DNA from: a virus | Virus record (IMG/VR): IMGVR_UViG_3300043427_001745 | Location: 1-37,971 of that record | DNA: 37,971 nucleotides | Reading direction: 5' to 3' (one strand) | Shown here: positions 1 to 37,971 of the stretch, in pieces | How positions within the stretch are numbered: the stretch's first letter is position 1 | Layout of the letters: each line of letters starts with the position of its first letter | Notes under the pieces: generated by a model | What the model saw: only the letters and a program-made list of their open reading frames with translations | Databases searched by the model: none | Told to the model about the DNA's origin: nothing | Made by a program: the position numbers and the translations under genes

Positions 1-319
1 CGTCCGCCTGCTGCTTAGTCGCGGCGGCCCGCTATTACAAAAGCTCGTCACCGGCGCCGCCGCTGCTGCGCTCACTTATATCGCCAGCAAGACCGGCCTT
101 GATGTCCGCGCCTTGGGCCTCAACGAAGCCGTCCTCACCGGCATCATCTGGGGCATCCTCGACATCGCCGTCACCAAGCTCCCCGCAGACATTCTCAAAG
201 CCTACGGCGTGCAAATCCAAAAGCTGCTCAACGCCTACAACCAAGGCACGCAGCTCAAGCTCGACGGCTTCGTCGGCCCTGTGACCGTTGCACAAGCGGC
301 TGCTGAACTTCGCAAGTAA
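1..319 (+). CDS. Membrane protein, 3' part only; holin candidate
   Basis: The reading frame is open from base 2 and ends in TAA at 317-319; its start lies outside the window. The visible 105 residues hold two hydrophobic stretches, an alanine-rich one (TGAAAAALTYIAS) and one around LTGIIWGILDIAV, followed by a more polar C-terminus with a VDG-like LDGFVGPVT. It directly precedes, with a one-base TAATG overlap, a gene with a cell-wall enzyme motif, and phage holins often sit immediately upstream of the endolysin. Holin is therefore a reasonable inference from hydrophobicity and position, but no family is recognised. The frame would also be continuous with the open fibre gene at the right edge if the molecule were circular at exactly this point. 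Confidence 0.5.
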   Translation, partial: VRLLLSRGGPLLQKLVTGAAAAALTYIASKTGLDVRALGLNEAVLTGIIWGILDIAVTKLPADILKAYGVQIQKLLNAYNQGTQLKLDGFVGPVTVAQAAAELRK

Positions 320-873
320 TGATCCCGAACGCTCGCCCCAAGCAGAAGAAGGAAGCAACCTTGGAGCTTTTGAAAAAGCACAAGGTTGTCGATCCGGTCT
401 GCCTTGTTGGCGTGCGCGGATACTACAGCAAGATGGGGCCGACAAAATTCAACGACCGCGGACTTTATGACGATGCCCTAATTCTTGTGTCCAGCGGAGG
501 AGATGTCTACGCCACCTTCAATGCCAATGTCGATCCCAGCCGCTATGGCAAAAACCCAAAGATCAACAAGGGCTACGCCAGCCTCAAGGCCGGTGTCTGG
601 ACCTACAAGCTCGGACTTCATGGCATTCGGAGCGGCAACCCTTACCGCGCTCTGGTGCAGGGCGATCCGGTCACAGTCGTCCGCGACGGCGGGAAGGAAG
701 AGACCGGCTGGTTCGGAATAAACATCCACCGCGGCTCGCAAAGGTCTACTAGCTCGGAGGGCTGCACTACGGTCCCAGAACCGTGCTGGTCAGGTCTGAT
801 TTCTCTCACTGAGTCCGAGATGAAACGCAACAACGCCAAAACTCTCAGCTACGTCTTAGTCAACAACTCCTAA
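319..873 (+). CDS. YkuD/L,D-transpeptidase-like cell-wall enzyme, putative endolysin
   Basis: A 184-residue protein. The C-terminal half carries GINIHRGS (His137) and, eleven residues later, SSEGCTT (Cys149). This recalls the His...(S/T)xGC signature of YkuD-type L,D-transpeptidases and of small phage relatives with IH...EGC. In that family the cysteine is the acyl-enzyme nucleophile acting on peptidoglycan stem peptides. The region LHGIRSGNPYRALVQG before it fits the fold's substrate cleft. No signal peptide is visible, so export would need the upstream holin candidate. Its place between that candidate and the tail genes supports a lysis role. It could instead be a virion-borne wall enzyme. 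The start ATG overlaps the preceding TAA by one base. Confidence 0.6.
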   Translation: MIPNARPKQKKEATLELLKKHKVVDPVCLVGVRGYYSKMGPTKFNDRGLYDDALILVSSGGDVYATFNANVDPSRYGKNPKINKGYASLKAGVWTYKLGLHGIRSGNPYRALVQGDPVTVVRDGGKEETGWFGINIHRGSQRSTSSEGCTTVPEPCWSGLISLTESEMKRNNAKTLSYVLVNNS

Positions 874-877
874 TCTT

Positions 878-1645
878 ATGGCCAAAACAATCGGACAACT
901 AACCGCGCTCGGCGCCACACCGGACGACAGCGACAACCTCGTCATTGACGACAGCGGCGTGACCAAAAAAGTCACGGCCGGACAGCTCAAGGGTGACTGC
1001 TTCCGCTCTGGGCAAAACAACGCCCTGAGTAGCACGGTCGCTACGCGCATCGGAACGAACGCAAATCAACTTCTCGGATTCTGGAATGCCGCTCCTGTTG
1101 ACCAACCGGCGCTGACCGCTGACCTGCTTGACAGCCTGCAAGAGATTGGCCTCGTTGCGTCTGGCGCTGGTGACACGCCGCTAAATCTTACTTCTGGTGC
1201 ATTGACATGTGGCGCGATCACGGCCGGAGCCGCCGGAGTTGCTTCTTTGGCCAGCACCGGCGCTGTCACCGCAGCATCTGTTGCCGCAACCGGAGCTGTG
1301 ACCAGCAGCGGAACCGCTGGCATCGGCTATGCGACAGGCGCAGGCGGGACGGTGACGCAAGCGACAAGCAGGACCACGGCGGTTCAGATAGATGATGTTT
1401 GCGGCAGCATCACGATGTTCAGCGCAGCGGGATCGACAACGGCGGCGACCTTTACGGTCAACAACTCCACGGTGGCCATTAACGACGTTGTCATCTTGAA
1501 CCAGCGCAGCGGCACCAATCCCTACGAGTTCGTCGTGACGGCCGTTGCCGCAGGTTCTTTCAATATCAACTTCCGCACCATTAGCGGCACGGCGGTTGAC
1601 GCGCCGGTCATCAACTTCGCCGTCATTAAGGCTGTCACCGCTTAA
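878..1645 (+). CDS. Tail-fibre-like structural protein
   Basis: 255 residues. The N-terminus (MAKTIGQLTALG) is like short phage fibre proteins that start with an IxxLxAL element. The middle is an Ala/Gly/Thr/Ser-rich repetitive region (about residues 105-145: GAITAGAAGVASL, GAVTAASVAATGAVTSSG) expected to form an extended trimeric shaft. From about residue 148 the GIGYATGAGGTVTQATS opening marks a domain of about 105 residues that I recognise as widespread at the C-terminus of phage and prophage tail proteins. It ends NFAVIKAVTA. It lies four bases after the lysis gene and overlaps the next tail gene by one base (TAATG). Probably a virion appendage; receptor unknown. Confidence 0.65.
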   Translation: MAKTIGQLTALGATPDDSDNLVIDDSGVTKKVTAGQLKGDCFRSGQNNALSSTVATRIGTNANQLLGFWNAAPVDQPALTADLLDSLQEIGLVASGAGDTPLNLTSGALTCGAITAGAAGVASLASTGAVTAASVAATGAVTSSGTAGIGYATGAGGTVTQATSRTTAVQIDDVCGSITMFSAAGSTTAATFTVNNSTVAINDVVILNQRSGTNPYEFVVTAVAAGSFNINFRTISGTAVDAPVINFAVIKAVTA

Positions 1646-3639
1646 TGGCATTAGAAAGTCCAGTGCAGCGTGACGGCGACCGAGGGTTCCTCGGCTTCGC
1701 CTCACGCATTAACCCGCTGACGCTGCCTGCTGGCATGTTGCAGGACTCGGTGAACATGCGCCTTGATCGCGGTGTGGCGCAGACACGCAAAGGCGCGAAG
1801 CGGTTGGCTGGCGACATTTCGGTAGGCGGGACGCCGCTAACGGTGCCGTTTATCTTGGCGCCCGCACCAAACGAGCCGATTGCCCGCTCTGTCTACAGCG
1901 GCGGCATATTTGCCTCGGCCCTCATGCTTCTACCGGAGGAGAATATTGGCACCGAAGCGGTGCTGCTGGCTGGGCCTGACAGCGTCTTTGCTTACATCAC
2001 CGACAGCGCACTCGACATCACCTCGGCCGGTGCGGCAGCCGTGCTGGCTGTCACCTCCACAGAAAACCTCGTCACAAACACCAATGACGAGCTGCTGGTC
2101 ATCGCCGTGCCTTCCGAAATCAGCCTGCCTGCCGCGCCAGACGAGATCATTGAGCCGACCGACAAGGTTTCTATGTTGCAGGCTTACAATCGCCTCTACC
2201 TCTTCCGCGAGGCCGACCGCAATCAGTCTGGATGGGGCACCAATTTCACCAGCGGCGAGGGTATTGTGGTGTCGGGCGCAGTGGCGACCGTCCATGTGGA
2301 CGCTCACGGCTACGAGCAGGGCGCCCGCGTCCGCATCGAGGGCGGTGCGGCGGCAGCTTTTGCGGGGCACGAATACGACATCGCCTCGGTGATCGACGCT
2401 GACCGCTTTACCATTGATGTGCCCGACCCCACCGCAAGCGAGGCTGGTGCCAACACGCAGGTCCGCAGGGTCAAGCCGCCGCTTTATTGGGACGGTGATC
2501 CGGCCAACAACTTTGTCCGCGCTCCGGCCGGTGTGCCCGCTGAAGGCCCGACTTACAAGAAAATGCGCTCAGTGCCTTACGCAACCTACATCAACAACCG
2601 GCTGATCCTGCCGGACGGACGCCAAGGCGTGATGATTTCCGATATTCTCAGCCCCGACCTCTACGATCCGTTCTGGCAGTCATTCCGCGTGGGCAAGGGC
2701 GGCAACGACTTTATCGTGGCCATCCACCCATGGGTCGATGGCAGTGTGCTCATCTTCTGCCGCAAGTCGATCTGGCTGGCCACGCTCAACCAGAGCTACG
2801 ACGGCACCAATGGCGACAGCCTTGTTGCCCGCCTCGATGTTCTCACCGACGAGATCGGCTGCTCGGCGCGGCGGACCATCGCGACGGCCGGAAACTTTGT
2901 CTACTTTCTCTCCGATAGCGGCGTCTATCGCCTCGATGCGCGGCTGGATCTCAAGCTACGCGGCGACACCAAGCCTCTCAGCGACCCTATCGCCGACAAG
3001 TTTCAAACGCTCAACACCGATCTCATCGAGGACTCGGTCGCCGTGTATCAGGACAACCGCTACTACATCGCCGTGCCGCTGGCCGCCTCAACTGACAGCA
3101 ACAACGGCGTGTTTATCTACAGCCAGCTCAACGAACAGTGGGAAACGGAGGACATCTATGGTTTCGGCGTGAACAACTTCTTGGTCGGCAATGTGGCCGG
3201 TGAGCGGCGTATTATGATTACCAACCGCGCCGGATACCTCATGCTGCTCAACCAGCGGGAGGACGGCGACGACAGCCCCGACGCCACAGTCAATGTTGTC
3301 TCGCCGGTTACGGCCAGAATTCGCACTCGCCGCTACGACTTCGGCGACATGCATAGCAAACGGTTCCTCCGCGTCATCGCCGATGTGGTTCTGCCTAGCG
3401 GCAGCAGCGTGACCAGCACCATCTCCACTATCAACCCCGACACCGAGACGGCCATCGGCACGCTGACCAACAGCACCGGCGTCTCGGAGGACTACAACAT
3501 GAAAGCGCCGGTGCGCTACAAGGCGCACGCCGCCGAGATAATTTACGAGGCAACCAACGGCCGACCAGAGATCCGCTCGGCCAGCATTGAGGCATCGCCC
3601 AAGAGCCTGCCGCCGACAGACACCAGAAACGCAGCTTAA
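1645..3639 (+). CDS. Large tail protein, beta-propeller-like (tail hub/nozzle or stabilisation protein)
   Basis: 664 residues. It opens with a GFASRINPLTLPAGM...SVNMRLDRG element, a pattern seen in podoviral proteins that cap the connector, where arginine-rich 'N-R-D-x-G' blades occur early. The middle has spaced beta-rich segments (YNRLYLFRE, YINNRLILPDGRQGVMISD, NDFIVAIHPW, VLIFCRKSIWL, NFVYFLSDSGVYRLD, YYIAVPL) like blades of a propeller. The length is near that of T7 gp12/P22 gp10-class proteins (roughly 470-800 residues). I did not find a decisive motif, so the exact role is inferred from architecture and from lying between fibre genes. It starts in a TAATG overlap with the preceding gene. 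Confidence 0.55.
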   Translation: MALESPVQRDGDRGFLGFASRINPLTLPAGMLQDSVNMRLDRGVAQTRKGAKRLAGDISVGGTPLTVPFILAPAPNEPIARSVYSGGIFASALMLLPEENIGTEAVLLAGPDSVFAYITDSALDITSAGAAAVLAVTSTENLVTNTNDELLVIAVPSEISLPAAPDEIIEPTDKVSMLQAYNRLYLFREADRNQSGWGTNFTSGEGIVVSGAVATVHVDAHGYEQGARVRIEGGAAAAFAGHEYDIASVIDADRFTIDVPDPTASEAGANTQVRRVKPPLYWDGDPANNFVRAPAGVPAEGPTYKKMRSVPYATYINNRLILPDGRQGVMISDILSPDLYDPFWQSFRVGKGGNDFIVAIHPWVDGSVLIFCRKSIWLATLNQSYDGTNGDSLVARLDVLTDEIGCSARRTIATAGNFVYFLSDSGVYRLDARLDLKLRGDTKPLSDPIADKFQTLNTDLIEDSVAVYQDNRYYIAVPLAASTDSNNGVFIYSQLNEQWETEDIYGFGVNNFLVGNVAGERRIMITNRAGYLMLLNQREDGDDSPDATVNVVSPVTARIRTRRYDFGDMHSKRFLRVIADVVLPSGSSVTSTISTINPDTETAIGTLTNSTGVSEDYNMKAPVRYKAHAAEIIYEATNGRPEIRSASIEASPKSLPPTDTRNAA

Positions 3640-3645
3640 TAAATT

Positions 3646-4323
3646 ATGGCAACCCTAACAACTACCCCTATCCGCGTATTCGTTTCAGGCGAGACCGTCA
3701 CGCCGGAAAAGCTAAACGAGCTTTCTACGCCGACCATCTCGGTCAGCGGTATCGTCAATGCTGACGTAAGCGCATCGGCTGGCATTGAAGGAAGCAAGCT
3801 GGCGAACGACAGTGTAACACTCGCCAAGCTCGTCACCGCAGTGCAGCAGGCGCTCTTGCCCGCTGGCGCCGTGCAAGCCTTTGCCATGAATAGCGCCCCC
3901 GCTGGCTGGCTGGCGGCAAATGGCAGCAATGTCAACCGAACGACCTACGCTGCGCTCTTTACCGCCATCGGCACGACCTACGGCGTAGGCGACGGCAGCA
4001 CGACTTTTGCGTTGCCCGACCTGCGTGGCTATTTCGTGCGCGGCAGTGGCACCAACGGCGACGGCACAGCGGCAGGGACGTTTGGGGCAAAGCAGGCGGA
4101 CGCCCTTAAGGCACACCAGCACTTTGCCTTTAAGTCCGGCAACTCAACAACGGCCCTGTCGGCGGCCAACTATCCAGCAACACAAGGACAAATAGGCACG
4201 GACGCATTCAAATACACGGTAGCGGGCAACGCCAGCGCTTCAGACGTTGGCTTAACCTCCAGCACCGGCGACACCGAAACTCGGCCCAAAAACATCGCGC
4301 TGCTCTATTGCGTGAAATTCTAA
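3646..4323 (+). CDS. Tail fibre with phage tail-collar domain
   Basis: 225 residues. Residues about 70-150 are a textbook tail-collar domain (PF07484 type). The sequence shows GAVQAFAMNSAPAGWLAANG, then TYAALFTAIGTTYGVGDG, then TTFALPDLRGYFVRG, with HQH at the following turn. The last residues (ETRPKNIALLYCVKF) match the usual ending of collar fibres. The N-terminal 60 residues (TPIRVFVSGETVTPEKLNEL) are the likely attachment segment. In known fibres the collar domain precedes the receptor-contacting tip. The gene follows the propeller-like protein after six bases and overlaps the next start (TAATG). High confidence for the fold, moderate for adsorption as its role. Confidence 0.85.
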   Translation: MATLTTTPIRVFVSGETVTPEKLNELSTPTISVSGIVNADVSASAGIEGSKLANDSVTLAKLVTAVQQALLPAGAVQAFAMNSAPAGWLAANGSNVNRTTYAALFTAIGTTYGVGDGSTTFALPDLRGYFVRGSGTNGDGTAAGTFGAKQADALKAHQHFAFKSGNSTTALSAANYPATQGQIGTDAFKYTVAGNASASDVGLTSSTGDTETRPKNIALLYCVKF

Positions 4324-4682
4324 TGCTCCCATGGCAACGCGCAAAACAATGGCACGAAGAACACATAGCGACCGAGACCTTTACGGAAGCCCTCGGCTGG
4401 CACCTGTCAGCCGGTGTGGTCTACTCGTCGCCGGACGCCTTCATGCTGGCGCGCCAAGTGTCTTGGGACGCCGAGCGGCGGGAGATCGCTATAAATGACA
4501 ACGCTCCGCTCAACGCTTGGCTGGTCGAGCTGGCTGCTGTGTCTGACGGCGCAGACGCTTTTGGTCGCTTCATGCGTGTGGCGCCACACCCGCAACCGTG
4601 GGTGCTCTGGTGCCGACGCGGCGAGATGCGCGTGAGAGCTTTTAACTGGAACAAACTTACAAAGAAAATAGGAGGACAATAA
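4323..4682 (+). CDS. Unrecognised small protein in the tail operon
   Basis: 119 residues when started at the ATG that overlaps the previous TAA (TAATG). A TTG five codons upstream is in frame but lies inside the fibre gene and has no advantage. The sequence is rich in Trp and His (LPWQRAKQWHEEH, NAWLVELAAV, HPQPWVLWCRRGEMRVRAFNW) and looks like a compact soluble protein. No family is recognised. Its place between a collar fibre and an S74-ending protein suggests a fibre-assembly chaperone or minor tail part. The end carries AGGAGG that serves as the ribosome site of the next gene. Confidence 0.6.
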   Translation: MLPWQRAKQWHEEHIATETFTEALGWHLSAGVVYSSPDAFMLARQVSWDAERREIAINDNAPLNAWLVELAAVSDGADAFGRFMRVAPHPQPWVLWCRRGEMRVRAFNWNKLTKKIGGQ

Positions 4683-4683
4683 T

Positions 4684-5928
4684 ATGGGAGGATCGACACC
4701 TAGCGCGGGACCGCGCCCACAAGTTCAATACGCCGAGCCGCTGGACTACAACGCGCTCATGCAATCGGCTGCCTCGGCGGCCAAGGGTATGGTGCGCGAG
4801 CAATACAAAGCTCAAATCGAAAACTATCCGGCCCTTGAGACGCAAGCGCTCGGCACCGTGGACAAGATCGCCGGTCGCCTTGGCACCACGCCGCAGCCCA
4901 TCTACGAGATGGTTGAGAAGCGCAACAAAAAGGGCAAGGTCACCGGCTTTGAGCGCAAGCAGGTCGGCATGTCCGAAGGCAACCAGCAGACTGCCGATGC
5001 GATGTCGGCCATCCGCCGCAGCATGGATCTTTACAAGACCGAAGACGCGGACCCGACCAGCATTGAGCGAAGTCTTTACGACTCGGCTGAACGCGACTTG
5101 GCCCTCGGCCGCTCGCTCTCGGCCGAAGACGAGCGCGCCGCCCAACAGTCCGCACGCACCGCCTTCGCCGCGCGCGGCATGGGCACTAGCCTCGGATCGT
5201 CTGCCGCCGAAATCCTCTCGCGCCAGACATTTGCCGACCAACGTGAGGCTGAACGCCGCAACTTTGCCAGCGCGGCCAACAACATGATGACGCAAAATGT
5301 CGGCCAGCGGCGCACGGCGATTGCCAACGCGAACATCGCCGGTGCGCAGAACCTGCTCAACGTCGATCCTTACCGCAGCGCGCTGGGGCCAGCACTAGGC
5401 TACGCGGGGCCAACGCAAAGCGCGCAAATGCAGCAGATCGGTAACACGTTTGGAAACGCGATGACCATGGCGGGCAACGTGGGCAGCTTCAACGCCAACA
5501 TGCTTGATTCCCGCGCAAACTCAGCCCTCAACAACTGGGCGGCCATGCGCGGAGCTTCGATGCAAGCTGGGGCAACCAACAACGCAGCCATGATGGGGCT
5601 GCTCGGAAGCTCCATCCAAGGCGGTATCCAAGCGGGAGGCATGGTCGGCGCGGCGCAGTTTGCTCCGGCTATGTTCTCGGACAAGCGGATGAAGAAGAAC
5701 ATCAAGCCACTCGGCAAGGCTGGCAGTGTGCTGGGCCTCACCGCCTACGAGTTCAGCTACAAGGGCGAAGACCAAAAGCACAAGGGTTTCATGGCGCAGG
5801 ACGTTCAAAAGGTTCTGCCGGAGGCTGTCACCGAAGTCGAATACAAGGGCAAGAAACGTCTGGCGATTAGGCCAGACGTCATCGGCGCCGCCCTCGCTGA
5901 AGAACTGATGACCGCCAAGGCGGCTTAA
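4684..5928 (+). CDS. Virion protein with C-terminal S74 intramolecular chaperone domain
   Basis: 414 residues, with AGGAGG nine bases before its ATG. Residues 1-300 are Ala/Gln/Asn-rich and helical-looking (SAASAAKGMVREQYKAQIEN; ARTAFAARGMGTSLGSSAAE; repeated NNAAMMG), like internal or ejection proteins and not like beta fibres. From Ser332 (MFSDKRMKKNIKPLG) to the end is a Peptidase_S74/endosialidase-type chaperone domain. It has SDxRxKxxI, GLTAYEFSYK, then GFMAQDVQKVLPEAV and a helical tail. In known members the domain folds the upstream trimer and cuts itself off just before this serine. An S74 module on a helical, non-fibre protein is unusual. It might be a fibre whose shaft I misjudge. 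Domain call strong, role uncertain. Confidence 0.8.
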   Translation: MGGSTPSAGPRPQVQYAEPLDYNALMQSAASAAKGMVREQYKAQIENYPALETQALGTVDKIAGRLGTTPQPIYEMVEKRNKKGKVTGFERKQVGMSEGNQQTADAMSAIRRSMDLYKTEDADPTSIERSLYDSAERDLALGRSLSAEDERAAQQSARTAFAARGMGTSLGSSAAEILSRQTFADQREAERRNFASAANNMMTQNVGQRRTAIANANIAGAQNLLNVDPYRSALGPALGYAGPTQSAQMQQIGNTFGNAMTMAGNVGSFNANMLDSRANSALNNWAAMRGASMQAGATNNAAMMGLLGSSIQGGIQAGGMVGAAQFAPAMFSDKRMKKNIKPLGKAGSVLGLTAYEFSYKGEDQKHKGFMAQDVQKVLPEAVTEVEYKGKKRLAIRPDVIGAALAEELMTAKAA

Positions 5929-5948
5929 TTAGAAAGAAAACAAAAACT

Positions 5949-6377
5949 ATGTTTGATTACAATCCAACAGTTAACGACCGCTCGGGAGAGTTTCTTGCCG
6001 CGGGGCAGATGCAGGCGGCCAACACGCAGGCTCAGATGTATAACCAGCTTGGCAATAATATCGGCGGGGCGCTTTCCAGCCTTGGCGAGATGTATGGCAA
6101 GTTCAAAGACAAGAAGGACATGCTGGCGGGGATGGATAGTGCGGTTGGCGTGATGGCCGATGCCGGCGCTTTGCCCAAGGGGTTTCTTAATAACTACAAC
6201 CAGCTCGACGACAACGTACGTCCGTTCATCTTTCAGGCGATTGCCTCGCCAATGTTCCAAGCACTGCAAAAGAAACAGGGGTATATGGATTATGCCAATG
6301 CCATGAGAGGGCTATATGGCGGTGGTGGCGGCGGCGGCTCGGCTCCCGGCCCTAGCGATGAAATCTGGGAGTTTTAA
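5949..6377 (+). CDS. Small virion-associated protein, unrecognised
   Basis: 142 residues, starting MFDYNPTVNDRSGEFLAAG after an A-rich leader (AGAAAGAAAACAAAAACT). The middle is helical (MQAANTQAQMYNQLGNNIGG; FQALQKKQGYMDYANAM) and a run of seven glycines near residue 125 leads to a short acidic tail. It sits between the S74 protein and the giant 1377-residue protein, the place of small internal virion proteins in podoviruses, so a structural or ejection role is inferred. No catalytic motif is seen. Confidence 0.55.
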   Translation: MFDYNPTVNDRSGEFLAAGQMQAANTQAQMYNQLGNNIGGALSSLGEMYGKFKDKKDMLAGMDSAVGVMADAGALPKGFLNNYNQLDDNVRPFIFQAIASPMFQALQKKQGYMDYANAMRGLYGGGGGGGSAPGPSDEIWEF

Positions 6378-6379
6378 CC

Positions 6380-6985
6380 ATGGACGCGCTGACAAATACC
6401 AACGCCCCCGTTGCCTATGACCCGATCCGGTTTGGACGGGAAATAGTGGGCATACCGCAGGGCACAAAAATCCCGGCGCAAAGCCCAATGGGCAAGTGGC
6501 TCATTGATGAGACAAAGAAGTTCAACGAAAAGCGCATGGAAGCCTTGTCCCGCCCAGCGCAAGCCGAGCCTCGCTTCATGTCTGTGACCAACGCCGAGGG
6601 GCGCGTGATCGACGTGCTTATTAAGCCTGACGGTGAGCCAATGGTCATTGAGCCGAAAACGCTGAACACCCAGCAGGGCATGTTCACGATGTCCAACCCG
6701 ACCAATGCGGCGCCGATTGTCGATCCGCGCACGGGGCAACAGGTGCAGGGTTATGCGGCTGGCCCGATGATGGGCGAAGACGCCGCCTCACTTGGCACCT
6801 ACACCCCAGGACAATCGCCTTCGCCAACACAAACTCCGTCGCCTTCACCGGCGCCGACGCCCGCCGCACAATCTCCGCAGCAAGCGCAATTTGTTCGCGT
6901 TGTTTCACCGGATGGCAAGACGGGCATTGTCCCGTCCAGCCAAGTTGACCAAGCAATAAAACAAGGATTCCAGTTGGCGCCTTAA
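6380..6985 (+). CDS. Unrecognised protein with Pro/Ser-rich linker, internal virion candidate
   Basis: 201 residues starting two bases after the previous stop. Residues 1-125 are mixed (FGREIVGIPQGTKIPAQSP; RPAQAEPRFMSVTNAEGRV). Residues about 140-165 are a low-complexity linker of SPSPTQTPSPSPAP type, and the last 35 residues (FVRVVSPDGKTGIVP...ID-like VDQAIKQGFQ) look like a small SH3-like or BON-like module but are too short to assign. One base separates it from the giant downstream gene, so the two are probably co-translated virion components. Confidence 0.55.
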   Translation: MDALTNTNAPVAYDPIRFGREIVGIPQGTKIPAQSPMGKWLIDETKKFNEKRMEALSRPAQAEPRFMSVTNAEGRVIDVLIKPDGEPMVIEPKTLNTQQGMFTMSNPTNAAPIVDPRTGQQVQGYAAGPMMGEDAASLGTYTPGQSPSPTQTPSPSPAPTPAAQSPQQAQFVRVVSPDGKTGIVPSSQVDQAIKQGFQLAP

Positions 6986-6986
6986 C

Positions 6987-9900
6987 ATGGTTGTCGATTT
7001 CATTCCCGACGACACCGCAGCCACCGGATCTTCTGATCCATTGGACGCAACGCCCGTTGATTTCGTTCCAGAAAACGACTTTGGCGTTGGGTTTGTCTCG
7101 GACACGACGGACGTTGAGCGTGGCAACATTGTTATCCAAACGCTTGGAAACATCGCCAACGCAGGAAAGCGCGGCTATCTTCAGAGCCGACTTGCCACAG
7201 AGCTTTCGCAAGAGACCCCAGATGCCAACAGAGTAATAGAGCTTCAATCTGCCATGAGGGAAGCCGCTCCCTCCCCCGAGTATATGGCAGCGATGAACGA
7301 TGAGCTGACGCCCGCCGAAAGCTGGAATGCGTTTGTAAGCAATCCTGTTTCCGTCATGGGCGAAATGCTCACGGAGTCTTTGGTTTCCTTTGGCGAGCAG
7401 ATGATGGACAAGGCGCCGGCCAGTCTCGCTATCGGAACGGCAGCAGGCACGGCGGCTGGTGCGCCTATTGCCGGTGTTGGAGCCATCCCCGGTGCAGCGG
7501 TTGGCGCAAGAGCAGGATTAACACAGGCGTCTTTCTCAGCAAGCCGAGCGCTGGAAGCGAGCGATGGCATCCTCCGTTCGCTGGAGGAAGCAGGCGTTCC
7601 GATGAACGATCCGCAGGCATTAGCCGCCGCCCTGCAAGACCCAGAGCGCATGAAGGTGGCGCGCGAGTTTGCTGACAAAAAAGCGGTCCCTGTTGCTTTG
7701 TTTGATGCTGCCAGCATGTTGCTGGGCGGTAGGCTACTTGGGCAAAAGCCGGTCAGTGTGATGCAAAAGATTGGCCGTGGAGCTATCGAGACAGCGTTTC
7801 AGTCGCTGCTTGGCATGGGCGGCGAGGCCACTGGACAGCTTAACCAAGAGGGCGAGATCACCAGCGGACGATCCATTCTCGCTGAAGGTGTCGGCGAGAT
7901 TGCTCCTGGCATGGCCCAGGTCGCCATGGGAACACGCTTACAACAGGCCGAAACCCGAGGCATGCCAACCCCTCTAACCATGGATCAAGTGGAGGGTATT
8001 GGCGGGACGATTGATTTGTCCGAGCAGCCACAGCAACCCGCCGCAACAGAAGGCGCGCCAGCCGCACCTACGGAAACGCCCGTAGACCGCAGTGGCAATA
8101 TCCCGACCCCGTCGCCACTCCCGCAGCCCGCCGAAGCCAAGCCGCGCACCTTTGAGCAGAAGGCCATGGAGTCGGATGCCATTACGCCGGCGGCAAAGGA
8201 ACAGCTTGGCAGCTTCTATGGCGCCTACACTTTCCCGCAGGCAGTGCAGGCGGCCAAGGATTGGGTGAATGCTAATGGTCTTGATGCAGCACAGGCCCGC
8301 ATGCGTGAGTTCGTGCAGACCAAGGTGCTACCCTCGCCCGTGGACATTGCCATCGGCATGGAAGCGGCCGGCAAACTGGGCGCGCTCGGTGAACACGACA
8401 AGCAAGCGGCACTCGTCATGGACTTGAGCGAGATCGGAACGTCCGCCGGTCAAGCCATCAGCATTTATCAGTTGCTTCCGCGCATGACGCCAGAAGGCAT
8501 TACGATCTTTGCCCAAAAGCAGATCGGCAAGTATGTCGGATCATTGCCCGAAGACAGGCAGAAGCAAATCCTCGCTGACCAACAGGCAGTGCAAGGAGTG
8601 CGCGGGCAACTTGGCAACATGCGGACAGACTTTGCCAACAAGGCCATTGGCGAGACTCCCTATGGCGGCGAGACAATCAAAGCCCGCGTGGGTCGCCGCA
8701 TTGGCGACAAGACGGCAGCGGAGGCCCTACTTGTTGGGGCGCGCGACGTGTTGCTCAAGGCCGACAACCGCGACATGGCCAAGGATTCCGTCTTGGAAAT
8801 GTTTGTGGGCGCCGGCATTTCCAAAAGCGAGTCACAGTCGCTGGCCAAAAATCTTACGGACGGTTTTTATTCATCGATGGCTGCGGGGCGGCGGGAATTG
8901 GCGGCCACGCTGGCGCCTCAAGCCAGCAACAAGAAGGCGATTAGCATGCTGCAAGATCGTCTGCGCGCAGGCGACATGACGGACTCTGAGTTTGTCTCTC
9001 GCGTCTCGCAGTCCAAGAGCATCCCGACGCTAACGCCAGAGGTCGCGGCAAAGCTGAAGGACTACGCCGCTCAATACCAACAAGCCACAGACCCAGACGT
9101 TCAGATGGTGCTTGGCGCTAAGATGTATGAGGAGATTGCCGGCCTCGTCCCTAGCGACATCTTTGGTAAGATGCGCGCAACCAGCTACCTTTCCATGCTG
9201 TTTTTCCCCACCACCTGGGTCCGCAACATCGGCGGCAACACCGTGCAGTGGATCGCCAACGCTGGGCGGGACGCGGCCATTGGCTATGTCGTGGACCCGC
9301 TGACGAGCATTGTGCGCGGCGACAACAGGCGCACTTCCGCCGGTCTCGGCGCCCTGTCTCGGTTGAGGGGACTGGCGGCTCCCGCGTCAGATTTTAAGAA
9401 GGGATACGATTGGAACAAGAAACAGAACCCGCAGGCCAACGTCTTGCAGAATACGCGGGCGGCACTGAGCCACCTTCGGGTGCTGTCCAAGCTTACCACG
9501 CAGAACAAGTGGGAGCTAGTCGATGTCAAAGACGTGGGACGGCGCATGTTTTCAAACAAGTTCATGCAGATGCTAGAGTCCACGCTATCCGTGGCCTTGG
9601 GCGCCCCTGACCGCGCATTCTACATGTCGCAGTTCAAGGCTTCTCTGGCGCAACAAGAGGCGGCAGCCAAGCAGAATGGCGAATGGGCAGGGCAGATTAC
9701 TCCAGACATGTATGAGGCGGCCGTGGCTGACGCGATGTATGCCATCTACCAAGACCCGAACCGGGTAAGCAAAACACTTGGGGAGCTTCGGCGCATTGGC
9801 AACTTGAACAAAGAGTTCGGCATCGGAACAGCGATACTGCCGTTCACGCAGGTTCCAGGTTCTATTCTTAAAAAAGGCATTGTCGATTGGTCTCCGGTTG

Positions 9901-11120
9901 GTTTTGTCAAAGCCATCTCGGAGGCAGGGCGCGCGGGCTTGTTCGGCGCCGAGTTTAACCAAGCAAAGTTCAACAAGGACTTTACACAGGCGGCCATCGG
10001 GTCTGCTGGATTTTATTCTTTGGGCTACTGGTTGGCCAACCTCGGCATCATCACCAGCGTGCAAGAGGACGACAAAGATTTGGAGGCCATGCGCCGCGCT
10101 TCGGGTCTCGGCTCATATCGGGTCAACGTGACCGCGCTCAACCGTGCATGGCGCACTGGCGATTGGCGCAACCGGCAGGAACCGCAAGAGGGCGACACGA
10201 TTGTCTCTTACGATTGGGTGCAGCCGACCGCCATTACCTTGGCCGCTGGTGCCGATGTTTATTACAACGAGCGAACCGCCGGCCGCAAAGCAAGCCGCGA
10301 AGGCGTGGCCAATGAAGCATCGCAAGCGTTAAGCGCACTCATGTCTGGCACCAAGACTCTCAGCGACCAACCACTGCTTGGTGGACTTGGCTCGTTTATG
10401 AAGGCTTACAGTTACAACAAGAACAACATTGTTGAGGCTGCCTACGACACCGTGCTTGGCATCCCCTCAATGTTTGTCCCCCAGCTTGTGCGCAAAGCCG
10501 CCCAATACCGTGACAATACGTTGCGCGAGACGCGAGCCGGCGACAATACGCAAAGGGCCTTTGCGCAAATCGCCACGCAAGTTCCTTTCTTGAGCGAGTC
10601 CTTCCCGCCGCGCTTCGACATCATGGGCCAAGCACAAGAGCGGTATCAGTATGGCGGGAACTCTCTAATGAACATCATCCTCAACCCCGCCATGGTAACG
10701 AAGATCAAGAAAGATCCCGTGTTGACCGAGGCGCAGCGACTGATTGACGCCACTGGTGAGGAGCGCATCGCCCCGCGGGCGCCGGCACGGACTGTTGACT
10801 TGAACGGAAAACGCTACGAACTAACCAACGAGCAGATCAGTGCCTACCAGTTCTACGTCGGCAACTACACGATGGCCCGCTACAACCGTTACATGGCCAG
10901 CCCAAGGTTCGCGCGACTACCGGATGCCGCGAAGGTGGACATTCTGGCCAAGGAATTGAGCGATGTTCACGCCGCCACCAAGTCTCTGGTTTTGGGCGGA
11001 AGTGCAGAGCGCTTAACCCGACAACAGCTTTACCTTCGCCGCATTCTCCAACGCAGCGAGCTTGGGAGCACCCCGCCGACCGGGATGCCGTTCCAAAGCT
11101 ACGCCGTGCCACAAAATTAG
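6987..11120 (+). CDS. Giant internal virion / DNA-ejection protein candidate
   Basis: 1377 residues, the largest gene. Residues about 140-180 form a long small-residue hydrophobic segment (PASLAIGTAAGTAAGAPIAG), a plausible membrane-crossing element. Residues about 335-390 are a Pro/Thr-rich linker. Near 728-760 there is LFFPTTWVRNIGGNTVQWI, close to a P-x-T-x-x-x-N-x-x-G-N pattern I associate with very large phage internal or polyvalent proteins. A second apolar stretch lies near 985-1025 (AAIGSAGFYSLGYWLANLG). I see no lytic transglycosylase or protease motif, unlike T7 gp16. Position last in the tail block and size favour an ejectosome component. The family is unproven. Confidence 0.6.
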   Translation: MVVDFIPDDTAATGSSDPLDATPVDFVPENDFGVGFVSDTTDVERGNIVIQTLGNIANAGKRGYLQSRLATELSQETPDANRVIELQSAMREAAPSPEYMAAMNDELTPAESWNAFVSNPVSVMGEMLTESLVSFGEQMMDKAPASLAIGTAAGTAAGAPIAGVGAIPGAAVGARAGLTQASFSASRALEASDGILRSLEEAGVPMNDPQALAAALQDPERMKVAREFADKKAVPVALFDAASMLLGGRLLGQKPVSVMQKIGRGAIETAFQSLLGMGGEATGQLNQEGEITSGRSILAEGVGEIAPGMAQVAMGTRLQQAETRGMPTPLTMDQVEGIGGTIDLSEQPQQPAATEGAPAAPTETPVDRSGNIPTPSPLPQPAEAKPRTFEQKAMESDAITPAAKEQLGSFYGAYTFPQAVQAAKDWVNANGLDAAQARMREFVQTKVLPSPVDIAIGMEAAGKLGALGEHDKQAALVMDLSEIGTSAGQAISIYQLLPRMTPEGITIFAQKQIGKYVGSLPEDRQKQILADQQAVQGVRGQLGNMRTDFANKAIGETPYGGETIKARVGRRIGDKTAAEALLVGARDVLLKADNRDMAKDSVLEMFVGAGISKSESQSLAKNLTDGFYSSMAAGRRELAATLAPQASNKKAISMLQDRLRAGDMTDSEFVSRVSQSKSIPTLTPEVAAKLKDYAAQYQQATDPDVQMVLGAKMYEEIAGLVPSDIFGKMRATSYLSMLFFPTTWVRNIGGNTVQWIANAGRDAAIGYVVDPLTSIVRGDNRRTSAGLGALSRLRGLAAPASDFKKGYDWNKKQNPQANVLQNTRAALSHLRVLSKLTTQNKWELVDVKDVGRRMFSNKFMQMLESTLSVALGAPDRAFYMSQFKASLAQQEAAAKQNGEWAGQITPDMYEAAVADAMYAIYQDPNRVSKTLGELRRIGNLNKEFGIGTAILPFTQVPGSILKKGIVDWSPVGFVKAISEAGRAGLFGAEFNQAKFNKDFTQAAIGSAGFYSLGYWLANLGIITSVQEDDKDLEAMRRASGLGSYRVNVTALNRAWRTGDWRNRQEPQEGDTIVSYDWVQPTAITLAAGADVYYNERTAGRKASREGVANEASQALSALMSGTKTLSDQPLLGGLGSFMKAYSYNKNNIVEAAYDTVLGIPSMFVPQLVRKAAQYRDNTLRETRAGDNTQRAFAQIATQVPFLSESFPPRFDIMGQAQERYQYGGNSLMNIILNPAMVTKIKKDPVLTEAQRLIDATGEERIAPRAPARTVDLNGKRYELTNEQISAYQFYVGNYTMARYNRYMASPRFARLPDAAKVDILAKELSDVHAATKSLVLGGSAERLTRQQLYLRRILQRSELGSTPPTGMPFQSYAVPQN

Positions 11121-11184
11121 GGCCGCCCCGGTTTCCCAGAGCGGCCCAGCCCCGCACTCGCGGGACTCGTCCTAGTGGTTAGGA
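11120..11184. terminator. Cluster of three hairpins between convergent genes
   Basis: Three inverted repeats follow each other: GGGCCGC 11120-11126 with GCGGCCC 11141-11147; CCCGC 11151-11155 with GCGGG 11160-11164 around ACTC; TCCTA 11170-11174 with TAGGA 11180-11184. They separate the end of the plus-strand tail operon from the end of the minus-strand lipoprotein gene, the place for a bidirectional terminator. No long T-run follows, so intrinsic termination is likely but not classical. Confidence 0.5.
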
Positions 11185-11199
11185 GACACACTGGACAAA

Positions 11200-11604
11200 T
11201 CAGTAGCCATAATAGCCGTAGGCCGGCGGCCTGTAAATAGGCGCCCCAATCGGTGCGCGGCTGCCAATACCCGAAATCACCGTTGTTCCTCCGACCGTGC
11301 CGACCGTAGTGATGGCCGGTGAGTCCGGCCCCACGACAACGACCGGCTGCGGCGGCGGTGCATACTGTGCGGCCATGGCTTGATTGAAGACGGTCGGATC
11401 AAACGCTGCGGGCGCTGGGCTGCCATCCTCCATAACCCAAGGATGACCTGACCCGAAGAAACGGGTTCCTTTTGGCACCCACTTGCCATCTTGTGTGCGG
11501 ACCAATCCCTTGGCGTCCATCCTCGCTGCCTTTTCGTTGTATGTTTCGCAGCCAGTGGCGGCCATCACCACGGCGGCGGTTAGTGTTAGGGTTAGGAGTT
11601 TCAT
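11200..11604 (-). CDS. Small lipoprotein coupled to the integrase
   Basis: 134 residues. The start is the ATG at 11604, which overlaps the integrase TGA as ATGA; AGAAG lies upstream. The N-terminus MKLLTLTLTAAVVMAATGC is a type-II signal peptide with lipobox ATGC, so the mature protein would begin with a lipidated Cys19. The mature part (ETYNEKAARMDAKGLVRTQDG, then a GTRFFGSGHPWVMEDG segment) ends in a Pro/Gly/Tyr-rich tail (YRPPAYGYYGY). No family is recognised. Being translated from the integrase message suggests expression during establishment or maintenance of lysogeny, for example surface alteration or superinfection exclusion. An outer spanin is the alternative, but the lysis genes are far away. 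Confidence 0.7.
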   Translation of the reverse strand: MKLLTLTLTAAVVMAATGCETYNEKAARMDAKGLVRTQDGKWVPKGTRFFGSGHPWVMEDGSPAPAAFDPTVFNQAMAAQYAPPPQPVVVVGPDSPAITTVGTVGGTTVISGIGSRAPIGAPIYRPPAYGYYGY

Positions 11605-12776
11605 ATTTGTGGTTCTTCTTGAAATGCTGCCGGCACGGTCACGGCTCTTTGCCATGTCGCATACCAGCGTTGCGTTGTTACATAGGACGAGTGTCCCAAA
11701 AGGTATTGTGCTTGGACGAGTGACCCCGTCGCCTCCAGCCAATCACTGCCGGCTTGCTTGCGAAGCTCGTAGGCGGCGCCCTTGCGGTTCGGGATGTATT
11801 GCCGCAGCCATGTGTTGAAGTTGCGCAGCATGAAGTTGTAGCGAAGAAACTCTGTGCCGAGCGGGATCATGTAGTCATCGGCGGCCAGCAGATGGTCGGC
11901 CATCCATGGTGCCAAGGTAATGTCGCGCTCGCGGCATCCCCCTGTCTTTAGGGTGAAGTCCTCATCGGGGCGTTCGCGGATGCACATGGTCTTGCCCTCG
12001 GGGCGGTCCTCGATCCATGTCTTGCGGGCATAGCTGACCTCCTTCGGCGTCATGCCTATGTAGCGGCAGCAGATAAAGGCGCGGCGGATCTCGGGCATGC
12101 CACGGCTGTCGCGCTCCATGGCATCCAGCTTGTCCTTGGGAATGTGCTGGAAGCTGGTCGGGTTGTATTTCTGCTTGGCTTGTTTGCTGGCCGAGCGGAA
12201 GGAGGCGATGTCGGGCAGCTTAAAGTCGATCCAGTCGTTGCTGTCGGCAAACACACTCTTGGCACTGGCGAGCGTGCTGCCGGCGGTGTAGGCGCTGGTT
12301 CCGCAGTTGGTCAGGTATTGGCGCACCAGCTTGTCGTTCAATTCGGTGGAGCGGACGGCCATCACCTTGGCGATCTCGGCATCAGTCATCGGGATGGAAC
12401 GGCTCTTTATCATGGGGTGCGCCCGAAATGGGGCAATGCCCTTGGCTCTAGCGATGACTCGGAGCAAACAGCGAATGTTTTCCTCCTTGCTCGGGCAGTC
12501 GCTTCGCAGCCGGTAATGCTCGACGACCTTGCCGATGCTCGGGGATTCGTCGCGGCCATGGGTCAGTTCGGTGAGGCGGGACATGCCTTCTTGGCCAAGG
12601 ATGTTTAAGTAAGACAGCCCCTTGGCCTTGGCTACCTTGGGGTCTGCCGTTTTTAGAGAGATGCGGCGCATCTTCTTCTCATGGGTGTATCGCAGCCAGA
12701 GCGCGCCCCGGCGTTGAAAGACTGTGCCTCTTAGCCCATACTTCGGGACTTCTATGCGGAAACTTTCAATGTTCAT
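11601..12776 (-). CDS. int: Tyrosine recombinase (phage integrase)
   Basis: 391 residues from the ATG at 12776. A TTG 13 codons upstream is in frame, but it is itself the -35 box of the likely promoter, so the shorter start is chosen. Residues about 1-60 resemble an arm-binding/SAM-like N-terminus (RRGALWLRYTHEKKMRRISL). The catalytic domain shows beta-hairpin Lys277 (FTLKTGG), Arg339 in YELRKQAGS, His362 in LLGHSSYVTT and Tyr372 in QRWYA. Box I is RYIGMTPKEVS, where the usual TGLR arginine aligns with Thr243. Role: integration and excision at the adjacent tRNA-Arg-like site. It is translationally coupled to the lipoprotein downstream. The missing first arginine leaves activity open. Confidence 0.88.
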   Translation of the reverse strand: MNIESFRIEVPKYGLRGTVFQRRGALWLRYTHEKKMRRISLKTADPKVAKAKGLSYLNILGQEGMSRLTELTHGRDESPSIGKVVEHYRLRSDCPSKEENIRCLLRVIARAKGIAPFRAHPMIKSRSIPMTDAEIAKVMAVRSTELNDKLVRQYLTNCGTSAYTAGSTLASAKSVFADSNDWIDFKLPDIASFRSASKQAKQKYNPTSFQHIPKDKLDAMERDSRGMPEIRRAFICCRYIGMTPKEVSYARKTWIEDRPEGKTMCIRERPDEDFTLKTGGCRERDITLAPWMADHLLAADDYMIPLGTEFLRYNFMLRNFNTWLRQYIPNRKGAAYELRKQAGSDWLEATGSLVQAQYLLGHSSYVTTQRWYATWQRAVTVPAAFQEEPQI

Positions 12777-12786
12777 AACGAATCCA

Positions 12787-12815
12787 TTGCTAAACCGTCT
12801 GCCCCGTGGTGTCAA
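12787..12815 (-). promoter_or_regulatory. Integrase promoter with almost no leader
   Basis: On the minus strand TTGACA (12815-12810) is followed after exactly 17 bases by TAGCAA (12792-12787). Only ten bases separate this -10 from the integrase ATG, so transcription would start about four bases before the codon. One short direct repeat (TCAAGATGG, 12812-12820) overlaps the -35, which would let integrase or an excision factor block its own promoter. Confidence 0.5.
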
Positions 12816-12878
12816 GATGGTGCATGTTGGGTGTCAAATGGGTGTGGTTCAACGTGGCATCAAAGTGGGTCAACGTGG
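12812..12878 (+). repeat. Five short direct repeats, integrase arm-site candidates
   Basis: Nine-base units of consensus TCAANNTGG lie in the same direction: TCAAGATGG 12812, TCAAATGGG 12834, TCAACGTGG 12849, TCAAAGTGG 12860, TCAACGTGG 12870. Spacing falls from 22 to about 10 bases. They sit between the integrase start and the tRNA fragment, where lambda-type attP arms carry integrase N-domain sites. A further exact TCAACGTGG is at 17158-17166. Confidence 0.55.
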
Positions 12879-12880
12879 TC

Positions 12881-12894
12881 AATTTATAGAGTAA
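12881..12894 (-). repeat. TTACTCTATAAATT element, copy left of the tRNA fragment
   Basis: Read on the minus strand this is a near copy of the TTACTCTGTAAAATT elements at 12974-12988 and 17183-17197. It faces the 12974 copy across the tRNA half. Regulatory-protein or recombinase-accessory binding is inferred from repetition and symmetry only. Confidence 0.4.
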
Positions 12895-12904
12895 CTTTTA
12901 CCTA

Positions 12905-12943
12905 GCTCCCGTAGCTCAGGGGATAGAGCAGCGGATTTCTAAA
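12905..12943 (+). other. 5' half of a tRNA-Arg(TCT) gene; attP core candidate
   Basis: The segment reads as acceptor strand GCTCCCG, TA, D-stem GCTC, loop AGGGGATA, GAGC, a base, anticodon stem GCGGA and loop TTTCTAA with anticodon TCT. After the loop the complement TCCGC is absent and the similarity stops, so no T-arm or 3' acceptor exists. A tRNA fragment ending at the anticodon loop next to an integrase is the usual mark of a tyrosine-recombinase attachment site, with crossover in the anticodon stem-loop. Most such phages carry the 3' half; here it is the 5' half. Confidence 0.65.
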
Positions 12944-12973
12944 GGGCCGTGCGGTTTCTGGCGGTCCATGGAA

Positions 12974-12988
12974 TTACTCTGTAAAATT
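12974..12988 (+). repeat. TTACTCTGTAAAATT element, copy right of the tRNA fragment
   Basis: Identical over 15 bases to 17183-17197. It contains the dyad TTAC-TCT-GTAA and overlaps the stop codon of the adjacent minus-strand gene. Possible operator or excisionase/integration-accessory site. Confidence 0.45.
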
Positions 12989-13192
12989 GCTGTTGTGTGC
13001 TGTCGTGTTACGCTTGGTGTCAACTTGTGTGCCTTTAATAGATCGGGCGGCCATCACCTCTGGTTCGGCGGCAGTAGCGGCCAGCGTCTTGCGCCACCTC
13101 TCTAGCTGAACGCTGTTCAACACTTTTGAAAAGTCAATGGCGACATGCGCAATTTTTCTGTGTGCTTTGCTTTCCATGGTCTCGGCGGCCAT
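12974..13192 (-). CDS. Unrecognised 72-residue protein next to attP
   Basis: Starts at the ATG of a GTGATGGCCGCC element (MAAETMESKAHRKIAHVAID); a second in-frame ATG at 13177 would give 67 residues. The core IDFSKVLNSVQLERWRKTLAATA is basic and helical and could bind DNA, which would fit a location beside the attachment site, but no family is recognised. Neither start has a clear Shine-Dalgarno sequence. Confidence 0.5.
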   Translation of the reverse strand: MAAETMESKAHRKIAHVAIDFSKVLNSVQLERWRKTLAATAAEPEVMAARSIKGTQVDTKRNTTAHNSNFTE

Positions 13193-13205
13193 CACTTGCC
13201 GGCTG

Positions 13206-13234
13206 AAGGGAGAGGGCGATTTGCCCCCTCCCTT
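13206..13234 (-). terminator. Strong hairpin between two accessory genes
   Basis: AAGGGAGAGGGC 13206-13217 faces GCCCCCTCCCTT 13223-13234 around GATTT, a 12-base stem with one mismatch. It lies after the stop of the 13249-13650 gene and before the next gene. There is no T-run on the minus strand, so it may be a weak terminator or an RNA-stability element. Confidence 0.45.
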
Positions 13235-13248
13235 GTGAGCGGCGTGTG

Positions 13249-13650
13249 CTATGGTCCGAATGCTTTGCGGGCACTTTTCGCGGTTATGGCGTAGATGATT
13301 TCTTGGTGGCGGTCGCTCACACCATCGAGCGGCAGCCCCTCGGCCATCAGCTTGTCGTGGGCGCGCTTGCGCTCCCCCGGTGTAGCGGCCCGCAAGTGGT
13401 GCTTGTATTCCTGTGCCCACCAGTAGGCTAACCCCATGTAGTCGGGCGTCCCGATCATGGCGTCATCAATCCGGTTAAGGATCATGTGCATGCGGAACGT
13501 TAGGCGCCCCGGCGTGGACGACGTGCCCTCTCCCCATTCGGTTGCCGAATAGCGAGACAGCTTGTTGACGTATTTGCGGAGGCGCAAACATTCGGCCTGG
13601 TATTCCACCTCGGCCTCGGTTGGCTTCCGTTTCTTGGGTGTGGCGGCCAT
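13249..13650 (-). CDS. Unrecognised 133-residue protein
   Basis: MAATPKKRKPTEAEVEYQAE opens with a basic patch and helical region; SRYSATEWGEGTSSTPGRLT and YMGLAYWWAQEYKHHLRAAT follow. It starts at the ATG of a TGATG overlap with the preceding gene, within a GTGATGGCCGCC element. The helical, charged pattern suggests a soluble small protein. No function can be assigned. Confidence 0.6.
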   Translation of the reverse strand: MAATPKKRKPTEAEVEYQAECLRLRKYVNKLSRYSATEWGEGTSSTPGRLTFRMHMILNRIDDAMIGTPDYMGLAYWWAQEYKHHLRAATPGERKRAHDKLMAEGLPLDGVSDRHQEIIYAITAKSARKAFGP

Positions 13651-13895
13651 CACCTGCCCCACCTTTCGTTAGGGTTAATCTCCAGCCAGCGGGCGAACCA
13701 ATCATCGTCGGCCCACAAGAAACAATCGGGACCTTGATCCTTGGCCAGCATCGCCTCGACGGTGCCGGTGTCGGTGTGCAGTGCCTCGGCGGCATCCTGT
13801 ATTGCCTCGGCTTGTGTGTCGCCGTAGCCCATCGGATTGCCCTCTGAGTCTATGATTGCGAATGGTGTTTTCGTTTTCATGGTCGTGGCGGCCAT
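13650..13895 (-). CDS. Unrecognised 81-residue acidic protein
   Basis: MAATTMKTKTPFAIIDSEGN, then a GYGDTQAEAIQDAAEALHTD segment and a Trp-rich end (FLWADDDWFARWLEINPNE). The start is the ATG in TGATG shared with the upstream gene's stop (13897-13895); its own stop TGA overlaps the next ATG in the same way. The AxxAIxDAAE helix after a short beta segment resembles small phage HicB-like or dsRBD-like folds, but this is too weak to name. Confidence 0.6.
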   Translation of the reverse strand: MAATTMKTKTPFAIIDSEGNPMGYGDTQAEAIQDAAEALHTDTGTVEAMLAKDQGPDCFLWADDDWFARWLEINPNERWGR

Positions 13896-14326
13896 CACTT
13901 GATGAACACATGCGCCGGCCGTGGGGCCTGACGCATGAATTCCCACAATGCCCGCATGCTGTAAGGCATGTCGGCATCCCATATCTCCAGCGCGCCGTCT
14001 CCCGGCCACCGGCCAAAACTATAAGTCACACCATGCTCCGTCACCTTGAAGAAGTATGAGCAACTATTGTCTTTAGGGTCATTTACTTCGACCGTGAAGT
14101 ATGGTTCTTCGTTTGGATCGTAGTCTTTGGCTTGTGGTTGGGGACCGGCAGAGCCGCCGCAGATCACGTCTTCAAACGGCACTAGGCTGGCCCGCTTCTC
14201 GACAAGACTCGGGCAGAAGTGCCGAACGTATGCGAGCGGGTCGCGGTCTTCGCCGTCCCACCCCTTGCCATCCCACCATTGTTTCGGTTGCTGTTTCTTG
14301 GCTTTTGATTTTGCTGTCTTTTTCAT
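13895..14326 (-). CDS. Unrecognised 143-residue protein with basic N-terminus
   Basis: MKKTAKSKAKKQQPKQWW is a lysine-rich tail followed by WDGKGWDGEDRDPLAYVRHF and a beta-rich C-terminal half (EPYFTVEVNDP, SYFFKVTEHGVTYSFGRWPG). AAGGAGACAC precedes the ATG at ideal distance, identical to the leaders of three other genes here. The basic tail suggests nucleic-acid contact. No family is known to me. Confidence 0.65.
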   Translation of the reverse strand: MKKTAKSKAKKQQPKQWWDGKGWDGEDRDPLAYVRHFCPSLVEKRASLVPFEDVICGGSAGPQPQAKDYDPNEEPYFTVEVNDPKDNSCSYFFKVTEHGVTYSFGRWPGDGALEIWDADMPYSMRALWEFMRQAPRPAHVFIK

Positions 14327-14345
14327 GTGTCTCCTTGGTTGGTTG

Positions 14346-14852
14346 TTACTTGGTTGCGGGCTGGGTCTTCCTGCCGCGCGCGGCGGTGCTTCTGACTCGC
14401 TCCAGCCGGTCGTCGCACATCTGCTCGGCCTCGGCCTTGCAGTGCTCGATCTGCTCGGGCGTTAGCCCCACGGCGATGCCTTCGCACATCTTAGCGGTTT
14501 CGCGGGCCTTGGTGTCGTCCGGTGCCGTCAGGCACAGGAACAATCCGGTGGTCAGCGCGGCCATCCTTGGCGTGTCTTCGTCGCCCGTTAAAAAGGCGTG
14601 AGCGAAGACCGCCCTAGCTTGGCTGCTGATCTGCCGGACACCATCGGTCTTGCGGAGCCGCTTGTGGTGCTCTGGGATTGCCGCCCAGAAGGCTTTGTTG
14701 TCGGTGGCTGCGGTGCTGAACGGCTTGAAGCTGCAAGCGTCAGCGGTCTCCAGCTTCACGCTGGCCCAGGTTGTTAGGATCTGCCTTTGTGAAGGCGATT
14801 TGCTGTATTTTCCGCCCATTGGCTGCGGGAATTTGATGCGTCTGTATTTCAT
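14346..14852 (-). CDS. Unrecognised 168-residue protein
   Basis: MKYRRIKFPQPMGGKYSKSP, then helical segments (NKAFWAAIPEHHKRLRKTDG, QISSQARAVFAHAFLTGDE, TPEQIEHCKAEAEQMCDDRL) and a basic tail. The ATG at 14852 is chosen because AAAGGAGACAC stands directly before it. An in-frame ATG ten codons upstream belongs to a GTGATGGCCGCA element and could make a longer form. Function unknown. Confidence 0.6.
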   Translation of the reverse strand: MKYRRIKFPQPMGGKYSKSPSQRQILTTWASVKLETADACSFKPFSTAATDNKAFWAAIPEHHKRLRKTDGVRQISSQARAVFAHAFLTGDEDTPRMAALTTGLFLCLTAPDDTKARETAKMCEGIAVGLTPEQIEHCKAEAEQMCDDRLERVRSTAARGRKTQPATK

Positions 14853-14948
14853 GTGTCTCCTTTGTTTAGATGGTGCGGCCATCACCGGGAAAGCATGTTT
14901 GCCGTCCGTGCTGGCCTCTGCCCATTGGACAAAGGCCAGTGGCGGGCG

Positions 14949-15116
14949 TCAAGCGGCCTTGCGGTTCTTGTGTGTCATCATTTGTCTGACCCTCACGGCC
15001 ATCACTGCCCACCAGGGGCGCGTTTCGGTGGCCTTGGCGGCCATCACTTGCCAGTAACTAGGCCAGCAGATTTGCGGCCGGTCGCCGTGGTAATCTCGGG
15101 CGGGTGCGGTCGTCAT
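14949..15116 (-). CDS. Trp-rich 55-residue protein
   Basis: Starts at the ATG at 15116, overlapping the previous stop as ATGA, with GAGGAGG upstream. The protein begins MTTAPARDYHGDRPQ and holds ICWPSYWQVMAA and ETRPWWAVMAVRVRQMM, so tryptophan and hydrophobic clusters twice follow the V-M-A element. It may lie at a membrane surface. It carries two copies of the GTGATGGCC repeat in its coding DNA. Unrecognised. Confidence 0.6.
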   Translation of the reverse strand: MTTAPARDYHGDRPQICWPSYWQVMAAKATETRPWWAVMAVRVRQMMTHKNRKAA

Positions 15117-15292
15117 TGGGTGGCCTCCTCTATCGGCAGCATAAGCTGCGGGTCTGCCGCTTGGGTTCTTGCCACTTGGACAAGGTGCGCATGCCTAATG
15201 ACGGCGGCGGATAGTTCCAAGGCGGCGGACAGGTCGTAATCTGTGCGCGCGTTGAAGGCTGCCGCAATTTCTCGGATGTTGTGGGTGCTCAT
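15113..15292 (-). CDS. Unrecognised 59-residue helical protein
   Basis: MSTHNIREIAAAFNARTDYD, then a LSAALELSAAVIRHAHLVQV helix and LMLPIEEATQ end. AAAGGAGG stands before the ATG, and both ends overlap neighbours as ATGA. The spacing of alanines and leucines suggests two short helices, as in dimeric small phage proteins. No function is assigned. Confidence 0.65.
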   Translation of the reverse strand: MSTHNIREIAAAFNARTDYDLSAALELSAAVIRHAHLVQVARTQAADPQLMLPIEEATQ

Positions 15293-15525
15293 GCTGCCTC
15301 CTTTGGCGCATCTGCCTCCCCGCGCAACATGTCCACGGTGGGAACATGCGCGTCACCGAACAACGTGACCCACCCCATGCACTTGCCCCCGTCTGCCTCG
15401 ACTTGATCCCTAACGCGCATACATGCACGGATCGCGGCGGCGTGTGTTGTATATGGCCCCCCGTCTGATAGGCAGCGTCCGCCGCTTGCCGCGCGCCATT
15501 CTACCTTGTAATAGACATTGTTCAT
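15289..15525 (-). CDS. Unrecognised 78-residue protein
   Basis: MNNVYYKVEWRAASGGRCLS, then AAAIRACMRVRDQVEADGGK and WVTLFGDAHV. A GGAGGG precedes the ATG. It has the pattern of a small alpha/beta protein of the accessory type common in phages, with no identified role. It overlaps both neighbours by four bases (ATGA). Confidence 0.65.
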   Translation of the reverse strand: MNNVYYKVEWRAASGGRCLSDGGPYTTHAAAIRACMRVRDQVEADGGKCMGWVTLFGDAHVPTVDMLRGEADAPKEAA

Positions 15526-15815
15526 TGTGCGCCCTCCGTTTTTGCAATCGCTTCCCACAGTGCGCGCAGCGCTGGCGAACCAGACGAACCGGCGCCCAAG
15601 GCAAGCAGCTCCTCATTAGCTAGGCGCGCGGCGGCCAATAGGTCCGGCGCGGCCTCTATCAGTCGAGAATTGGCCTCGTTCTCGGACTCAAAGCCGAAAG
15701 CGTGCGAATCCGCCTCACCTCCGCAGCATGGCAGCAGCTTGGCAACCGGGCGGTATGAGTGTCCAGAGCGGTGGCAAATGACATTGCCGTTTCGGGTCCA
15801 TGGTGCGGGCGTCAT
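15522..15815 (-). CDS. Phage accessory protein with LIEAAPDLL motif
   Basis: 97 residues. MTPAPWTRNGNVICHRSGHS with Cys15 and CC near 33-34, then NEANSRLIEAAPDLLAAARL. The (E)ANxxLIxAAPDLL phrase recurs in many short phage proteins of unknown function, often after an N-terminal beta part like this one, so the family is familiar but its biology is not. The start at 15815 overlaps the upstream stop as ATGA. Confidence 0.65.
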   Translation of the reverse strand: MTPAPWTRNGNVICHRSGHSYRPVAKLLPCCGGEADSHAFGFESENEANSRLIEAAPDLLAAARLANEELLALGAGSSGSPALRALWEAIAKTEGAQ

Positions 15816-16264
15816 GCGACCTCCCTTCCGGCCAGCGCCGTCTTGATCCAATGCGCTTCGGTTTGGAGCCGGTGCGCGTATTCGCTCAACGCTTTGGACG
15901 TGTGCGCTTCCGCGTCAAACTCGGCGAGAAACTCGTCGGCCGCTTTGCGCGCTTGGTCTGTTGTGGCGAACCATTGTTCGCGGTCGTTCACGACCGTCCC
16001 GAGAACGTCGAAGACCACAAAGCGCTTGTTGCGTTTGGTGTCTTCTGGTTTGCTGCTCACGCTCTCGACGATCAAGAACAGCAGACCGTCTGCGCGGTGT
16101 CCGGCGCGGGTGATGCGCGCCCCGAAATAACGCAGCGTGTCATCATCCGCGTAGTGTGTGCGGCCGGACAGGTTTTGCTGCGCGTTTTTCTTCTCGTTAC
16201 TGTTTTCCCATTTGAACAGTGACAGACCGGCGGCCTGCACTGCTTTCTCGATGTTGTCTCTCAT
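15812..16264 (-). CDS. Unrecognised 150-residue protein
   Basis: MRDNIEKAVQAAGLSLFKWE, then SGRTHYADDDTLRYFGARIT, then LLFLIVESVSS and RFVVFDVLGTVVNDREQWF. This looks like an alpha/beta protein with a long C-terminal helix (TTDQARKAADEFLAEFDAEA). AAAGGAGACACACACA precedes its ATG after an A/C-rich stretch, and a stable hairpin lies upstream. No family assigned. Confidence 0.65.
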   Translation of the reverse strand: MRDNIEKAVQAAGLSLFKWENSNEKKNAQQNLSGRTHYADDDTLRYFGARITRAGHRADGLLFLIVESVSSKPEDTKRNKRFVVFDVLGTVVNDREQWFATTDQARKAADEFLAEFDAEAHTSKALSEYAHRLQTEAHWIKTALAGREVA

Positions 16265-16321
16265 TGTGTGTGTCTCCTTTGGTTTTGTTGTTGTTGATTG
16301 GTGGCCGGTTGGCTCACCGTG

Positions 16322-16345
16322 CCGCACCCGGCGAACCGGATGCGG
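16322..16345 (-). terminator. Stable 10-bp hairpin with UUCG-type loop
   Basis: On the minus strand CCGCATCCGG, loop TTCG, CCGGGTGCGG pair completely with one U-G wobble. It lies between the stop of the 16356 gene and the leader of the 15812-16264 gene. Without a T-run it is more likely an attenuator or RNA-stability stop than a full terminator. Confidence 0.5.
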
Positions 16346-16355
16346 TGTCGGTGGG

Positions 16356-16778
16356 TCAATCCTCATCCGCAACCGATCGCGCCATTTCGGACAGGCGATC
16401 CACGAAACCAGTAGACACGCCGTCTTCGTATGCTTGGCAAAGGTCGTCTTCGACCTCCGGTGGCACGTTGTCGTGGTCGATCCGGCACTGGTGGCACAGG
16501 TCCTCTGCGAGCGTGCGCGACGTCAAGTCTCCCGAGTATTCGCCGGACAGGTTCGGCAGATTGATACTGTCCCACAGTTGCGGGTCGCCGTCTTCGATCA
16601 TTTCGAGAACGCGCGCCGCGTTGGCCTTGTGGTCGCGTGTGCAACGGCCGCCGAAAGCGTCTTGTGCATACCATTCTGCCGCGTTGGCGCCGTGGTCCCG
16701 GCCTTGATCCTCGGCCGCTTTGGTCAACTGCTCGATGTGACTCGGCAGAAGTGTGGTGTCGTCAATGTTGGTTGTCAT
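16356..16778 (-). CDS. Unrecognised acidic 140-residue protein
   Basis: MTTNIDDTTLLPSHIEQLTK, then HGANAAEWYAQDAFGGRCTR, LPNLSGEYSGDLTSRTLAED, then LCHQCRIDHDNVPPEVEDDL. Strongly acidic, with CHQC in the C-terminal third that alone is too short for a zinc site. AAGGAGACACACAC precedes the ATG. An acidic character can accompany DNA mimicry, but there is no further support here. Confidence 0.65.
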   Translation of the reverse strand: MTTNIDDTTLLPSHIEQLTKAAEDQGRDHGANAAEWYAQDAFGGRCTRDHKANAARVLEMIEDGDPQLWDSINLPNLSGEYSGDLTSRTLAEDLCHQCRIDHDNVPPEVEDDLCQAYEDGVSTGFVDRLSEMARSVADED

Positions 16779-16817
16779 GTGTGTGTCTCCTTGTGTGTGT
16801 TTGTTGTGTGTTGTGTG

Positions 16818-16889
16818 CTACAGCGCCAGCAGCAGGAAGCCGGTGGCGAAGATCAATAGAACGGCGAGGATTTCGGCGAGGGTTTGCAT
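16818..16889 (-). CDS. 23-residue single-span membrane peptide
   Basis: The sequence is almost one transmembrane helix: MQTLAEILAVLLIF followed by ATGFLLLAL. The ATG lies one base after the previous gene's stop; AAGG stands about nine bases upstream. Its downstream leader is A/C-rich. Peptides of this type in phages modulate host membrane complexes or lysis, but no function is claimed. Chance cannot be excluded for so short a frame. Confidence 0.45.
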   Translation of the reverse strand: MQTLAEILAVLLIFATGFLLLAL

Positions 16890-16890
16890 G

Positions 16891-17109
16891 TTAGGAAACC
16901 TTGGCAGTGTGTCCGGTGATAGTTAGGTGCGATTGCGCCCCTACCTTGCATAACTCGATGATATCGTCGCAAACCTCGCGCCGTGTCGCATAATCGCGCA
17001 TTCCGGCGGTGTAAGGAATTTCGACCGCCATTTGAACCATGACGACCATGACATCATTTTTGCGCGCGGCGGAATCCCCGCGCCCATCTTGTGTTGGTGT
17101 GTGTCTCAT
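16891..17109 (-). CDS. Unrecognised 72-residue protein, first gene of the accessory operon
   Basis: MRHTPTQDGRGDSAARKNDV, then VMVVMVQMAVEIPYTAG and a helical end (RREVCDDIIELCKVGAQ) closing in HLTITGHTAKVS. The start at 17109 has no Shine-Dalgarno sequence; a weak promoter (TTGACG, 17 bases, CACACT) ends nine bases before it, so a leaderless message is possible. A downstream ATG at the VVMVQ segment is an alternative start. Confidence 0.5.
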   Translation of the reverse strand: MRHTPTQDGRGDSAARKNDVMVVMVQMAVEIPYTAGMRDYATRREVCDDIIELCKVGAQSHLTITGHTAKVS

Positions 17110-17180
17110 AACGTGGGCAGTGTGTGGCGTTGTGTGCTCTGCGTCAAATAAAAAAGATCAACGTGGGTCAACTTTCTTCG

Positions 17181-17195
17181 TTTTACTCTGTAAAA
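17181..17195. promoter_or_regulatory. Perfect palindrome TTTTACTCTGTAAAA, operator candidate
   Basis: TTTTAC-TCT-GTAAAA is a 6-3-6 inverted repeat between the RHH-like gene and the accessory operon. Fifteen bases (17183-17197) repeat exactly at 12974-12988. A TCAACGTGG unit shared with the attP region lies 15 bases away. A site for the phage repressor or excisionase is plausible. Confidence 0.5.
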
Positions 17196-17238
17196 TTTAC
17201 AAAGATTAAACGGCCGTTTGAGGAGTATTTCGGCAGAC

Positions 17239-17556
17239 TTACGCCGCGCCCCGGCGGGATTTGCTGGGGTTCGCGGCGGGTGCGTTGTAGGTCGCTGCGG
17301 TTTCGTGGAGCCGTGTAGATACCCCTTTAATACTCTCTAAGGCGGCCCTTTCTTCAAGGTCAGATAATCGCCTGTTGCCTGCCGATTCGTAACACTCAAG
17401 CCACCAAGCGAACGACCAGCGGTAAATCTCGGCAGGGACGACCCCTAGTTCGCGCGCGGCGGCTTGTGTCTTTCGTTGTATTTCTCTGGTTGTGCGAGTG
17501 TTTACCGTGACATCGAAAGCATCACGGGTGCGCACTCTTGGCGGTGTCTTCTTCAT
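17239..17556 (-). CDS. Ribbon-helix-helix-like protein, repressor candidate
   Basis: 105 residues from the ATG at 17556. After a basic start (MKKTPPRVRTRDAF) comes a beta strand (FDVTVNT), helix (REIQRKTQAAARELG), a turn, and a second helix (AEIYRWSFAWWLECYESAG). This order is that of MetJ/Arc ribbon-helix-helix DNA-binding dimers; the assignment is structural guesswork from the sequence, not a family match. It is transcribed away from an excisionase-type HTH gene across a 135-base region with inverted repeats, the classic layout of a lysogeny switch. No Shine-Dalgarno sequence is visible. Confidence 0.5.
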   Translation of the reverse strand: MKKTPPRVRTRDAFDVTVNTRTTREIQRKTQAAARELGVVPAEIYRWSFAWWLECYESAGNRRLSDLEERAALESIKGVSTRLHETAATYNAPAANPSKSRRGAA

Positions 17557-17652
17557 AACAAAGCAAACGAGACCACACGGCCGCACACGGAGCAAATGAT
17601 TTCGTGGTGGGTGTTGTGCCCATTGCGCGCCGAAACTTCCCGAAAGTTGCCG

Positions 17653-17682
17653 TTGACACTCTGCCGCGTGTTGTGTTACAAC
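17653..17682 (+). promoter_or_regulatory. Promoter of the HTH/early operon with overlapping operator
   Basis: TTGACA (17653-17658), 17 bases, TTACAA (17676-17681). The inverted repeat GTTGT-GTT-ACAAC (17670-17682) covers the -10, and AACTT-CCCGA-AAGTT lies just upstream. Only ten bases separate the -10 from the ATG at 17692, as at the integrase promoter. A divergent repressor could shut the early operon from here. Confidence 0.6.
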
Positions 17683-17691
17683 GTGCGCGCA

Positions 17692-17895
17692 ATGGTTGAA
17701 TATCTACGGCCCAAGGAAGTTTGCGAACGGCTCGGCATTGGCCGGACTACCTTCGTGCGCTGGGTGAACGCCGGAAAGATTCGCGTCTCTCGCCCTACGT
17801 TGCGCACCACTTACGTCTCAACCGCCGAGCTTGCACGGTTCTACAATTCCAACGCGCAACCGGTTCCCGGCGCTAACAATCGCGCCGCAGCCTGA
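17692..17895 (+). CDS. HTH excisionase-family DNA-binding protein
   Basis: 67 residues. LRPKEVCERLGIGRTTFVRW followed by VNAGKIRVSRPTLRTTY and VSTAELARFY is the winged-helix HTH_17/excisionase-type fold, with the helix-turn-helix at about residues 7-27. Such proteins serve as excisionase or as a Cro-like regulator. The start is the ATG directly after the promoter; no Shine-Dalgarno sequence is needed if the message is leaderless. Its TGA overlaps the next ATG (TGATG). Both directional excision and control of the early operon fit; the fold is more certain than the role. Confidence 0.75.
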   Translation: MVEYLRPKEVCERLGIGRTTFVRWVNAGKIRVSRPTLRTTYVSTAELARFYNSNAQPVPGANNRAAA

Positions 17896-18662
17896 TGCCA
17901 AAGACCGCGACAGGCAGACCGCGCAAAGTTGCCAAGGCGCAACCGGCCAAGGATGCCGAGCAACCGGCCGCGCCACTCCCCCAGCCCGTGCGAGTGAACA
18001 ACGGATCAACCGGCCTCAATCTGCCCGAGGAGAAGCAGGAAGCCATCGCGCGCATGCATGCTGCCGGTGTGCCGGTAACGCGGATCGCGTCCGAGGTTGG
18101 GGTTTCTTATCACTCGGTCGCCGGTCTGATCCGCAACCGGCCCGACCTGCTCGACGCGGCCCGAGATATTACATCTAAGAATTGGCGCACCCTGGCCGCC
18201 CTTGGCACGGCTCAACTTGTGGACAGGCTGCCGGAAATGAAGGATCAAGCCTTGTCGGTCCTCGCCGCCATCGCTACCGAGAAAGCGGAGCTTTTGTCCG
18301 GCGGTGCAACGTCTCGCGTTGAGATAGTGTCCGCGCCTTCAGCGGATGAGTGGCTGGACGTGGTGGATGGTGTCATTGTGGAATCGTCCCCGGCAATGGG
18401 TAACACCGGCCAAAGCCGTGCGCCAAAAGCACACAACCGCACACAATCGCCACGCCTAGAGCAACCAAGCGGTGAACAACCGTCTGTTTCCTGCTCTGTT
18501 TCCTCTGTAGATGCTGACGGTGTGCCAACTTTTGAGCCAGACGAGGCCCGTTTTTTACCGCCCCCTCCCCCCTCGGATGGAGGGGGGGCGGGGGTTGCTC
18601 GTTCTTCTAGACCATCATACCCCGATTCAACCGATGACGAAAAATTTTTCACTAAAAGATAA
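17895..18662 (+). CDS. HTH protein with disordered C-terminus
   Basis: 255 residues. Basic, Ala/Pro-rich N-terminus (MPKTATGRPRKVAKAQPA), then PEEKQEAIARMHAAGVPVTR and IASEVGVSYHSVAGLIRNRP, a clear helix-turn-helix at about residues 58-80 of the resolvase/small-terminase type. A helical region follows to about 140. From 165 on the sequence is low-complexity Ser/Pro/Gly, with a proline run and a glycine run encoded by facing C- and G-tracts. It may be a transcription regulator or a small-terminase-like DNA-recognition protein; the distance from the large terminase makes regulation more likely. Confidence 0.6.
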   Translation: MPKTATGRPRKVAKAQPAKDAEQPAAPLPQPVRVNNGSTGLNLPEEKQEAIARMHAAGVPVTRIASEVGVSYHSVAGLIRNRPDLLDAARDITSKNWRTLAALGTAQLVDRLPEMKDQALSVLAAIATEKAELLSGGATSRVEIVSAPSADEWLDVVDGVIVESSPAMGNTGQSRAPKAHNRTQSPRLEQPSGEQPSVSCSVSSVDADGVPTFEPDEARFLPPPPPSDGGGAGVARSSRPSYPDSTDDEKFFTKR

Positions 18663-18701
18663 CCCGTCAACCCGCAACCCCACCCATAACCACCCGAATC
18701 C

Positions 18702-19142
18702 ATGAGCCAAGACCTCCTCTCCAAGCTACGCCGCCTCGGCCGCAAGCTAGAACCCGCCACCTCTGTATCAGAATCTACTAACGAGCAGCCCCCAGAACCC
18801 CCCGCAATCGAGCAGGAAGGCCCCTCTGAGGCGCCGGCCGTAGTGACTGAGCACACGACCGCACCCGAAGTGAGCAAGTTCGACACGGTTGCCGGCTTTA
18901 AGAAGTTCCAAGAGTATTCGGCTTCAGTGTCGGTGAAGGAGGCGGGTCGCGGCAAGAGCGAGAACGCCAACCGCATGTGGGTCAGCGTGGAGGACTATGC
19001 CGGCGACTGCCTTTGTGAAGTGCGCAACCGGCATAAGTGGCGTCCGCATGAGAGGCTTACGGCGATCTTTACTGGCACGATGGTTGGCCCGTGGCCGGTG
19101 TTCGCCCACAAGTTTGGTCCAGGGGACGCAAAGAGGAGCTGA
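18702..19142 (+). CDS. Unrecognised 146-residue protein
   Basis: Helical basic start (MSQDLLSKLRRLGRKLEPAT), an acidic Pro/Glu linker to about residue 60, then a compact domain: FDTVAGFKKFQEYSASVSVK, MWVSVEDYAGDCLCEVRNRH, HERLTAIFTGTMVGPWPVFA. It lies between the regulator and the replication initiator, which it feeds with AGAGGAG at its end. A replication-accessory role is possible by position only. Confidence 0.55.
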   Translation: MSQDLLSKLRRLGRKLEPATSVSESTNEQPPEPPAIEQEGPSEAPAVVTEHTTAPEVSKFDTVAGFKKFQEYSASVSVKEAGRGKSENANRMWVSVEDYAGDCLCEVRNRHKWRPHERLTAIFTGTMVGPWPVFAHKFGPGDAKRS

Positions 19143-19145
19143 CCG

Positions 19146-19904
19146 ATGAGCGCACAAGCCGCTAGCTGGGTGTGGAATCACAGTGAAGCCAAGGGGCCGG
19201 CGTTTGTCGTGTTGCTGGCCATGGCCGATTGGGCGATGGATGGCGACAGGTGTTTCGCCTCGTATCGTCGGTTATCGGCCAAGGCGAGGGTCAGTGTATC
19301 GACGGTGCGGCGGGCGTTGAGGGAGTTGGAGGAGCTTGGGGAGGTGCGTCAGTTGGCCCCCGGCGACTTCGGAACCCATGCCGAAAGGAAGCATGCAAGT
19401 GATTGGGTTCTCCCAAAAGTTTCATGTGTTCACAGTGACCATGTGGTCAGAGAGAACACATGCCATGTGGTCACAGAGAACACATCATGTGTTCAGAGAG
19501 AACACTCAACTATAGTAAACTATTCTATTCCTTCTTCTTCTTTTACAGAAGAAAAGAAGACAAATGCAATACCATTCTCAAACCAATCCCCTAGCACCCT
19601 CAACGGAACTAACGGAAAGACAAAAGTGCCGCCGCGAGAAAGCATTCTCGGAAAGGGCATGTCCGACGATGACTGGCTGGACCACCTAGCCGCCCTCCCC
19701 CAATACCGGGGAGTCAACGTCCGCGCGAAGTTTGAGCACTTGCTCAAGTGGTGCGCCGACAAGGGCGAGACGGCCACCCGCCAGCGCTTGAAGGTCTGGC
19801 TGGACAAGGACGCCAAGCAGCAGCGCATGGCGCCCCCTGCCCCGAAGATTGTGAAGATCGTCCGCGACGACTTCTCGGAACTGATGCAGGAGCTGGCGGT
19901 ATGA
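19146..19904 (+). CDS. Replication initiator, O-like, with internal origin
   Basis: 252 residues. The N-terminus (WVWNHSEAKGPAFVVLLAMA; FASYRRLSAKARVSVSTVRR; ALRELEELGEVRQL) is the HTH_36-type winged helix of phage replication proteins, with recognition helix at about residues 48-65. Residues about 92-125 are an odd His/Val/Glu/Asn repeat that is simply the translation of four iterons in the DNA. The C-terminal part (DDDWLDHLAALPQYRGVN, then KFEHLLKWCADKGETATR) probably contacts the helicase or its loader. By analogy with lambda O the protein binds the iterons in its own gene and recruits the DnaB encoded 1.7 kb downstream. Confidence 0.7.
   Translation: MSAQAASWVWNHSEAKGPAFVVLLAMADWAMDGDRCFASYRRLSAKARVSVSTVRRALRELEELGEVRQLAPGDFGTHAERKHASDWVLPKVSCVHSDHVVRENTCHVVTENTSCVQREHSTIVNYSIPSSSFTEEKKTNAIPFSNQSPSTLNGTNGKTKVPPRESILGKGMSDDDWLDHLAALPQYRGVNVRAKFEHLLKWCADKGETATRQRLKVWLDKDAKQQRMAPPAPKIVKIVRDDFSELMQELAV
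19423..19560 (+). repeat. Origin of replication candidate: four iterons and AT-rich stretch
   Basis: Four copies of CATGTGKTCASAGWGAACA begin at 19423, 19440, 19464 and 19486; copy 1 is one base short. Each copy is itself a dyad, CATGTGKTC to GAACACATG around five bases. They are followed at 19505-19560 by a sharp AT-rich interval (ACTATAGTAAACTATTCTAT and a polypyrimidine/polypurine inverted repeat), unlike the GC-rich surroundings. Four iterons plus an unwinding region inside the initiator gene is the lambda/lambdoid arrangement. Confidence 0.7.
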
Positions 19905-20293
19905 ACACGTCCCAGAAAGGCAACCACGCCGAGCTGTTGTTTTGCGCCGAGGCCGGCGCGCGGGGCTACGGCATTTACGCCCCATGGGGAGGCGACCAAA
20001 AAGTGGACGTATGCTTGTCTAACCCCAAGGGCGGCTACATCGGCGTCCAGGTCAAGCGCGCCTGCGTCAGCACGCAAAACCCCGATTATTACAAGATCAA
20101 CACGGCCAGCCGGACTTCGGGGCTTTACGTTGGGAATGCCTTTGACGTGTTGGCCGCCTACCTGCCCGACCTCAACGACTTCGTCTTTTGGCACATCGAC
20201 GAGATCCGCCAATACGGCCAGATCAGCTATTCGCCCAAGAAGCATCGCCAACCCGGCAACTGGCAACTGCTAGAGGAGCTAGTCACCGCATGA
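19901..20293 (+). CDS. PD-(D/E)XK nuclease-like protein (PDDEXK_5 type)
   Basis: 130 residues, ATGA overlap with the initiator. KGNHAELLFCAEAGARGYGI gives the helix with conserved Glu; YAPWGGDQKVDVCLSN gives the metal-binding Asp; GYIGVQVKRACVS gives the Q-V-K strand. This order matches the PF11645 family of small restriction-endonuclease-fold proteins, some of which are intron-homing or resolvase-like enzymes. Its substrate here could be recombination or replication intermediates, since it lies between initiator and helicase. No partner methylase is adjacent. Confidence 0.65.
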   Translation: MNTSQKGNHAELLFCAEAGARGYGIYAPWGGDQKVDVCLSNPKGGYIGVQVKRACVSTQNPDYYKINTASRTSGLYVGNAFDVLAAYLPDLNDFVFWHIDEIRQYGQISYSPKKHRQPGNWQLLEELVTA

Positions 20294-20499
20294 GCCGCGC
20301 CATTTGCAGCATGTTCAAGGGGTGCAGCGGTAAGAAAGTCTTCTTACACCGCGAGGACGCCGAGCACGGCACGGCCATGCGCGTCTATCACTGCCCCTTC
20401 TGCGGCGGCTGGCACAGGACAACGCCTTACTGGATGAAGCGCAAGCGCGCGATGAAAGCCGTGTGGCGCATCCGCCGGAAGATATGGACACACACATGA
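20290..20499 (+). CDS. Small zinc-finger-like phage protein
   Basis: 69 residues with MSRAICSMFKGCSGKKVFLH, then RVYHCPFCGGWHRTT and a basic helical end (KRKRAMKAVWRIRRK). The YHCPFCGGWHxT phrase is frequent in short phage proteins with a single CxxC plus His pair, thought to be a zinc knuckle binding nucleic acid. ATGA overlaps on both sides. Confidence 0.65.
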   Translation: MSRAICSMFKGCSGKKVFLHREDAEHGTAMRVYHCPFCGGWHRTTPYWMKRKRAMKAVWRIRRKIWTHT

Positions 20500-20750
20500 A
20501 AACAGAACCCGCCTACACAGTCGGCGAGATCGGCTTCGGCAGCAACTTCGGAACCTCTGCGGAGCTGGAGTTCTACCGCAACGAAGACAAGCGCCACACG
20601 GCCGAAATCACCGCACTAGAAGCGGAGAATCGTGAGCTGATTCGCCGCAGCAACCGGCTCAAGCGCGCCTTGGAACGCTGCGCCGCACTCTCCGACGAAG
20701 TCGCCAACGAGAAGCATGAGGTCCTGCTCATGGTGCAGCAGCCACTATGA
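20496..20750 (+). CDS. Coiled-coil protein, unrecognised
   Basis: 84 residues. After MKTEPAYTVGEIGFGSN comes one long charged helix: FYRNEDKRHTAEITALEAEN, RELIRRSNRLKRALERCAAL, SDEVANEKHEVLLM, with heptad-like leucine/isoleucine spacing. Small coiled-coil proteins of this kind are common in phage replication blocks and probably dimerise. The start is in an ATGA overlap. Confidence 0.6.
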   Translation: MKTEPAYTVGEIGFGSNFGTSAELEFYRNEDKRHTAEITALEAENRELIRRSNRLKRALERCAALSDEVANEKHEVLLMVQQPL

Positions 20751-21007
20751 GCACGCCCATGGAGCAAGCTCGGGCGATAGCATCCGCCCGCCGGTTCCTC
20801 TTGGACCTGTGCCTGCCGGGCAAGATCAAGAAGGTGCCCCGCGCCGTGCGCTTGGAGGCCCGCGCCCGCGTGAAGCACATGCCGATGTCGTGGGATATCC
20901 CACGCATCGCCGAGGACGACCTGGCCATGGACGAGATGGAGAAGATGGAAGAGCACTACCGCAAGGAGTTCTGGGCCGAATGCGGCATGGACGGGAAGGA
21001 GCGCTAA
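20747..21007 (+). CDS. BPSL0761-like small phage protein
   Basis: 86 residues. MSTPMEQARAIASARRFLLD then LCLPGKIKKVPRAVRLEARA and RVKHMP match the pattern of the BPSL0761-type family (ERTRAL...FL..L.....VP..VR.EAR.LLRHYP), widespread in prophages with unknown role. The extra acidic C-terminus (EMEKMEEHYRKEFWAE) is not part of that pattern. Overlaps ATGA and TAATG. Confidence 0.6.
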   Translation: MSTPMEQARAIASARRFLLDLCLPGKIKKVPRAVRLEARARVKHMPMSWDIPRIAEDDLAMDEMEKMEEHYRKEFWAECGMDGKER

Positions 21008-21255
21008 TGGCCGGCAAAGGAGACACCCCGCGTCCCGTGGCAGGCGAGACCTACCGCGCCAACTACGACGCCATCTTCAGCAAGGGCCGCCCCTACCCCG
21101 ACTGGATCTGCCGCCCCTGCGGCTGGGCCTACGGCCGTTTCCCCAGCGAAGACCGCGTCAGTTGCTGGCATGAGGACACCTGCGGCATCTGCGGAGACGT
21201 GGCCTCCTGCACCGAACCCCGTGACTTTGGCCACCTGCGCCAATGGCCCCTATGA
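21007..21255 (+). CDS. Zinc-ribbon phage protein
   Basis: 82 residues, TAATG overlap. MAGKGDTPRPVAGETYRANY and DAIF are followed by WICRPCGWAYGR, then SCWHEDTCGICGD and CTEPRDFGHL. The pattern (CxxCG...WHxxxCxxCG...TEPRDFG) recurs in many phages as a conserved small zinc protein of unknown role. The cysteine pairs CRPC and CGIC are the likely ligands. Confidence 0.7.
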   Translation: MAGKGDTPRPVAGETYRANYDAIFSKGRPYPDWICRPCGWAYGRFPSEDRVSCWHEDTCGICGDVASCTEPRDFGHLRQWPL

Positions 21256-21488
21256 TCTCCGGTCGCCAACTCAGCCAATACTTCGACAGGGGCGCCAAGC
21301 GCCACAATGGCGAAGTGCTCCACTACCGCATCGAGGTTGCCGAACCCGAGTTCCCCACCGAGGCAGAGCTGCGGGAAATGGACCGCGCCATCGCCCGTTT
21401 CTGGGCACGCCGGAAGCGCCTCAAAATCGCCCAAAAAAAGACTGTTGACACTCCGCACACATTCCCCTACAACTCACCACAGTTATGA
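21252..21488 (+). CDS. Unrecognised 78-residue protein
   Basis: The ATG at 21252 in the ATGA overlap is preferred to an in-frame ATG three codons upstream. MISGRQLSQYFDRGAKRHNG, then EVLHYRIEVAEPEFPTEAEL and a basic helix (REMDRAIARFWARRKRLKIA). Probably a small helical, nucleic-acid-associated protein; no family known. Confidence 0.55.
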   Translation: MISGRQLSQYFDRGAKRHNGEVLHYRIEVAEPEFPTEAELREMDRAIARFWARRKRLKIAQKKTVDTPHTFPYNSPQL

Positions 21489-21589
21489 ACCCCGCCGAAC
21501 TGTCCTTGTTCTTGGTGCTCGTTGGCGCGCTCGTCGTGATCGCCATTATCGCGTCCGACGATGACGACGATGACCCGCACTTTCTATGA
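21485..21589 (+). CDS. 34-residue membrane peptide with poly-aspartate tail
   Basis: MNPAELSLFLVLVGALVV then IAIIA forms one transmembrane helix, followed by SDDDDDDPHFL. Both ends overlap neighbours as ATGA, including the helicase start, so it is translated with DnaB. No function can be named; an anchor or regulator at the membrane is an inference. Confidence 0.6.
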   Translation: MNPAELSLFLVLVGALVVIAIIASDDDDDDPHFL

Positions 21590-22989
21590 CAATAAAAAAG
21601 CAACACGCCATGCCCCACGACACGCAAGCCGAGCAGTGCGTCCTTGGCGGACTCATGTGCTACGGCGACTTGATCGACGAGTGGAATGAGCTGTCGGCCG
21701 AACATTTCTTCACGCCGGCGCACACCACGATCCTTTCCGCTATCAAGTCCATCCGATCCGAAGGCGGGCAGCCCGATCTCATCAGCGTCACGCAGCACCT
21801 TTCTGCCGCCGACAGGCTGGAAGGCGTGGGAGGCTCCGGTGCGCTGACCGAGATTTACGCCATGGCTGGCCCCCGCGACTTGAGCTACTACGTCAGCATC
21901 CTGCGCGAGCATGTCGCCCGCCGCCGCATGGTTGAGGCCGGGGTCCGCATGACGGCAGCCGGACGCGACATTGCCCAGAACGTCAGCGAAGTGGTAGCCG
22001 AGGCCGGCGAGAGTATCTTGTCGATCAACTTGGATGGTCCCAGCCAAGGCAGCGTCCACGTCAGCAGCATCGTGGACGAAGCCGCTGCGGAGATCGAGGA
22101 AGCGATTGCCAACAAAGGCAAGCCGCGTGGGTTGACCACCGGCTACCGAGAGTTCGACGTGCTCACAGGCGGGCTGCGCGAGGGCCAGTTGATCGTGGTC
22201 GGCGGGCGCCCCGGCATGGGCAAGAGTGCGCTGCTCATCAACATGTGCGACCGCATGGCCGCCGCTGGAACTCCGGTGCTGCTGTTCTCCCTAGAGATGC
22301 CCAAGAAAAGCATCGCCAACCGCATCGTCATGGCCAGAGCAAGGGCCAACAGCGCCCGCGTCCGCTTGGGCGCCATTAGTCCGGTGGAAGCCAAAGCCCT
22401 CGGCAATCACTTCTACAAGCTCGGAGACGAACCCCTCTACATCGACGAAGCCCGTGGAGCCAGCATCATGGACATCCGTGGCCGCGCAAGGCGCGACCTT
22501 CGCCGTCACGGAATCAAGGCGATCTTCGTGGACTACGCCCAGCTTTTGGAGGCCAAGGGCTACAACACCAGTTACGAGCGGGTCAGCGCCGTCAGTCGCG
22601 GTCTTAAGGCGATGGCGCTAGAGCTAGGCGTGCCCGTCATTGCCGCCGCTCAAGTAGGCCGCAAGGCCGACGAACGCAGCGACACCCGCCCCAAGATGAG
22701 CGACTTGAAGGACTCGGGATCTTTGGAGCAGGACGCCGACATCATCATTCTCTTGCACCGTGAGGGCTACTACGAGGCCGGCAGCGGCGCCGACAGCACG
22801 GACAACCAAGACGCCGAGATGATCGTGGCCAAACACCGCGAGGGCCAGACCCGCAGCTTCCCCATGGTCTGGTCGCCGAGCTGTACCCGCTTCGACCACG
22901 CCAACATCAGTCGCATGACTGACGAGGCCCCGCAGCCCTACGGCACAACGCCGGATCTTCACACCATCAACGCCGTCCTCAATGAATAG
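21586..22989 (+). CDS. dnaB: Replicative DNA helicase, DnaB family
   Basis: 467 residues, the usual DnaB length. The N-terminal domain (HDTQAEQCVLGGLMCYGDLI) is followed by a linker and the RecA-like motor from about 185. It shows GLTTGYREFDVLTGGLREGQ, Walker A GRPGMGKSALL (about 208-218), the motif LLFSLEMPKKS, Walker B-like AIFVDYAQLL (about 310-320), AAAQVGRKADER and DLKDSGSLEQDADIIILLHR. It forms hexamers that unwind the fork 5'-3' on the lagging strand. The start is ATGA-coupled to a membrane peptide and the end overlaps a resolvase-like gene. A phage-encoded DnaB removes dependence on the host helicase. Confidence 0.95.
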   Translation: MTIKKQHAMPHDTQAEQCVLGGLMCYGDLIDEWNELSAEHFFTPAHTTILSAIKSIRSEGGQPDLISVTQHLSAADRLEGVGGSGALTEIYAMAGPRDLSYYVSILREHVARRRMVEAGVRMTAAGRDIAQNVSEVVAEAGESILSINLDGPSQGSVHVSSIVDEAAAEIEEAIANKGKPRGLTTGYREFDVLTGGLREGQLIVVGGRPGMGKSALLINMCDRMAAAGTPVLLFSLEMPKKSIANRIVMARARANSARVRLGAISPVEAKALGNHFYKLGDEPLYIDEARGASIMDIRGRARRDLRRHGIKAIFVDYAQLLEAKGYNTSYERVSAVSRGLKAMALELGVPVIAAAQVGRKADERSDTRPKMSDLKDSGSLEQDADIIILLHREGYYEAGSGADSTDNQDAEMIVAKHREGQTRSFPMVWSPSCTRFDHANISRMTDEAPQPYGTTPDLHTINAVLNE

Positions 22990-23311
22990 CCGCCAAAAAG
23001 GAAAACGCGGGGAACTGGAAGCCGCCAAGTTCCTCACCGCCGAAGGGTTTCCCGCTCGCCGGTCACAGCAGTATTGCGGCGACACCAAAGGCGACAGCAG
23101 CGATGTCCTCTGCGAGTGCCTGCCCAAGCTGCACTTTGAGGTTAAGCGCACTGAGAAAGGAAATCTTTACAACTGGATCGCCCAAGCCAAGCGCGATGCC
23201 GGAGAGAAGCTGCCCGTCGTCATGCACCGCCGCAACGACAGCGAGTGGCTGGCCATCCTGCCGGCCGAGACCTTCCTCGTCATCCTCCGCAACTCCAATT
23301 TCGTCGAGTAG
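22982..23311 (+). CDS. Holliday-junction-resolvase-like PD-(D/E)XK nuclease
   Basis: 109 residues, start inside the helicase end (eight-base overlap). KGKRGELEAAKFLTAEGF holds the conserved Glu after a KGxRxE pattern, GDSSDVLCE the Asp, and LHFEVKRTEKGNLYNW the E-V-K strand; residues 75-109 form a sheet with hydrophobic VVMHRRNDSEWLAILP. This layout is that of Hjc-type and phage PD-(D/E)XK resolvases. Role inferred: resolving branched replication intermediates before packaging. Confidence 0.7.
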   Translation: MNSRQKGKRGELEAAKFLTAEGFPARRSQQYCGDTKGDSSDVLCECLPKLHFEVKRTEKGNLYNWIAQAKRDAGEKLPVVMHRRNDSEWLAILPAETFLVILRNSNFVE

Positions 23312-23349
23312 TAAAACACAACAACACACAAACAAACACACAAAACACA
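23312..23349 (+). promoter_or_regulatory. A/C-rich leader without Shine-Dalgarno sequence
   Basis: All bases but the first few are A or C (AACACAACAACACACAAAC pattern) up to the ATG at 23350; there is no GGAG. Unstructured A/C-rich leaders are known ribosomal-protein-S1 or enhancer sites. Similar leaders stand before the 27322 and 31954 genes and several minus-strand genes. Confidence 0.5.
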
Positions 23350-23859
23350 ATGGCTACACTAACAGCACCTAAAAAATCAGCGACCGCCAACCTTGGCGAG
23401 CCGCCACCCAAAGGCATCCACCTCGCCGTCTGTCTCGACGTGGTGGACACCTACAACGACCGGGTCCTCAAACACGGCGCCCCCTACGGCTCCGAGAACG
23501 ACGACGACTACGAACTCAAAAACCGCGAGCGCTTCATCTTTGGCGTGAAGTGCAAGGACGGCAGCCTGCGCAAGATCGCCACCAAAGCGTATCCCATCAG
23601 CCTACATGAGAAGTCCGGTCTCCGGGCCTTCCTCACAAGCTGGCTTGGGGTATCGCCCAAGGACGGCTTCGACACCTCGACCCTTAAGGGCAAGGGCGCA
23701 CAGCTCACGCTCATTGAGAAAGAGGCCGGCGACAAGACCTACATCAACATCGGAACGATCTCCGAGGTCATGGACGAGTTAAAAGGCAAAGTCCCGAGCG
23801 TCGAAGACTTCGGCACCGATGCCGCCAACGACAACAGCGGAGCGGAAATCCCGTTTTGA
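23350..23859 (+). CDS. Single-stranded-DNA-binding-protein-like phage protein
   Basis: 169 residues starting MATLTAPKKSATANLGEPPP. The core GIHLAVCLDVVDTYNDRV, RERFIFGVKCKDGSLRKIA, LRAFLTSWLGVSPKDGF, QLTLIEKEAGDKTYINIG has the beta-strand rhythm of an OB-fold and matches a phage family annotated as ssDNA-binding. The acidic end with final GAEIPF resembles the SSB C-terminal tip (DIPF) that docks partner proteins. Placement between a resolvase-like and a RecB-like nuclease fits a recombination/replication SSB. Confidence 0.65.
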   Translation: MATLTAPKKSATANLGEPPPKGIHLAVCLDVVDTYNDRVLKHGAPYGSENDDDYELKNRERFIFGVKCKDGSLRKIATKAYPISLHEKSGLRAFLTSWLGVSPKDGFDTSTLKGKGAQLTLIEKEAGDKTYINIGTISEVMDELKGKVPSVEDFGTDAANDNSGAEIPF

Positions 23860-23861
23860 AC

Positions 23862-24044
23862 ATGAACGCCAAAAATCCGCAACTGGCATCGGAAGGGTTT
23901 ACTTGTTTGGCCGGGCCGTATCTCGCCGATGAGAGATGGATGCTGGACGCCGCAGTGTCCGACGCCCGCCGCGCCAACAAAGAAATCGCCATTGACCACA
24001 ACCACGAAGGTCAATGGATCTGGCAGCGCCGCAAGCGCGCATAG
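23862..24044 (+). CDS. Unrecognised 60-residue protein
   Basis: MNAKNPQLASEGFTCLAGPY, then LADERWMLDAAVSDARRANK and IDHNHEGQWIWQRRKRA with a basic end. The ATG at 23862 is preferred over a TTG two codons before that overlaps the SSB-like gene's stop. Downstream stands a strong hairpin. Function unknown. Confidence 0.5.
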   Translation: MNAKNPQLASEGFTCLAGPYLADERWMLDAAVSDARRANKEIAIDHNHEGQWIWQRRKRA

Positions 24045-24052
24045 GAGGAACA

Positions 24053-24082
24053 GCGGGGGTCGGCTGCATCACCGGCCCCCGC
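24053..24082 (+). terminator. Strong GC hairpin downstream of the SSB-like block
   Basis: GCGGGGGTCGG 24053-24063 pairs with CCGGCCCCCGC 24072-24082 through 11 positions with one G-U pair, loop of eight. It lies between the 23862-24044 gene and the RecB-like gene. No T-run follows, so partial termination or message protection is more likely than full stop. Confidence 0.5.
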
Positions 24083-24098
24083 ACCACCCAACAAAGTT

Positions 24099-24929
24099 AT
24101 GGCAATTCTCACCGAATCAAAATTCACAGACGGCGGCCACTGGTATAAGCCGGACGGCACCCCCTGCCACCAGCTTCCCAAGAAAGACGGCAGCGGACTC
24201 AAAGACACCACATTGGCTGACGCCAAGAAGCTCCTGCTTCTCCCGTCTGTCACCGGCTACACCGGCATCCTCGACAAGCCCGCCCTCCTTAACTGGAAGG
24301 CCACGCAAGTTGCGATAGCCGCCTTCAACACCCCGCCCAAGGGCGACGAAACCATTGAGTATTTCTGCGAGCGAGTCATCGGCGCCAGCAAAGCCCCGGT
24401 AGCAGCCGCCGCCGATCTCGGCAGCAAGGTTCACGATGCTTTGGAGAAGCTGCTCATGGAAGGCCCGAGCGCGGTCCCCGAGGACATGTGGGCCTATGTC
24501 GCCCCCGTCATGGACTGGAAGAAGAACAACAAGATCACCTATGACGAGATCGAGACAACCCTCGTCAATCTGGAATACGGCTACGCCGGCCGATGTGACG
24601 TGCTGGCGCGTGACGCCAACGGCACCCGCATGGTCATTGACTACAAGACCCGCAAGACCAAGCCCAACCAGAAGGTCGGGCCTTATGACACGCAGGGCAT
24701 GCAGCTTGCCGCCTATGCCGTGGCCAAGTGGGGCGAAGACCAACTGCACACCATCCACGGCTACAACGTCTACATCAGCACCACGGAAGTCGGCCGCGTC
24801 GAACCCTACAAGCACGACAGCCTGGTGCCGCATTGGGAAGCGTTCAAAGCCGCCTGCATCCTGTGGCGCCACGTCAAGGGCTACGACCCGAGGCAGCCGG
24901 CGTTTACGACATTAGCAGCCGCCGCATGA
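24099..24929 (+). CDS. RecB/Cas4-type PD-(D/E)XK exonuclease
   Basis: 276 residues. Visible motifs run in order: DLGSKVHDALEKLL with His112, GYAGRCDVLA with Asp167, MVIDYKTRK with Asp181 and Lys183, and TQGMQLAAYAVA with the helix Gln. These are the RecB-family nuclease signatures (PDDEXK_1 type). In phages such enzymes act as recombination exonucleases, working with an SSB or annealase. Residues 1-80 (TDGGHWYKPDGTPCHQLP) are phage-specific. The SSB-like gene is one gene upstream, supporting a recombination pair, although no annealase is recognised. Confidence 0.8.
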   Translation: MAILTESKFTDGGHWYKPDGTPCHQLPKKDGSGLKDTTLADAKKLLLLPSVTGYTGILDKPALLNWKATQVAIAAFNTPPKGDETIEYFCERVIGASKAPVAAAADLGSKVHDALEKLLMEGPSAVPEDMWAYVAPVMDWKKNNKITYDEIETTLVNLEYGYAGRCDVLARDANGTRMVIDYKTRKTKPNQKVGPYDTQGMQLAAYAVAKWGEDQLHTIHGYNVYISTTEVGRVEPYKHDSLVPHWEAFKAACILWRHVKGYDPRQPAFTTLAAAA

Positions 24930-25285
24930 AAAAGCCCCGCCGCGTCACAGTCAGCGAACCCCTCTACGGGACGAGCATAGAAGTCTATGCCAACTACCCG
25001 CAGGAGGTCGCACTGCGCCGCTGCGCCAAGGTCATGGAGATGGACGCCGATGACCCCGAGAACGCTCCCGACGACTCTGCCGCCGGATGGTGCATGAGTC
25101 ACGGCGGCTGGGCTTTGATTTGGATTGAGGCATACCCCGAAGACCAGTCCTCCCTGCCCCACGAACTTTGGCACGCCATCCACGGCTTCACCCGACACAT
25201 CGAATCCTCTGACGAAGAAACCGGCGCGTATCTCATGGGTCACTACGACCCGCGCATCCGCGCCAAGCTGAATAAAAAACCATGA
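24926..25285 (+). CDS. HExxH-containing small protein (putative metallopeptidase-like)
   Basis: 119 residues, ATGA overlap. PHELWHAIHGFTRHIE contains His79-Glu80-x-x-His83, followed by SSDEETGAYLMGHY with Glu97/Glu98 about 14 residues on. This is the layout of a zinc-metallopeptidase helix with a third acidic ligand. Residues 1-70 (LYGTSIEVYANYPQEVALRR; GWALIWIEAYPE) form a beta part. Similar HExxH proteins of unknown substrate occur in phage early regions. A true catalytic role is unproven. The compact size resembles minimal gluzincin-like folds. Confidence 0.6.
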   Translation: MKKPRRVTVSEPLYGTSIEVYANYPQEVALRRCAKVMEMDADDPENAPDDSAAGWCMSHGGWALIWIEAYPEDQSSLPHELWHAIHGFTRHIESSDEETGAYLMGHYDPRIRAKLNKKP

Positions 25286-25539
25286 GCATCAAATACCGAG
25301 GAGAAACATTCTCCGGCTACAACAAACCCAAACGCACACCGGACGGCCCCAAGAAGTTTGCCGTGTTAGCCAAGTCAGGAGAACAGACCAAGTTGGTCCG
25401 CTTCGGCGATCCCAACATGAGCATCAAGAAAGACCAACCCGCCCGCAAGGCCAGCTACTGCGCCCGCAGCGGCGGCATCAAGGGCACTGGCGACAAACTC
25501 TCGGCCAACTACTGGAGCCGCAAGGCATGGAGCTGCTAA
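25282..25539 (+). CDS. DUF6321-like small phage protein
   Basis: 85 residues, ATGA overlap. MSIKYRGETFSGYNKPKRTP, then KKFAVLAKSGEQTKLVRFGD, ARKASYCARSGGIKGTGDKL and SANYWSRKAWSC. The KYRGxxFSGYNKPKRTP...RFG...KASYxAR...SAxYWxxKxW pattern matches a conserved phage family I know as DUF6321, found in phages of aquatic bacteria. Function unknown; it is strongly basic. Confidence 0.75.
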   Translation: MSIKYRGETFSGYNKPKRTPDGPKKFAVLAKSGEQTKLVRFGDPNMSIKKDQPARKASYCARSGGIKGTGDKLSANYWSRKAWSC

Positions 25540-25674
25540 ATGAAAAAAGGACTATACGCCAACATCAATGCCCGCAAAGCGGCCGGCACCAGCCGCCCGA
25601 AAAGCAAGTCAACCGTCTCGCCCAAAGCCTACGCTGACATGAAGGCCAAGCGCGGAGGGTTCAAGGCCAAGTGA
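25540..25674 (+). CDS. 44-residue basic KKGLYANI protein
   Basis: MKKGLYANINARKAAGTSRP followed by KSKSTVSPKAYADMKAKRG. The KKGLYANI(H/N)A(K)R phrase recurs in short basic proteins of many phages, usually beside the DUF6321 protein as here. Almost a third of residues are Lys/Arg, so nucleic-acid binding is likely. It starts directly after the preceding stop and ends in a GTGA overlap. Confidence 0.7.
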   Translation: MKKGLYANINARKAAGTSRPKSKSTVSPKAYADMKAKRGGFKAK

Positions 25675-25826
25675 CCAGCGCCGTGCTCATAGCCGTCGTC
25701 GGCTTCATGTATTTCGCCGTCGCCATAGACCAAGCGCTGATCCAGCACAACTTCTGGAACGGTCTTGTCTGGCTCGGCTACGCCGTGGCGCAGATCGGTT
25801 TATGGCACATCACCGTGCAGCCATGA
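25671..25826 (+). CDS. 51-residue protein with two membrane spans
   Basis: Starts at GTG overlapping the previous TGA. MTSAVLIAVVGFMYFAVAID and WNGLVWLGYAVAQIGLWHI are two transmembrane helices joined by a short loop with Gln/His. Small two-span proteins of the pattern VxxxMYxxVxxDQ...GLxWLGYAxAQ are common in phages, role unknown. ATGA overlap with the next gene. Confidence 0.65.
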   Translation: MTSAVLIAVVGFMYFAVAIDQALIQHNFWNGLVWLGYAVAQIGLWHITVQP

Positions 25827-25984
25827 CTTTTATGGACAAATACAAAATCACGACACCCGAAATTGAAGAACTTACTAAATCCATTGCCATGCTTGAGATG
25901 AAGAAACAGCAACTTTACGCCAAGGAGGTCAAAAAGAAGACGCAAGCAATGTGCGCCGAGTTCAGCAAGCGCAAGAGCAAATGA
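25823..25984 (+). CDS. 53-residue basic helical protein
   Basis: ATG at 25823 in an ATGA overlap. MTFMDKYKITTPEIEELTKS followed by IAMLEMKKQQLYAKEVKKKT and a lysine-rich end. One long amphipathic charged helix is expected. Not recognised; by neighbours it belongs to the small-protein string of the early operon. Confidence 0.55.
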   Translation: MTFMDKYKITTPEIEELTKSIAMLEMKKQQLYAKEVKKKTQAMCAEFSKRKSK

Positions 25985-26508
25985 ATTTACAAGCAGCAGT
26001 CAAAGGTATTGCGCCGGCAGGAGGCATTCGCCCCGCTAGTCACATAACCGCCAGCCCCGTAAGCGCAACAAAAGCGGGACCTGCTGCCCATACTTTGGAT
26101 GGGTGCTGCCAACGCAGCCAGATGTGGTTCGCCCAGCCCATCCTCAATTTTGTCGGGCAGCGCAGTAGGCCGGATGGGCGGTATGGACTGGGAATCCTCG
26201 GTCGCCGCCCCATCGAACTCGGGAGGTTACCGTATGGTGGCCGCAAGTTTGGACCCCCGTGCGCTGAAAAGGTGAGCGCTCACCGTTCCCGGCAAAACAA
26301 ACCTTGCTGCGCGTCCATTAGCGTAAGGCATCACGAACGCCCGTTGCCGTGGAAGGCGTCACGGTTGCGTGATCCAAGTGCCGGATTATGGCTTGAAGTT
26401 GCCATGGGCAACAAGTCCGGCAGCAGCATAGGGCGCGGAATGCTAACCATCACTGGCTCCAATGTGCGTCGGGGCACTGAAATGCCAGTGGCCGCGACTA
26501 TTTTCTAA
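25981..26508 (+). CDS. Anomalous 175-residue reading frame of doubtful coding status
   Basis: It starts in an ATGA overlap (MNLQAAVKGIAPAGGIRPAS) and ends next to a new gene, so it fills an otherwise empty half kilobase. The sequence (DGCCQRSQMWFAQP, RRPIELGRLPYGGRKFG, SKSGSSIGRG-like end) has many Cys, Arg and Gly and uses codons scarce in neighbours (AGG, AGT, ATA, GTA, TTA). A perfect 14-base palindrome GGTGAGCGCTCACC lies at 26271-26284. It may be an acquired gene, a decayed gene or an RNA. No family seen. Confidence 0.35.
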   Translation: MNLQAAVKGIAPAGGIRPASHITASPVSATKAGPAAHTLDGCCQRSQMWFAQPILNFVGQRSRPDGRYGLGILGRRPIELGRLPYGGRKFGPPCAEKVSAHRSRQNKPCCASISVRHHERPLPWKASRLRDPSAGLWLEVAMGNKSGSSIGRGMLTITGSNVRRGTEMPVAATIF

Positions 26509-26509
26509 C

Positions 26510-26731
26510 ATGATCGCCTTCTGCCCAGACCGCGACCGCGTCTACGTTGACGGCATCCCCTGCCCTTGCCGCACCTACGTCTATTGCAAGAACGGCGGCG
26601 GCGAGAACGACTACATCACCGTCATCCGCGAGGACAACGGCCGCCCGCTCACCGCCCGCATCGACCAACTGGCTTTTGCGCCGAATCCGACTTTGGACAT
26701 TCAAGAAGATGAAAGTTCTGATCGCGTGTGA
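26510..26731 (+). CDS. Unrecognised 73-residue protein
   Basis: MIAFCPDRDRVYVDGIPCPC then RTYVYCKNGGGENDYITVIR and an acidic end. Cys5, Cys18, Cys20 and Cys26 might bind a metal, though spacing (CPC, YC) is unusual. Beta-rich by pattern. Its 3' end overlaps the methyltransferase-like gene by 23 bases. Confidence 0.5.
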   Translation: MIAFCPDRDRVYVDGIPCPCRTYVYCKNGGGENDYITVIREDNGRPLTARIDQLAFAPNPTLDIQEDESSDRV

Positions 26732-27302
26732 ATTTAGCGGCGTTGTCCGCGATGCGTTTATTGGGGGGGGGGATGACGCCATGAGCTGCGACTTGCTGCC
26801 GACCGAAGCGCCGGGGCCGCACTACCAGGGGGACGTGCGCGATGTGCTCGACTATCCGTGGGACTTGATGATTGCGCACCCGCCATGCACGCACCTGTCT
26901 GTCAGCGGGGCGCGACACTTTGCCGACAAACGCTTAGACGGCCGGCAGCAATCGGCAGTCTCGTTCTTCATGCGGCTTGCCAAGGCGGACATCCCGCGCA
27001 TCGCCATCGAGAACCCGGTGTGCATCATGTCCACGCTTTGGCGCAAGCCGGATCAAACGATTCAGCCTTGGGAGTTCGGCCACGGAGAAACCAAGGCGAC
27101 CTGCCTTTGGCTCAAGGGTCTTCCGCCGCTCCAGCCAACCGAGATTGTTCCGGGGCGAGACAACCGCGTCCATAAGGGGTGTGGCTTTGGCTGGAGCACG
27201 CCCGAGTGCAAGCGCGAGAGAAGCCGGACATTTGCCGGAGTCGCCCAAGCGATGGCCAAGCAGTGGGGCGCCCCCGCGCAAGCCGACCTTATTGCCGCCT
27301 AA
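26709..27302 (+). CDS. Cytosine-methyltransferase-like protein, short form
   Basis: 197 residues. MKVLIACEFSGVVRDAFI is the SAM-binding FxG-type start, SCDLLPTEAPGPHYQGDVRD holds the motif-II/III acidic residues, APPC-type catalytic loop is HPPCTHL (Cys60), and RIAIENPV is the ENV-type motif. These are C5-cytosine-methylase landmarks, but the usual TRD and C-terminal motifs IX-X are absent and the protein is half the usual length. Such short forms are frequent in phages and may protect phage DNA or be non-catalytic. A run of ten Gs lies in its early codons. Confidence 0.65.
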   Translation: MKVLIACEFSGVVRDAFIGGGDDAMSCDLLPTEAPGPHYQGDVRDVLDYPWDLMIAHPPCTHLSVSGARHFADKRLDGRQQSAVSFFMRLAKADIPRIAIENPVCIMSTLWRKPDQTIQPWEFGHGETKATCLWLKGLPPLQPTEIVPGRDNRVHKGCGFGWSTPECKRERSRTFAGVAQAMAKQWGAPAQADLIAA

Positions 27303-27321
27303 ACAGCACACAACCGCACAC

Positions 27322-27777
27322 ATGACGATCACCCTCAACGACGCAGAGCAAAAGCTGGCCCGCTATTTGGCAGCCAGTCGCCATGCGTCCAACCGCAGCG
27401 AAGGGACCAAGAACTCGCGCATCGGCCCGCAAAGCGACGAGCAAACGGACTTGGAAGGCATCGGCGCGGAGATTGCATTTTGCAAAATTCACAACATCTA
27501 CCCCGACACGCAGATTGCCGAGCGTCCGGCGGCCGACGCCTATTTGCCCGATGGCACCACCGTTGACGTAAAGGCCACGCCCTACCCCAACGGCCACCTG
27601 CTTGCCGTCCGCTGGAAGAAATGCGACGTGCAGATGTATTCGCTCATGGTCGGCACGTTCCCGAACTATCGCCATGCCGGGATGATGCCGGCGCCCGAGT
27701 TGCTGCGCCCCGAGCGCTTGAAGAACTTCGGCTATGGCGACAGCTACGCGGCCAAGCAATCGGAATTGGCGGCATGA
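27322..27777 (+). CDS. PD-(D/E)XK-like phage nuclease candidate
   Basis: 151 residues. LEGIGAEIAFCKIHNI offers the helix Glu, AADAYLPDGTTVDVKATP offers Asp and the D-V-K strand, and QMYSLMVGTFPNYRHAG continues the sheet. The order fits a restriction-endonuclease-like fold; the exact family is unknown. Leader A/C-rich (ACAGCACACAACCGCACAC) without Shine-Dalgarno sequence. It is the fourth candidate of this fold in the early region. Confidence 0.5.
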   Translation: MTITLNDAEQKLARYLAASRHASNRSEGTKNSRIGPQSDEQTDLEGIGAEIAFCKIHNIYPDTQIAERPAADAYLPDGTTVDVKATPYPNGHLLAVRWKKCDVQMYSLMVGTFPNYRHAGMMPAPELLRPERLKNFGYGDSYAAKQSELAA

Positions 27778-27790
27778 CTTTGCGCAAAGG

Positions 27791-27916
27791 ATGAAAAGAC
27801 GATCAACAACAAAGGGCCGGGGTTACTTGTTCTCCGGTCAGGGTTGCGCCAATCGTCCGGAAACCCAATGCGCGGTGGCGGCACTGGGGGGTGCTGCCAC
27901 CACTTCTTTACGATGA
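27791..27916 (+). CDS. 41-residue basic peptide, weakly supported
   Basis: MKRRSTTKGRGYLFSGQGCA then NRPETQCAVAALGGAATTSL. AAAGG touches the ATG, too near to be ideal, but the stop overlaps the next ATG as ATGA, like the operon's real genes. No family; could be non-coding spacer. Confidence 0.3.
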   Translation: MKRRSTTKGRGYLFSGQGCANRPETQCAVAALGGAATTSLR

Positions 27917-28143
27917 GCGACACGCCACTAACAGACAAACACCCGCTATGGCACGGTGAGCCGGCGGTCCACATTGATTTTGCCCGAAAGCTGGAGGCCG
28001 AGCGCAACAAGGCGCGGCAGGAACTTAAAGAGGCATGGGAAGAAGTCGCGTCTGCTTGCGACGATTGGCTTAACAGCATCGTCCAAGAGCCGTCGTTGGA
28101 TTTTATTAAAGGCATCCGCGACTACGCGAAGAAAAGGGCATGA
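27913..28143 (+). CDS. Small phage helical protein (DFARKLE motif)
   Basis: 76 residues, ATGA overlaps at both ends. MSDTPLTDKHPLWHGEPAVH followed by IDFARKLEAERNKARQELKE and AWEEVASACDDWLNSIVQEP. Short phage proteins starting MSDTPRTD and containing xDFARxLExE before a helix are widespread and uncharacterised. It directly precedes the terminase, but no DNA-binding motif for a small terminase subunit is visible. Confidence 0.6.
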   Translation: MSDTPLTDKHPLWHGEPAVHIDFARKLEAERNKARQELKEAWEEVASACDDWLNSIVQEPSLDFIKGIRDYAKKRA

Positions 28144-29789
28144 GCGACAAGAAATCCACTCCCCGCTCCCGCTTCACACCGACCCCGCATCCGGTGATGA
28201 AGCTCCCGCCCAAGGACGTGCTCTTGGCCATAGGGCCAGAGAAGGGCTGGGATCTGCTGCTCAAACGCGAAGAACTAATCTTAAAGGAAAAGGTAGATCC
28301 TTATAGATACGGCTACCGCCCGCCGATCTGGAGCAAGGCCAGCCAGTTACTGGAGGACAACCGCGAGATCCTTGTCATGGGCGGCAACAGGTCCGGCAAA
28401 ACCGAATGGGCCGCGCGCGAAGTGATCCACCGGCTTTACCACAAGAAGCAATCCGTCGCCTGGTGCTTCCAAACGACCGCGCCCAACAGCATCGAGATGC
28501 AACAGCCCCGCGTCTTCAAATATCTGCCGGCCGACTGGCGGCAGGCGCGCAAGGGCACGGTCACGAATATCACTTACTCGGTCAAAGGTGGCTTTACCGA
28601 AAACAAGTTCGTCGCCCCCAATGGCAGCCAGTGCATCTTCCGCAACTACGCACAGGACATCAGCACCATCGAAGGCGGCGAGATTGACATAGCATGGTGC
28701 GACGAGTTGGTGCCGTTGGATTTCTTGGAGACCTTGCGCTTCCGTCTGCTCGACAGGAACGGCGTGCTCATCGTCACGTTCACCCCCATCGAGGGCTACT
28801 CACCCACGGTAAAAGACTACCTCACCGGCGCCCGCAACGTGGAGGAGTGCGATGCGGAGCTGTTGCCCAAGTTTGAAGACAACAAAGGCGAGAAGGTCAT
28901 CGTCGGCTACGAGAAGGTGCCCATCGTCCAGACAGGACGCAAGGGCCGGCCGATCATTTACTTCCAGACCAAGAACAATCCGTGGGCCGGATGGGAGCGC
29001 ATGCAGCAGGAGCTGCGCAACGAGACGCGCGAGAAGATCCTCTGCCGTGCGTATGGCGTCCCGACCCGATCCATCAACAACCGCTTCCCGCTATTCAACG
29101 ACAAGGTTCACGTCATAAAGCACGAATGGATTCCTAAGGAGGGCACCCGCTACCAATTCATAGACCCCTGCTCCGCGCGCAACTGGGCGATGATCTGGGC
29201 GCTGTTTGATAGTGCCAACCGCTGCTTCATCTATCGGGAGTGGCCCTGCCCGAACGAGTATGTCGAAGGCGTCGGCTATCCCGGCATGTGGGCCGAGCCG
29301 GATGGCAAGAAGGCGGACGGGCGCCAAGGCCCCGCGCAGAAAGACTTTGGTTTCGGGCTGGAGCGATACATCGAAGAAATCCGCAACGTCGAGAACGGCG
29401 AGCGCATCTTTGAGAGATGGATGGATTCGCGCTACGGCAACGCACAGACCTTGGCCAAGGAGCGGCCGACCACGCTAATCGAAGAGATGAGCGACCTCGG
29501 CATGGACTTCTCTGCCGCCCCCGGCGACACGATTGATGAAGGTGTTGGGCTTATCAATGACTGGCTGCACTACAACACGCAGAAGCCGCTCGACGCACTG
29601 AACCAGCCGAAACTCTATATTAGCGAGAATTGCCAGAACTTAATCTGGTGCATGAAGGAATGGACAGGCGCTGACGGAAACAAAGGCAGCAGCAAGGACT
29701 TCCCTGACCTCGTCCGCATGCTTGTGCTTTCCGGCTGCAATAACGTCGAAGGCGACATCCTGCGCCCGCGCGGAGGAGGGAGTTACTAA
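28140..29789 (+). CDS. terL: Terminase large subunit
   Basis: 549 residues, ATGA overlap. ATPase: Walker A GGNRSGKTE (Lys87), Walker B EIDIAWCDEL (Asp188-Glu189), coupling region LIVTFTPIEGYSP. Nuclease (RNase-H-like): Asp342 in FIDPCSARNW, Asp429 in WMDSRYG, and Asp520/Asp523 in KDFPDLVRML. All expected residues are present and the length is normal. It drives DNA into the prohead and cuts concatemers. The large insert in the nuclease domain (GMWAEPDGKKADGRQGPA) is typical of some podoviral terminases. A matching small subunit is not obvious; the HTH gene at 17895 is one candidate. Confidence 0.95.
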   Translation: MSDKKSTPRSRFTPTPHPVMKLPPKDVLLAIGPEKGWDLLLKREELILKEKVDPYRYGYRPPIWSKASQLLEDNREILVMGGNRSGKTEWAAREVIHRLYHKKQSVAWCFQTTAPNSIEMQQPRVFKYLPADWRQARKGTVTNITYSVKGGFTENKFVAPNGSQCIFRNYAQDISTIEGGEIDIAWCDELVPLDFLETLRFRLLDRNGVLIVTFTPIEGYSPTVKDYLTGARNVEECDAELLPKFEDNKGEKVIVGYEKVPIVQTGRKGRPIIYFQTKNNPWAGWERMQQELRNETREKILCRAYGVPTRSINNRFPLFNDKVHVIKHEWIPKEGTRYQFIDPCSARNWAMIWALFDSANRCFIYREWPCPNEYVEGVGYPGMWAEPDGKKADGRQGPAQKDFGFGLERYIEEIRNVENGERIFERWMDSRYGNAQTLAKERPTTLIEEMSDLGMDFSAAPGDTIDEGVGLINDWLHYNTQKPLDALNQPKLYISENCQNLIWCMKEWTGADGNKGSSKDFPDLVRMLVLSGCNNVEGDILRPRGGGSY

Positions 29790-29995
29790 TGGCTCCGAGC
29801 GGCACAGTTCCCCCACCCCCGCGAACCCGCCCATGGCGCGGCCGCAGCAAGGAGCCTCCACGCTGCGGTGTGTGTAGCAAGCAGCTTCGTATCGAAGATG
29901 TCCACGGAGTTGACGAACAGCTTGGCCCCATCTGCCGCGAGTGCGGCCCGCACGTCATCGAGGCCAACAAGGTCATGTATCCCTTCTGGATATAA
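29789..29995 (+). CDS. Zinc-ribbon protein following the terminase
   Basis: 68 residues, TAATG overlap. A Pro/Arg start (PPPPRTRPWRGRSKEP) leads to PRCGVCSKQLRIEDVHG and LGPICRECGPHVIEA: two CxxC pairs form one zinc ribbon. Tied to the terminase by overlap, it may act in packaging initiation or be a small DNA-binding accessory. Confidence 0.6.
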   Translation: MAPSGTVPPPPRTRPWRGRSKEPPRCGVCSKQLRIEDVHGVDEQLGPICRECGPHVIEANKVMYPFWI

Positions 29996-30110
29996 AGCAT
30001 CTTTCGTGACGACTTATTTTTCACCAACAGAGTAGCCCAAAAACTAAAGCGTCACTAATGACGAGTTAATACATACAAACGACTGCATTTGCCATTCACA
30101 AATACCGAAT

Positions 30111-30407
30111 ATGACTATGTTCACCAAAACCAAAACCATCCCCCTCGACCGCTACCCCGTTGCCGAAGACGAAGAGTTCGACTTCAAAGGCGCCCTCGCC
30201 TTCACCCGCGACCAAGCCCCGCCCTGCTGGCAAGCCGTCATGGTCGCCCTGCAAGACCGCATCGCAGACGGTGTAGCCTTGGCCAGCAACATGGCCACCG
30301 CCAAAGACCCCGGCCTCCTCGCCCACGCCAACGGCCAGCTCAATGCGCTGGTGGAATTGTGGGATTACTTGGAAGCCACCAGGGCCGAAGCGGCGAAGAT
30401 CCAGTAG
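30111..30407 (+). CDS. Unrecognised 98-residue protein
   Basis: MTMFTKTKTIPLDRYPVAED then EEFDFKGALAFTRDQAPPCW and helices (QAVMVALQDRIADGVALASN; AHANGQLNALVELWDYLEAT). The first ATG at 30111 is followed by a second at 30117. Flanked by non-coding DNA on both sides, including CGTCA-CTAA-TGACG at 30050-30063 upstream, so it may have its own promoter. Role unknown; position favours packaging or assembly. Confidence 0.55.
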   Translation: MTMFTKTKTIPLDRYPVAEDEEFDFKGALAFTRDQAPPCWQAVMVALQDRIADGVALASNMATAKDPGLLAHANGQLNALVELWDYLEATRAEAAKIQ

Positions 30408-30414
30408 GCGTCCA

Positions 30415-30676
30415 GCGCATACTTTTTGCGCAATAGTTTTTGCGACTAAAGGGCAAATAAGAATAACAACTCAGCAAAAAGTATGCGCCGGTCAACTCTT
30501 CGACAATATCGAAGCGTTCCCGCTCGCACCCTTTCGGGTATAATCCGGCCACTTTACCAGCATTTATACCCGCTCGGGAACTCACAAGTATTTCTTGTAG
30601 CGTGAAGCTGACACAAAAACACCCCACATTTTGTGTCACAAAGCGTCATGTTTTATGCAGAAGTGTTTACGCTTTG
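30415..30676. repeat. Array of six inverted repeats in a non-coding interval
   Basis: Arms: GCGCATACTTTTTGC 30415-30429 with its exact complement 30474-30488; CTTCGA 30498 / TCGAAG 30509; GTTCCCG 30516 / CGGGAAC 30575 enclosing CGGGTATAA 30535 / TTATACCCG 30564; ACAAG 30584 / CTTGT 30594; TGACACAAAA 30609 / TTTTGTGTCA 30629; CAAAGCGT 30639 / ACGCTTTG 30669. All arms are perfect. The 468-base interval 30408-30875 otherwise holds only the promoter and leader of the head operon. Terminator, structured RNA, packaging site or second origin are possible. Confidence 0.75.
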
Positions 30677-30756
30677 ACGCATTATATGTGTCTCTCTGCA
30701 AAGATTCTTTTCGCATCTTTCCGCGCAATCGTATCGCACAACGAGACATTCGTGTA

Positions 30757-30785
30757 TTGACATGTGTGCGGTTGTGTGCTATTTG
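30757..30785 (+). promoter_or_regulatory. Promoter of the head (late) operon
   Basis: Consensus TTGACA 30757-30762, 17 bases, TATTTG 30780-30785. The leader of about 85 bases before the scaffold ATG contains AACGTC/GACGTT (30824/30843) and GCGC-ATT-GCGC repeats, then AGGGG nine bases before the ATG at 30876. It follows the inverted-repeat array, which would isolate it from the terminase transcript. Confidence 0.55.
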
Positions 30786-30875
30786 TAGTAATAGAGAGGC
30801 GCATTGCGCTTCACTCCGGTTCTAACGTCCCGGTTCCCCCCAGACGTTTGGCGCACCTCTTAGGGGTTTTATCCT

Positions 30876-31925
30876 ATGGCGACAGACAATGAGGCCGCGA
30901 CAGCGGCGGCGGTGGACGATGTAGTTTCGATGGCAATAGCCGAGCTGGGCGTTAAGCGCCAGCCCGAGGAACCCAAAGACGAGTCCGCCGACAAAGAGAC
31001 GATCTCTGACAACGCAGACACAGAAGAGGAGCCAGAGGAGAAATCTGAAGATTCCGCTGAAAGTGTAGAGGAGGAGCCGGCGACCGAAGCCGATTCTGCC
31101 GAAGAACCCGAGGATAGCGAGGACGACGCCACAGAAGAACCTGCTGGCGAGGAGGTTACGAAGGACAAGGTTCAACGCAGGATTGACAAGCTCGTCGCCA
31201 AGCAGCGCGAGGCCGAAGAAAAGGCCCAAGCCGCCAGTGCCGAACTGGACCAACTACGCACCGCCAAGGCGGACCTAGAAGCCCAGCTTAACCAGACCTC
31301 CCGCCCCGTTCTCACCCCCACGGCCGACAACCCGTTGGCCGATGTGGACAGTGACGAGGCCCTTCAACAGCGCATCCAGAATGCCCAAGCGGTTCGCCGA
31401 TGGGCGCTTCAGAATACGGACGGCGCCACGATCAAGCAGCCCGATGGAACTGAGAAGTTCATCGAGGGCAGCGAGGTGAAGGACTACTTGGTCAAAGCGG
31501 ATGACATCCTGACCATCCACGTCCCAGCCCGTAAGCAGTGGTTGGCCCAGCGTGAGCCGGCGGTGCAAGCCGCCAAAAGCATGTTCCCCGATATCTTCAA
31601 GGAGGGCAGCGCGCTCAACCAAGCCTACAAGGCCACGATCAAGCAGGCCCCCGATCTCCTCAAAATCCCCCAGCATGAATACTGGATCGGCCTCGCCCTC
31701 TACGGAGAGCAAGCCCTCATGGCCAAGCAGCAGACCGAAGCTGCCAAAGACAAGGCCAAGAAATCTGTGTCCGCGAAGAAAGAGAAAACCGTCACACCCG
31801 TCCAGCCCGTTAGCGCGCCCCGCTCTGCCACAAAAGGCAGCTCTACGGCTGCGAAAAATCGGTTCTTCAAATCAAGCGGGTCCATGTCGGACATCGAGGA
31901 CTTGGTGGGAGAACTGATCGGATAA
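30876..31925 (+). CDS. Head scaffolding protein
   Basis: 349 residues directly upstream of the capsid gene. The N-terminal 95 residues are extremely acidic (EEEPEEKSEDSAESVEEEP), then a coiled coil (VQRRIDKLVAKQREAEEKAQ; ASAELDQLRTAKADLEAQLN), and the C-terminus is basic and Ser/Lys-rich (AKKSVSAKKEKTVTP; KNRFFKSSGSMSDIEDLVGE). Acidic start, coiled coil and basic capsid-binding end before the capsid gene define phage scaffolds even without sequence identity. It shapes the prohead and leaves before DNA entry. Confidence 0.8.
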   Translation: MATDNEAATAAAVDDVVSMAIAELGVKRQPEEPKDESADKETISDNADTEEEPEEKSEDSAESVEEEPATEADSAEEPEDSEDDATEEPAGEEVTKDKVQRRIDKLVAKQREAEEKAQAASAELDQLRTAKADLEAQLNQTSRPVLTPTADNPLADVDSDEALQQRIQNAQAVRRWALQNTDGATIKQPDGTEKFIEGSEVKDYLVKADDILTIHVPARKQWLAQREPAVQAAKSMFPDIFKEGSALNQAYKATIKQAPDLLKIPQHEYWIGLALYGEQALMAKQQTEAAKDKAKKSVSAKKEKTVTPVQPVSAPRSATKGSSTAAKNRFFKSSGSMSDIEDLVGELIG

Positions 31926-31953
31926 ACCCCAACACTTAGAAAACTCACACAAT

Positions 31954-32958
31954 ATGTCTCAAGGACTTGTTCATCCGGCCACCGGACTGCGCGAAGACTT
32001 GGCTGACGTGATCTCGGTCATCGACCAGAAAAACACGCCCGTCACCTCCCGCATCAAAGCCGGCTCGGATCTCACCAATGGTTCTGTCTTTTCATGGCAG
32101 GCCGACAGCTACAACGACCCGTCGTTCGACGGCGTCCTCACCAATGCGGATGTCACCACGTTTGACGATCCCGCCAAAAACCGCGTCCTCCTTTCCGGCC
32201 GCGCCCAGAAGTTCCGCCGTTCCATCAAAGTCGATGACTTTGCCCAGAACGTCGATAACGTCGCTGGCGTTGGCAAGAAGAAGGAAATGGCTCGCGGCGT
32301 TTCCCGCGCCCTCATCGAACTGAAGCGCGACATGGAAAGCGCCTTCTGCTCCAGCAACGATTCGCAAGAGCAGAGCGGCACCAACCCGTATAAAACTCGC
32401 GGCCTCGGTTCGTGGATTTCCAACTCGGCTCAGACCGACTTGCCCGTCCCCGCGTCGTTCCGCACGCCGTCCGCTTCGATCAACACGACTGCTACCTCCT
32501 CCCTCACCGAGAGCGATGTCGCCGCCGTTCTTCAGAGCGTCTACGAACAGACCGGCACCATCGACACGATGGATCTGGTCACTGGCCCGAACCTCAAGAA
32601 GCGCTTCAGCGAGTTCACCCGCTACTCCAGCGGCAGCAACACCGCTCTTAGCACCCGTCAATACACCGCCTCGCTCAATGACCGCACGGTCATCAGCACG
32701 GTGGACACCTACATCGGCGACTTCGGCACAATTAATTTGGTGCCGACCTTGTTCAATGCGAAGGACGCCGCCGCTGCCGTTCAGTCGGCCCGTGGCTACC
32801 TCCTCAACATGGACATGCTGGAATCCCGGTATGGCCGTCGCCCCCGCTTCCAAGAGCTGGAAGACCAGGGCGGTGGACCGCGTGGCCTCGTTGATGCGAT
32901 TGCCGCGTTGGTGTGCTGGAACCCGAAGGGCCTCGGCGAGTTCGCCGCGACTTCCTAG
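31954..32958 (+). CDS. Major capsid protein, SU10 (DUF5309) type
   Basis: 334 residues. The pattern SRIKAGSDLTNGSVFSWQAD, then GRAQKFRRSIKVDDFAQNV, then EMARGVSRALIELKRDMESA (the long spine helix), TSSLTESDVAAVLQSVYEQT, MDLVTGPNLKKRFSEFTRYS, and GTINLVPTLF...YLLNMDMLESRYGRRP is the SU10-type HK97-fold capsid. The position after the scaffold agrees. Its leader (AACACTTAGAAAACTCACAC) is A/C-rich without Shine-Dalgarno sequence although the product must be very abundant. Confidence 0.85.
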   Translation: MSQGLVHPATGLREDLADVISVIDQKNTPVTSRIKAGSDLTNGSVFSWQADSYNDPSFDGVLTNADVTTFDDPAKNRVLLSGRAQKFRRSIKVDDFAQNVDNVAGVGKKKEMARGVSRALIELKRDMESAFCSSNDSQEQSGTNPYKTRGLGSWISNSAQTDLPVPASFRTPSASINTTATSSLTESDVAAVLQSVYEQTGTIDTMDLVTGPNLKKRFSEFTRYSSGSNTALSTRQYTASLNDRTVISTVDTYIGDFGTINLVPTLFNAKDAAAAVQSARGYLLNMDMLESRYGRRPRFQELEDQGGGPRGLVDAIAALVCWNPKGLGEFAATS

Positions 32959-32990
32959 TAGCAACCTTAACTAAGGAATAATCGAAAACT

Positions 32991-33452
32991 ATGAAAGTCT
33001 ACGAACTGCCCGCAGAAACCAAAGCCGCCTTCGGCTACACCCACAAGGTCATCATTGACCACAACGACCTCACCGACGCCGATGATGCTCAGACGATCAA
33101 TCTGATCCCCGTCACCGCCGGCACGGTTGTCAAAGCCGCAGCGACAAACATGACATCCGTGTTTGACAGCTCGGACGTTGACACCATCACCACCACGGTA
33201 AAGATCGGTCACGACGACACGACCGCCGACGACGATGCGTTCATCACGTCTCAGGAGTTGAATCCTAGCGGAACCGAAGTGTTCTACAAGGTCAACCCCG
33301 CCGCGACTCCGTTTGTGTTCGTGGCCGGCACGGCAGCCTCGCCCAAGTATATCCAAGCGGCCTTCGCTTGCACTACCGGCGACAGCCTTGCGGCTCACAA
33401 CACCGGCGAGTTGGAGGTTTTCCTCCACATCGCCAACGTCAACGCACTGTAA
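32991..33452 (+). CDS. Capsid decoration or head-completion protein candidate
   Basis: 153 residues, beta-rich: AAFGYTHKVIIDHNDLTDAD, INLIPVTAGTVVKAAATNM, TVKIGHDDTTADDDAFITSQ, PFVFVAGTAASPKYIQAAF, LEVFLHIANVN. Small all-beta proteins encoded just after the capsid gene commonly decorate the head. No family is recognised. AAGGA precedes the ATG. A hairpin follows the stop, separating it from the lower-expressed connector genes. Confidence 0.6.
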   Translation: MKVYELPAETKAAFGYTHKVIIDHNDLTDADDAQTINLIPVTAGTVVKAAATNMTSVFDSSDVDTITTTVKIGHDDTTADDDAFITSQELNPSGTEVFYKVNPAATPFVFVAGTAASPKYIQAAFACTTGDSLAAHNTGELEVFLHIANVNAL

Positions 33453-33465
33453 GCGTCTTAACACT

Positions 33466-33493
33466 CTGTCGTCCGCTGCAAGGCGGACGGCAG
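33466..33493 (+). terminator. 11-bp hairpin after the capsid/decoration genes
   Basis: CTGTCGTCCGC 33466-33476 pairs fully (one T-G) with GCGGACGGCAG 33483-33493 around TGCAAG. It lies eight bases before the next ATG at 33502. Its place suggests partial termination or 3' protection lowering the portal message relative to capsid. No T-run. Confidence 0.5.
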
Positions 33494-33501
33494 CAGTTAG
33501 G

Positions 33502-33834
33502 ATGTCAGACAATCTATGGTCAGAACTCGTCCTCGATCTCGGGGATGAGATGGCCGACGCGGTCAAGCAAGAGCTGATTGCCGGTTGGAACGCCGATGCT
33601 GTTCTCGCCGCCACCCGCCAACGCCAGATCGCCGAAGCCAGTGCGCGCATAGAGCAATGCGCCATCGAAGGCATCGGCCAGAAGGACATGAGCATAGACG
33701 CTGACGCCTATTGGTCTTGGGAAGCTGCGGAGCCGGGATGTTGGAAGGACAAAGCCTTCCGCGCGTGGTTCAAGAAAAAGAACCCCGAGACCGTTGTGCC
33801 CTACACCCCCCGCAAAACCACTGTCCTCATCTAA
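33502..33834 (+). CDS. Unrecognised 110-residue protein before the portal
   Basis: MSDNLWSELVLDLGDEMADA, then VKQELIAGWNADAVLAATRQ, RQIAEASARIEQCAIEGIGQ, WKDKAFRAWFKKKNPETVVP. Helical and acidic then basic; the GWNADAVLAATRQRQIAEAS helix could be DNA- or portal-binding. The stop overlaps the portal ATG (TAATG). Possibly a head-assembly factor; no family known. Confidence 0.55.
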   Translation: MSDNLWSELVLDLGDEMADAVKQELIAGWNADAVLAATRQRQIAEASARIEQCAIEGIGQKDMSIDADAYWSWEAAEPGCWKDKAFRAWFKKKNPETVVPYTPRKTTVLI

Positions 33835-35942
33835 TGATTAAAGCACCCAAGCCAGAGGACATCACGGCGATGCTCTATGAGATCGACCAAGCGGACGCCG
33901 ATGGCAGCCAATATGTTCAGCGTAAACTGCGCAACTGGAATACGCGGTTCTGCATCTGGCCGGGGCAAAGCGAGGACGGACGCAAATGGTCTGGCGCCCA
34001 AGGCAAGCAGCCGTGGCCATGGAGCGGAGCATCTGACGTAAGGGTGCGCTTGGCTGACAATATCATTTCGGACAACACGGCCCTCCTCTGCAACGCCTTC
34101 TTCAAGTCGCGCGTGCAAGTCCAGCCGGTGGAGTCCATGGACGCGGACAAACGCGCCGCCGCCGAAGCCGTGATGAAGTGGCTTATGTTCCAGCACTGTC
34201 TGGATGACCTTCGCAGGGAAGTAAAACTCGCCGCCCAATTCCGCGAGACCTACGGGCTGGCTGTCATGGCCGTGGACTGGGTGCAAAACACCCGCACCGA
34301 GATCAAGTCTTTCAGCATCGAAGACGCGCAGATGATGTTGGAGCAGTCGCAAGACCCTAACCTCGCCGCCCTTCTGGAAGTGGTCATGGACCCACTGCAA
34401 GAGGAGACCGCCGCCGAACTCTTGGGTCAGATCATCCCAGAGTTGGGCAAAGTTTCCAAAGTCCGCGAGTTCCGCGACAAGGGCCTTGTCCAGTGGGAGG
34501 AGCCTTATGTCTTTGAGAGCAAGCCGGTGTGGACCGCGCTTGAAGCATGGGAGGATGTCATCTTCCCCATTCAGACCTTCAGCCTTCAGCGCGCCGCGTT
34601 CGTTGCCCGCAGAGAATTGCTCACCGAGGTGGAGTTGCGCGAGCGCGGCGCAGTCGAGGGCTGGGACGAGGAATGGATCGAGGCCGCCTCGCAGCACAAG
34701 GGCCAGCTCAAACGCATCTCTCTCAACATCCACCGCACCGATCAGTTCCTCTACGAGCAACTGCGCGACATGTGCGAAATATGGCATGTCTACCGCAAGG
34801 AGAACGACCCCAAGACCAACGCCATCCGCGTTACACGCTCCGTGGTTAGCTACCATGTCACCGACAAGGTCGCCGTGCATGAGCTGCTGCCCTACGCCCA
34901 CGGACAATATCCCTTCATCGAACTCCCCCGCGAGCGCGCCACCCGCCCTCTGCTGGAGAGCCGTGGCATCCCTGAGTTGGTGCAGACTGCGCAGGAGGAA
35001 ATCAAGATCCAGCGCGACTTCCGCTCCGACCGCGCCAGCATCAGCATCCTTCCGCCCGTCAAGGTGCCGGCCAACCGTGGCAAGTTTGATCTCGTCCTCG
35101 GCCCCGGCATGCAAATCCCCGAGAGGCGCCCTGGCGAGATCGAGTGGATGAATCCCCCTCGCCCCGACATGGGCAGCATCGAGGTGGAAGCCGCCACCCG
35201 TGCGGACGTGGACAATTACTTTGGGCGCATCAGCGATGCCGTCCCGCAGCAGCGCTACATGCTCCACACGCAGGAGCTAATCGACTCTTGGTTGATCGAC
35301 ATGAAGCTCTGCATCGCGCAGACCATGGCGCTGGCGCAGCAGTATATGACTCCCGAGGAGGTCGCGCGCATCACCGGCAATGCCCAGTTGGCATTCAACG
35401 CATCGCCCCAAGACATCCGGGGCCGCTTCGACATTACCGCTGAGTTTGACGCGCGCCTCCTCGACAACGAAGCCCTCGGCGCAAAGCTCGACTACCTCGC
35501 CAAGGTGCTCGTCCCGCTCGACAGCTTTGGCGTCATCGACCGGGCTGGCCTTGTGAAATACATGTTCCAAGCCGTAGACCCGAATCTCGCCGGCCTCTTG
35601 GTGCAAGACATCGGCGCCGCCACCGCGGCCGAGCAAGAAGACGAACAAACCGCCTTCGCAAAAATCGCCGCAGGCACAGAACCCCCGCTCAAAGAGGGCG
35701 GACAAAACGCGCAGGTAAGGCTGCAAACCTTGCAGCAAATCATCCAGTCCAACCCCGCCGTCCAGCAGCGCTACCAGCAGGACGAGATCTTCAGAAAGAT
35801 GATCGACGCCCGCGCACAAGCCTTCCAGTTCCAGTTGCAACAGCAGCAAAACGCCGTCATCGGCCGCACCGGCGCCCAGCCCGCGCTGCAAAAGCTCCAG
35901 CAAGACCAGCAACTCGGCATGACCGCCCAACCCGCCGCCTAA
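33834..35942 (+). CDS. Portal protein
   Basis: 702 residues, the length of large podoviral portals. The start is the ATG in TAATG. Landmarks: SGASDVRVRLADNIISDNTA, EVKLAAQFRETYGLAVMAVD, YAHGQYPFIELPRERATRPL, RGIPELVQTAQEEIKIQRD, then ANRGKFDLVLGPGMQIPERR, and a Gln-rich helical C-terminus (FQLQQQQNAVIGR) as in portal barrels. It forms the dodecameric DNA entry channel that docks the terminase and later the tail. Gene order scaffold-capsid-portal is reversed compared with many phages, where the portal comes first. Confidence 0.85.
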   Translation: MIKAPKPEDITAMLYEIDQADADGSQYVQRKLRNWNTRFCIWPGQSEDGRKWSGAQGKQPWPWSGASDVRVRLADNIISDNTALLCNAFFKSRVQVQPVESMDADKRAAAEAVMKWLMFQHCLDDLRREVKLAAQFRETYGLAVMAVDWVQNTRTEIKSFSIEDAQMMLEQSQDPNLAALLEVVMDPLQEETAAELLGQIIPELGKVSKVREFRDKGLVQWEEPYVFESKPVWTALEAWEDVIFPIQTFSLQRAAFVARRELLTEVELRERGAVEGWDEEWIEAASQHKGQLKRISLNIHRTDQFLYEQLRDMCEIWHVYRKENDPKTNAIRVTRSVVSYHVTDKVAVHELLPYAHGQYPFIELPRERATRPLLESRGIPELVQTAQEEIKIQRDFRSDRASISILPPVKVPANRGKFDLVLGPGMQIPERRPGEIEWMNPPRPDMGSIEVEAATRADVDNYFGRISDAVPQQRYMLHTQELIDSWLIDMKLCIAQTMALAQQYMTPEEVARITGNAQLAFNASPQDIRGRFDITAEFDARLLDNEALGAKLDYLAKVLVPLDSFGVIDRAGLVKYMFQAVDPNLAGLLVQDIGAATAAEQEDEQTAFAKIAAGTEPPLKEGGQNAQVRLQTLQQIIQSNPAVQQRYQQDEIFRKMIDARAQAFQFQLQQQQNAVIGRTGAQPALQKLQQDQQLGMTAQPAA

Positions 35943-35945
35943 CCA

Positions 35946-36155
35946 ATGCACCCCAACGTCTCAGTCAGAAACATCGCCGGTCTAAATATTCCGCAGCATA
36001 ACGCGGTGGAACTGAATTACGTCTCCACGACGAACAATCTCTCCACGGTGGTCTTCAAGGAGGGCAGCCAGACAGTCGCCACGCTCACCTTCACCTATGT
36101 CGGCGGCACGCCGTCCAGCGATGACGCAAAGATCGCCACAGTGACCCGCAGCTAA
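35946..36155 (+). CDS. Unrecognised 69-residue beta protein
   Basis: MHPNVSVRNIAGLNIPQHNA, then ELNYVSTTNNLSTVVFKEGS and VATLTFTYVGG. All-beta by pattern, similar to short phage proteins found between portal and fibre genes. TAATG overlap with the fibre. Structural role inferred from position. Confidence 0.6.
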   Translation: MHPNVSVRNIAGLNIPQHNAVELNYVSTTNNLSTVVFKEGSQTVATLTFTYVGGTPSSDDAKIATVTRS

Positions 36156-37971
36156 TGGCCATTAAGTTCAACCCGCTGACAGGCAACTTCGACTTCACCG
36201 GCTCTGGTGGAGGCGGCGGCGGCTCGTCGTATCTGGAAGGCGAAGTCCAAAACTTCAGCGCGCTGCCGACTACAACGCCACCGGCCGTAGACGCTGCCTA
36301 TCTCGTCCGCGAAGCAGAAGGCGCATGGCTGCTTAGTCGCAAGCCCGCCGGTATCTACATTCGTGTTGCCACCAGCGGCACGCGCGCCACCGACTGGCAG
36401 TATGCCGGCGAGTTTCCTGACGTGTTCAACGATGCGAACCTCGTCATTTACAACGACACGGATTCCACAAAAAACGTCAAATTCGATGTTTCGGCAGTAG
36501 CCACCGGCACCACACGCACGATCACAGTTCCGAATCGCAATGTTGCGCTGCCAGACCAAGACCTTAACACGACAAGCAATGTCACGTTCGACGTTGTGCT
36601 CGCAACTGGTGAGTTGGTTGCGCCTGCCATAAAAGCTACCGGACAGATTCAAATCGAGGACAACAACTCCAATGTGGCATCGCTTACGGCTGGCTCGGAT
36701 ATTCTTTCAGCCAGCCGCAACTACCAGTTGCCCAATGCCAGTGGAACTCTTGCGCTGACCACAACCGCCCCAGCCGCCCACACCCACGGCAACCTAACCA
36801 ACGACGGCAAGATCGGCACCACCGCCAACCTCCCGCTCAAAACAGGCACCAACGGCGTCATCGAGGCGGGTTCATTTTCTAACGTGGCAGGGAGCTTTTG
36901 CGCTGGCGACGATGCGCGGTTGAGTGACGCGAGGACGCCAAGCAGCACTCTCGCGCACAAAGCCTCCCATGCGATTAACGGAACGGATTTTTTGGCTCCC
37001 AGTGATATTGGGGCGCAGGGCATTTTTGCTTACGAAAACTTGACGCTCACGGGCAACACCACGCTGACCGCCGCTCGGGCCAAGATTTACGATGTCTCTG
37101 CTTTTAGTGGCACTCCATACAACCTTACGCTTCCGACCACTGGCAACCAAGTTGGCGATATTGTGGCCTTGCGAATAGGATTTATTTCCCAATCCAGCAT
37201 TGTCACAATTAAGAATGACATAACAGAAGTCGGGTCGCTTGGTGAGTATGCGTTTCGCCGTTACCGTTTTGTAAATGAAACTGGGGCAGCAGACGGATGG
37301 AGATTAGATATTGTCCCGATTCACAAACAGAATTTACAAGACCCAGAAGCCGTTGATGGCATTTTGCCCGTGGGCAACCTCCCAGTCGGCACGGGCAGCA
37401 CACAAGTCGCCGCAGGCAATCACACCCACGTTCTCGCAGACGTTACAGGCGCAGCCGCCTCTGGCTCCATCACATCATCGGGCCTCACCCAAGCCACCGC
37501 CCGCATCCTCGGAAGGACAAGCAGCAGCACAGGTTCCATCGAGGAGATCCAAATCGGCTCGGGCCTTTCGCTGTCGGCGGGGCAGTTGTCGGCTACGGGC
37601 GCAGGCGTCACCGATGGCGACAAAGGCGACATCACCGTCAGCGCGTCGGGCGCGACATGGACGATTGATTCGGGCGCAGTCGGAACATCCAAGCTCGGCG
37701 GCGACATCACGACAGCAGGCAAGGCTCTGCTCGATGACGCAGACGCAGCGGCACAGCGCACGACTCTCGGCCTCGCCGCCTCGGCCACCACGGACACGAC
37801 CAACGCCAGCAACATTTCCAGCGGGACGCTTGCCCCTGCGCGAATGGGATCGGGCACACCTTCGGCCAGTAACTTTTTGCGCGGGGATGGGTCATGGCAA
37901 ACTGTCGCGGCGGGTTTGTCTGGCAGCACCTCAACAGACAACGCCATAGTCCGCGCCGATAGCACCGCGAA
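36155..37971 (+). CDS. Long tail-fibre protein, 3' end outside the window
   Basis: At least 605 residues; the frame stays open to the edge. MAIKFNPLTGNFDFTGSGGG is a common fibre start, followed by a run of glycines and EGEVQNFSALPTTTPPAVDA (a YLVRE-type attachment domain to about residue 90). Repeated collagen-like and beta-helical segments follow: TAGSDILSASRNYQLPNASG, APAAHTHGNL, VGTGSTQVAAGNHTH, ARILGRTSSSTGSIEEI, DGDKGDITVSASGATWTIDS, LGLAASATTDTTNASNISSG, LRGDGSWQTV. This is a receptor-binding fibre of the same style as the 878-1645 and 3646-4323 genes. Confidence 0.8.
   Translation, partial: MAIKFNPLTGNFDFTGSGGGGGGSSYLEGEVQNFSALPTTTPPAVDAAYLVREAEGAWLLSRKPAGIYIRVATSGTRATDWQYAGEFPDVFNDANLVIYNDTDSTKNVKFDVSAVATGTTRTITVPNRNVALPDQDLNTTSNVTFDVVLATGELVAPAIKATGQIQIEDNNSNVASLTAGSDILSASRNYQLPNASGTLALTTTAPAAHTHGNLTNDGKIGTTANLPLKTGTNGVIEAGSFSNVAGSFCAGDDARLSDARTPSSTLAHKASHAINGTDFLAPSDIGAQGIFAYENLTLTGNTTLTAARAKIYDVSAFSGTPYNLTLPTTGNQVGDIVALRIGFISQSSIVTIKNDITEVGSLGEYAFRRYRFVNETGAADGWRLDIVPIHKQNLQDPEAVDGILPVGNLPVGTGSTQVAAGNHTHVLADVTGAAASGSITSSGLTQATARILGRTSSSTGSIEEIQIGSGLSLSAGQLSATGAGVTDGDKGDITVSASGATWTIDSGAVGTSKLGGDITTAGKALLDDADAAAQRTTLGLAASATTDTTNASNISSGTLAPARMGSGTPSASNFLRGDGSWQTVAAGLSGSTSTDNAIVRADSTA

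Follow-up and report, generated by a model that had tools for sequence, protein, structure and literature searches.

We conclude, with a probability of about 0.92, that 38 bp of the window (the whole stretch of viral DNA analysed, 37,971 nucleotides in length) form the core of attP in a temperate phage that infects Verrucomicrobia, and that the phage integrase directs recombination between attP and the anticodon arm of the tRNA-Arg(TCT) gene in the host, by which the phage 5' half and the DNA upstream of it become joined to the host 3' half. The fragment itself, its host target, an integrated junction in a relative of the phage and, for a distant homolog, both junctions are observed directly.

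The tRNA half in the window

The core (Table 1) is an exact 38-nt copy of nt 1-38 of a tRNA-Arg(TCT) of the Chthoniobacterales type. Specifically, positions 12905-12943 read GCTCCCG TA GCTC AGGGGATA GAGC A GCGGA TTTCTAA A and contain the 5' sides of the acceptor and anticodon stems, the D-arm with its GCTC/GAGC pairs and the loop of 7 nt with the anticodon TCT at 12938-12940. The earlier note had described a 39-base fragment that follows tRNA rules as far as the anticodon loop and then loses all pairing; the pairing is as described, and the sequence past the loop (AGGGCCG...) is phage-specific, but the block in common with hosts is 38 nt long because at position 12943 the window has A where hosts have T. 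The 38-mer occurs once in the window and, with up to three mismatches allowed, not at all in 100 shuffles. A tRNA 3' half was looked for in the window and is absent, and neither a complete tRNA (ARAGORN) nor a match to an Rfam family was found there. Thus, the window holds an attP with a tRNA half that ends in the anticodon loop and, as had been claimed, this half is the 5' half, which sets it apart from the usual 3'-half type.

Among the proteins encoded in the window are an SU10-type major capsid protein, a terminase, a DnaB helicase and an endosialidase chaperone; terminal repeats are absent. When compared with the genome G005, the related genomes are seen to be circularly permuted with the att region internal, and therefore the window shows attP and not a prophage end. 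A blastn search of INPHARED with positions 11000-14200 of the window returned no near relatives.

Table 1 Features of the attachment region, in window coordinates
Feature	Position	Strand	Basis
Tyrosine integrase gene, divergent from the tRNA half; Thr replaces catalytic Arg I	11601..12776	-	PHROG_1, PHROG_216, Pfam, alignment
P arm, from the int start to the tRNA half, with phased GTGTCAA/GGTCAA-type repeats; 5' flank of the rebuilt tRNA in the lysogen	12777..12904	+	Repeat positions; equivalent flank before the complete tRNA in G001
ATAGAG, an A(C/T)AGAG-type motif at -19 relative to tRNA nt 1	12886..12891	+	Motif of this kind at -19 in 21 of 28 att sites
attP common core, nt 1-38 (5' half) of tRNA-Arg(TCT)	12905..12942	+	Exact match to complete tRNA-Arg(tct) in L011 and L012
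Anticodon loop TTTCTAA, presumed 7-bp strand-exchange overlap	12936..12942	+	Phage-host identity in attP/attB/attR stops right after it; exact cuts inferred
P' arm, phage DNA in the place of the tRNA 3' half in attP	12943..13060	+	Common to the attP of relatives; missing from the integrated junction in G001
CTCTGT, inverted counterpart of ATAGAG on the P' side	12977..12982	+	Sequence

Viral relatives, hosts and the integrase

Searches with the integrase identified 29 viral contigs, and in 26 of these a 5' half of tRNA-Arg(TCT) or tRNA-Met(CAT) lies beside int; the remaining three contigs end before it. For grouping we used 28 att sites, a set that includes the window and one contig found by its DNA pattern alone. 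Group 1 (9 sites, among them the integrated G001) and group 3 (10 sites, with an integrase ~40% identical to those of groups 1 and 2) carry tRNA-Arg(TCT), and group 2 (9 sites) carries tRNA-Met(CAT). The break point is at the anticodon loop in all 28 sites. The Met and Arg halves have the same layout, and across these groups the tRNA has thus been switched within the integrase family with the 5' half kept. With up to two mismatches allowed, the tRNA-Met half has a match in 10 of 213 genomes from the order, and the native copies are full tRNA-Met(cat) genes.

The exact 38-mer is present in two genome contigs (L011, L012), from Chthoniobacterales-type Verrucomicrobia MAGs, and lies in both within a complete tRNA-Arg(tct); a host tRNA-Arg with precisely this 5' half, the absence of which had been named as grounds for rejecting the proposal, therefore exists. 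When up to two mismatches were allowed, 16 of the 213 order genomes were matched, each at a single position, and the target tRNA-Arg(TCT) appears to be single-copy in these genomes. Only three 5'-half sequences occur over the 19 phage Arg sites, and each is identical to a host sequence. In chimeric phage/host tRNAs, for which 11 of these 16 matched host genomes were taken in, all acceptor and anticodon-stem positions pair in 8 of 8 matched combinations, and at least one pair is lost in 25 of 25 mismatched ones. The equality with host sequences together with this pairing indicates that the half stays tRNA-competent towards particular hosts, and phage-host identity reaches tRNA nt 1, beyond what an anticodon-arm core would need. 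Such exact attB sites can be used to link these uncultured phages with their hosts.

The integrase starts 128 bp to the left of the tRNA half and reads away from it. It matches PHROG_1 (E 6e-11) and also PHROG_216; Pfam Phage_integrase was matched in 9 of 9 family members at an E limit of 10 (best 4e-5), with the PF00589 match of the window integrase lying below the Pfam cut-off. Residues K277, R339, H362 and Y372 align with the catalytic R-K-H-R-H/W-Y set. At the position of Arg I, residue 243 is Thr (T243, GMTPKE) in all 15 aligned integrases of groups 1 and 2, in which the first His (HxxR) is Tyr as well; Arg I is kept in the group 3 integrases (6 of 6; GLRPSE) and in the sole cellular homolog aligned. 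No substitute for Arg I was identified in the Thr243 integrase. We count against our explanation both this Thr and the fact that the 213 order genomes contain distant relatives of the integrase and no close ones. Because G001 has a Thr-type integrase and looks integrated, we consider this type to be probably active. A comparable loss is described in sections of PMC8138268, in which the first catalytic Arg is absent or shifted in the CTnDOT and IntDes integrases and IntDes, like the window integrase, also has Tyr for the first His; this likeness does not imply a common subgroup. A search of PDB sequences with the integrase profile gave no match. The AlphaFold model has a mean pLDDT of 60 and is confident only for the N-terminal strands and a helix, and because the catalytic domain is poorly modelled, we draw nothing from it on Arg I.

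Integrated junctions and their interpretation

In G001 (L005; IMG genome 2737471655), the anticodon loop is the exact point at which phage DNA gives way to host DNA. The junction is composed of the phage 5' flank, the phage 5' half and the host 3' half, and is called by ARAGORN as a complete tRNA-Arg(tct). The 5' flank of this tRNA is identical to that of the free relative L084 at 126 of 130 nt; in comparison with three native host flanks (L058, L059, L054) it has 64-65 matches in 141-142 alignment columns, and relatives without the phage retain their own 5' flank at tRNA-Arg. The rebuilt tRNA is thus parted from its native 5' flank, as in other elements of the 5'-half type. The host side of G001 resembles the DNA that follows the intact tRNA-Arg in G065, with 85% identity over 1396 nt. 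These data bear out the proposal that the phage re-supplies the 5' part by a crossover in the anticodon loop, the exact cut positions being deduced from where identity stops. This is the only integrated junction found in the close clade, with the second junction lying off the contig, and we count against our explanation that it is single and that its join, across a 38-nt repeat, is possibly an assembly error.

Profile searches of the 213 order genomes and 387 genomes of the phylum identified 10 integrase loci in 8 genomes. A tRNA or tRNA half adjoins int at eight loci; none is adjacent at G220:C20, and G220:C52 is outside the eight loci counted for tRNA halves. Five of the eight have 5' halves (G404, G151, G203, G232 and G487) and three have 3' halves (G405, G344 and G220:C45). 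In G404, a complete tRNA-Arg(TCT) (15325-15401) lies beside int and an exact copy of nt 1-39 is displaced to 60022-60060, which gives both junctions of a 44.6-kb island. In G151, an exact copy of nt 1-38 of tRNA-Lys(CTT) is displaced to ~89100-89137, where it adjoins an integrase remnant suggestive of a former tandem element. G203 (tRNA-Thr(CGT)) and G232 (tRNA-Leu(TAG)) have attP-like 5' halves, the intact gene being located at another place in the same genome, and in G487 (tRNA-Pro(GGG)), which offers a single junction, the 5' half is deduced from the orientation. Among the 3'-half loci, nt 31-75 of tRNA-Thr(TGT) are displaced in G405 and nt 30-77 of tRNA-Val(TAC) in G344; the tRNA-Lys(CTT) 3' half at G220:C45 was read by eye, and no second copy was found in G220. 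An empty site for the G404 island was sought in 20 relatives, and matches outside G404 covered only the tRNA and its neighbourhood (~80 nt or less) with no conserved flank. A complete tRNA is rebuilt on integration, as seen at one junction in the close clade and with both junctions in G404. Of the predicted pair of junctions, one with a complete and the other with a cut tRNA, the former is found in the near relative G001, but the cut tRNA is absent from its contig and the pair as such is seen in the distant homolog.

At all eight loci, the carried half is the one between the crossover and the integrase, and because of this, whether it is a 5' or a 3' half follows from the tRNA pointing away from or towards int. 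We suggest that the anticodon-arm core is near-symmetric and could be held in either orientation. In the integrase tree, 5'- and 3'-half users are intermixed with at least three changes; because the cellular branches are very long and their placement is unsure, we do not claim an order for these events.

Several observations were made at these loci in passing. The G404 island (L168-L171, G404:C63:15402-60021) carries a type I restriction system, a subtilase and a protein with SpvB and TcdB-middle domains. The G151 island at tRNA-Lys(CTT) (L145-L148, G151:C58, ~43682-89137) has a truncated second int after the displaced half. Near 15614 in G220:C20 (L150), a partial tRNA-Thr(TGT)-like 3' half, uncalled by ARAGORN, lies ~2.6 kb before a broken integrase. 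G242:C9:82979-83018 is a second partial tRNA-Arg copy (~nt 1-40, 98%) 3.8 kb from the full gene and may mark a further 5'-half element.

Because G001 offers a single junction on one contig, a false join over the 38 bp common to phage and host is possible for this genome, in which case the phage would integrate elsewhere. We regard such an assembly chimera as very unlikely: the attP layout, the host-matched variants and the conservation across the clade are independent of G001, and in both G404 and G151 a single contig holds the full tRNA together with the displaced 5' half. Our main explanation is integration into tRNA-Arg(TCT): the window integrase, presumed to be active, would join attP and the anticodon arm of the host gene by a crossover presumably located in the anticodon loop. 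The phage 5' half with its own upstream DNA would be placed before the host 3' half to give a complete tRNA gene beside int, the host promoter would be left with the displaced 5' half at the far prophage end, and the phage flank would drive the rebuilt tRNA. By the logic of the sequence, and as arranged in G404, a promoter left before a displaced 5' half might also yield a functional tRNA-half RNA, acting as decoy or regulator besides the att role; such a product is similarly improbable, as identity ends where recombination predicts and the att role accounts for all features. Phages often carry tRNA genes, and the half found here might instead be a decayed tRNA gene that was once complete in the phage, and no attachment site at all. 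This alternative is extremely unlikely given a break that falls at the anticodon loop in every one of the 28 att sites, a position that is always beside int, Arg halves exactly equal to local host sequences, the switch to tRNA-Met with the same layout, and the integrated junctions in G001 and G404, which contradict it. Finally, tRNA-dependent lysogeny, in which the host tRNA is broken and the phage supplies a complete one, would suit a target that has one match per genome in 16 of 16 genomes but can be dismissed, because the window holds no complete tRNA, the core is 38 bp instead of ~10 bp and the tRNA is rebuilt in G001.

Known systems and transcription of the rebuilt tRNA

The earlier note held that tRNA-targeting phages usually carry the 3' half, and this agrees with the Islander islands, of which 3760 of 3919 have 3' and 159 have 5' tDNA fragments (PMC4383910, Table 1); the 5' mode is itself already known, as a rare one, from Islander and from the pTN3-like integrases of Thermococcales. 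For mycobacteriophages, parts of PMC10865867 describe 3' halves as usual, with a crossover in the anticodon loop, a core of 30-45 bp and a tRNA rebuilt at the junction; the phage in the window is alike in crossover and rebuilding and differs in that the mycobacteriophage-type 3' half keeps the host promoter. In the pTN3-like case, as far as covered in PMC8371274 and PMC5495485, attB is a tRNA 5' half and the rebuilt tRNA is parted from its original promoter and expressed from the integrase side, which is seldom seen in bacteria according to PMC8371274, citing Williams 2002. There, attP lies in int and integration disrupts the gene, whereas in the bacterial phages described here attP is upstream of a divergent int that stays intact. 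The 5'-fragment islands of Islander follow the same logic and are known here as a table count; in our data, the 5' half is fixed across a phage clade and both orientations occur in one integrase family. In the literature, covered in part, we found no Verrucomicrobia phage clade of the 5'-half type, and did not find clade-wide 5'-half use, a switch of tRNA target or mixed orientation in one integrase family described before.

The majority of tRNA-targeting elements leave the host promoter in place, which partly explains why tRNA genes seem to be safe targets; a whole phage clade described here gives it up, and distant relatives of the same integrase family carry 3' halves. This makes testable the rarity of 5' halves, the expression of a rebuilt essential tRNA and the switches of integrases in tRNA target and orientation.

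Between int and the tRNA half, repeats are spaced ~10-11 or 21-23 bp and are of the type GTGTCAA/GGTCAA in groups 1 and 2 and GTGGCA/TTGGCA in group 3. In 21 of the 28 att sites, an A(C/T)AGAG-like motif begins precisely at -19, and most sites have counterparts across the core. We suggest that these repeats and motifs are binding sites for integrase or excisionase. For promoters, flanks were scored with a sigma-70 matrix against 60 shuffles; native loci comprised 7 of 16 for Arg and 3 of 10 for Met, of which the Met flanks were ambiguous. Five of the seven native Arg flanks scored above at least 98% of shuffles, and the phage-side flanks did so in 1 of 28 cases at the 98% level and 2 of 28 at the 95% level. 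By this measure most native Arg flanks look promoter-like, whereas the phage flanks do not, which we also count against our explanation. In a simpler scan, the phage intergenic region showed no promoter-like site, and neither did native L058. Near the phage flank, the sole promoter-like hit (12714-12742) is weak and falls within int.

The idea that the restored tRNA would receive a new promoter-proximal sequence from the phage thus holds at the level of sequence, as the phage flank precedes the tRNA in G001, but the promoter scans of phage flanks were negative. It seems rather unlikely that a phage control region of phased integrase/excisionase sites, without an ordinary sigma-70 promoter, drives the tRNA-Arg(TCT) or tRNA-Met of the lysogen; if it did, the clade would take over transcription of an apparently single-copy host tRNA, and the supply of AGA-reading tRNA would depend on the state of the prophage. 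Sections of PMC13023037 describe co-transcription of a tRNA with the int gene behind it, and the divergent layout of int and tRNA would prevent this here. Around the att region, a GGCGGCCATCAC-like repeat is present near gene boundaries in five copies between 11500 and 13800 (11555, 12352, 13044, 13182 and 13640) and relatives have it too; its minus-strand reading is GTGATGGCCGCC, which resembles a stop/start junction.

Follow-up and report, generated by a model that had tools for sequence, protein, structure and literature searches.

The palindrome-rich interval that precedes the late scaffold-capsid genes of a temperate phage is a dispensable, constantly remodelled string of palindromes rather than a fixed element, and comparison with related phages suggests that its modules are traded between otherwise diverged phages while the neighbouring genes stay distinct. 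The phage is represented by a 37,971-bp virus record (IMG/VR IMGVR_UViG_3300043427_001745), the whole of which we refer to as the window. Along with an integrase-like gene (11601-12815, minus strand), the window encodes a lambda-O-like initiator, a DnaB helicase, the terminase large subunit, and an SU10-type capsid protein, as assigned with Pfam and PHROG. A nucleotide search with the window found no relatives among annotated phages; the best protein relative is Phage C75C1 (33% in TerL), whose layout after terL differs, and a scan of bacterial genomes with TerL found no relative. The order at the locus is terL, orf68, spacer A, orf98, spacer B (the interval of interest), promoter, leader, scaffold-like ORF, and capsid gene, as follows:

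28140..29789, plus strand: terL, terminase large subunit (Pfam Terminase_6N, 9.6e-9; phrog_2)
29789-29995: orf68, small ORF between terL and spacer A
29996..30110, plus strand: interval A, the smaller variable non-coding spacer, from orf68 to orf98
30111..30407, plus strand: orf98, conserved small ORF (50-97% at the amino-acid level across relatives), the last gene ahead of the array
30757..30785, plus strand: putative late promoter, TTGACA-N17-TATTTG, with two TGTGTGC half-sites in its spacer
30790..30875, plus strand: late 5' leader of the scaffold-like gene, with its ribosome-binding site and putative conserved stem-loops
30876..31925, plus strand: acidic scaffold-like ORF directly 5' of the capsid gene
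31954..32958, plus strand: major capsid protein, SU10 family (PF17236, 2e-47)

Pfam and PHROG searches with orf98 returned no match. The scaffold-like ORF matches phrog_28737, a family without assigned function, and we infer its scaffold role from its position and composition. The initial annotation described the interval as lying beside the terminase/head junction of a genome that otherwise overlaps its genes. The interval does follow terL, but orf68 and orf98 intervene, and the overlap holds only roughly, there being a second spacer at 29996-30110. The base composition of the interval is 45% G+C, versus 59% G+C for the genome.

Six inverted repeats had been reported between 30415 and 30676, and each of the named arms is present in the sequence:

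30412..30491, plus strand: H1, 15-bp arms GCGCATACTTTTTGC/GCAAAAAGTATGCGC (30415-30429 / 30474-30488), 44-nt spacer
30492..30520, plus strand: H2, hairpin with 6-bp arms CTTCGA/TCGAAG (near 30499-30516)
30516..30582, plus strand: H3, nested 7+9 bp palindrome GTTCCCG / CGGGTATAA ... TTATACCCG / CGGGAAC (arms at 30516-30581 and 30535-30572)
30583..30600, plus strand: H4, 5-bp hairpin ACAAG/CTTGT (near 30585)
30608..30640, plus strand: H5, 10-bp arms TGACACAAAA/TTTTGTGTCA (30609-30638), loop with CACCCC
30639..30676, plus strand: H6, 8-bp arms CAAAGCGT/ACGCTTTG (30639-30676)

The duplication of TTTTTGCG noted in the 15-bp repeat is likewise there, with one copy in the 5' arm and one in the spacer. 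At a minimum arm length of 7 bp, six inverted repeats were counted, compared to a mean of 0.86 and a maximum of 5 in 200 dinucleotide shuffles (0 of 200 reached six); at a minimum of 9 bp there were three, compared to 0.025 in dinucleotide shuffles. The RNA fold z of the stretch is -4.9 to -5.2, whereas 96 control windows from the same genome had a mean of -0.45 (sd 1.34) and a lowest value of -4.5. In the corresponding intervals of relatives the mean fold z is -3.5, again versus -0.45 for the genome windows; note that folding energy is unremarkable in several relatives, mainly of group 2 (defined below) together with a few others such as L020.

The relatives are IMG/VR contigs, mostly from metagenomes, and the compared set consists of 70 distinct intervals. 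By TerL amino-acid identity to the window they form group 1 (about 93-100%), group 2 (79-85%), and group 3 (61-69%). Among these 70 relatives the late promoter lies from 10 bp (L027 and L045) up to about 700 bp beyond the orf98 stop. The array is made up of some ten palindromic modules whose order does not vary, with 771 module pairs collinear and none non-collinear across the 70 intervals. Lineages lack different subsets of the modules, down to the 10 bp that separate stop codon and promoter in L027 and L045. The window itself carries a partly deleted version; most simply, an originally long array lost different parts in different lineages. (L027 and L045 have almost no spacer 5' of orf98 either, and in this shortest of intervals a near-perfect palindrome still spans the orf98 stop codon.) Depending on the subclade, some modules occupy either interval A or interval B, group 1 carrying them in interval B. 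In L026, L029, and L069 the place of the array after orf98 is taken by a small ORF that has a good ribosome-binding site (MFKTPDNGIVYSPYGGIGFYERHAP...), and this ORF occurs in groups 1 and 2. In L004, L010, and L043, minisatellite-like CTCCCTGCTCCCTGCTCC repeats of varying copy number lie directly before the promoter.

Groups 1 and 3 have a terL nucleotide identity of about 69%, and for most modules the median identity between these two groups is near that within them (for an example module, 0.875 between groups versus 0.879 and 0.844 within), identical copies also occurring. H3 of the window is mostly 83-92% identical to its counterparts in group-3 phages. When L012 is compared to L092, identity is about 70% in orf98, 97-98% over 240 bp of the array, and 42-60% beyond the array. 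Near-identity between such phages thus ends where the non-coding interval does. Exact tracts of 113, 104, 95, and 93 bp are common to different pairs of phages, and the fact that different pairs hold different tracts argues for several exchange events. With a near-identical tract between groups 1 and 3 defined as at least 40 bp at 95% identity or more, 110 such tracts fall in or after interval B and none in terL, orf68, orf98, or the scaffold/capsid and downstream region. Despite being closer by terL, groups 1 and 2 have no near-identical tract in the interval; the modules thus do not follow phage phylogeny. Chimeric assembly of the relatives' contigs may contribute, although many independent contigs share the pattern.

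Groups 1 and 3 also have near-identical tracts in common among accessory genes 5' of terL; this second cluster lies in a stretch that is absent from the window (around 2100-2400 in L019; also in L031, L046, and L053). In L117 and L121, orf68 is 91% identical to that of the window, with the adjacent terL and orf98 at about 67%, as would be expected had a whole small gene been swapped between spacers.

One candidate function put forward for 30415-30676 was a structured phage RNA, and covariation in related phages had been named beforehand as a check. A selected RNA fold predicts that paired bases change more slowly, that departures from pairing are more often G-U than A-C, and that compensation exceeds the null. 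In the array, the substitution rate was 0.088 at paired and 0.083 at unpaired positions; departures from pairing comprised 45 G-U and 57 A-C events, and hence no G-U bias; and 12 of 257 pairs were compensated versus 10.7 (sd 1.8) in shuffles. The array pairs were therefore not clearly compensated, and a selected RNA fold is not supported. The number of compensated cells was higher than in shuffles (25 versus 15.8, sd 2.6), so the array may show a weak compensatory effect. (Note that an initial G-U excess of 297 versus 109 was gone once the reference fold forbade G-U pairs, and that a count from the whole mosaic alignment was discarded because non-homologous modules were mixed there.) A scan of the whole window against Rfam gave no match, and the array is not conserved as a unit. 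Thus, in spite of a fold z of about -5, we regard it as very improbable that the interval encodes a conserved structured RNA. A test for Rho-independent terminators, in which a run of U directly follows a G+C-rich stem, found no canonical U-tract after any of the module stems, and its one match was a weak one of 5 pairs at 30415-30431; a scan of the 5-kb region found 7 sites versus 6.2 in shuffles, which is no excess. The absence of U-tracts disfavours classical termination, and the view that the arrangement is more than one terminator needs was right.

The promoter at 30757, which had been pointed out as lying close to the repeats, is conserved within the window's own clade: the putative promoter is retained in nearly all group-1 relatives, array-less ones included. 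It is the one conserved putative promoter and follows the whole array, the individual modules having none. A search of this strand for sigma-70 matches at the 9-of-12 level, from 28 to 33 kb, found none. An exact 11-bp inversion in the promoter spacer at 30762-30772 distinguishes the window from most relatives (TTGAC[ATGTGTGCGGT]TGTGTGC in the window versus TTGAC[ACCGCACACAT]TGTGTGC in most relatives), and with one half-site flipped the repeat is direct rather than inverted. Further plus-strand copies of the half-site pair GCACACAACCGCACACA are found at 18425-18445 and at 27302-27322, the latter just before an ATG near 27321, and a promoter-like TTGACACTCCGCACACAT is found near 21445.

Downstream of the promoter, a leader stem exists in two versions, AACGTC/GACGTT and AAGACT/AGTCTT, that are fully compensated (4 of 7 pairs). 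The individual leaders of groups 1 and 2 fold no more stably than shuffles, and a joint alignment of these two groups shifts register. The leader of group 3 differs in having three helices in the last 90 bp before the scaffold-like gene (e.g., L103, L111, and L138), and its third hairpin covaries strongly (10 cells with changes on both sides and every cell paired; 0 of 500 shuffles). The claim of a structured leader is thus partly supported, resting on the compensated stem and on the group-3 leader, and the latter is a candidate for a new RNA family. Within 30790-30875, a C-rich loop (CCCCCC) could pair with the AGGGG ribosome-binding site, and the C-run and G-run are largely retained across groups 1 and 2. 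The scaffolding protein of phage P22 controls its own synthesis, and it is a reasonable guess that the leader controls the scaffold-like and capsid genes at the level of translation.

The natural deletions of the array make it unlikely that the interval is an essential packaging site, an origin, or a cluster of operators. Provided that the contigs L027 and L045 come from viable phages, the 10 bp that they keep between orf98 and promoter are at odds with all three of these candidates of the initial annotation, namely a packaging recognition site, a second origin, and operators needed by the promoter at 30757. (The only conserved operator-like half-sites, TGTGTGC, sit inside the promoter.) That the interval is hairpin-rich and adjoins terL, and that about 16 short relative contigs stop between the equivalents of window positions 30848 and 30974, might suggest a pac/cos site or a second replication origin. 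However, these stops are scattered in and beside a block that is nearly invariant among strains, as assembly breaks would be, and long relative contigs continue straight through. Moreover, the lambda-O-like gene offers a better origin, with three near-identical 20-bp repeats (CATGTGGTCAGAGAGAACAC) at 19440-19505 that are probable replication origin iterons. We therefore give a packaging site or second origin hardly any credence. Overall, the initial observation of the repeats was true and the functions suggested for them were mostly wrong.

The main rival to the explanation that we favour (below) is that the modules are DNA sites for a dimeric phage or host protein (operators, nucleoid-protein sites, or recombinase sites), such that the symmetry is that of the protein and not of an RNA. 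Consistent with this idea, there is no asymmetry between G-U and A-C departures and paired bases evolve like unpaired ones, as if the RNA strand were not selected, and whole modules, spacers included, are common to different groups. Nevertheless, the arms and spacers of the modules have no evident common half-site, the spacers range from about 3 to 44 nt, and the array is missing in L027 and L045; we consider such protein sites unlikely. Alternatively, the modules might be mobile, as small palindromic elements of a MITE-, REP- or MPME-like kind that insert into intergenic sites by transposition. Here it is relevant that H1 or part of it is found in three further phage contigs (L087, L089, and L098) that have no detectable relative of the window's genes besides the module, the L087 capsid protein belonging to another family. 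In each of these contigs H1 sits at an unrelated gene boundary, its arm starting at a gene's TGA stop codon, and in L089 and L098 it is inverted. Mobility would also accommodate those modules whose interval, A or B, depends on the subclade. Against it stand the strict collinearity of the modules (771 to 0), their presence at one place per genome in 18 longer records, and a 23-nt H5b pattern whose interval was the same in all of the contigs examined. In addition, 84,980 bacterial and archaeal genomes were searched for an exact 18-mer; the 11 hits are in line with chance, and none extended to a homologous element. Nor were target duplications observed, no empty site having been identified for the copies in L087, L089, and L098. 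Mobile elements are in our estimation quite improbable.

On balance, and with modest confidence, we favour the explanation that the modular, palindrome-rich array between the replication/terL block and the late scaffold-capsid operon is an exchange-prone, insulating 3'-end spacer. As to molecular function, we infer that the palindromes would work together, and redundantly, as hairpins at the 3' end behind orf98, and not as one fixed RNA. Such hairpins would slow or terminate read-through and protect the upstream mRNA end, and would in this way insulate the late promoter at 30757. Besides the palindrome excess, two observations favour this reading, namely that a near-perfect palindrome persists at the orf98 stop even in L027 and L045, and that H1 arms start at stop codons in the three contigs that have no detectable gene similarity to the window. 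If any hairpin suffices, turnover of sequence without turnover of palindromes would be explained. The short modules held in common would provide homology for phage recombination, the spacer serving as a joint at which gene blocks and pieces of the array could be exchanged. Note that the equal substitution rates of paired and unpaired positions mean that maintenance of the hairpins by point selection is not seen, that the way in which such sequences originate could instead account for the palindromes, and that the array hairpins, which have no canonical U-tract, may not terminate transcription. Another reading, which we entertain tentatively and think doubtful, is that the position-fixed array is a recombination commons in which the palindromes themselves promote exchange and content evolves independently of lineage. 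Hairpin- or cruciform-provoked breaks or template switching could then drive exchange, and phages too diverged for gene exchange at the locus would still trade pieces of the array.

Several known systems resemble the array in part. The PeSL mobile regulatory cassettes of T4-type phages, reportedly described by Arbiol and colleagues in 2010, are said to consist each of a stem-loop and an early promoter. As with PeSLs, there are stem-loops in non-coding spacers near a promoter, at a plastic region whose content varies and is exchanged between related phages; unlike PeSLs, the modules do not carry a promoter each, a single promoter ending the array, and the many palindromes have a fixed order and are confined to one junction. 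The boundary (linker) sequences of lambdoid phages, an idea cited in PMC3029335, are likewise short common sequences, found at gene boundaries where modules join, that would allow recombination between diverged phages, and shared sequence between diverged flanks is what is seen here (L012 versus L092; the 110 tracts). The difference is that here the non-coding array itself seems to be exchanged, with both flanking genes diverged, and that its pieces are palindromic. MPMEs, which PMC3029335 presents as ultra-small mobile elements of mycobacteriophages, share with the modules a very small size, a presence that varies between close relatives, and inverted repeats. The pieces of the array are, however, far shorter and in fixed order, without dispersed insertion sites within the genome, and they lack the several unrelated places per genome expected of MITE, REP, or MPME elements (one place in the 18 records). 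Finally, the position of the hairpins, immediately behind the final gene of a block and ahead of a promoter, recalls Rho-independent terminators, from which the array differs in its lack of a U-tract, its several hairpins, and its many A+T-rich arms.

A strong local fold, as this interval cautions, need not imply a functional RNA. What appears to be new is how the modules are exchanged, with many phages showing a mosaic joint that is both visible and recent. Phage genomes are mosaic, and the joints between their parts are usually old and blurred. At this one spacer recent joints are visible, with flanking genes about 69% identical and pieces of the array up to 98-100% identical, and the long-standing question of whether phage recombination is driven by short conserved sequences or hairpins at the borders between genes can therefore be tested at one locus.
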